Below, in pieces: positions 1 through 32,972 of a stretch of DNA of 32,972 nt. Position 1 is the stretch's first letter; every line of letters starts with the position of its first letter. Below the pieces are notes generated by a model. That model was not told the DNA's origin. It did not search any database and was given only the letters and a program-made list of their open reading frames with translations. This DNA comes from Candidatus Kaiserbacteria bacterium RIFCSPLOWO2_12_FULL_50_10 (GTDB taxonomy: Bacteria > Patescibacteriota > Minisyncoccia > Phycocordibacterales > UBA918), in assembly GCA_001783515.1 (NCBI GenBank), contig MFMN01000024.1:1-32972 (forward strand), in the 5' to 3' direction. Made by a program: the position numbers and the translations under genes.

Positions 1-1
1 G

Positions 2-319
2 CTCTTCTTTACCTACTTCTATACGGCAATTACCTTCGAGCCAGAGAAGATGTCGAAGAACCTCCAGCGTTCAGGTGCGTTCATTCCCGGTATTCGCCCC
101 GGAGTTGAAACGACAACCTATCTTGGTACGGTGGTAACACGCCTCACGCTCGTCGGCGCGCTCTTCCTTGCCGCTGTCGCGCTCTTGCCGATTATCCTGC
201 AGTCTGCGACAGGGCTCACCTCAGTCACGATTGGTGGTACCGCCATCCTCATTGCGGTATCGGTCATCATCGACTTCGTCCGCCGTGTCGACGCACAGGT
301 CCTCATGCGTCAGTACTAA
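2..319 (+). CDS. secY: Preprotein translocase subunit SecY, C-terminal part
   Basis: This is the 3' end of secY; the gene continues upstream of the window. The frame is open from base 2 and ends at the TAA at 317-319. SecY is the channel subunit of the SecYEG translocon in the cytoplasmic membrane. The visible part contains the family landmarks FFTYFYTAITF and GAFIPGIRPG, followed by the last two membrane segments and the short cytosolic tail VDAQVLMRQY. A terminator follows at once, so secY ends its transcript here. In most bacteria secY lies downstream of rplE in the spc operon; here it lies about 6 kb upstream of rpsS on the same strand. Identification is secure from the conserved motif order. 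Confidence 0.95.
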   Translation, partial: LFFTYFYTAITFEPEKMSKNLQRSGAFIPGIRPGVETTTYLGTVVTRLTLVGALFLAAVALLPIILQSATGLTSVTIGGTAILIAVSVIIDFVRRVDAQVLMRQY

Positions 320-333
320 AAAAGAATGAACAG

Positions 334-356
334 AAAAGCGCCAGCAGGCGCTTTTT
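334..356 (+). terminator. Intrinsic terminator after secY
   Basis: The stem GCGCC/GGCGC has loop AGCA, is flanked by AAAA on the left and is followed by TTTTT. It lies 15 nt after the secY stop codon. Confidence 0.85.
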
Positions 357-376
357 CATGCTTCGCTTATCCACAG

Positions 377-406
377 TTGTCTTTTCTTAAAACATGATAG
401 TATGAT
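377..406 (+). promoter_or_regulatory. Promoter of the TPR gene, probably leaderless
   Basis: The -35 is TTGTCT (377-382), the spacer is 18 nt and the -10 is TATGAT (401-406). The ATG at 413 starts 6 nt after the -10, so transcription would begin at or next to the start codon. No Shine-Dalgarno sequence is present. Confidence 0.6.
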
Positions 407-412
407 TGCAGT

Positions 413-1564
413 ATGATATTAAATGAGTCAGGGGGTGGCAACGCAGAAGTTGCTGAGGCGAGAGTATCGTCTCGTTATCTTGTATGGGGTGTTTCAAGTA
501 TTGCGCTGTTCGTAGTCGTCGGAGGTTTTGTGTATTGGTATATGCAGATGCAGACATCTGTTTCTGAGAGCACGAGCGCAACGCAAACTGTTGGTGTTGT
601 ACCGCTGTCTGCGGAGGCAAAGGGCAATCTTGTGACACTCTGGAGCGGCGGTGAACTAGACACCTTTATAGCAACAAGCGAAGAAATTACAAAAAATCAG
701 CCAGGAAACATAGAGGCACGCATCGCCTTGGCGAGCGGACTCACTCAAAAAGGGAGTATATTGTTCAAAGAGCGTGAATATGCAGAGCAGGCTATTGTTG
801 TGTTGCAGGAGGCTCTGTTGCTTGATCCGACAAACAGTGAAGCGCATCGCGTGCTCGGCTATGCATACGAAATCATGCAAGAATACCCAAAGGCTGAAGC
901 TTCGTACAATGAAGCCTTGCGCCTTAATTCAAACAATGCACACGCATACAGCAATCGAGGACACGCATTTGCTTTGCAGGGTAATAATCAAGCGGCCCGT
1001 ACTGACTACACGAGCGCACTTGCTATTTGGCCAACATTCGACCACGCACTCTTTAACCTTGCTCGCCTCGATATGCTCGATGGTGACCCTGAATCAGCAC
1101 GAATCCATCTCGACACGTTGCTTGCAAGCAGTACTGATATCACTTGGAAAGCATCAGCGCTACAGGCCTACGGTGCTATCGAGGCTTATACAGGCGATCT
1201 ACAAAAGGCCGTAGATTACTTTACCGAGGCACTTGCGCTCGACAAGACACTCCCTGAAGCCTGGGCTGGTATCGCTGAAGTAAAGTTCGCCATGCTCTTC
1301 GATAACTACACAGAACACCTCTACTTCGAGGTGATTGAGGCGGCGCAGGAGGCAATTAAACTTCACCCTGAGCAGACCAATGTATATATTATACTCAGTG
1401 ACACACTGTTTGCGGGAGAACAATATGCAGATTCGATGGACATGCTTCTTCTAGCAAAAGAAAATGTAGAGAAAGATATTAGTTTGAGTAGCACCGAGAA
1501 GGAAGAAATGCGCACAAGGATTGCAAGTAGAATTACCAATCTCGAAGAAAAGATTGACAAATAG
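413..1564 (+). CDS. Membrane-anchored TPR-repeat protein
   Basis: A 383-aa protein. A single N-terminal transmembrane helix lies at about residues 22-46 (YLVWGVSSIALFVVVGGFVY), after a short cytosolic start. The rest is tandem tetratricopeptide repeats with typical spacing, for example ALLLDPTNSEAHRVLGYAYE followed by EALRLNSNNAHAYSNRGHAF and further repeats to about residue 340. TPR domains bind other proteins, so a scaffold role at the membrane is likely; the partner is unknown. The ATG at 413 was chosen because a -10 box lies just upstream and the membrane segment follows directly. The next gene starts 11 bp after the stop, so the two are probably co-transcribed. Confidence 0.85.
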   Translation: MILNESGGGNAEVAEARVSSRYLVWGVSSIALFVVVGGFVYWYMQMQTSVSESTSATQTVGVVPLSAEAKGNLVTLWSGGELDTFIATSEEITKNQPGNIEARIALASGLTQKGSILFKEREYAEQAIVVLQEALLLDPTNSEAHRVLGYAYEIMQEYPKAEASYNEALRLNSNNAHAYSNRGHAFALQGNNQAARTDYTSALAIWPTFDHALFNLARLDMLDGDPESARIHLDTLLASSTDITWKASALQAYGAIEAYTGDLQKAVDYFTEALALDKTLPEAWAGIAEVKFAMLFDNYTEHLYFEVIEAAQEAIKLHPEQTNVYIILSDTLFAGEQYADSMDMLLLAKENVEKDISLSSTEKEEMRTRIASRITNLEEKIDK

Positions 1565-1575
1565 CTGAAAATTAT

Positions 1576-2700
1576 ATGACGACAAATAATCTTTACACAG
1601 CATTTCGAGGACTTACCCTTACCTGCCTGCTCGGTGTTGTAATGATACTTCCTACGGTAAGCCATGGAAGTCACAATGAGGCGAATGCCATTATAACACT
1701 TAGCAACGGGAGAACGTATTCAGTGCATGCTCCAGGATGGACGCGGTTTCCTCGGGCTGCCGTGCTTGAGCAGCTCCGCGGAGAGGCAGCAGCTGGGCTA
1801 AGAGGTTCAGTGGCAGGGCGGTATGATGTCATTGGTGGCGCATACAACTTCACGGTTCAATTTTTGTATGGATGTGGCAATCGTCACAGCTTTACAGATA
1901 TTTCCCCACTCCCACCTACACCCGCACCCACACGACCGCCAACACTCACACTCACTGCAAATCCAACAAATGTAGAATACAACACCGCCACGACACTCAC
2001 TTGGTCATCAGCAAATACAACGAGCTGTACCGCATCAGATGCATGGTCTGGCGCAAAGTCTGTAAGTGGCTCACAATCAAGTGCTGCGCTTACCGCAGCA
2101 TCAAACACCTTTACGCTCGTTTGTAATGGTCCTGGCGGGTCTGTTACAAAAAGCGCTGTTGTCACCACGACTCCCGCACCAACGGTTACTCTTACCGCAA
2201 GCGTAAATGGTGACGCATACACTGGCGTAAATAGAACTATTGACGCTGGCGACACTGTGCGTGTCAAGTGGGATTCAGACAATGCAGATACCTGTACATC
2301 ATCTGACTTTGCGACAAGTAATGCAGCAGATGGCGCGGACGTAGATGTTGTTGAGCCAACACTCGGCACAAGTAAAGGCTATTCGGTTACGTGTACAAGA
2401 GGTTCACGAACTGCATTCGACACCCTAACGGTTACGAATCGCGGACAAGCGCCAACACTTACCCCAAGCAACTCCGTTGTAAAAGCTGGTGGACGAACAG
2501 TCATCGGCTATGATCTCAAGGGAAACGCATCATGTGTACTCAGAAGTACCGACAGTACCGTTAACGGCATTGTTGTTACTCAGAATGGCACAAGGCAAAC
2601 AGGAGTGCTTACTTCCGCAACAAGATACACTATCGACTGTGGGCTTGGCAAAAGCGCATCGGTGGTTGTAAATATAACCGGAAAAATCCAGGAACAATAG
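1576..2700 (+). CDS. Secreted protein with Ig-like repeats
   Basis: A 374-aa protein with an N-terminal hydrophobic signal segment (about residues 12-30, LTLTCLLGVVMILPTVSHGS). A Pro/Thr-rich linker at about residues 113-125 leads into three beta-rich repeats. The first contains LTLTANPTNVEYNTATTLTW with a Cys pair near SCTASD and LVCNGPGG. The second (TVTLTASVNGDAYTG) and third (PTLTPSNSVVKAGG) repeat the plan, each with two Cys. Such Cys-bracketed Ig-like units are common in exported Patescibacteria proteins. It is probably a surface or secreted adhesin-like protein, but no binding partner can be named. It follows the TPR gene by 11 bp and ends before a terminator. Confidence 0.75.
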   Translation: MTTNNLYTAFRGLTLTCLLGVVMILPTVSHGSHNEANAIITLSNGRTYSVHAPGWTRFPRAAVLEQLRGEAAAGLRGSVAGRYDVIGGAYNFTVQFLYGCGNRHSFTDISPLPPTPAPTRPPTLTLTANPTNVEYNTATTLTWSSANTTSCTASDAWSGAKSVSGSQSSAALTAASNTFTLVCNGPGGSVTKSAVVTTTPAPTVTLTASVNGDAYTGVNRTIDAGDTVRVKWDSDNADTCTSSDFATSNAADGADVDVVEPTLGTSKGYSVTCTRGSRTAFDTLTVTNRGQAPTLTPSNSVVKAGGRTVIGYDLKGNASCVLRSTDSTVNGIVVTQNGTRQTGVLTSATRYTIDCGLGKSASVVVNITGKIQEQ

Positions 2701-2731
2701 CAGCACAGTATTCGGCTCATCCGAAGATTTT

Positions 2732-2760
2732 AAAAACAGCTCACACACAGAGCTGTTTTT
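2732..2760 (+). terminator. Intrinsic terminator after the Ig-like protein gene
   Basis: AAAAACAGCTC and GAGCTGTTTTT form a perfect 11-bp stem with loop ACACACA. The stem is symmetric, so it could work on both strands. Confidence 0.85.
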
Positions 2761-2798
2761 GGTCATGTCACGCAAGTAGCAAAGAAGGAAGATGGGCA

Positions 2799-2827
2799 TT
2801 GCTAGACAGCCTTTTATGTGGTAGTAC
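2799..2827 (+). promoter_or_regulatory. Promoter of the 2874 gene, TGTGG-type extended -10
   Basis: The -35 is TTGCTA (2799-2804), the spacer is 17 nt ending in ATGTGG, and the -10 is TAGTAC (2822-2827). The leader is about 40 nt and holds the Shine-Dalgarno AGGAG. The same layout recurs at 5857, 16074 and 27267. Confidence 0.55.
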
Positions 2828-2873
2828 TACAGGTGATAGTTTTTTCAACTGCTATTTGAAATAGGAGATTTTC

Positions 2874-4091
2874 ATGGACCACAATCCAATCGTGAACCTC
2901 ACCAAAGCCCAGGTCGAGGCCGCGGCCGAAATCCTCAGTGATTTGACACTCGTGGCCATCGCCGGTGCCTGCGGCGTAGACCTCTCCGAGCCGTTTGACT
3001 CGGAAGACGCAATGCGTCGCCTCGTGGATGCCACGACGCTCGGAAAGAATATCCGGGAAGTTGTTTTGATTTTCAATGAGTTCCCCGAAGGCGACAGCAC
3101 GTACACCGTCGCGGAATCGCTTACCTCGCATTATTTCCGAGACTATGTGAAGGCCAAATATACGTCTGAAACAGAACATAAGGGAGAGCTTCTTCTTGAT
3201 TTGCTTCGAACTTTCCTCAACCCGGTACCGCTGTATCAGGAGGCATATGAATACATTTTGCATGAGGTGTGTGACCTTGAGGCGAAAGAACAGAGAGTGA
3301 AGCTTTTCCGCAGTGCCTATGACATTGCAAAAGATCGGTTTCAGGAAGACCATGAGGTTTGCCTGAAGCTCTTTAATGCAAGCAGGAATCTCGGTGATGT
3401 TTTATACAGCCGGAACAAAAATGACTCGGTGCAGTTGAACTTCCTGATGAAGGAAATGCCATTCAGTGCACGGTTTACTGACTTTCGCAATAAGGTTGCA
3501 TATACGCTTATACCGCTTGCGGAGAAAGAGGGCCAGGCGGGGGTTCTCAGAGAGCTTGTTGCGAGCAGTCATAAGTCGCGGCCCATTAATAGAGAAGCTG
3601 CGCTCGCATTCGCTCGGGTCATCTTTAAGCGTCAAGGGATTTGTGGCTTGGTAACGATATATACAAGTTTTCTTTACCATGACACGTCCGAAGAAACATG
3701 TGGAGCGATTGTTAGAGAGATGAATCCGCTCATTGATGCGGATATCGAAAAGGCAATTGCCAATGAGCTGGTGGGGTGTCTTTTGGATGTATGGCCGCAG
3801 CTGCTTACTTGGGGTGATGGGAAGAAACGGTACCAACGGGTACTCGCCGCACTCCTTGAACACGCGGTGGAAAAAAAGGACATCAGCATACTCAAGGATA
3901 TGTATGTGACGCTCGCAAAAAATGATGAAGCCTGGGATATCGTGTCGAAAACCCTCATTAATCTTGCGATTGATGTCGGCGATGCTGAAACCCTGAAAAT
4001 GGTGACGAACACCATGTCGGACGGAGAGCATCGCGACAGAGCAATCCGCGCACGCGTGGCGCTCATTCACACGCAAGGTCTCCTCCCTTGA
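2874..4091 (+). CDS. Uncharacterised alpha-helical protein
   Basis: A 405-aa soluble protein with no signal peptide or membrane segment. I do not recognise the family. The sequence is almost entirely helical, with paired amphipathic helices such as KAQVEAAAEILSDLTLVAI and EQRVKLFRSAYDIAKDRF, which suggests a HEAT/TPR-like solenoid. The start at ATG 2874 is supported by AGGAG placed 7 nt upstream. The first 200 bp are GC-rich, while the middle is closer to the neighbours in composition. It stands alone between two terminators with its own promoter. A scaffold or protein-binding role is inferred from the fold only. Confidence 0.7.
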   Translation: MDHNPIVNLTKAQVEAAAEILSDLTLVAIAGACGVDLSEPFDSEDAMRRLVDATTLGKNIREVVLIFNEFPEGDSTYTVAESLTSHYFRDYVKAKYTSETEHKGELLLDLLRTFLNPVPLYQEAYEYILHEVCDLEAKEQRVKLFRSAYDIAKDRFQEDHEVCLKLFNASRNLGDVLYSRNKNDSVQLNFLMKEMPFSARFTDFRNKVAYTLIPLAEKEGQAGVLRELVASSHKSRPINREAALAFARVIFKRQGICGLVTIYTSFLYHDTSEETCGAIVREMNPLIDADIEKAIANELVGCLLDVWPQLLTWGDGKKRYQRVLAALLEHAVEKKDISILKDMYVTLAKNDEAWDIVSKTLINLAIDVGDAETLKMVTNTMSDGEHRDRAIRARVALIHTQGLLP

Positions 4092-4110
4092 TCTTCTCCA
4101 CACGAAGCTT

Positions 4111-4147
4111 GCCGCACGCCCGATTAAGGGCGTGCGGCATTTTTTTT
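4111..4147 (+). terminator. Strong intrinsic terminator after the 2874 gene
   Basis: An 11-bp perfect stem GCCGCACGCCC/GGGCGTGCGGC has loop GATTAA and is followed by ATTTTTTTT. Confidence 0.93.
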
Positions 4148-4162
4148 GCATTTTTATCCACT

Positions 4163-4190
4163 TTGTATTTTCTGCATCCTATCGCATAAT
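4163..4190 (+). promoter_or_regulatory. Promoter of the FISUMP gene, probably leaderless
   Basis: The -35 is TTGTAT (4163-4168), the spacer is 16 nt and the -10 is CATAAT (4185-4190). The ATG at 4197 begins 6 nt later. This decides the start: the in-frame upstream codon at 4146 lies inside the preceding terminator. Confidence 0.55.
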
Positions 4191-4196
4191 AGGCAC

Positions 4197-5756
4197 ATGT
4201 CAAAACAATACATGTTCACCGCTCTCATTGCTCTCACCTTCATCCTCATCATCAGCCTCGTCCTCCGCTACACCGGAGCAGCCGACGTCTCAACCTCAGC
4301 AACAATAACCAACACCGCACCAACCGTTGACACCATTCGCTTCGCAACCACAGCATACGGCACCGACACGCTCACAAGCACAGGAATCCTCCCGAATGTC
4401 GGCACAACAAAAACAATCCACATAAACGGAACTATCCACGACAACAACGGAGAGAACGACATTGCGTCGTCAACCATTTCTCTCGTCTTCTTCCGCACCA
4501 CAAAGACAAATACCTGTACCGGCGACAAAAACGACTGCTACCGTGTCACGGTGTGTGATACAGCCTACAGTGATGGCGACGCAACACAAATCTCATATAG
4601 TTGTCCCGTTTCAATTGCCTTCTGGATTGATGCTACCGACACTTCCTCTGCAAGAAGCAGTGACAACTGGACTGCATCGATTTCGGTGAATGACATCGCC
4701 GGGGCAACAGGGAACCTTACTGCCACAGCAGAAGTTAATTCACTTCTCGCACTCACACTTCCTGATGCAATTAGTTATGGTACACGTGCTCTTGGCGAGT
4801 TGTCATCAGCAACCTCAAACGTCGTGACAACGATTACGCAGCACGGCAACACACGCGCAGACCTTCAGATTTCTGGGGTAAATATGGTTTGCGACGGGCT
4901 AGGGGCGCTTCCGGCAAGCGCACAGAAATGGTCGCTCCTCAATGTTGGTTATGCTGACAATGCTGCAGCAGAACTTGCCAGCTCAGCGAATACGGCAAAC
5001 CGAAATATCTTCATTCGTACGGACGACGCGAATGAGCTTACCGCAAACCTCTACTGGAACATCGCAATTCCTGCAACTGGTGCAAAAGGGAGCTGTGTCG
5101 GTTCGAACACACTTGCACTCGTCGCGCAAACCTTCTCGTGTGGGAACGATGCCGTTCTCTATAACGGCGGTCCATATAATGCGGAAGGAACCTCTCGTGA
5201 CCAAGGCGGCTATTACCGAACGGTGCAGATCGGTACCCAGTGCTGGATGAGGGACAATATGAACGCTGGCACCATGATTACCGGCACGCCCGCAAACAAT
5301 GCAAGTGTAGAAAAATGGTGCTACAGCAACAGCGCGACAAACTGTAACAGTGATGGCGCATTGTATCACTGGAACGAAGCAATGGGCTACAGCACTACGG
5401 AAGGTGCACAGGGTATCTGTCCGTCGGGTTGGCATATGCCAACCGATGCCGAATATAAAACACTTGAAATATTTCTTGGTATGACGCAGGTACAGGCCGA
5501 CGCGACAGGAACTCGTGGGACGAGTCAAGGAACAAAGCTCCTCGAAGGAGGCTCAGCGCTCTTTGACGCTATTCTTATGGGTTTCCGCAGTCCCGCAGCA
5601 GCTTTCTCTGAACACGGAACTCGCACATTGCTCTGGTCGTCATCAAGAAACGGTAGTGATCCGTGGCGACGAAGCTTGAATGCCGGCGTTGCAGAAGTTA
5701 CCCGCGCAACAAATCAGGTGGCGTACGGATTCTCGGTACGTTGTATGAAGAATTAG
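4197..5756 (+). CDS. Secreted FISUMP-domain surface protein
   Basis: About 519 aa from ATG 4197. The N-terminus is a signal or anchor segment (MFTALIALTFILIISLVLRY). The middle (residues ~20-310) is Thr/Ser-rich and beta-type, with a Cys-pair loop (NTCTGDKNDCYRVTVCD). The C-terminal ~190 residues match the Fibrobacter succinogenes major paralogous (FISUMP) domain, with the hallmarks GYYRTVQIGTQCWMRDN, then GICPSGWHMPTDAEY, and the ending GFSVRCMKN. FISUMP proteins are surface-exposed and frequent in Patescibacteria; their molecular role is not established. The gene has its own promoter and terminator. The domain call is confident, the function is not. Confidence 0.85.
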   Translation: MSKQYMFTALIALTFILIISLVLRYTGAADVSTSATITNTAPTVDTIRFATTAYGTDTLTSTGILPNVGTTKTIHINGTIHDNNGENDIASSTISLVFFRTTKTNTCTGDKNDCYRVTVCDTAYSDGDATQISYSCPVSIAFWIDATDTSSARSSDNWTASISVNDIAGATGNLTATAEVNSLLALTLPDAISYGTRALGELSSATSNVVTTITQHGNTRADLQISGVNMVCDGLGALPASAQKWSLLNVGYADNAAAELASSANTANRNIFIRTDDANELTANLYWNIAIPATGAKGSCVGSNTLALVAQTFSCGNDAVLYNGGPYNAEGTSRDQGGYYRTVQIGTQCWMRDNMNAGTMITGTPANNASVEKWCYSNSATNCNSDGALYHWNEAMGYSTTEGAQGICPSGWHMPTDAEYKTLEIFLGMTQVQADATGTRGTSQGTKLLEGGSALFDAILMGFRSPAAAFSEHGTRTLLWSSSRNGSDPWRRSLNAGVAEVTRATNQVAYGFSVRCMKN

Positions 5757-5790
5757 TCTCGCAGCTCACGCATTCCTTGCGTAAACATAT

Positions 5791-5819
5791 AAAAAATAGC
5801 TCGTTGAGAGCTGTTTTTT
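5791..5819 (+). terminator. Intrinsic terminator after the FISUMP gene
   Basis: The stem AGCTC/GAGCT has loop GTTGA and is flanked by an A-run and GTTTTTT. Confidence 0.75.
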
Positions 5820-5856
5820 GTGCACAACACTCAACCGCATGGGGGAAAGAAAGGGC

Positions 5857-5885
5857 TTGTATTTTGGTCGTTTTTGTGGTACTTT
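5857..5885 (+). promoter_or_regulatory. Promoter of the ribosomal protein operon
   Basis: The -35 is TTGTAT (5857-5862), the spacer is 17 nt ending in TTGTGG, and the -10 is TACTTT (5880-5885). It starts a leader of about 170 nt before rpsS. The leader holds a GC-rich hairpin near 5909-5930, a Shine-Dalgarno AGGAG at 5957, a possible leader ORF and a long hairpin at 6015-6047. Confidence 0.5.
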
Positions 5886-5967
5886 GTGCGGGTTCTGACC
5901 TTGCTGGCTGCCCGTTAGGGTGAGCAGCATCGCTCTCATATTTTAATATACAACTTAGGAGATTGCG

Positions 5968-6039
5968 TTGAACTGCAATGGTGCCGTTAACATCATTCAA
6001 ATTTTTTATCATTCGACATCGTTCAAAAATTACTTTTGA
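5968..6039 (+). CDS. Possible 23-aa leader peptide upstream of rpsS
   Basis: A TTG codon lies 6 nt after a consensus AGGAG (5957-5961). Translation gives MNCNGAVNIIQIFYHSTSFK followed by NYF and a TGA stop. The stop lies inside the 3' arm of the perfect hairpin at 6015-6047, so a translating ribosome would melt that hairpin. This geometry resembles translation-coupled attenuation. No homologue is known to me, and the ORF may be chance; the well-placed ribosome binding site with no other start nearby is the main support. Confidence 0.35.
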   Translation: MNCNGAVNIIQIFYHSTSFKNYF

Positions 6040-6047
6040 ACGATGTC
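6015..6047 (+). promoter_or_regulatory. 14-bp perfect hairpin directly before rpsS
   Basis: GACATCGTTCAAAA and TTTTGAACGATGTC pair perfectly around the 5-nt loop ATTAC. It ends 12 nt before the rpsS ATG (6060), which has no Shine-Dalgarno. There is no T-run, so it is not a simple terminator. It is a candidate site for translational control of the operon. Confidence 0.6.
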
Positions 6048-6059
6048 CTAAATCACGTT

Positions 6060-6392
6060 ATGTCACGTTCAGCATACAAAGGACCATACGTCGATGAGAA
6101 GCTCATGCAAAAAATTGAGGGTAAGAAGGGGGATCAAACTCCGACTATCCGCACATGGGCTCGCGCATCGATGATCGCGCCGGAAATGGTGGGCTTCACT
6201 TTTGGAGTCCACAACGGAAAAACACATCTCGATGTGTTTGTGACCGAAGACATGGTTGGGCACCGCCTCGGCGAGTTTGCGCCAACCAAGAAATTTATTC
6301 GCCACGGAGGTAAGATGCAGAAGGATATCGACGCTCGTAAGAAGGAGTCGGAAGTCGCTGCAGCCAAAGCCGCTAAAACATCTGGGAAATAG
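6060..6392 (+). CDS. rpsS: 30S ribosomal protein S19 (uS19)
   Basis: 110 aa, slightly longer than the usual ~92 because of a basic Lys/Ala-rich tail (KKESEVAAAKAAKTSGK). uS19 sits in the head of the 30S subunit, near S13. The family core is present: SRSAYKGPYVDEKL at the start, then IRTWARASMIAPEMVG, and VGHRLGEFAPTKKFIRHGG near the end. ATG 6060 is preferred over the upstream TTG at 6036 because the protein then begins with the standard MSRSAYKGP. It is the first gene of the operon here; rplB, which normally precedes it, is not in the window. Confidence 0.96.
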   Translation: MSRSAYKGPYVDEKLMQKIEGKKGDQTPTIRTWARASMIAPEMVGFTFGVHNGKTHLDVFVTEDMVGHRLGEFAPTKKFIRHGGKMQKDIDARKKESEVAAAKAAKTSGK

Positions 6393-6405
6393 ATTTAGAT
6401 TGGGG

Positions 6406-6526
6406 GAACGTCCAAAATTGGCGCATTTGCACCCGCTTCACAGATTTCCATCCTCACCGTACGTTAGGTACGGCTCCGGTGAAAATCTGCTCCAGCAGGC
6501 GCAACTGCACTCAATTTAGAACGTTC
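6406..6526. repeat. Palindromic hairpin repeat E1 between rpsS and rplV
   Basis: A 121-bp imperfect inverted repeat. The outer arms are 6406-6420 (GAACGTCCAAAATTG) and 6512-6526. The tip is CCGTAC/GTACGG around GTTAG (6457-6473). Inner motifs GCTTCA, TCCTC, GGCTCCG and CTCCAGC recur in the same order in the hairpin at 15923-16050. It separates two genes that are normally adjacent and is probably an inserted non-coding repeat. Confidence 0.65.
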
Positions 6527-6554
6527 GTTCCACTCAATTCTCATCTAATTTCAA

Positions 6555-6560
6555 TATATA
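6555..6560 (+). promoter_or_regulatory. Possible -10 box directly before rplV
   Basis: TATATA ends 6 nt before the rplV ATG (6567), the same spacing as the other leaderless starts in this window. It may restart transcription after the inserted hairpin E1. No clear -35 is visible. Confidence 0.35.
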
Positions 6561-6566
6561 AAAGAT

Positions 6567-6890
6567 ATGAAAGCGTTTTTGAAAAATTACCGCCAGTCAC
6601 CACGTAAGACACGTCTCATTGCAGACCTCGTTCGTGGCAAGACAGTAGCGAAGGCACTTGCGACGCTTCAGTTTACTGAAAAGCGCGCAGCAGAGCAGTT
6701 CACGAAACTCGTCAATTCAGCCGTTGCAAATGCAAAGGCGCAGGGAATCGACGACGCTCGTCTTTTTATCAAGAAGGTGACCGTCGACAAGGGTCTCGTC
6801 ATGAAGCGCTACATGCCAGTGGCACGCGGTTCATCACATCCTATCAATCGTCGCTCATCGCACATCGCGATTGAACTCGAAGTCAAGTAA
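6567..6890 (+). CDS. rplV: 50S ribosomal protein L22 (uL22)
   Basis: 107 aa, normal length. uL22 binds 23S rRNA and lines the peptide exit tunnel with its beta-hairpin. Recognisable segments are NYRQSPRKTRLIADLVRGK at the start, AEQFTKLVNSAVANAKA in the middle and the basic hairpin and tail MKRYMPVARGSSHPINRRSS. It is separated from rpsS by 174 bp holding repeat E1, and from rpsC by only 2 bp. Confidence 0.96.
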   Translation: MKAFLKNYRQSPRKTRLIADLVRGKTVAKALATLQFTEKRAAEQFTKLVNSAVANAKAQGIDDARLFIKKVTVDKGLVMKRYMPVARGSSHPINRRSSHIAIELEVK

Positions 6891-6892
6891 GT

Positions 6893-7567
6893 ATGACACA
6901 CATTGCACATCCGTTCGGGCAGCGCCTCGGTATCATCCGTGATTGGAAGAACCGCTGGATCGCAACACGCCCAGCGCTCGCACGTGAGTACATTCGTACT
7001 GACGTCGCCGTCCGCAAGCTTCTCGACGCAGAACTTAAGGGCAAAGGCATTGCGTCGATTGCTATCGACCGCAACGAAAAAGAGTACAAAATCACCGTGC
7101 ACTCAGCACGTCCAGGACTCATCATCGGCCGTTCAGGCGATGGGGTAGCCGTGATTACGAAGAAGATTGACATGCTCATGCGTACGCTCAAGCTTACGCA
7201 CAAGCCAGTCATCAAGCTCGATATCGAAGAAGTTCGCTCACCAGAATCACAGGCAGCTATCGTTGCTGAAGGTGTGGTAGAAGCACTCGAAAAGCGTATG
7301 GCATTCCGCCGCGTCCTTAAGATGGCTGTTGAGAAATCAATGCAGACACAGGGCGTGAAGGGTATCCGTGTTGCTGTCTCAGGTCGCCTCGGCGGCGCTG
7401 AAATGGCGCGTTACGAAGAGCTCAAGCGTGGACGTATTCCACTTCAGACACTTCGCGCAGATATCGATTTTGCAATCGCTCGCGCGAATCTTCCGTACGG
7501 TGTTATTGGTGTAAAGGTTTGGATCTATCGAGGTGACATCTTCGAAGACCGTAAAAAGGCCGCATAA
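6893..7567 (+). CDS. rpsC: 30S ribosomal protein S3 (uS3)
   Basis: 224 aa, normal length. uS3 lies at the mRNA entry of the 30S subunit and has helicase activity there. The N-terminus THIAHPFGQRLGIIRDWKNR is the family start. The KH domain carries the RNA-binding loop in PGLIIGRSGDGVAVI. The C-terminal domain has VSGRLGGAEMARYEELKRG and IGVKVWIYRGD. The ATG at 6893 lies 2 bp after the rplV stop, indicating tight translational coupling. Confidence 0.97.
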   Translation: MTHIAHPFGQRLGIIRDWKNRWIATRPALAREYIRTDVAVRKLLDAELKGKGIASIAIDRNEKEYKITVHSARPGLIIGRSGDGVAVITKKIDMLMRTLKLTHKPVIKLDIEEVRSPESQAAIVAEGVVEALEKRMAFRRVLKMAVEKSMQTQGVKGIRVAVSGRLGGAEMARYEELKRGRIPLQTLRADIDFAIARANLPYGVIGVKVWIYRGDIFEDRKKAA

Positions 7568-7579
7568 CCCAATTACAAC

Positions 7580-8011
7580 ATGTTATTTCCAAAGAAAGTA
7601 GCGCACCGCAAGTCACAGACTGGGCGCAAATCAGAGAAGCGACGTATGCGTCCCGACACTCGTGGTATCACGGTTGCATTCGGCGCATTTGGCCTTCGCG
7701 CAATTACCGACTCTCGCGTTCGTTCAAACCAGATCGAAGCAGCGCGTCGTGTGATTCAGCGCACCATCGGCAAGACAGGGCAGGTGTGGATTCGTATCTT
7801 CCCCGACAAGCCAATTACTAGAAAAGCAGCGGAAGTACCGATGGGTAGCGGCAAGGGAGACCTCGACCACTACGTATTCGAAGTACGTCCGGGACGCGTC
7901 CTCTTCGAAGTTGACGGCGTACCGGAAGACATCGCGCGCAAAGCACTTCGCAAGGCGGTAGCAAAGCTCCCGGTTAAGGCAAAGGTGGTGAGCCGCGAAG
8001 AAGCAGCATAA
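7580..8011 (+). CDS. rplP: 50S ribosomal protein L16 (uL16)
   Basis: 143 aa, close to the usual 136-144. uL16 helps form the tRNA A-site on the large subunit. Recognised by [16 protein letters not shown], the FGAFGLRAI segment, [17 protein letters not shown], the loop [17 protein letters not shown] and [13 protein letters not shown]. It follows rpsC by 12 bp. Confidence 0.96.
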
Positions 8012-8022
8012 TCGTTTGCATC

Positions 8023-8211
8023 ATGAAAACAAAATCTCTTAAAGCAGATATTGCAAAGAAGGATGAGAACGCTCTTATTGACTTCATCCGCTCTGAGCGC
8101 GAAACACTTCGCACTGCACGCTTCGGCACTGCAGGTACCAAGATTGCACCAAGCCATGTTCGCAAGAACATCGCTCGCGCACTCACTGCTCGTAAGGCTA
8201 AGACTGCATAA
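8023..8211 (+). CDS. rpmC: 50S ribosomal protein L29 (uL29)
   Basis: 62 aa, typical length. uL29 is a two-helix protein next to the exit tunnel and part of the docking site for trigger factor and SRP. The sequence has the expected pattern: an N-terminal helix and a second helix with [20 protein letters not shown]. The usual motif QL..P..I is weak, so the call rests partly on position between rplP and rpsQ, which is the standard order. Confidence 0.9.
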
Positions 8212-8213
8212 GT

Positions 8214-8459
8214 ATGACAGAAGTAGTATCAAACGGACGCGTACTCCGTGGAAAAGTTGTTTCCTCAAAAATGCAAGACACCATCACGGTGGCCGTCGAG
8301 CGTTACGTGAAGCACCCAAAGTACCAAAAGTTCCAGAAGCTCACCAAGAAGTTTCTTGTACACGATAAGGGTAACACCGCCAAGGTTGGCGATGTGGTCG
8401 AAATCAGCGAGTGCCGCCCACTCTCGCGCCACAAGCACTTTACCCTCGTAACTAAGTAG
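8214..8459 (+). CDS. rpsQ: 30S ribosomal protein S17 (uS17)
   Basis: 81 aa, typical length. uS17 is an OB-fold protein that binds 16S rRNA early in assembly. The motifs [39 protein letters not shown] and [12 protein letters not shown] are family-defining. It starts 2 bp after rpmC. Confidence 0.96.
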
Positions 8460-8463
8460 TCGT

Positions 8464-8844
8464 ATGATTCAAGATCGTTCAATCGTCCAGATCGCCGACA
8501 ACTCAGGAGGTAAGGTCGGTCGCGTCTTCAAGGTCCTTGGTGGATCAAAGAAGCGCTACGCAGGACTCGGCGACATCGTCGTACTCTCTATCCAGACAGC
8601 TGAACCTCGCAAGATGGTGAAGAAGAAGGATGTTGTGTACGGCATGGTCGTTCGCACCAAAAACAAGACACGTCGTGCAGATGGCTCGTACATCTCGTTC
8701 GACGACAATGCGGTGGTGCTCGTCGAAAAGGATCGCAAGAAGAAGAAGGAGCCTCGCGCAAACCGCATCTTCGGTCCAATCCCACGCGAAATCGCAGAAA
8801 CTGGTTTCCAGAAAATTATTTCCCTCGCACCCGAGGTTGTATAA
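8464..8844 (+). CDS. rplN: 50S ribosomal protein L14 (uL14)
   Basis: 126 aa, slightly above the usual 122. uL14 lies at the subunit interface and contacts 16S rRNA. The start MIQDRSIVQIADNSGGKVGR and the segments VVRTKNKTRRADGSYISFDDNAVVL and ANRIFGPIPREI (each read in parts) are diagnostic. A short basic insert KDRKKKKEPR precedes the last motif. It starts 4 bp after rpsQ. Confidence 0.96.
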   Translation: MIQDRSIVQIADNSGGKVGRVFKVLGGSKKRYAGLGDIVVLSIQTAEPRKMVKKKDVVYGMVVRTKNKTRRADGSYISFDDNAVVLVEKDRKKKKEPRANRIFGPIPREIAETGFQKIISLAPEVV

Positions 8845-8862
8845 CACAATCTTTATAATCTT

Positions 8863-9153
8863 ATGAAAATTAAAACAGGAGATACAGTTCTTATTAGAAC
8901 TGGAAAGGATGCAGGGAAGCAGGGAACGGTCACTCGTGCCCTCCCGAAGCTCGACAAGGTTCTTGTCGAAGGCATCAACGTCGTCAAGAAGCACGTGAAG
9001 CCACGTGGTCAGAAGGGTACAACCGTTGAGGTTTCTCTTCCGCTCCATGTGTCGAACGTTGCGCTTGTCGACGGCAAGAAAGTCGGCCGTGTCGCATATG
9101 TGACAAAGGGCGACAAAAAGGAGCGTGTTATTAAGGGCAAGCTCGCTAAGTAA
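8863..9153 (+). CDS. rplX: 50S ribosomal protein L24 (uL24)
   Basis: 96 aa. uL24 initiates 50S assembly by binding the 5' part of 23S rRNA. The KOW motif is clear: KIKTGDTVLIRTGKDAGKQG. It is followed by VLVEGINVVKKHVKPRGQ and NVALVDGKKVGRVAYV. The gap to rplN is 18 bp. A TATAAT at 8854-8859 lies only 3 nt before the start, too close for the leaderless spacing used elsewhere. Confidence 0.95.
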   Translation: MKIKTGDTVLIRTGKDAGKQGTVTRALPKLDKVLVEGINVVKKHVKPRGQKGTTVEVSLPLHVSNVALVDGKKVGRVAYVTKGDKKERVIKGKLAK

Positions 9154-9161
9154 ATCAAACT

Positions 9162-9698
9162 ATGATGAAAGAAACACTCGCATCTACGTTTGATGCACTT
9201 AAGGGACAGTTTGGCTACACCTCAAAGATGCAGGCACCTCGTATCACGAAGGTTGTCGTATCGATGGGTGTTGGTAAGATTAGCGACAAGGCACGCCTCA
9301 CGTTCATTCGTGGACGCCTCGCAAATATCACCGGTCAAAAGGTTGCTGACCGCAAGGCGAAGAAGTCAGTTGCGTCGTTCAAGGTTCGTGAAGGAGACCT
9401 CTCAGGTTTCCAGGCAACCCTCCGCGGCGACCGCAAGAACGACTTCCTCGACAAGCTCGTGCATGTAGCATTCCCGTCAACACGCGACTTCCGTGGTCTC
9501 AAGACTTCGTCAGTCGACGCGATGGGTAACTACTCAATCGGCATCCCCGAACACACCATCTTCCCTGAATGTCAGGACGATGAAATCAAGGACATTTTCC
9601 CGTTCGCGATTACCATCGTCACGACTGCAAAAACAAAGGAAGAAACCCTAGCCCTCCTCCGCCACATCGGCATGCCACTTCAAAAAGAAGTTGCGTAA
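9162..9698 (+). CDS. rplE: 50S ribosomal protein L5 (uL5), intact copy
   Basis: 178 aa, the normal full length. uL5 binds 5S rRNA and contacts the P-site tRNA. Landmarks are KMQAPRITKVVVSMGVGK, LTFIRGRLANITGQK, KVREGDLSGFQATLRGDR, GNYSIGIPEHTIFPE and the ending LLRHIGMPLQKEVA. It is the last gene of the operon here; rpsN and rpsH, which normally follow, are absent and a palindromic terminator comes next. A second, truncated copy of its 3' half lies at 10771-11139. Confidence 0.97.
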   Translation: MMKETLASTFDALKGQFGYTSKMQAPRITKVVVSMGVGKISDKARLTFIRGRLANITGQKVADRKAKKSVASFKVREGDLSGFQATLRGDRKNDFLDKLVHVAFPSTRDFRGLKTSSVDAMGNYSIGIPEHTIFPECQDDEIKDIFPFAITIVTTAKTKEETLALLRHIGMPLQKEVA

Positions 9699-9724
9699 AG
9701 ATTAGCGAAGAAGTAAAAGGAAAA

Positions 9725-9764
9725 CAAAATACACTACTACCATTAATGGTAGTAGTGTATTTTG
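9725..9764. terminator. Perfect 40-nt palindrome, shared terminator of rplE and ppa
   Basis: From 9725 (CAAAATACAC) to 9764 (GTGTATTTTG) the sequence is a perfect 40-nt inverted repeat centred on CCATTAATGG. It lies between the convergent rplE (+) and ppa (-) genes. The A/T ends give a short T-run on either strand. Confidence 0.8.
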
Positions 9765-9798
9765 CTATGTCTTCAGAATTCTTACTGTTATACAGCCG

Positions 9799-10191
9799 CT
9801 AGTTTCTAACGATCCTTGATTTAAACCACTGCTCTTGGAAATTGGTAGCTTCTCGTATCTCAGCATCCGTTAACTCTACTCCTTTTGGTACTATAATCAA
9901 TTTGTCATCGTCGTCATTTTCGCGATGAATGATGGCAATACATACGCCTTCAGCTTCTTGTAGCGGTTCGGTAACACCAAGATAATATACATCTAGATCA
10001 TCACCATCTGGAGCCTTTACTCCAGGTACGTACCCGTAATTCGCTTCATATACCCAGCCATGTTTTGGATGAGTGGAACCCAGAGGACGGTCAAAAGCAA
10101 CCTTAACTTCCTTGCCAAGGTATTCCATGGCAATTTCAAGCGATTTTGATACAGAGGTTTCAACTTTTTCTTGTGGTCTAAATTTTTCCAT
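9799..10191 (-). CDS. ppa: Inorganic pyrophosphatase (family I type)
   Basis: 130 aa, shorter than typical bacterial enzymes (~175 aa). The enzyme hydrolyses pyrophosphate to phosphate and so drives biosynthetic reactions. The catalytic core is visible: YEANYGYVPGVKAPDGDDLD holds the substrate-binding Tyr and the Asp residues that bind metal ions. The start ATG 10191 lies 6 nt after a perfect TATAAT on the minus strand (10198-10203). The gene sits between the intact and truncated rplE copies. The short length raises the possibility of a pyrophosphatase-like protein with altered specificity. Confidence 0.85.
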   Translation of the reverse strand: MEKFRPQEKVETSVSKSLEIAMEYLGKEVKVAFDRPLGSTHPKHGWVYEANYGYVPGVKAPDGDDLDVYYLGVTEPLQEAEGVCIAIIHRENDDDDKLIIVPKGVELTDAEIREATNFQEQWFKSRIVRN

Positions 10192-10197
10192 AGGTTC

Positions 10198-10203
10198 ATT
10201 ATA
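10198..10203 (-). promoter_or_regulatory. -10 box of ppa, leaderless
   Basis: TATAAT on the minus strand ends 6 nt before the ppa start codon. No Shine-Dalgarno sequence is present. Confidence 0.55.
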
Positions 10204-10242
10204 TATATTATTGCAGCAAAATCTAGAACTATAACATTTTGC

Positions 10243-10270
10243 TTGACTTTGGTGGTGTTCTCTGTATAAT
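10243..10270 (+). promoter_or_regulatory. Orphan plus-strand promoter facing a terminator
   Basis: TTGACT (10243-10248), a 16-nt spacer and TATAAT (10265-10270) form the best consensus promoter of the window. No ORF follows: about 25 nt after the predicted start site comes the hairpin terminator at 10301-10324. Confidence 0.6.
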
Positions 10271-10276
10271 CACTCT

Positions 10277-10325
10277 CACAAAGCGCCGAAAGGCTCCGAG
10301 AAAAACCCGCATATGCGGGTTTTTC
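10277..10325 (+). ncRNA. Candidate ~50-nt small RNA
   Basis: The segment between the orphan promoter and the terminator would give an RNA of about 50 nt. It has a GCC-GAAA-GGC mini-hairpin (near 10284-10294) and the terminator hairpin AAAACCCGCA/TGCGGGTTTT. It overlaps no coding sequence. It could also be the remnant of a promoter whose gene was lost. Confidence 0.35.
10301..10324. terminator. Bidirectional terminator (pemK-like gene and the small RNA)
   Basis: AAAAACCCGCA/TGCGGGTTTTT is a near-perfect palindrome with T-runs on both strands. It lies 7 nt after the stop of the minus-strand toxin-like gene. Confidence 0.85.
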
Positions 10326-10330
10326 GATGC

Positions 10331-10723
10331 CTACTTGAGAAATGATTGCAGTTTTCGCTTTATGTCGCTCAGAATGCTCATAGATATTTCATACATATTT
10401 CTTTCAAGGCGTTTCACACTCACTAGTCGCATCTGAGCAAGAATTGCAGAAACATGTAGCCCATTCGGGTCGGTGAAATTAAAATAGAAGTCAATATCTT
10501 TTTGCTTTGTAGAAAGAGGAACTACCCAAAACATATGGTTGTTAAACTTCTTAATAACTAAAAGCGGACGAGAGAAATGTTGTCCTGAGCCGTTTTGTTC
10601 ATACCCAATATTCTGACCAAGACTACTCATCCATACCTCACCTTCCTTCGGAAATTTAGATGGAGGTACAGTGCTTTCATCCAGCAACTTTTTAAGCTCA
10701 TTCCAAATATCGAATATTTTCAT
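10331..10723 (-). CDS. PemK/MazF-family toxin-like protein
   Basis: 130 aa from ATG 10723. MazF/PemK proteins are ribosome-independent mRNA interferases, normally neutralised by an adjacent antitoxin. The family pattern is visible: GEVWMSSLGQNIGYEQNG near the N-terminus, SRPLLVIKKFNNHMFWVVPLS in the core (read in two parts), then LAQMRLVSVKRLERNM, matching the SQIRTVDKKRL region of MazF. The start is fixed by a TATACT box on the minus strand 7 nt upstream. No antitoxin ORF is visible on either side, so it is an orphan toxin, a solo regulator, or neutralised from elsewhere. Confidence 0.78.
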   Translation of the reverse strand: MKIFDIWNELKKLLDESTVPPSKFPKEGEVWMSSLGQNIGYEQNGSGQHFSRPLLVIKKFNNHMFWVVPLSTKQKDIDFYFNFTDPNGLHVSAILAQMRLVSVKRLERNMYEISMSILSDIKRKLQSFLK

Positions 10724-10730
10724 AATAACG

Positions 10731-10736
10731 AGTATA
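10731..10736 (-). promoter_or_regulatory. -10 box of the PemK-like gene, leaderless
   Basis: TATACT on the minus strand ends 7 nt before the ATG at 10723. Confidence 0.5.
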
Positions 10737-10770
10737 TCACATGATGTAGATAACAAAGAGGTTAGTTGTA

Positions 10771-11139
10771 TTCTTCAAGGTTCGTGAAGGAGACCTCTTA
10801 GGTTTCCAGGCAACGCTCCGCGGTGACCGCAAGAACGACTTCCTCGACAAGCTCGTGCATGTAGCATTCCCATCAACTCGCGACTTCCGTGGTCTCAAGA
10901 CTACGTCAGTCGACGCGATGGGTAACTACTCAATCGGTATCCCAGAACATACCATCTTCCCAGAATGTTACGAGGAGGTGAATTGTCACATCGTGACAAG
11001 AGAGACTGCCCTGGGGTATGATGAGATCAAGGATATTTTCCCATTCTCAATCACTATCGTAACAACTGCGAAGAACAAAGCTGAAACCCTAGCCCTCCTC
11101 CGCCACATCGGCATGCCACTTCAGAAAGAAGTTGCGTAA
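10771..11139 (+). pseudogene. Truncated 3' copy of rplE with an internal insertion
   Basis: The frame reads FFKVREGDLLGFQATLRGDR and continues co-linear with the second half of L5 at 9386-9698, ending LLRHIGMPLQKEVA. Nucleotide similarity is high (roughly nine of ten bases by eye), and most differences are synonymous. There is no in-frame ATG; the upstream frame closes at a TAG at 10747. Where intact L5 has FPEC-QD-DEIKD, this copy has 17 residues (YEEVNCHIVTRETALGY), a net gain of 45 bp containing the inverted repeat TTGTCAC-ATC-GTGACAA. Similarity continues about 30 bp past the stop. It cannot encode full L5 alone. Synonymous-type divergence suggests it was coding until recently or came from a relative. 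Confidence 0.85.
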
Positions 11140-11164
11140 CCGTAGTCACGAAGAGTAAAAGGAA

Positions 11165-11198
11165 AAACACCCGAAGCAAGCAATTGCCCCGGGTGTTT
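11165..11198 (+). terminator. Terminator-like hairpin after the rplE fragment
   Basis: AAACACCCG/CGGGTGTTT form a 9-bp stem with a 16-nt loop. It may also end the minus-strand gene at 11217. Confidence 0.65.
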
Positions 11199-11216
11199 AT
11201 AAGTGATGTATCTGAG

Positions 11217-11882
11217 CTATGTTCCTATCGGACGCAGAGGTTTTGAGTGATTTTCTTTTATCTTTCTATCTAACTCCTCCCTGGACTTTTCGAGGTTACA
11301 CTTTTCAATCCTTGACTTCCAAAGATTGTAGAGTGCAATTGTGTTTGAATAATAGTCATGCTCCTTTCTCTTGTCAGATCTCTCAAATGCATAGTAAAGC
11401 CAACGATCTTCAATACTGGTGCAGAAACTATTCCCAGTGCAAGAAAATGCTGTTTCTTCATCGGCTACGCCAGCAATGAATGGAGTAGCAAATACCTCAA
11501 GAATATTTGCCCCATCTAAGTTATAGCGAGATAGAACGTTATGCTCAGTGTGTACATTCACATATTGTTCTCCAGCACGTTTAAGAATATCAGGATATAT
11601 TTTTTCCGATAATTCATTCTTCGTAAACCTAATGAGTCGTACTGGCAATGGTGTTAGTTCAATACCCTTGCTGCTCATGTAATCGTATGATCTTGTTGCC
11701 GCTGGGATATAATCGGTTAAAAAATACTTAGTCATGTCGGATGCCAATTTAACTGAATCTCGTTTGGAATTAAGTTTAAAGATTCGCCAGGTGAAGTATA
11801 TTCCAATGAGGGCAATGAGAGTGGCAATCATTGTGCCGATTTCTGCATATGCTGCAAATTCTTGTAGTGTGGTAGTTCCCAT
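11217..11882 (-). CDS. Uncharacterised membrane-anchored protein
   Basis: 221 aa. A single N-terminal transmembrane helix lies at about residues 14-33 (EIGTMIATLIALIGIYFTWR). The rest is predicted cytosolic, helical and charged, with FAYATPF-like segments absent and EDRWLYYAFERSDKRKEHDY near residue 160. The layout resembles DUF4760-type proteins (one helix plus a ~150-residue helical domain), but I cannot confirm membership. A TATAAT on the minus strand lies about 22 nt upstream of the ATG. AT-rich composition differs from the ribosomal genes nearby. Function unknown. Confidence 0.7.
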   Translation of the reverse strand: MGTTTLQEFAAYAEIGTMIATLIALIGIYFTWRIFKLNSKRDSVKLASDMTKYFLTDYIPAATRSYDYMSSKGIELTPLPVRLIRFTKNELSEKIYPDILKRAGEQYVNVHTEHNVLSRYNLDGANILEVFATPFIAGVADEETAFSCTGNSFCTSIEDRWLYYAFERSDKRKEHDYYSNTIALYNLWKSRIEKCNLEKSREELDRKIKENHSKPLRPIGT

Positions 11883-11983
11883 AGAATTTAATGTTGGATT
11901 TTAGATTATATCCATATTCTACCATCATGAAAATATAATACAAGATTGTATGTATGGTACATGGAATACTTTTCCTGCTTTCA

Positions 11984-12113
11984 CGCTGGTTCCCTCCTGG
12001 ATGACAAAAATTGTGTAAGGTGTCATAAATTGATTGAAGGTTAAAATCGATTTTAACCATTACATAATTCAAACTTATGTTCCCCCATTTTGTCATCCAG
12101 GAGGGATCCAGCG
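11984..12113. repeat. 130-bp palindromic MITE-like element
   Basis: Terminal arms of about 26 bp at 11984-12009 and 12088-12113 (CGCTGGTTCCCTCCTGG and its near-exact reverse complement, two mismatches) enclose a 78-bp AT-rich centre. The exact midpoint is a perfect 20-bp palindrome at 12039-12058 (GGTTAAAATC/GATTTTAACC). The entire element is therefore symmetric. It has no ORF. It sits between two minus-strand genes. The arm motif TGTCATCC resembles the ends of dispersed palindromic repeats seen in many bacteria. Confidence 0.75.
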
Positions 12114-12132
12114 CTAGGGGGGTGTGCACAAT

Positions 12133-12165
12133 AAATCCCGTGATACGTAATGTGTCGCGGGATTT
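12133..12165 (-). terminator. Terminator of dnaB
   Basis: On the minus strand AAATCCCG and CGGGATTT pair, with a partly paired 17-nt centre. It lies 8 nt after the dnaB stop. Confidence 0.7.
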
Positions 12166-12172
12166 TCTATAT

Positions 12173-13603
12173 CTAAAAATCATCCATGTGGGCGTAGTCG
12201 GCATTGGGGTCTCCGGTTGCTGAATTTTGATGACCTTGGTCGATGTTGAGGAAGCGGACGTGGGCGCCGTCGAAGAAAAGTTCGCAGGAGCCGACGGCGC
12301 CGTGGCGGTGCTTTTCGACGAGGATTTCGGCGATATTCGGGCGCTCAGCGGGTTTGTCTCTGTTCATCTTGTCCTCACGATGAATGAACATTACAACGTC
12401 GGCGTCCTGCTCGATGGAACCCGAGTCGCGAAGGTCGGAAAGTTTTGGCTTGCCACCGCGTTGTTCGACGGCACGCGAAAGCTGTGAAAGTGCGATAATC
12501 GGCACCTTAAGTTCACGTGCGAGGATTTTGAGCGAGCGAGAAATTTCGGTCACCTGCTGCACCATGGAATCGGAGGCTTTTGTTGCGACAGGTGACATGA
12601 GCTGGAGGTAGTCGACGACGAGCAAATCGAGCCCGAATTCATTTTTGAGGCGACGCGCTGATGAGCGCATTTTCAAAATGTTGGTACCTGGCTGGTCGTC
12701 GATATGGATTGAGGCTTCGGCAAGGCGTCCGATTGCTTCCTGCACGGCAGCGTATTCGTCATCGTTTGAGAGCTTGCCGGTGCGGAGTTTCCATGAGTCA
12801 ACACCTGATTCCGATGCAAGCATACGCTCGCCAAGCTGCGCTGCGGACATTTCGAGCGAGAAAATACCCACATGTTTCTTTCCGTGCACGGCCGCATTGC
12901 GGGCGACGTCCATGGCGAAGGTTGTCTTTCCCATGGCAGGACGCGCAGCGAGAATGATAAGGTCAGACGGTTGGAAGCCGGCAAGGAGGGCATCGAGTGC
13001 GGTAAAGCCAGAGGGAACACCGCGGAGTTGCGCGCCGCCGGACGCGTTGAGTTCTTCGAATTTATTCCACACTTCAACAAGCGTTGAGTTCATCGTTTGA
13101 AACTTTGCCTGTGTTGGTGCGTTCGTTACTTCAAAAATGGACTTCTCGGCATGGTCCATAGCGTACTCGACGTTCTCGGGGTCTTGATAGCCGAGGTCGG
13201 CGATACTGTGTGCTGCGCGAATAAGTCCGCGGAGAATTGCTTTGTCGGAGACAAGCTGCGCGTAGTAGAGCGCATTTGCTGCGGCAGGCACGGCAGAGGT
13301 GAGGTCGGCGATGTAGTTGACGCCGCCGACGCGTTCGAGCTGACCGTTCGTTTTGAGTTTTGCGGTAATAGCAACGGTGTCGATAGGGTCGCCTTTCATA
13401 AAGACTTCCATGATGGCGCGGAAAATCTCACGATGCTTGTCGGCGTAGAAGCTCTCAGGCTTTATGTTTGCAGAGACATCATGAATAGACTCCGGCGTCA
13501 GCAAAATAGCACCCAAAAGCGCGCGCTCTGCATCGAGGTTGCTCGGTGACCTTCGGAGTTGTGCGCCCCCTTCATCCATAGATGGTGTCTCAAAATCTGG
13601 CAT
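12173..13603 (-). CDS. dnaB: Replicative DNA helicase DnaB
   Basis: 476 aa from ATG 13603. DnaB is the hexameric 5'-3' helicase that unwinds DNA at the replication fork and recruits primase. The N-terminal domain begins RSPSNLDAERALLGAILL. The RecA-like domain has Walker A ARPAMGKTTFAMDVARNAA at about residue 220 and Walker B LDLLVVDYLQLMSP at about 330. It ends with the arginine-finger region and RHGAVGSCELFFDGAHVRF. The longer ORF to 13723 was rejected because its extra 40 residues do not fit the family and a minus-strand TATACT lies 7 nt before 13603. Divergent to the LOG gene. Confidence 0.96.
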   Translation of the reverse strand: MPDFETPSMDEGGAQLRRSPSNLDAERALLGAILLTPESIHDVSANIKPESFYADKHREIFRAIMEVFMKGDPIDTVAITAKLKTNGQLERVGGVNYIADLTSAVPAAANALYYAQLVSDKAILRGLIRAAHSIADLGYQDPENVEYAMDHAEKSIFEVTNAPTQAKFQTMNSTLVEVWNKFEELNASGGAQLRGVPSGFTALDALLAGFQPSDLIILAARPAMGKTTFAMDVARNAAVHGKKHVGIFSLEMSAAQLGERMLASESGVDSWKLRTGKLSNDDEYAAVQEAIGRLAEASIHIDDQPGTNILKMRSSARRLKNEFGLDLLVVDYLQLMSPVATKASDSMVQQVTEISRSLKILARELKVPIIALSQLSRAVEQRGGKPKLSDLRDSGSIEQDADVVMFIHREDKMNRDKPAERPNIAEILVEKHRHGAVGSCELFFDGAHVRFLNIDQGHQNSATGDPNADYAHMDDF

Positions 13604-13610
13604 CCCGCAA

Positions 13611-13616
13611 AGTATA
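13611..13616 (-). promoter_or_regulatory. -10 box of dnaB, leaderless
   Basis: TATACT on the minus strand ends 7 nt before the dnaB ATG. It decides the start codon. Confidence 0.5.
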
Positions 13617-13713
13617 CCACGCAGGAAACCCCGCAGGGAGTTTGACACCTGTGCATTGTGTGGACAAAGTGTGCATAGCGAGAATTCCCCACACGGTTTT
13701 CTCGACTGTGCAG

Positions 13714-13719
13714 TATACT
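13714..13719 (+). promoter_or_regulatory. -10 box of the LOG gene, leaderless
   Basis: TATACT ends 6 nt before ATG 13726. No convincing -35 was found. Confidence 0.5.
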
Positions 13720-13725
13720 GCACGA

Positions 13726-14472
13726 ATGAATGACAAGATTACCTGTACGCCGCCTGAGGCGCATCGCATAACCACCGACCTTTTCGCAAACGACAAAAAT
13801 ATCGACCAATCATGGCGTGTATTCACCATTCTTTCTGAGTTTGTCCAGGGGTTTGACATGCTCCGTAAGTACGGCAGCGCTGTGACGTTTATGGGGAGTG
13901 CCCGCACGCTTCCGTCGGACCCGTATCATCAAGCAGCAACCGAACTTGCCTGCATGCTTGCCGGGGAAGGCGTCACTATTGTGACAGGTGGCGGCGAAGG
14001 TATTATGGGTGCGGCAAACTTTGGTGCGTATCGCGCGGGAGGGAAGTCAATTGGCTTCAACATTAAACTGCCAATGGAGCAGAAGCTAAATCCGTACGTC
14101 ACTGAATCAAAAACATTTCACTATTTCTTTTCACGCAAAGTAATGCTTGCCTATGCAAGTGAAGTGTACGTCTTTTTCCCCGGCGGTTATGGCACCTTCG
14201 ACGAGCTCCTTGAAGTGCTCACGCTGGTGCAAACACGCAAAATTGAGCGCGTGCCGATTGTGCTCTACGGTGCGGAATACTGGAATCCTCTTGTTGATAT
14301 TTTCAAGAATGTCCTTGCAAAGCGTGGTTTTATCAACAAAGAAGACCTCGATCTCTTTGTAGTGCGGGACACCGTGGACGATGCCTTCGCCTATATTGCC
14401 GACAGTATCAATAATCGTGCAAAAAAGCGCTCTCGATCTGAAAATGAAATGCCGGCACATCAGCCATCTTAA
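13726..14472 (+). CDS. LOG family protein (nucleoside 5'-monophosphate phosphoribohydrolase type)
   Basis: 248 aa from ATG 13726. LOG-family enzymes cleave the N-glycosidic bond of nucleoside 5'-monophosphates, releasing the base and ribose 5-phosphate; they were formerly annotated as lysine decarboxylases. The Rossmann-like fold starts with VTFMGSARTLPSDP. The nucleotide-binding loop VTGGGEGIMGAAN is at about residue 85, and the signature FFPGGYGTFDELLEVLTL, with the catalytic Glu, at about 148. The C-terminus after FAYIADSINN is a charged tail. The upstream extension to 13582 was rejected because it overlaps dnaB and has no conserved content. The vWA gene starts 8 bp after the stop. Confidence 0.9.
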   Translation: MNDKITCTPPEAHRITTDLFANDKNIDQSWRVFTILSEFVQGFDMLRKYGSAVTFMGSARTLPSDPYHQAATELACMLAGEGVTIVTGGGEGIMGAANFGAYRAGGKSIGFNIKLPMEQKLNPYVTESKTFHYFFSRKVMLAYASEVYVFFPGGYGTFDELLEVLTLVQTRKIERVPIVLYGAEYWNPLVDIFKNVLAKRGFINKEDLDLFVVRDTVDDAFAYIADSINNRAKKRSRSENEMPAHQPS

Positions 14473-14480
14473 TATAACGC

Positions 14481-15926
14481 ATGCCTGAAATCTCACCCGA
14501 CACCAAAGAATTCTACACGCCAACACCTTTGCGGTGGTGGGCGTTTGTGCGGCAACTTGCGTATGTGATTGCCATGTTTACGCTCCTGAGTGGCGCACTC
14601 TATTTCGGCTATCGCACCTTTTTCTACACGGCACCAACCTGTTTTGACGGCATGCAAAATGGTGAAGAAGCGGGTGTCGACTGCGATGGCTCCTGTGAAA
14701 AAATATGTATCGCGCAGATTGCACAGCCATCAATCGAATGGGCAAAGGCATTTAAGGTGCAAGACGGGCTCTATCACGCCGTTGCATTAATCGCAAACAC
14801 CAACAGAGTGGCAGGCACCCGCGAGCTCGCGTATACCCTTACTGTGGAAGACGAAGCAGGAGTTATTGCAGAGCGGAAAGGTACCATGACGCTCCCGCCT
14901 GATGGGCAATACCCAATCTTTGAAGGGCGCATTGCGACAGGAGCACGCACACCAACATCGGTGCGCGTGAGCTTTGACCACGCGCTCTCCTACTGGAGCA
15001 TGCTGCCATGGAGCCGCACCGACTACACAGTGCTGAGTCGTACGATTACCGGCGCCGGCTCGATTGCCCCAAAACTCACCGCAAGCATACAGAGTAATCT
15101 CTATACCGAGACAAAAGACCTCCGCGTGGTTGCGGTCGCCTACGACAGCATGCGCACCCCGCTCGTCGCGTCGCAAACCATATTGCCAAGCCTTCCTGCA
15201 CAAGCGAAAACTGATGCAATCTTTACCTGGTCCGCACCAATCGCCGGGACGCTTCGCTCGTGTCAAATTCCGTCCGACCTCGTGCTTATGCTCGACCGTT
15301 CTGGCTCAATGGCAGCCGACGGCGGCACACCGCCTGAGCCGCTCGAAAGCGCAAAAAACTCCGCAGCGACCTTCATAGAAACGCTCAGCGCAATCGACCG
15401 TGCAGCGCTCGTTTCGTATGCGACAACACCAAGTCTTGGCGGGAAACTTACGGCAAACCACGCCGATACTCGTGCCGAGATTATGAACATTGCGCTCGGC
15501 AAAGACGGCGTGCAGTACACCGACCTCGCCGCAGCAATTCGCGAAGCAGCGCGTATCTTGGAAGATGGCAAGAATCCCGATGCGCGTCAAGTCATTGCGC
15601 TTCTCACCGACGGCGATATTACTCGCCCACTCAATCCCGCAGGGAAGCGCGATGTGCCCTATGCAGAGGCGCAGGCTGTCGCCGCAGCCGATGAGGTAAA
15701 ACGCGACGGCATTGCCCTCTACACCATCGGCTTCGGCAAAGTGTACGAAGGCGAGTCGTCAGAAGTTGCCCGCAACCGGCAGCTCATCACCTCACTCGCA
15801 ACCTCACCCGCACACAGTTTCTTCGCACCAACAAGCGCCAATCTCGCCAGCGTCTACAAAGAAATCTCCGAAGGCATTTGCGAAGATGGCCCGGCTATTA
15901 TCGACATTTTCATAGTCCCGCAATAA
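14481..15926 (+). CDS. Membrane-anchored von Willebrand factor A protein
   Basis: 481 aa. An N-terminal transmembrane helix (residues ~25-48, LAYVIAMFTLLSGALYFGY) is followed by a Cys-rich motif CFDGMQNGEEAGVDCDGSC, typical of Patescibacteria surface proteins. A beta-rich middle (residues 80-260) leads to a vWA domain at about 265-470. The MIDAS metal site starts with LMLDRSGSM and continues with the Thr/Asp positions in YTDLAAAI and LLTDGDI. vWA domains bind proteins in a metal-dependent way, so an extracellular adhesion or assembly role is likely. The stop codon lies in the left arm of hairpin E2, so that insertion may have set the C-terminus. Probably co-transcribed with the LOG gene. Confidence 0.85.
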   Translation: MPEISPDTKEFYTPTPLRWWAFVRQLAYVIAMFTLLSGALYFGYRTFFYTAPTCFDGMQNGEEAGVDCDGSCEKICIAQIAQPSIEWAKAFKVQDGLYHAVALIANTNRVAGTRELAYTLTVEDEAGVIAERKGTMTLPPDGQYPIFEGRIATGARTPTSVRVSFDHALSYWSMLPWSRTDYTVLSRTITGAGSIAPKLTASIQSNLYTETKDLRVVAVAYDSMRTPLVASQTILPSLPAQAKTDAIFTWSAPIAGTLRSCQIPSDLVLMLDRSGSMAADGGTPPEPLESAKNSAATFIETLSAIDRAALVSYATTPSLGGKLTANHADTRAEIMNIALGKDGVQYTDLAAAIREAARILEDGKNPDARQVIALLTDGDITRPLNPAGKRDVPYAEAQAVAAADEVKRDGIALYTIGFGKVYEGESSEVARNRQLITSLATSPAHSFFAPTSANLASVYKEISEGICEDGPAIIDIFIVPQ

Positions 15927-16050
15927 CTTCTTCCAAAACGGGTGCACTTGTACAGGCTTCAGTCGCCCGCTCCTCCACGGTATAAAAATACCGCTCCGTC
16001 ACTTACTCCCTCCAGCCAGCACAATTGCATCCCGTTTTGAAAGAAGTTAT
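15923..16050. repeat. Palindromic hairpin repeat E2
   Basis: A 128-bp inverted repeat. The outer arms at 15923-15942 and 16031-16050 match in 19 of 20 positions (ATAACTTCTTCCAAAACGGG). The tip is CGGTAT/ATACCG around AAAA. Between them lie unpaired CTCC-type motifs: GCTTCA, CTCCTCC, CGCTCCG and CTCCAGC, in the same order as in E1. The left arm contains the TAA stop of the vWA gene. There is no T-run. Confidence 0.75.
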
Positions 16051-16073
16051 GTGTTTTGCTCATGGTGCCGCCA

Positions 16074-16102
16074 TTTACAAACTACTATACATGTGGTAGT
16101 TT
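16074..16102 (+). promoter_or_regulatory. Promoter of the mTERF-like gene, TGTGG-type
   Basis: TTTACA (16074-16079), a 17-nt spacer ending in ATGTGG, and TAGTTT (16097-16102). The leader of about 50 nt includes AAGGAG before the ATG. The hairpin AAACTAC/GTAGTTT overlaps the -10 region. Confidence 0.5.
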
Positions 16103-16159
16103 TTGTGAGTTGTTCCTTCGTTCGTTACCTGTCTGTACACTGCAGAAAAAGGAGTTCAC

Positions 16160-16852
16160 ATGCTCGACAAACATGAGATGGCTATCCGTAGCGTTTATTA
16201 CGCTGATATCTTTGGTGGGGAAAAAATTACGAGAAGTCCTTTTCCGGAGCATCTCTGGCCAGTAATGAGTTACCCTGAGAAAATCAAAGGTCTCACTGAC
16301 CGTGGCTTCAAGGATCCTCACAAGATGATTGCTTCGTTCCCCTCGATTCTTGGTTTAGCCCTCGAAAACATCGATGCAAAAATCAAAGGTCTCACTGACC
16401 GTGGCTTCAAGAATCCGAAGGGGATAATTACCAAGCACTCCCCGATTCTTGGTTTTGCCATCGAAAACATCGATGCAAAAATTAGTGGACTCATCGCTCG
16501 CGGCTTCAAGGATCCTCACAAGATGATTGCTTCGTTCCCCCCGATTCTTGGTTTAGCCTTCGAAAACATCGATGCAAAAATCAAAGGTCTCACTGACCGT
16601 GGCTTGAAGGATGTTCAGGAAAAGGTTGTTTTATCACCCCAGATTCTCAGTTACTCCTTCGAAAACATCGATAGAAAAATGAGGCTTTGCCGTAGGCTTG
16701 GCGGGAATTATCAGGACTTTCTTGATTACGGGATAATTTTTGCAGGTATGTCGCCGAAGAATTACATTCCAATTCTTCGGAAATGCAGAGAACTTGAGTT
16801 CAGCCCATCTCCTAAAAATGTCTTCAAGATATACAGGGCGAAAAGTTTTTGA
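16160..16852 (+). CDS. Protein with four tandem mTERF-like repeats
   Basis: 230 aa. After ~40 N-terminal residues come four 33-residue repeats. A typical unit reads KIKGLTDRGFKDPHKMIASF and then PSILGLALENIDA. Units 1 and 3 are nearly identical; units 2 and 4 are diverged, and two degenerate units follow (LGGNYQDFLDYG, LEFSPSPKNVFKI). The pattern L..RGF...(I)...P.IL...ENI..K matches the mTERF helical repeat, which forms a superhelix that binds nucleic acid. mTERF proteins are best known from mitochondria and chloroplasts. AAGGAG lies 5 nt before the ATG. The 99-bp DNA repeats are similar enough to suggest recent internal duplication. A nucleic-acid-binding role is inferred only. Confidence 0.75.
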   Translation: MLDKHEMAIRSVYYADIFGGEKITRSPFPEHLWPVMSYPEKIKGLTDRGFKDPHKMIASFPSILGLALENIDAKIKGLTDRGFKNPKGIITKHSPILGFAIENIDAKISGLIARGFKDPHKMIASFPPILGLAFENIDAKIKGLTDRGLKDVQEKVVLSPQILSYSFENIDRKMRLCRRLGGNYQDFLDYGIIFAGMSPKNYIPILRKCRELEFSPSPKNVFKIYRAKSF

Positions 16853-16884
16853 GTATCGCGCGTCACTCGCGCTCTGCACTACCG

Positions 16885-16913
16885 TACCTCGCGTCGCCGC
16901 GGGGTATTTTTTT
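16885..16913 (+). terminator. Intrinsic terminator after the mTERF-like gene
   Basis: The 9-bp stem TACCTCGCG/CGCGGGGTA has loop TCGC and is followed by TTTTTTT. Confidence 0.88.
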
Positions 16914-16938
16914 GCTATTTGCATTTTGGAATTAGTGG

Positions 16939-16944
16939 TATACT
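16939..16944 (+). promoter_or_regulatory. -10 box of the 16951 gene, leaderless
   Basis: TATACT ends 6 nt before ATG 16951. A weak -35 TTTGCA may lie 15 nt upstream. Confidence 0.5.
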
Positions 16945-16950
16945 GCTTCT

Positions 16951-17250
16951 ATGAGCGAAACGTTGCAGGCAAATATTTTCTTTCTTATTACCTCGATTGC
17001 GGTGGGTGTGGGGACGTTGTTCGTATGTGCGATATTGTACTATGTGGTGCGTATTGTGCGTCGCATCGACAACATTACTCGCCGTATTGATGAACGGAGC
17101 GAAGAAATCGCTAGCGACATGGCGCGCGCTCGTGCGTACGTTGTGCAGGGCAAACTTTTGCGCGCCTTCGGTACTATGCTCGGAAGAATATTTCGTGCGT
17201 CACCTCGCCGCTCCTCGCGTCCTGTAGACGAAGAGGAGGAAACACTATAA
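16951..17250 (+). CDS. Small single-pass membrane protein
   Basis: 99 aa. One transmembrane helix at residues ~8-33 (NIFFLITSIAVGVGTLFVCA) is followed by a long amphipathic, charged helix (VRRIDNITRRIDERSEEIAS) and an acidic tail DEEEETL. This resembles the DUF948/YtxG-type architecture of small envelope proteins, but the match is by shape only. It shares a transcript with the next gene, which begins 18 bp later. Confidence 0.7.
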   Translation: MSETLQANIFFLITSIAVGVGTLFVCAILYYVVRIVRRIDNITRRIDERSEEIASDMARARAYVVQGKLLRAFGTMLGRIFRASPRRSSRPVDEEEETL

Positions 17251-17268
17251 GTATAAGTAACGAGTAAC

Positions 17269-17661
17269 ATGGCAACAAAAAAGGTAGCAGCTTCAAAAGA
17301 AAAAGGACTCTCAAAGGGTGAGAAGGTTGGTCTCGGTGTGGCACTTACCGCAGCTGCGGTGGGTGCTATCGGCGCGTACTTCCTTGCGGGCAGTAAAGAC
17401 GCCGCAAAGAATCGCAAAATGGTAAAGAGCTGGATGCTCAAAGCAAAGGCCGAAGTGCTTGAAGGGCTTGAGCAGGCTAAAAAAATGAGCTCGGAGGAGT
17501 ATGCACAGCTTCTTGATCAGGTATCTGCGGTGTATGCTTCTGCACAGAATGTTTCGAAGAAAGACATTGCTGAGTTTAAAGATGAAATGTCACAGCACTG
17601 GAAGAAGCTCGAACGAACGGGGAAGAAAGCAGTAAAGAAAGTTATTGCACCAAAAGAGTAA
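17269..17661 (+). CDS. Small YtxH-like protein
   Basis: 130 aa. A Lys-rich start leads into one hydrophobic Ala/Gly-rich segment (residues ~20-42, GLGVALTAAAVGAIGAYFLA), followed by SKDAAKNRKMVKSWMLKAKA and a long charged helical region to the C-terminus. The segment G.ALGAA.G...G.LFAPKSG followed by helices is typical of YtxH-like stress or envelope proteins, and this sequence follows that plan loosely. Paired with the preceding membrane protein, which is also the arrangement of ytxG-ytxH in Bacillus. Function unknown. Confidence 0.65.
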   Translation: MATKKVAASKEKGLSKGEKVGLGVALTAAAVGAIGAYFLAGSKDAAKNRKMVKSWMLKAKAEVLEGLEQAKKMSSEEYAQLLDQVSAVYASAQNVSKKDIAEFKDEMSQHWKKLERTGKKAVKKVIAPKE

Positions 17662-17669
17662 AACTATTA

Positions 17670-17691
17670 AAAAACCGCATGTGCGGTTTTT
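17670..17691. terminator. Bidirectional terminator between convergent genes
   Basis: AAAAACCGCA/TGCGGTTTTT is a perfect stem with a TG loop. It serves the plus gene ending at 17661 and the minus gene ending at 17698. Confidence 0.88.
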
Positions 17692-17697
17692 CTATGT

Positions 17698-18405
17698 TTA
17701 AGTAAGCGAGCAGTTGTCGCCTTTGTGCAGATGCATAAAGCGCTGCGTGTACATAATGGCGAAGGTACCAATAACGATGGTCATCGAGAACGCGAGCACA
17801 AGATTCGTGAAGAAATTGATGCCAAGCGCGGGAAGGATGAAGAGGGCGAGAGCGAATCCCGTGATATACACGAGAAATGATTTTGCAAATATCTTTAACA
17901 TAACGCAACATGCATCGTTCTTTTCTTCTCGAATTCTTCGATAGTAGGTAAAAATCGTAGCTGCGACGACACTTGCAAAGTATATATTAAGAAGGAATGC
18001 GTACGGTCCAAATACGAGTTCGACATACCCGTCAGCAGTAGGTATGATTGCTTCGTACATGACGCCAGGCGTCGCAATAGATATTCCCATCAGGACCGCT
18101 ACTGCAAGTAGTACGACATGTAGTTTTGAGAACTGCCTATTTGGCACAAGGAGCGCCACAAGGAGGTAACTCATAACTACGAATACCGCGAGAAATGCAG
18201 CACCGTATGAAATAATAGGGATTGGCAGTATAAGCTCAATACTTGCCATGAGTATAAAGACGGTTGTACAAAACGATGAAAAAAGTATAGCGAGCGTACC
18301 TGTCTTGTGTCTAGGACGCATGAGGAGATATACTAAAAAGCATACATTCACCACAAGCGCTATGCCAAGCGCCAAGGCGTTGATTAAAAAAAGAGGTTCC
18401 CACAT
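17698..18405 (-). CDS. Seven-transmembrane protein, histidine-kinase N-terminal 7TM-like
   Basis: 235 aa, almost wholly membrane-embedded, with about seven hydrophobic helices starting with PLFLINALALGIALVVNVCF. The spacing of the helices, and the short PNRQ linker between helices 3 and 4, resembles the 7TM sensor module placed before histidine kinases and GGDEF domains. Here no output domain follows: the protein ends in a short charged tail (FMHLHKGDNCSLT). The start at ATG 18405 is supported by a minus-strand TATATT 6 nt upstream. It could be a stand-alone sensor or an unrelated small transporter. Confidence 0.6.
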   Translation of the reverse strand: MWEPLFLINALALGIALVVNVCFLVYLLMRPRHKTGTLAILFSSFCTTVFILMASIELILPIPIISYGAAFLAVFVVMSYLLVALLVPNRQFSKLHVVLLAVAVLMGISIATPGVMYEAIIPTADGYVELVFGPYAFLLNIYFASVVAATIFTYYRRIREEKNDACCVMLKIFAKSFLVYITGFALALFILPALGINFFTNLVLAFSMTIVIGTFAIMYTQRFMHLHKGDNCSLT

Positions 18406-18411
18406 AGAATA

Positions 18412-18417
18412 AATATA
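18412..18417 (-). promoter_or_regulatory. -10 box of the 7TM gene, leaderless
   Basis: TATATT on the minus strand ends 6 nt before ATG 18405. Confidence 0.4.
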
Positions 18418-18549
18418 TAAAATTACTTCTTATGTATCATGCCATGACTTTACCGAAAAACAGATTCAGACTGTGTGGATAACTACGTTGTGTGGTATAA
18501 CCATGGTGCAAGATCCTTTGCTCATTCACATTCCTACCTGGAGAAAAAG

Positions 18550-19245
18550 ATGCATATACGACCCGCAGCACTGTCTGACCTCGATGCCGTCATGGCTGTC
18601 GAAAAAGCAACCTTCGGAGAAGGTATTGCTCCTGAAGCAATGGCGACACGTGCGCAAATGCGTTCACGTATCGAGCTCTTTGCGCGAGAAAAATTTCCGG
18701 AAGGATTTTTGCTCGCAGAGCACGAGGGGGTGATTGTTGGTTACATGATCATGTTTCCTACCGCACTCACACCTGAAGAGTGTGCGTCCTGGGATATGGC
18801 GACTGACTGTGGAAATCTTGCGGGGACATTTGATATGACCGCGCAAAATATGTTCATGGTGTCATTTGCGGTTGTCTACAGCGCACCAGATAACACGTCG
18901 GCACTTCTTGCACTCACGTCACAAGTCATTCGACTTGACCGACTTCGCAAATATGGCTACACGCAGGATTGCTGTATGTTTTGCTCGCGCATGCCCGGCT
19001 TTGCAAAAGCTCACAAAAAAACACGTATCTCTGCTGAAAAGTATTGGCGTTTGGAGGACCCGCAGGGCGCACCTCGCGATGCGGCTCTGTATCAATACCA
19101 TCGCATGACCGCGGAGAAACCATTCAAGATCATGCTTGATGGGTATCAGCCCGATGTGCTTTCTGGTGGACACGGCGTTTTGTTTGCGTTGAGAAATCCA
19201 GTCCTGAACATTTGCACGCTCGCAACCCTCATTGCAAATAAGTAA
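18550..19245 (+). CDS. GNAT-family N-acetyltransferase
   Basis: 231 aa from ATG 18550, preceded by GGAG at 7 nt. GNAT enzymes transfer acetyl from acetyl-CoA to an amine. The fold is suggested by MHIRPAALSDLDAVMAVEKA at the start, FLLAEHEGVIVGYMIMFPT for the central strands, and the RLRKYGYTQDCCMFCSRMPG region near residue 150, where the CoA-binding loop would precede. The later segment GFAKAHKKTRISAEKYW resembles GNAT domains found beside C-N hydrolases. The upstream GTG at 18475 was rejected because an extended -10 TGGTATAAC lies inside that extension. The radical SAM gene follows 26 bp later. Substrate unknown. Confidence 0.75.
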   Translation: MHIRPAALSDLDAVMAVEKATFGEGIAPEAMATRAQMRSRIELFAREKFPEGFLLAEHEGVIVGYMIMFPTALTPEECASWDMATDCGNLAGTFDMTAQNMFMVSFAVVYSAPDNTSALLALTSQVIRLDRLRKYGYTQDCCMFCSRMPGFAKAHKKTRISAEKYWRLEDPQGAPRDAALYQYHRMTAEKPFKIMLDGYQPDVLSGGHGVLFALRNPVLNICTLATLIANK

Positions 19246-19271
19246 TTTTCATCGACACACTGGAGTACTGC

Positions 19272-20387
19272 ATGAATCCCAAAATTGACCTCCTTTACGG
19301 CAGTGACCGCCGGTGGTATGACGAGCGCGGACAAAAGTTCGTGCGCTTCACCACACTCTACTTGCCGTACGGCGATGCTCGGGGCGGTTGCCCCGATTGG
19401 CGGGGCAAATGGAAAGGTGGCGATATCACCAAAATGCCCTGCGTCTTTTGTGCTTTGCCGAATGCGGTCAAGGCGTATCAAGACACCTTCTACAGCGGCG
19501 CTTCGGTGCCGCACGCGGACATGCTCACGGCGCTTGACGCGAACATTGAAAAGGCGCGCCGTACCGGGCCGCTCCATACGCTTGCGATTTTCAATGGAGG
19601 AAGCTTTCTTGCTATGGACGGAGCATTTCAACAGCAGGTTGCGGCGCAGGCAGCGCTCTCGGGCGCGCGTCGACTTGTGATTGAGTCACGCGCCGAGCTC
19701 GTGACGAGTGAGGCAATTGCGCGCCTCAAATCCGAACTTGCATTGCATGACGTGAAGCTCACGGTGCGTATCGGGGTCGAAACCCAAGACGACAAAATCC
19801 GTATGCAAGTGCTCCGCAAAGGGCACGCACGCAAAGCGCTGAGGGAAGCAGTGCACATTTTGCACTCGTATGGCGTGACCGTTGGCGGCTACGCACTCGT
19901 GCGCCCGGCGCCACTTGCGTGGATCCAGCGGGTGCATCCTCACGTGCAGGACTATGACACGTTTTCGCAAGAAGAGGCGGTTGCAACCATTGACGCAATT
20001 CTCGGAGAGTTCGGCATGGACGAAGTCTATTTTTGCAGCACGTGTGTTGCGCCGGATACCTTGCTCGAACAGCTGTGGCTGCAGGGTGACTACGAGCCTG
20101 CATCGCTTTCGCTCGTTGCAAGCGTGCTTGCCGAGGCGCTCACGAAGCACGACAAGCCGATTCATCTCTTGCCGTTTCGTGATGAGCCGGCGTTCGTCGC
20201 GGTGTCGTCGAACCACGAGAAGCGCGGCGTGCATCAGGATGAAGCTGCGCTTCACCCGCATGACGTGCTCTTCCGCAACCTTCTTGATGGCTATCGCGAA
20301 GCAATGCATCGTCAGATGTTTCTGTATGGATACGCCACGCTGCAGAGCCAGGTGAATGATTGTTCTTTCTGTCGGTTTCCGACATAG
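19272..20387 (+). CDS. Radical SAM protein, Elp3/RaSEA-like
   Basis: 371 aa. The candidate iron-sulfur ligands are C40, C57 and C60 in GGCPDWRGKWKGG...MPCVFCALP. This wide CX16CX2C spacing is closer to the Elp3/archaeosine-synthase type than to classical CX3CX2C. Further radical SAM landmarks are TLAIFNGGSFLAMDG (the GGEP-like SAM-binding strand), RRLVIESRAELVT and LTVRIGVETQDDKIR, followed by VGGYALVRPAP. C-terminal Cys (NDCSFCRFP) may bind another metal. The family acts on tRNA in known cases, so tRNA modification is plausible. It is probably co-transcribed with the GNAT gene; Elp3 itself fuses these two domain types. Confidence 0.78.
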   Translation: MNPKIDLLYGSDRRWYDERGQKFVRFTTLYLPYGDARGGCPDWRGKWKGGDITKMPCVFCALPNAVKAYQDTFYSGASVPHADMLTALDANIEKARRTGPLHTLAIFNGGSFLAMDGAFQQQVAAQAALSGARRLVIESRAELVTSEAIARLKSELALHDVKLTVRIGVETQDDKIRMQVLRKGHARKALREAVHILHSYGVTVGGYALVRPAPLAWIQRVHPHVQDYDTFSQEEAVATIDAILGEFGMDEVYFCSTCVAPDTLLEQLWLQGDYEPASLSLVASVLAEALTKHDKPIHLLPFRDEPAFVAVSSNHEKRGVHQDEAALHPHDVLFRNLLDGYREAMHRQMFLYGYATLQSQVNDCSFCRFPT

Positions 20388-20412
20388 CATGAAGCGCGTT
20401 GCGCAGACATGC

Positions 20413-20439
20413 AAAAGCCCCGCGGTGCGGGGCTTTTTT
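20413..20439 (+). terminator. Intrinsic terminator after the radical SAM gene
   Basis: The 7-bp stem GCCCCGC/GCGGGGC has loop GGT, with AAAA before and TTTTTT after. The A-run also allows use by rpsA on the other strand. Confidence 0.92.
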
Positions 20440-20476
20440 ATGTGCCTGAGGGGTTTCCTCTTGGACACGGATGAGG

Positions 20477-21625
20477 TTACTTTGTTGTCGGAGTAAACGC
20501 AAGTGTCATGCGGTGTTCCTTTGGTACAAAGAGAGTGATCTCAAACTGTGCTGATGCGCCAAGCGGAAGTGCTGCGCGGAGCGCCTCTTCAGAAGCGAAT
20601 TCAGAAACATGGACGAGTCCTGCGATGCCTTCCTCGATAGAAACGAGTGCGCCGTGGGTGTTGTGCTTAATGACAACGCCGCTGACTTTGTCGCCCTTCT
20701 TGTACTTAGCTGCAACGAGTGTCCAAGGATTCTGCTGGAGCTGCTTAATCGAGAGAGAGATTTTGTTGTTCTTCACATCGATAACCTTTACGCGGATGAC
20801 ATCGCCAACCTTGTAACGTGAACGGGTGTCGTCAACGAGTCCCCAGTCGATTTCTGAAATGTGAACAAGACCTTCAATACCTTCTTCAAGCTTGACGAAG
20901 ATACCGAAGTCGACAACGCCCGTTACTTCGCCGGTGTGGACATCTCCCACGGCGTAAGTGCCGGTACGTACTGCTGCGTCGCCCTTCTTGGTGCGCTTTT
21001 CAGAGAAGATAAGCTTCTGTTCCTTTGCGTCTGCGGTAATCGCAACCACTGAGATGAACTGGCCAGCGAGGTGCTTGAGCTCTGAGAAGATTTTCTCTTT
21101 GTCGCCGTCCTGGACACGTGGGTAGTGTTCGTGGGAGAGCTGTGATGCTGGGAGGAAGCCGGTAATGCCTTGCCATTCGAGGATGAGTCCGCCCTTGTTG
21201 GCGTCCTTGACTTCGAGGCTGAGCACTGAGCCTTCCTTCACGAGACGTTCTGCCTCGGTCCAGATAAGCGCCTGACGAGCTTCCTTGAGGGAAAGTTCGA
21301 TGTAGCCATCTTCATGTTCGCCGATTGCGACAACCTTTGCGGAGATAACATCGCCGACTGATGCCTTGCGGAGCACATCGCGCGCATTCATGAACTCACG
21401 TCCATAGATGATACCCGTACCAAAGGGTACGAGGTCGATGTAGACTGCTGAACGTCCAATCGCGGTGATGGTACCTTCAACAACATCGTCAACCTGCGGC
21501 GTAGCGCCAATAGTATCAGCAAGCGTTTCCATGAGTGTTGCGGGTGCAGCCACTTCAGGAGCTTCTTCGTCTGACGCACGGAAGACTGACTTCATGCGAG
21601 TAATAAGTGAAACTTTTTCTGTCAT
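20477..21625 (-). CDS. rpsA: 30S ribosomal protein S1 (bS1)
   Basis: 382 aa from ATG 21625, with four S1 domains rather than the six of E. coli. They lie at about residues 45-113, 130-210, 225-295 and 308-378. The third is the most canonical (GEVTGVVDFGIFVKLEEGIE, then GLVHISEIDW). S1 binds mRNA at the ribosome and helps unstructured or leaderless-poor messages load. The longer start at 21667 was rejected because the extra residues (MRWQSAEDTIPSLF) show no family character. A hairpin lies in the leader. Four-domain S1 is common in reduced genomes. Confidence 0.95.
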   Translation of the reverse strand: MTEKVSLITRMKSVFRASDEEAPEVAAPATLMETLADTIGATPQVDDVVEGTITAIGRSAVYIDLVPFGTGIIYGREFMNARDVLRKASVGDVISAKVVAIGEHEDGYIELSLKEARQALIWTEAERLVKEGSVLSLEVKDANKGGLILEWQGITGFLPASQLSHEHYPRVQDGDKEKIFSELKHLAGQFISVVAITADAKEQKLIFSEKRTKKGDAAVRTGTYAVGDVHTGEVTGVVDFGIFVKLEEGIEGLVHISEIDWGLVDDTRSRYKVGDVIRVKVIDVKNNKISLSIKQLQQNPWTLVAAKYKKGDKVSGVVIKHNTHGALVSIEEGIAGLVHVSEFASEEALRAALPLGASAQFEITLFVPKEHRMTLAFTPTTK

Positions 21626-21645
21626 AAAAAGAGAGGGAATTGTGT

Positions 21646-21674
21646 CTTCTGCGCTCTGCCACCGCACGCAGAAG
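21646..21674 (-). promoter_or_regulatory. Hairpin in the rpsA leader
   Basis: CTTCTGCG/CGCAGAAG pair perfectly over a 13-nt loop. It ends about 20 nt before the rpsA start and has no T-run. S1 synthesis is autoregulated through leader structure in other bacteria, so a similar role is possible. Confidence 0.45.
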
Positions 21675-21773
21675 GATTAAGCAATTCACCGTAATAAATA
21701 AACCATTTCATTAAAAAAATAGTAGCCGCACTCTACCATTCTCGGTGCATGAAGTCAACGTGCGCGGGAGCGA

Positions 21774-22322
21774 TTACACGCCCTCGGTATGCTTGGTGGC
21801 GCGGCGCTTTTCTAGCTCGCTTTTATGCATGACTTCTTCGGCAACGTCGACAAAAAGCATGCCGTCGAGGTGGTCACATTCGTGTTGGAAAATCTGGGCG
21901 AGCAGGCCTCCTGCGCCACGTTCAAAAAGCTTGCCGTGTTCGTCGTACGCGCGGATAGTGCAGTTCTTTGCACGCGAGACGATACCGTAGTGGTCGGGCA
22001 CGGAAAGGCAGCCCTCGCCAACTTCTTCGCGCTTGCCTGAGGCTTTCACAATCTTTGGATTAACCGCAACCATAAAGGGAAGCACCGGCTCCTCTTTTCG
22101 CTTGACTGCCTCGGCATCTTCCACAAGGAAAATCCGTAGCGGTACGCCAATTTGCGGCGCTGCAATCGCCACCCCCACAAACCCCTTGGCAGAGTAATCA
22201 ATCAGCGCCTGGCGCATATCTTTAATAACCTTCTGGACCTTCGCAGAAGTAATTTCCTCGACCGGCACTTCCTCACATATAGTGTGCAGCGCCGCGTGGT
22301 CCTGTGGCACGAGTTTCGTCAT
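21774..22322 (-). CDS. def: Peptide deformylase
   Basis: 182 aa. Removes the formyl group from the N-terminal Met of new proteins. All three motifs are present: VGVAIAAPQIG (motif 1, near residue 50), EGCLSVPD with the metal-binding Cys (about residue 104), and QHECDHLDG with the two His ligands and catalytic Glu (about 146-150). The C-terminus MHKSELEKRRATKHTEGV is a charged helix. Promoter upstream at 22331-22359. It lies between thyA and rpsA on the same strand. Confidence 0.95.
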   Translation of the reverse strand: MTKLVPQDHAALHTICEEVPVEEITSAKVQKVIKDMRQALIDYSAKGFVGVAIAAPQIGVPLRIFLVEDAEAVKRKEEPVLPFMVAVNPKIVKASGKREEVGEGCLSVPDHYGIVSRAKNCTIRAYDEHGKLFERGAGGLLAQIFQHECDHLDGMLFVDVAEEVMHKSELEKRRATKHTEGV

Positions 22323-22330
22323 ATGTCAAC

Positions 22331-22359
22331 AAAGTACCACATTCTATACTTTGTTGCAA
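22331..22359 (-). promoter_or_regulatory. Promoter of def, TGTGG-type
   Basis: On the minus strand TTGCAA, a 17-nt spacer ending in ATGTGG, then TACTTT. The def ATG begins 8 nt after the -10, so the leader is almost absent. Confidence 0.5.
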
Positions 22360-22372
22360 TGAGTATAGAGAC

Positions 22373-22400
22373 AAAAAAAGACGGAGCGCGATGCTCCGTC
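22373..22400 (-). terminator. Terminator of thyA
   Basis: GACGGAGC/GCTCCGTC form a perfect 8-bp stem, and seven T follow on the minus strand. Confidence 0.88.
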
Positions 22401-22429
22401 GGAATGAGGCTCATGCTCACCTACATGTT

Positions 22430-23224
22430 CTACACTGCCACAGGTGCGGCGATGTGCGGGTGGTGGTCATACCCCGCAAGCGCAAAATCAAGATACTCGA
22501 AATCAAAGATGTCTTTCACCTCGGGATTGATGTGCATGGTAGGCAGCTCACGCGGTTCACGGCTGAGCTGCAATTCCACCTGCTCCATGTGATTGGAGTA
22601 CAGGTGAATGTCGCCGCCAGTCCAGACGAATTCGCCAAGCGCAAGGTTAGTGACCTGTGCCACCATCATGGTGAGGAGCGCGTAGCTTGCGATGTTGAAC
22701 GGCACCCCGAGGAAGAAGTCGCAGCTGCGTTGATACAGCTGACACGACAGCTTGCCGTCTGCCACATAGAACTGAAAGAGGCAGTGGCAGGGCTGCAACG
22801 CCATAGACGGTAGGTCTGCAGGGTTCCAGGCCGAAACAATGAGGCGGCGGTCGTCTGGCTTCGCCTTGATGCGTGCGATAACATCCGCGATCTGGTCGAT
22901 TTCGAGCCCGTTCTGCGCCGGCCAGTGTCGCCACTGGTGGCCATACACAGGGCCGAGATCGCCGTGTTCATTCGCCCATTCGTCCCAGATCCTGACCCCG
23001 TTATCCTGCAAGTAGCGAATGTTGGTATCGCCTCGCAGGAACCAGAGCAGTTCAATGATGATGGATTTCAGGTGGCACTTTTTCGTGGTGACAAGCGGAA
23101 AGCCTTTTGCAAGGTCGAAACGCATTTGGTGACCGAAGACACTACGTGTCCCGGTGCCTGTGCGGTCCGTCTTTACGGCACCTGTGTCTCGGATGAGACG
23201 CATCAGGTCGAGGTATTGCTGCAT
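22430..23224 (-). CDS. thyA: Thymidylate synthase
   Basis: 264 aa from ATG 23224, exactly the E. coli length. Methylates dUMP to dTMP with methylene-tetrahydrofolate, producing dihydrofolate. Landmarks: [42 protein letters not shown], the active-site Cys in [20 protein letters not shown], and [19 protein letters not shown], then the ending [10 protein letters not shown]. The start is fixed by GGAG 8 nt upstream. The similarity to gammaproteobacterial ThyA is striking by eye. folA lies 212 bp upstream on the same strand, matching their shared folate cycle. Confidence 0.97.
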
Positions 23225-23305
23225 GGGAATATCTCCAAAGATCAAGCCGACGGTGGCCTAGGGTAAAGCGTACCTGATTAAGATAATTCTGCAAGACCCT
23301 TCGCT

Positions 23306-23383
23306 TCTTTCTGTGCTCGTTCGGTCATATCCAAGCCTTCGCTTACGCTGCGGTTTGGCTACGACACTCACTCGCTTGAAAGA
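23306..23383. repeat. Hairpin E3 between folA and thyA
   Basis: Outer arms TCTTTC/GAAAGA and inner arms CCAAGCC/GGTTTGG enclose a loop with GCTTACGC. Between the arms lie unpaired CTCG-type motifs (GTGCTCGTTCGG and CACTCACTCGC). The design resembles E1 and E2, but direct sequence similarity is weak. Confidence 0.45.
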
Positions 23384-23384
23384 T

Positions 23385-23413
23385 AAAAAAACGGCACCCA
23401 ACAGAGGATGCCG
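23385..23413 (-). terminator. Terminator of folA
   Basis: On the minus strand CGGCATCC/GGGTGCCG form an 8-bp stem with one G-U pair, followed by seven T. Confidence 0.85.
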
Positions 23414-23436
23414 CAGTAGTCAAGTGACCTTTGCTG

Positions 23437-23958
23437 CTAGGAAGTTTTGCGTCTGTATATCTGAAACGAGGTTGTGTATTCGTCGTCGGCACAACAACTC
23501 GGTTCGGAGTCGTTTGTTATTTCCCAGTTCGAGTCAATTTCAGGGAATTTTGCATCACCTGCAATGTCTGCGTAGACTTTGGTGAGGTATATTCTGTCTG
23601 CAAAGTTGATTGCTTCGCGGTACAGAAGACCTCCGCCGATGCAGAAGATTTCTTCCATACCCGAAGCCTCTCGTGCGACAATGAGTGCCTCCGCAAGAGA
23701 ATTAGCGACTACAGCACCAGATGCACTATACAACTTATTACGTGTTACAACGATGTTGGTTCGGCCCAGCAAGGGACGATATTTAGGGTTGATAGACTCC
23801 CACGTCAAGCGACCCATGATCACCGGGTGACAATTTGTAATATCGCGGAACCGTCGCATGTCGCTTGGAATGCGCCAGAGTAGCGAGTTGTCTTTACCAA
23901 TAACGCGCCCGGGGTACGTTGCTGCGGCAATGAGCGAAAGAACAGAACCAGATTTCAC
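23437..23958 (-). CDS. folA: Dihydrofolate reductase
   Basis: 173 aa, GTG start. Reduces dihydrofolate to tetrahydrofolate with NADPH, regenerating the cofactor used by ThyA. Landmarks are VLSLIAAATYPGRVIGKDN, LLWRIPSDMRRFRDIT (substrate loop), HPVIMGRLTWESI (NADPH site), RTNIVVTR and the FCIGGGLLYRE motif. The GTG is supported by GGAG 6 nt upstream and a promoter at 23989-24017. Confidence 0.95.
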   Translation of the reverse strand: MKSGSVLSLIAAATYPGRVIGKDNSLLWRIPSDMRRFRDITNCHPVIMGRLTWESINPKYRPLLGRTNIVVTRNKLYSASGAVVANSLAEALIVAREASGMEEIFCIGGGLLYREAINFADRIYLTKVYADIAGDAKFPEIDSNWEITNDSEPSCCADDEYTTSFQIYRRKTS

Positions 23959-23988
23959 GGTATTCTCCAGGTTTGTGGTTGTGCGATT

Positions 23989-24017
23989 ACTCTAGTGAAT
24001 TTTCATGTGAAAGTCAA
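23989..24017 (-). promoter_or_regulatory. Promoter of folA
   Basis: On the minus strand TTGACT, a 17-nt spacer, TAGAGT. A short leader with GGAG precedes the GTG start. Confidence 0.6.
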
Positions 24018-24094
24018 ACGAGGCGCGGGAGTGATAGGTCTTCATTTTGTCAGAATTCGAATAAAGCTCATAAAGTGCGGAAAAGTCAGAACAT

Positions 24095-24140
24095 AAAAAA
24101 GACCCCTCCTCGTGTGACATTGTCATTTGATGGAGGGGTC
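24095..24140 (-). terminator. Terminator of the SPFH gene
   Basis: GACCCCTCC/GGAGGGGTC form a 9-bp stem; the inner loop has TGACA/TGTCA. Six T follow on the minus strand. Confidence 0.9.
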
Positions 24141-24158
24141 CGACCAGGGAAGGCCTTG

Positions 24159-25067
24159 TTATTTGAGCGGAATCGTCGCTTGTGAGCCAATATCGCCGAT
24201 GATGGTTGTGCAGTTCGCTTTCGCAGCGCACGCCTGCACGGCTTCGACCTGCTTTTTGGCAACCTCCAATTTCAAGAACTGTTCCGGGCTGAAGCCAACA
24301 CTGTTGCGATAGGCGTTGTCGGCATTTGCACGCTCCACCTCAGCGCCTCTGCGGTTGATTTCTGCAGCCATCCGCTCGTTTTCAGTCTTTGACCGCTGCT
24401 GCTGTGAAGCGGTTTCGGCCATCGCTTCGAGCACTTTTTCTGGAGGTGTTGCTTTTCCGACAATGACTTCCATCACTTCAACATCAATACTCTTTGCCTT
24501 CACAAACTCGCGCATCTCACCGAGAACGACACGCTGGATTTCTCCGAGGATATCCTTCCCATCTTTATTGAGCTGTCGAGTTGTGAGTGCTGTCATTGAG
24601 GTTTTCGACACCTCATCACGCACCGAGGTACGAAACAGTTCTTTGATATTCTGTTCGTACCAGTGTGGTCCGAACGACGAATGCAGCTTTGGGGTTTTGC
24701 CGGAAATCGGCCGAACCTTGATGTATGCATTGAAGTCGATTGGGATGTTGTCGCTTGTAATGGTGCCGTCCCTCACGTCATCGAACGCTTCATTGTGCTG
24801 AACGGGTCGAATGTCGTACATGATGACATCAGACGTGTAGAACAACCACTTTGAGCCGGCATCAAGAGGTTCAGAGCGAACCCCGCCATTTTCGAAAAAC
24901 GTAAAAAATGGCTTATCGACGATCACTCCCTCGTGGCCAGCTTCGATTTGCACCCGTTTCAAGACTGCGAGCAGAAAGATCACGGAAAAGAAAAGTATCC
25001 ATGCGACGATGATAGGCTTTTTGTACGAGACCCAAAAACTGGATTCGTTACGATCAGAATAGCTCAT
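24159..25067 (-). CDS. SPFH/prohibitin-family membrane protein
   Basis: 302 aa. A transmembrane helix at residues ~17-36 (PIIVAWILFFSVIFLLAVLK) is followed by the SPFH domain starting VQIEAGHEGVIVDKPFF and running through FNAYIKVRPI, the ALTTRQLNKDGKDIL region and VEVMEVIVGKATPPEKV. A coiled-coil helix (QQQRSKTENERMAAEINRRG) and a Cys pair (QACAAKANCTTII) come last. SPFH proteins form membrane rings or microdomains and help control proteases and membrane quality. The start ATG 25067 has AAGGA about 8 nt upstream. The gene is monocistronic, with its own promoter and terminator. Confidence 0.88.
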   Translation of the reverse strand: MSYSDRNESSFWVSYKKPIIVAWILFFSVIFLLAVLKRVQIEAGHEGVIVDKPFFTFFENGGVRSEPLDAGSKWLFYTSDVIMYDIRPVQHNEAFDDVRDGTITSDNIPIDFNAYIKVRPISGKTPKLHSSFGPHWYEQNIKELFRTSVRDEVSKTSMTALTTRQLNKDGKDILGEIQRVVLGEMREFVKAKSIDVEVMEVIVGKATPPEKVLEAMAETASQQQRSKTENERMAAEINRRGAEVERANADNAYRNSVGFSPEQFLKLEVAKKQVEAVQACAAKANCTTIIGDIGSQATIPLK

Positions 25068-25131
25068 TGGATTTTCCTTTCAGGAATGAGAGAACAAACA
25101 GGGATACATCAAATGTAGTAGATGCGAGAAC

Positions 25132-25160
25132 ACAATACATCTATAATTTGAAATCGTCAA
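25132..25160 (-). promoter_or_regulatory. Promoter of the SPFH gene
   Basis: On the minus strand TTGACG, a 17-nt spacer, TATTGT. The leader is about 60 nt. Confidence 0.6.
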
Positions 25161-25190
25161 GTGTTCCTGTTTGCGATACTAGGCACAACA

Positions 25191-25216
25191 AAAAGTATCG
25201 CTGGGGCGATACTTTT
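25191..25216 (-). terminator. Terminator of the M13 peptidase gene
   Basis: AAAAGTATCGC/GCGATACTTTT form a perfect 11-bp stem with a 4-nt loop, followed by TGTTG on the minus strand. Confidence 0.82.
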
Positions 25217-25254
25217 GGCAGAAAGAGCGCATGGTTCCGCGTTGAGATTGTCTC

Positions 25255-27219
25255 TTACCAAATCTTCGCCTGCTTCTTTTCAGGGAGATAGAGTTTGTGG
25301 TGAGGTTCGGTTTTATATGCTTGATGCCATGCGGGGGTGTTTGCAACGGGGAGGTTGATGCGGGATTTGCTTGGGGCGTGTTCGTCGACGACGAGCTTCA
25401 TGAGTTCGTATTCTTTGCGTCCGTGTCCGCATTCGAAATGGGCAAAGCCGAGGAAGAAACGCTCAGTGGGGGTGTAGCCGCCGAGAGTCACGTTTTCCTC
25501 AGGATGCTTCTCAAGGTGATTCATGAATGCGTCGTAAGCGATGGCAAGGCCGCCAAGGTCGGCGATGTTTTCGCCGAGGGTGAGTTTGCCATTGACTCTC
25601 TGGCCGTGGACACGGAAGTTGTTAAACTGCTTCACGAGCACGGCAGCTTTTTTATCAAAACGTTTCTTATCTTCAGCAGTCCACCAATTTTTATAGTTGC
25701 CGTCGCCATCAAAGAGTGCGCCTTGGTTATCAAAACCGTGCGTCATTTCGTGGCCGATGACGACACCGATTGCGCCGTAATTGATAGCGTTGTCACCTTC
25801 GTGATCGAAGAAGGGGTCTTGGAGGATAGCGGCAGGGAAGACGATTTCATTCATGTTTGGCGAGAAGTAGGCATTCACCATGTGTGGCGGCATAAACCAT
25901 TCGTCATGGTCGACAGGCTTCCCGAGCTTTCCATAGTTGTGGTGCATTTCGTGACGGCCTGCGCGCATGATGTTGCCAACATAGTCTCCTCCGTCAATAT
26001 GAAGTCCGGCATACATGCGCCACGTTGTAGGGTAGCCGATTTTACGGGTCATTTTACCGAGTTTCACCAAAGCCTTCTTTTTTGTCCCGTCCGACATCCA
26101 GTCGAGATTCTTGATGCGGGCGCGGAAGGCAACAAAGAGATCATCAACAAGTGCATCCATGTGTTCCTTTGCATCCTCCGAGAAGTGGCGACGGACATAC
26201 TCTTTGCCGAGAATGTCGGGAATACCTGCATTGACTGCACCGAGCACACGCTTCCAAAGCGGCTCCTGCTTTTCGCTGCCGCTCATAACCTTGCCGTAGA
26301 ATTCGAATGCTGTTGTGCCGATTGCACCCGTAAGCATGCCTGCCGAGGCGTCGAGCAGTCCGAAACGGAGATATAGTTTCCAGGTGCTAAGCGGTGTTTT
26401 TGCAAGAAGCTCCGTCATCTTCTTCAAATACTCTGGCTGCTGCACGAGAAGATGTGTCGCTGACCCTAGTCCTTGCGATGTAAGATATGCTTTCCAAGGA
26501 AAGGCGGGGCACTCTTTTTGCCATGCGCTGACGCTATATTTATGGTACGTCTTTGTAATATCGCGACGGTCATTGCGACTCATGCTGATCTTTGCAAGTT
26601 TCGTTTCAAAATCCCAAAGCGTCTGCGCGAGCCCTCCATTAATGGAGGGAGAATGTTCGAGGAGTTTATTTGCATAGGCGAGGAAGCCGGCTTTGATCGT
26701 TTCGTTGCGTTCGCTTTTGACGAGATAAAAATCCCGCTCGCCGAGCGTAATCCCGCCCTCTACGATATTGGTAATATATTTTGTGCTTGCCTTGTCATCC
26801 TGTCCGACAAATACGCCAAAGAGGGGAGAGAAGCCGTCATTATGCAAATGCGTAATCGCTGCAATAAGTGATTCGGTCGAATCGATATTCTCAATGAGAT
26901 CAAGCCAGTGCTGAATTGGTGTGAGGCCCAGCTTGTTGCGCGTCTTCATATCCATACCTGACGCGAAGAAGTCAGAGAGCTGCTGTGCCTCGTTATCACC
27001 AACACCGTGCTTGCCAGCCACAAGGTTCCCCGCAATAGCATCTTTCGCAATGGCATGGACTTGTTTTGCTACCTTTTCTCGCAAAGCATAAAAGCTCCCC
27101 CATGACGACTTCTCCGGCGGAATAGGATTCTTCGCAATCCACCCACCGTTGGCATACTGGAAGAAGTCATCCTGCGGCAACACCGAGGTATCAAGGTTCT
27201 GTTTTCGATATGTTTTCAT
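25255..27219 (-). CDS. M13-family zinc metallopeptidase (neprilysin/PepO-like)
   Basis: 654 aa, the usual family length. M13 enzymes are zinc endopeptidases that cut peptides. The N-terminal domain starts LPQDDFFQYANGGWIAKNP, the classic M13 opening. The catalytic site is VIGHEMTHGFDNQGALFD near residue 490, and the second zinc motif GENIADLGGL is near residue 548. No signal peptide is visible, as in bacterial PepO, so it may be cytosolic. The start ATG 27219 lies 7 nt after a minus-strand TATACT. It may digest imported peptides, which would suit a host-dependent organism. Confidence 0.95.
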   Translation of the reverse strand: MKTYRKQNLDTSVLPQDDFFQYANGGWIAKNPIPPEKSSWGSFYALREKVAKQVHAIAKDAIAGNLVAGKHGVGDNEAQQLSDFFASGMDMKTRNKLGLTPIQHWLDLIENIDSTESLIAAITHLHNDGFSPLFGVFVGQDDKASTKYITNIVEGGITLGERDFYLVKSERNETIKAGFLAYANKLLEHSPSINGGLAQTLWDFETKLAKISMSRNDRRDITKTYHKYSVSAWQKECPAFPWKAYLTSQGLGSATHLLVQQPEYLKKMTELLAKTPLSTWKLYLRFGLLDASAGMLTGAIGTTAFEFYGKVMSGSEKQEPLWKRVLGAVNAGIPDILGKEYVRRHFSEDAKEHMDALVDDLFVAFRARIKNLDWMSDGTKKKALVKLGKMTRKIGYPTTWRMYAGLHIDGGDYVGNIMRAGRHEMHHNYGKLGKPVDHDEWFMPPHMVNAYFSPNMNEIVFPAAILQDPFFDHEGDNAINYGAIGVVIGHEMTHGFDNQGALFDGDGNYKNWWTAEDKKRFDKKAAVLVKQFNNFRVHGQRVNGKLTLGENIADLGGLAIAYDAFMNHLEKHPEENVTLGGYTPTERFFLGFAHFECGHGRKEYELMKLVVDEHAPSKSRINLPVANTPAWHQAYKTEPHHKLYLPEKKQAKIW

Positions 27220-27226
27220 GAGGCAT

Positions 27227-27232
27227 AGTATA
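27227..27232 (-). promoter_or_regulatory. -10 box of the M13 peptidase gene, leaderless
   Basis: TATACT on the minus strand ends 7 nt before ATG 27219. It is back to back with the plus-strand promoter at 27267. Confidence 0.5.
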
Positions 27233-27266
27233 CAAGGTAATTTTTAAATATCTCGCCCTCGAAGCA

Positions 27267-27295
27267 TTGACAGTACACAGTATATGTGCTAGTAT
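27267..27295 (+). promoter_or_regulatory. Promoter of the 27.3-31.6 kb cluster
   Basis: TTGACA (consensus -35, 27267-27272), a 17-nt spacer ending in ATGTGC, and TAGTAT (27290-27295). Transcription would start near 27302, just before element R1. This is the only clear promoter ahead of the cluster. Confidence 0.7.
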
Positions 27296-27311
27296 TTTCG
27301 GAAGGTAAAGA

Positions 27312-27480
27312 GTCTTTCTGTACGGAATGGCTGGTAGCTATTCTACAAGGAGAAAGACCGAACATTGACACTCACAAAGGGGTGAGTATCGGCTCGTTCC
27401 GACCATTCACCCACTTTATCCAGCTCGTTTACACATACCTTCTCACAAGAAAGTATAGGTAAGCGATTTGGTAGAGTTTT
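27312..27480 (+). ncRNA. Structured RNA element R1
   Basis: Three hairpins. H1: GTCTTTCT/AGAAAGAC with an inner stem GAATGGCT-ggt-AGCTATTC (27312-27358). H2: GGGTGA/TCACCC with an inner TCGG-CTCGTT-CCGA (27380-27412). H3: a long stem from ACTTTATC (27413) to GGTAGAGT (27477), followed by TTTT. The order, and the shared segment CCCACTTTATYC, match R2 and R3. A second stem ACTCAC/GTGAGT (27370-27386) competes with H2. From 27481 to 27642 further small hairpins, such as GCCC/GGGC and ACTTCT/AGAAGT, fill the leader before the gene; no ORF is apparent there. Confidence 0.65.
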
Positions 27481-27642
27481 AGCCCGCATAATGGGCAGTT
27501 TACATCTAGTTCTGTGCTTTGTGCTCTCACCACAAGATACTGCTTTCGATAGCAAAGAACACATATCTTTTACACCTATTTACACAGGTGGCCCTACTTC
27601 TCAAGTCCGAGAAGTGTGAGTGGGTTCTCTTAGGAGATGGAC

Positions 27643-28074
27643 ATGGATTCGTCACTATATGATGATTACCGAGCTAAGTTGGACCGGGAGTTTAACCTCA
27701 AGGCCGATCGGGTCATGAGAGCACTCTATATTTTCTTAGCGTTCTGTGTACTGCTCTGCGCTACCGTCTTCTACTTCAGTGCGAGGGAGGAGAAGTCGCG
27801 CGAAGCAGTGGTCGCGGAAGTTGTTGCGATCAAGAAGGAGCATAGTGGTGGTAGCGCTGGGGTGAGATACGACTACCTCACCTTCAAGATCAGAATTCCT
27901 CAAGGGGAGTTCTGGTCTGCGGAGGAAGTTCGCATTAAAGACTGCCCGCAAGTTTTTCATGGTCAGCTACAAAAAGTGTGGCTTGTGAGGAACGGCTACA
28001 TGTTCCGCGAAGGCGGAGAGACCTACACCACAGAAGGTTTGATCACTTTCTGCAAAACTCCCCGTGCAGGGTAA
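27643..28074 (+). CDS. Small membrane protein of unknown function
   Basis: 143 aa from ATG 27643. The ATG at 27637 touches the Shine-Dalgarno AGGAG, whereas 27643 has a 7-nt spacer, so the latter is preferred. One transmembrane helix (residues ~27-46, ALYIFLAFCVLLCATVFYFS) is followed by an extracytoplasmic-type beta-rich domain with VVAEVVAIKKEH, YDYLTFKIRIPQGEFW and two Cys (KDCPQV, ITFCKTP) that could form a disulfide. This resembles small DUF3592-like proteins in outline only. It is the first gene of the cluster, and elements R1 and R2 flank it. Confidence 0.65.
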   Translation: MDSSLYDDYRAKLDREFNLKADRVMRALYIFLAFCVLLCATVFYFSAREEKSREAVVAEVVAIKKEHSGGSAGVRYDYLTFKIRIPQGEFWSAEEVRIKDCPQVFHGQLQKVWLVRNGYMFREGGETYTTEGLITFCKTPRAG

Positions 28075-28199
28075 TTGTTCTTTCACCACCACTACGGCAC
28101 GGCGCAGTGGTACCTCGGGCAAGGAGAGTTGATTCATTCAGCTTCTTGCCCACTTTATTCAGCTCACGAATGGTTCGTGGGTTGATAGAGTTATTTTTT
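28073..28199 (+). ncRNA. Structured RNA element R2
   Basis: Begins at the preceding stop codon with AATTGTTCTTTCACCACCAC. H1: CCACTACG/CGCAGTGG. H2: GGGCAAG/CTTGCCC with inner AGTTGA/TCAGCT (28117-28151). H3: ACTTTA-TCAGCTCACGAA paired to TTCGTGGGTTGA-TAGAGT (28152-28191), followed by TATTTTTT. H3 plus the T-run looks like an intrinsic terminator. About 80% identical to R3 by eye. Confidence 0.7.
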
Positions 28200-28236
28200 A
28201 CTCAAAAAGCGCCGCGTTGCGGCAGAAAGGGACATC

Positions 28237-28764
28237 ATGCCCAAGATTTTTTCCTTCGACGCGGAAACCAACGGCTTGTGGGGGCAGGCGTTCGCCCTGT
28301 CCGCTGCGGTTTACGAGGAGGGTCAAATGACCCACTCGTTCACCGCCTATCTCGGCGCCGAAAATGTCACTGACGCCTGGGTTCAGGAGAATGTTCTCCC
28401 GAAGCTCTGTGACCTCGCGGTCACTCACTTGTCGTACTCGGAGATGCTGAAAAGCTTCTCCGAATTCTACCTCGCCCACAAGGGCGGGGCTGACGTCATC
28501 GTTCACATGGGCGTACCTGTCGAGAGCCGTGTGCTCTCCAACATGTACACCTCGGGACACATTGGGGAATGGGACGCTCCGTACCCGCTCATCGACGTTG
28601 CCGGGGTGCTCAAGCACGCCGGCGAGGACCCGACGAGCGTCGACGGCTACAACGAACGGAACGGCCTTCTGGCCGACCGTTCGGAGGTGATGGGTCTCGC
28701 GACCCATCACCCGCTCTACGACTCGATCGCCACCGCGGTCGCCTACATGCACTTGATGCGATAG
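28237..28764 (+). CDS. DEDD-type 3'-5' exonuclease domain protein
   Basis: 175 aa. The ExoI motif is IFSFDAETNGLWG near the N-terminus (D8, E10). The C-terminal ATHHPLYDSIATAVAY supplies the Exo III His and Asp of the DEDDh class; Asp for Exo II is likely within SFSEFYLAHKGGADVIVH. Such enzymes remove nucleotides from the 3' end of DNA or RNA. The protein is a single domain, like RNase T, oligoribonuclease or phage exonucleases. AAGGG lies 8 nt before the ATG. GC-rich codon choice (CTC, GTC, GGC) differs from the 9-25 kb genes. R2 lies directly upstream. Confidence 0.75.
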   Translation: MPKIFSFDAETNGLWGQAFALSAAVYEEGQMTHSFTAYLGAENVTDAWVQENVLPKLCDLAVTHLSYSEMLKSFSEFYLAHKGGADVIVHMGVPVESRVLSNMYTSGHIGEWDAPYPLIDVAGVLKHAGEDPTSVDGYNERNGLLADRSEVMGLATHHPLYDSIATAVAYMHLMR

Positions 28765-28772
28765 GAATACCA

Positions 28773-28895
28773 ATGAAGGACGCCATAAGTGTACTTTCCC
28801 TGATTGCAATGGGGTTCACCGTCGCAGCCTGGATCAGGCTCCGCATGGAGCTCTCCGCAGAGCGGCGGAGAATAATGAGGTCGTGTTCCTCGTAA
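28773..28895 (+). CDS. 40-aa single-pass membrane peptide
   Basis: ATG at 28773, 8 bp after the exonuclease stop, with AGGAA about 8 nt upstream. The peptide starts MKDAISVLSLIAMGFTVAAW, a short transmembrane helix, then a basic tail (RLRMELSAERRRIMRSCSS). Element R3 begins 5 nt after its stop. Short, but the ribosome binding site, spacing and shape support it. Unknown function; a toxin-like or helper peptide is possible. Confidence 0.5.
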   Translation: MKDAISVLSLIAMGFTVAAWIRLRMELSAERRRIMRSCSS

Positions 28896-28899
28896 GAGC

Positions 28900-29024
28900 A
28901 ATTGTTCTTTCACCACCACTGCGGCACGGCGCAGTGGTACCTCGGGCAAGAGACTGACTCGTTCAGTTCCTTGCCCACTTTATTCGGCCTGCAACAATTC
29001 TGTTGTGGGTCGATTGAGTTTTTT
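28900..29024 (+). ncRNA. Structured RNA element R3
   Basis: H1: CCACTGCG/CGCAGTGG, perfect (28916-28937). H2: GGGCAAG/CTTGCCC with inner ACTGA-CTCGT-TCAGT (28944-28976). H3: ACTTTA-TTCGGCCTGCAACA paired to TGTTGTGGGTCGA-TTGAGT (28977-29019), followed by TTTTTT. Compared with R2, the H2 inner stem and the H3 arm changed on both sides so that pairing is kept. Confidence 0.7.
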
Positions 29025-29177
29025 GTTTTCTTTGAGCAACCCTGCTCGCATGCTTTAGTAGGTTTCGGGCAATCGTGCACGAAATCGAACGGGAAGTCGC
29101 CTTGAAAAAGCGGCCGAGCAGGGTGGGTTATAGCAGAGATGTAACAGTCTGTGCATCCCTAGCTCGAGGAGATCATC

Positions 29178-31559
29178 ATGAACGGAAACACGCTTCCTAT
29201 CCACGCCTTCCGCGCAGAAATCGTGGAGGCAGTTCGTAACAACTCGGTCGTGGTCATCACGGCTGAGACCGGCGCAGGGAAAAGCACGCAAGTGCCGCAG
29301 TACCTGCTGCAAGCGGGCTACGACCTCGTCGTGACCCAGCCCCGCCGTTTGGCAGCCCGTACGGTTGCCGAACGTGTGGCAGAGGAGCTCGGCGAGAACC
29401 TTGGCAAAACTGTCGGCTACCGCACCGCGGTGGACCGGCAGGACTCCGAGGCAACACGTTGCCTGTTTTGCACCGACGGCCTCGCACTCGTGCGGGAGCT
29501 CATGGGGCAAAACAAGGGCGTTCTCGTCCTTGACGAGGTGCATGAGTGGAACGAGAACATGGAAGTTCTCGTTGCGTGGGCTCGCCAGCAGATTTCTGCT
29601 GGTGTCGAGATGAAGGTGGTGCTCATGAGTGCCACCCTCGAAGCCGAGAAGCTCTCTGAGTTTTTCGGTGGCGCGCCTATCATCGCGGTGCCGGGGCGTT
29701 TGTTCCCGGTCGAGGTGAAGCAGGCAGGTGCGGCACTTGCTGACGACGTGGCAACACTCGTCGCGCAAGGCCGTAACGTCCTTGTATTTCAGCCTGGGAA
29801 GGTCGAAATTGATGAGACGTGTAATTTGCTCCGCATGAAGGTGGATGCAGAGGTCCTCCCGCTGCACGGGCAGCTCACCGTCGAGGAACAGGCGAAGTGC
29901 TTCAAGCATTATGGCCGTCCCAAGGTGGTGGTGTCGACGAACGTGGCGCAAACCAGCGTCACGATCGACGACATTGACGCGGTCGTGGACAGCGGCATGG
30001 AGCGGCGCATCGAATTGGTTGATGGCGTTGAGGGCTTGTACCTCAAACCCATCAGTCGTGCCGATGCGATGCAGCGGAAAGGTCGCGCCGGGCGAACAAA
30101 GCCTGGCGTGTACATCGACCACTGCAATGCACTCACGCGTCCGGATTTCCCGGTCGCGGAGATCATGCGCAAGCGTCTCGACCAAACGGTCCTGCGGCTT
30201 GCAATCGCGGGGTTCGACATGGAAAAGCTGGCATTTTTTCACCAGCCCAACATCGAGGACATTCACGATGCGCGCGAAACGCTCGTTGGTCTCGGCTGCA
30301 TGACAAAGGGCGGGGAAGTGACAAGTGTCGGCAAGCTCGTGAATCGGCTGCCTGTCTCCGTGCAATATGCGCGGATGCTGGTGGAAGCTGATCGGCTTGG
30401 AGTTGTGGACGACGTGCTCACTGTCGCTGCGATTATGGAGCAGGGCGGCATTGTCGTACCGCCGCCGAGTCGCACACAGCCGTTTCGCCCTGATTGGCGC
30501 AACATGGTGCCTTCCGAAAACGAGTCCGACGTTATGGGTCAGCTTGCTGTTTGGCAGCTCGCTGAGAACATGGCGAAGGATGAGATGAAGGAACGGGGCG
30601 TCTCACTGCGTACGTACTTTCACGCAAAGGAAGTACGGCGGCACTTGGAGCAGGCGATCAGGCCGTTTTTCAAGCTTGAGTCCACAGGGCGCCGCGAGGA
30701 CATCCTCAAGGCAGTTTGCGCAGGCATGGTGCACCATCTCTACAAGGTTAGCTTTGCCGGGTGCCGGAACGGCGACGGGGTTACTCGTCAGCTCGGGACG
30801 GCATCGCTCGTACGCGGCGCGGAATGGCTGGTTGGGAAGCCCTTTGATCTCGAGATCAAGACACGGCAAGGGGACATGACCCTCAGGCTGATTGAAATGG
30901 CCTCGAAGGTGGACCCGATGTGGCTGACTGAAATCGCGCCGCAAATGGTGGAGAAAAAGACTGGTGAACATCCGTACTTCGACGCTAAGGAGGGCACGGT
31001 GGTTTCAACCACGCAACTGCTCTTCAATGGTCAAGTGGTGCGGGAAGAAACCGTCCTCGACCCTCAGCATCCGCAGGCAGCAGCGGTTGAAGTGGAGTAT
31101 CTCTATGATACCTTCCAAAAACCTGCGCTCGCGTGGGTGAATGTGGAGGTTGAAGATGAGGCTGTCCCCGAGGTACTCGAATGCATTGTCGGCACGCATC
31201 CGGAAACGGGTGAAGCACTCAAACTCTTTGGGACGTATCAGCTTGGCTGGTACGGTACTGAGGAAGTGTGGGTGCGCGACCGGGACAGTGCCGAGGGTGC
31301 GCGCGCGACGTGTGTGGCGAACATCGAGCAGCGTCGGCAGGAAGCACGTGAACGCCGTGAGGCGAATGACCGCGTGCTTGCGCAACATGCCGAGTGGGAG
31401 CGCCTCCGCGTGCAGGAAGAGCATGCACGTGTCGCGAAAGCTGCGGCAGAAGCCAAAGCTTGTGACGGCGGGAAGGTTCTCGCTCTGCATACCAAGGACG
31501 TGAGCGCTACGACGCTTGCTGCCTCGGTCGAAGCGCTTGCGGCGAAGTTTCGCCGATAA
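29178..31559 (+). CDS. DEAH-box ATP-dependent helicase (HrpA/HrpB-like)
   Basis: 793 aa. Motif I is AETGAGKSTQVPQ (residue ~30), motif Ia TQPRRLAARTVAERVA, motif II DEVHEW (about 118), motif III MSATLE, motif V STNVAQTSVTIDDID (about 255) and motif VI QRKGRAGRTKPG (about 300). A winged-helix/ratchet region follows. The last ~70 residues are a charged coiled coil (RRQEARERREANDRVLAQ). DEAH helicases translocate on RNA with NTP hydrolysis; HrpA acts on stalled ribosomes or mRNA. GAGGAG lies 7 nt before the ATG. The region 29025-29177 upstream has no gene. Confidence 0.92.
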   Translation: MNGNTLPIHAFRAEIVEAVRNNSVVVITAETGAGKSTQVPQYLLQAGYDLVVTQPRRLAARTVAERVAEELGENLGKTVGYRTAVDRQDSEATRCLFCTDGLALVRELMGQNKGVLVLDEVHEWNENMEVLVAWARQQISAGVEMKVVLMSATLEAEKLSEFFGGAPIIAVPGRLFPVEVKQAGAALADDVATLVAQGRNVLVFQPGKVEIDETCNLLRMKVDAEVLPLHGQLTVEEQAKCFKHYGRPKVVVSTNVAQTSVTIDDIDAVVDSGMERRIELVDGVEGLYLKPISRADAMQRKGRAGRTKPGVYIDHCNALTRPDFPVAEIMRKRLDQTVLRLAIAGFDMEKLAFFHQPNIEDIHDARETLVGLGCMTKGGEVTSVGKLVNRLPVSVQYARMLVEADRLGVVDDVLTVAAIMEQGGIVVPPPSRTQPFRPDWRNMVPSENESDVMGQLAVWQLAENMAKDEMKERGVSLRTYFHAKEVRRHLEQAIRPFFKLESTGRREDILKAVCAGMVHHLYKVSFAGCRNGDGVTRQLGTASLVRGAEWLVGKPFDLEIKTRQGDMTLRLIEMASKVDPMWLTEIAPQMVEKKTGEHPYFDAKEGTVVSTTQLLFNGQVVREETVLDPQHPQAAAVEVEYLYDTFQKPALAWVNVEVEDEAVPEVLECIVGTHPETGEALKLFGTYQLGWYGTEEVWVRDRDSAEGARATCVANIEQRRQEARERREANDRVLAQHAEWERLRVQEEHARVAKAAAEAKACDGGKVLALHTKDVSATTLAASVEALAAKFRR

Positions 31560-31588
31560 GCATTCGTTGTTCTTTTGAAGTTCTGTTT

Positions 31589-31620
31589 GACCCCACGAGC
31601 AATTGTGGGGTCTTTTTTTT
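31589..31620 (+). terminator. Intrinsic terminator after the helicase gene
   Basis: The perfect 8-bp stem GACCCCAC/GTGGGGTC has loop GAGCAATT, followed by TTTTTTTT. Confidence 0.93.
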
Positions 31621-31683
31621 GGGTATGGATTACCCTGCGTAGGAATGTCGCCGTTTGAAGAGGGGAGTGCTTGGTACAGATTA

Positions 31684-31712
31684 TTGACTTATTTTTCAGC
31701 ACGTGGCACAGT
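31684..31712 (+). promoter_or_regulatory. Possible promoter of the last gene
   Basis: TTGACT (31684-31689), a 17-nt spacer ending in ACGTGG, and a weak -10 CACAGT. The hairpin GTTCT-agaa-AGAAC follows in the leader, then AAGGAG before the ATG. Confidence 0.3.
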
Positions 31713-31787
31713 CTTTGGGATTGGTCCTGTTCTAGAAAGAACTGTTCTTTGACAGGTTTTGCTATTTTCTTTTTCAAGGAGAATGTC

Positions 31788-32972
31788 ATGAGTGCTGACA
31801 GCGGTTTTGACGACGAAAATGATTCGACGCCTGAAGAGGCGGCGAAGATTATGTCCATCATGGACATCGTGATTGAAGGCGAGGTCCTGACGGACGGTTT
31901 CGTGTATGCTTCGCCCGAAGAAGAGGCGCAGATGCGCGAGATTGTTTCCGTGTGGAAAAAGATTCGCTGGTATCGTGAATATACGGGTTACCTAGGTGCT
32001 GTCGAGGAGGCGGTTGCGGACAGCTTGCAAGAGCTACTGATGCAGTGGCGTGCTTCCGGCGGCTTGGCCCGTCAAATGGTTGCATTTGCTGAATCTCTGT
32101 CACCAAAAGTTTTGCAGCGTGCGTTTGAATACTACAACATCGACTTCGCGTCGATGGAGAGCTATATTCGCCGCATCACAATTTTGCAGTATGACGGACT
32201 GTTGCATACGCTTCGCTCGGTTGAATCAGGAGAAATCCCTGAATGCTACCGCGAGGGGCTCGCAAACCACGTCGACAAGTTCCGTCGGCCCGAGGTGCAC
32301 ACGCTTGAAGCGATTCAAGCCGACAGTGGCGCTCTCGGCGACCGTTACGTGCCTCGCAATGCTCGTTCGACCGATATTCTCGGTCTCGGCTTCGGGTACC
32401 ACAAGTACCTGTCGCTTAAGAACGACATGCAAGAGTCGCCTAGCACTATTGAACAGGCACGCAACCTATTGTCTCTGGACCATCAAGTCTCGGTCAACAG
32501 GCTGTACGGCATCTACGCGTTTTTGTACGCAATGTTGCCGATTCCGCGGCGTGGAGAAGTTGGCTCGTGGTTTTGCCCGGGCTTTCATGTCACGCTGTGG
32601 GGGTGGCTCGCCATTCTGGTCGGCTCGCCGATCGCGCTCGCGTTTGGCGTTCCCGCATGGGAGCATTCGCCGCTCTATGTCAGCATTCCCTTGCTGATTG
32701 CCGGTGCGTGGCTTCCGCTTGCGCTTTATTATGCGCTCATGTGGTACATCTTTGCGCGCCTAATCAAAAAGGAGAAGCGTGACGCGTGGGGCAAGAATAT
32801 TCGCGACTACTGTGCCCTAAACATGGAGGAGGACTATTGGGCGCATATCGCAATATCGCTTCTTGCAACATTGGGTGTTGTGGCGGCGCTCGGTGTCGCT
32901 GCGGCCGCGGGCTACGGTGTGTATCTCTGGTTTTGGGAGAGCGTGCCGTATGCCATTGTGTACGGACTGTTC
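31788..32972 (+). CDS. Large membrane protein of unknown function, partial
   Basis: Open for 395 codons to the window edge; the 3' end is missing. ATG 31788 has AAGGAG 7 nt upstream. The first ~255 residues are soluble, helical and acidic (MSADSGFDDENDSTPEEAAK at the start). Membrane segments follow at about residues 265-285 (VTLWGWLAILVGSPIALAFG), 292-320 (LLIAGAWLPLALYYALMW) and 355-390 (ISLLATLGVVAALGVAAAAG). A charged loop with KKEKRDAWGKN separates them. No family is recognised. It follows the helicase terminator and probably has its own promoter, but shares its composition. Confidence 0.7.
   Translation, partial: MSADSGFDDENDSTPEEAAKIMSIMDIVIEGEVLTDGFVYASPEEEAQMREIVSVWKKIRWYREYTGYLGAVEEAVADSLQELLMQWRASGGLARQMVAFAESLSPKVLQRAFEYYNIDFASMESYIRRITILQYDGLLHTLRSVESGEIPECYREGLANHVDKFRRPEVHTLEAIQADSGALGDRYVPRNARSTDILGLGFGYHKYLSLKNDMQESPSTIEQARNLLSLDHQVSVNRLYGIYAFLYAMLPIPRRGEVGSWFCPGFHVTLWGWLAILVGSPIALAFGVPAWEHSPLYVSIPLLIAGAWLPLALYYALMWYIFARLIKKEKRDAWGKNIRDYCALNMEEDYWAHIAISLLATLGVVAALGVAAAAGYGVYLWFWESVPYAIVYGLF

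Follow-up and report, generated by a model that had tools for sequence, protein, structure and literature searches.

The window, that is, the whole stretch of 32,972 nucleotides analysed here from a Candidatus Kaiserbacteria genome, contains a gene for a tandem-repeat protein that matches the mTERF family and is predicted to adopt the mTERF fold; in this protein and its bacterial relatives, the repeat units are hypervariable at positions corresponding to base-reading residues of human MTERF1. We consider it rather probable (about 0.6) that the protein is a modular mTERF-fold transcriptional regulator that binds double-stranded DNA, with one residue pair per unit, on either side of a proline (x-P-x), setting the specificity. 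N- and C-terminal caps enclose four head-to-tail units of 33 residues (residues 41-172; Table 1), and helices at residues 4-18 and 20-24 are predicted in the N-terminal cap. The C-terminal cap carries the motif GMSPKNYIPI..KCR...PSPKNVFKIY, which is conserved in the closest homologues. From the Shine-Dalgarno-like site and the terminator-like hairpin, the gene looks like a single-gene transcription unit. The genome has a single copy.

Table 1. Positions of the mTERF-fold gene, its parts and its flanking signals in the window
Feature	Position	Strand	Basis or description
mTERF-fold tandem-repeat protein gene	16160..16852	+	open ORF, 230 aa, pI 9.6
Shine-Dalgarno-like AAGGAG (GCAGAAAAAGGAGTTCACATG)	16148..16153	+	sequence; about 6 nt 5' of the ATG
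N-terminal cap, residues 1-40	16160..16279	+	alignment; common to the G016 and G220 homologues
Unit 1 KIKGLTDRGFKDPHKMIASFPSILGLALENIDA	16280..16378	+	99-nt direct repeat
Unit 2 KIKGLTDRGFKNPKGIITKHSPILGFAIENIDA	16379..16477	+	99-nt direct repeat
Unit 3 KISGLIARGFKDPHKMIASFPPILGLAFENIDA	16478..16576	+	99-nt direct repeat
Unit 4 KIKGLTDRGLKDVQEKVVLSPQILSYSFENIDR	16577..16675	+	99-nt direct repeat
C-terminal cap	16676..16849	+	alignment and model; degenerate three-helix mTERF-like unit
Intrinsic-terminator-like hairpin and T-tract, end of transcription unit	16884..16914	+	predicted from sequence

The four tandem units proposed in the first-pass annotation were confirmed by their 99-nt period: at a lag of 33 codons, 52 codon identities were found, far above 5000 codon shuffles (mean 4.7, maximum 15). 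Units 1 and 3 had been described there as nearly identical in DNA. This is true of their second part (16306-16378 versus 16504-16576; 71 of 73 nt identical), which encodes helices 2 and 3, but over the full unit the identity is 88 of 99 nt. At the protein level, the first part of unit 1 matches units 2 and 4, not unit 3, and this mosaic suggests recombination between units. Of the proposed unit pattern, units 1-3 carry ENIDAK unchanged and unit 4 has ENIDRK. Unit 2 has Ser at the expected mTERF proline; the mTERF motif in the window shows P in three of the four units and L24 and I31 in all four.

The Pfam mTERF profile (PF02536) matched the 230-aa protein with 42.3 bits (E=5.7e-11; cut-off 23.1), which bears out the earlier assignment to this family, and mTERF was the sole significant family in a Pfam scan. 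Repetition can inflate profile scores: several short profiles of other families give values of 1e-4 to 1e-6 with single relatives or a few of them. For this reason pieces of the protein were scanned separately. Units 3 and 4 alone scored 24.5 bits, above the cut-off, and thus the score is not merely a product of repetition; units 1 and 2 and units 2 and 3 remained below it (13.4 and 14.8 bits), with no other family matched. A relative with only one unit (L043) scored 24.8 bits, again above the cut-off, and PF02536 was found in 13 of 14 relatives. Furthermore, a profile built from the 14 relatives found MTERF3 (2.5e-7) and MTERF1 (3.8e-4) among PDB sequences. The mTERF motif Pro8/Leu11/hydrophobic 18/Leu25, a pattern taken as in PMC11417379, corresponds to unit positions 21, 24 and 31 and to position 5 of the following unit, and it is kept over the relatives (P in 83, L in 79, I in 74 and L in 80 of 90). 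Matches of short profiles such as APP_amyloid, HTH_39 and MazG-like in other relatives look like repeat artefacts inflated by repetition, and matches of PF02536 below the cut-off to RuvA-like, ABC-transporter and transposase-like proteins were judged by eye, from their sequences, to be false positives.

The AlphaFold model of the protein, made with its relatives included, has a mean pLDDT of 86.8 and a pTM of 0.76, with regular helices of about 13, 7 and 5 residues in every unit. In a Foldseek search of the PDB, the first 20 matches were all of the mTERF family (best E 8.3e-5, probability 1.00) and included MTERF1, also in its DNA-bound form, MTERF3, MTERF4 and mitoribosomal mTERF proteins; the TM-score to the query was 0.52-0.60 for MTERF1 and MTERF3. 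A relative with seven units (L028) gave the same picture with better scores and superposed on DNA-bound MTERF1 with TM 0.58/0.59 over 298 columns. The mTERF fold proposed earlier is supported by these matches, and neither outcome named in the first-pass annotation as a refutation was observed, the handedness of the superhelix being judged through these fold matches alone. No match to the model was found in the BFVD library of viral structures. Helical repeat proteins often bind proteins, and many of the units have small residues at positions 20 and 22, the residue after the proline being mostly Ala, Ser or Thr; the protein could thus be a structural repeat protein whose mTERF-like helices bind protein or surface ligands instead of nucleic acid. 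We regard this as very unlikely, since the proteins of the family are basic (pI 9.1-9.7 in seven of eight), all significant structure matches are to the mTERF family and the Pfam scan of the window protein showed no extra surface or secretion domain.

The distribution of variation among units fits DNA reading. In the 11 proteins with similar units, positions 20 and 22, which flank the conserved Pro21, were the most variable within proteins: position 20 varies in all 11 and position 22 in nine, and together they show 31 of 154 amino-acid states and zero extra synonymous codons. In close unit pairs, the ratio of nonsynonymous to synonymous differences was 78:2 at position 20 and 82:1 at position 22, versus 2:31 at Pro21. 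The permutation p for this variability was at its floor of 5e-5, and a weaker effect (p 0.007 for positions 20 and 22) was seen in four more divergent proteins, both values being indicative because units and pairs are not independent and the proteins are related. Positions 26 and 33 were the next most variable, and the top four positions were unchanged in every leave-one-out.

The mapping of these positions to MTERF1 was made after the variability had been seen, and it rests on independent data. The MTERF1 numbering was fixed by the PDB chains of the mutants R162A, F243A and triple RFY (in 3mvb, the chain index is the residue number minus 53). MTERF1 R202, F243 and R350 fall at Pro+1 (position 22), R162 at Pro-2 (position 19) and R251 at position 30. 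F243 is among the residues mutated in base-flipping studies, and the mutant structures appear among the PDB fold matches. In MTERF1, direct base contacts are made by R162, R202, R251, R350 and R387, and the motif prolines line the DNA major groove (PMC4705650). By this mapping, the position used by MTERF1 for base reading is a variable one in the bacterial units.

In the mechanism that we propose, each 33-residue unit would be one three-helix mTERF motif, and stacked units would form a superhelix wrapping double-stranded DNA along its major groove. The proline of the unit (position 21) would face the groove, residues 20 and 22 would read bases, and the conserved Lys15 and the basic surface would hold the DNA backbone. 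Duplication, loss or recombinational swap of units could then change the target sequence and the length of the site. Once bound to its site, the protein would regulate transcription in a sequence-specific way; the simplest mode would be a roadblock for RNA polymerase, as with MTERF1. Several observations count against this reading. The Pro+1 readers of MTERF1 are arginines, and Ala, Ser or Thr at this position would make fewer base contacts; the variation at positions 26 and 33 needs another reason; unit 2 of the window protein is without Pro21; and neither a target site for the window protein nor a neighbour gene conserved across the relatives' loci, except between two Magasanikbacteria, was found.

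In organelles, RNA and rRNA are ligands of mTERF proteins too, which likewise counts against DNA as the ligand here. One alternative is that the bacterial protein binds RNA and aids intron splicing or ribosome assembly, as plant mTERFs and MTERF4 do; the fold matches include MTERF4-NSUN4 and the mitoribosomal mTERF proteins, and a maize chloroplast mTERF protein is reported to act in group II intron splicing (PMC4005652). However, a link to group II introns was rejected, since RF00029 was absent from the own genome and from the 48 family genomes searched, and a gene present in a few percent of genomes is unlikely to encode a core ribosome factor. Near-identical units that vary at the base-reading positions of MTERF1 fit DNA reading better, and double-stranded DNA is the ligand of the bacterial relatives described so far (PMC11417379). 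Binding to RNA thus appears improbable to us.

A search for relatives in other CPR genomes, suggested in the first-pass annotation, revealed a sporadic branch. PF02536 was above the cut-off in 4 of 49 family, 6 of 397 order, 3 of 384 class and 2 of 380 phylum genomes (these samples overlap, and the own genome is included). When genome and viral contigs were scanned with one protein alone, no relatives came up; they were found with an alignment (A1). In the alignment scan of named genomes, 17 loci were detected, 14 of them under Patescibacteria names (Kaiserbacteria, Magasanikbacteria, Roizmanbacteria, Shapirobacteria, Peregrinibacteria, Moraniibacteriota and others), two in bins named 'uncultured bacterium' and one in an alphaproteobacterial MAG. 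In the order of this alphaproteobacterium, one of 200 genomes matched, the MAG itself, below the cut-off. Relatives have as few as 1 and as many as 10 or more units, and several of their genes end at contig ends, as repeats would lead one to expect. The C-terminal cap is also present in the closest homologues, which are those of G016 and G220 and the truncated one of G042. Besides its tandem-type protein, the genome G220 encodes another mTERF-like protein, which is divergent and lacks near-identical units (L014, 1255-2505; 39 bits with PF02536). Another homologue (L067, 9380-10126, in G024) is frameshifted near its first unit, by an assembly error or in a decaying gene.

Three virus-classed IMG/VR contigs also have relatives, besides one record that apparently matches the alphaproteobacterial MAG locus; a scan of viral contigs with a second Patescibacteria alignment gave no match. 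In one of the three (L045), a NusG-like transcription antiterminator (11043-11684), a ParB/methyltransferase and a replication initiator are encoded near the mTERF-fold gene. Upstream of the window gene, a genome of the same genus (G005) has the lysine-decarboxylase-like and vWA genes in the same order and then diverges at the position of the mTERF gene, where there may have been an insertion or rearrangement. These viral contigs and the synteny break, the very patchy distribution and a diversification of units as in an arms race could point to a selfish or phage-linked mobile regulator, one that controls a mobile element or excludes competitors, with a fast-changing target specificity. However, when the Patescibacteria loci were inspected by eye, neither an integrase nor a phage gene could be recognised close to the mTERF genes, several neighbours of which look like housekeeping genes, and tblastn against 50,697 phage and 72,556 plasmid records gave no match; a regulator of this kind seems unlikely.

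The first-pass annotation held that a bacterial mTERF-like protein would be unusual. Such proteins are indeed rare, but a precedent exists: pTERFs, bacterial tandem mTERF-like proteins found mainly in Bacillota, were published in 2024 (Hu et al., NAR, PMC11417379). The window protein, with four units in a Patescibacteria-related genome, falls under their definition as prokaryotic tandem mTERF motifs. Both groups come from bacterial metagenome-assembled genomes, carry tandem three-helix mTERF motifs and an mTERF annotation, and vary in unit number (3-11 in pTERF). pTERF1 binds ACTNNNAGTC with a Kd of 1.87 nM, and pTERF2 binds a different motif. By its published description, pTERF1 is without the canonical Pro8/Leu11/18/25 pattern, unlike the present proteins, which keep it. 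In the available text a base-reading position is not assigned for pTERF, whereas we propose positions 20 and 22 for the present family. Human MTERF1 (3mva, 3n6s), the best fold match, shares the 33-residue three-helix motifs, the motif proline and the superhelix, and its base-reading residues are those to which the variable residues of the bacterial units map; in contrast to these near-identical units, mitochondrial MTERF1 has divergent units and reads mostly G via Arg.

The repeats of TALE, BAT and STAR proteins are also tandem units of 33-35 residues with two hypervariable residues each. The likeness to the present units is one of working principle only, in unit length and the two hypervariable residues; the fold differs, as no TALE structure was among the PDB matches of the window model or of the seven-unit relative, and the TALE repeat fold was not encountered. 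It is possible that a natural modular DNA code arose on the mTERF fold independently of TALE, with residues 20 and 22 setting the base preference and retargeting by unit duplication or recombination, but we hold this idea tentatively and lean against it.

Beyond the pTERF paper, the present results add a sporadic branch across Patescibacteria and alphaproteobacterial virus-classed contigs in which the canonical mTERF motif is kept, as well as hypervariable residues 20 and 22 flanking the proline with almost no synonymous change. A search of the available literature found no paper naming mTERF together with Patescibacteria. The 2024 paper makes the finding less novel, whereas the location of the hypervariable residues makes it more so. 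Organelle gene expression is partly run by mTERF proteins, whose choice of sites is in general not settled, and the divergent units of the organelle proteins would hide any code. Near-identical units varying mainly at base-reading positions make this question directly testable. Bacterial mTERF units also bear on the origin of mTERF, and a programmable DNA binder might be developed from them.

Two further elements were observed in the window. At 15923-16050, upstream of the gene, lies an element of about 128 nt whose terminal inverted repeats, each 20 nt long, are 95% complementary. It folds far better than shuffled sequences (z -6.75) and is matched at 22 places in the genome, of which about ten are near full length at 69-83% identity. 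It has no Rfam match and may be MITE/REP-like or a structured RNA. It was considered as a target of the protein, but we propose no such link, since it occurs in G005 without the gene and is unmatched in the mTERF-bearing genomes G016, G024 and G042. At 10855-11139, there is a partial second C-terminus of ribosomal protein L5, 78% identical to the full gene (9162-9698) and with a 15-residue insertion.
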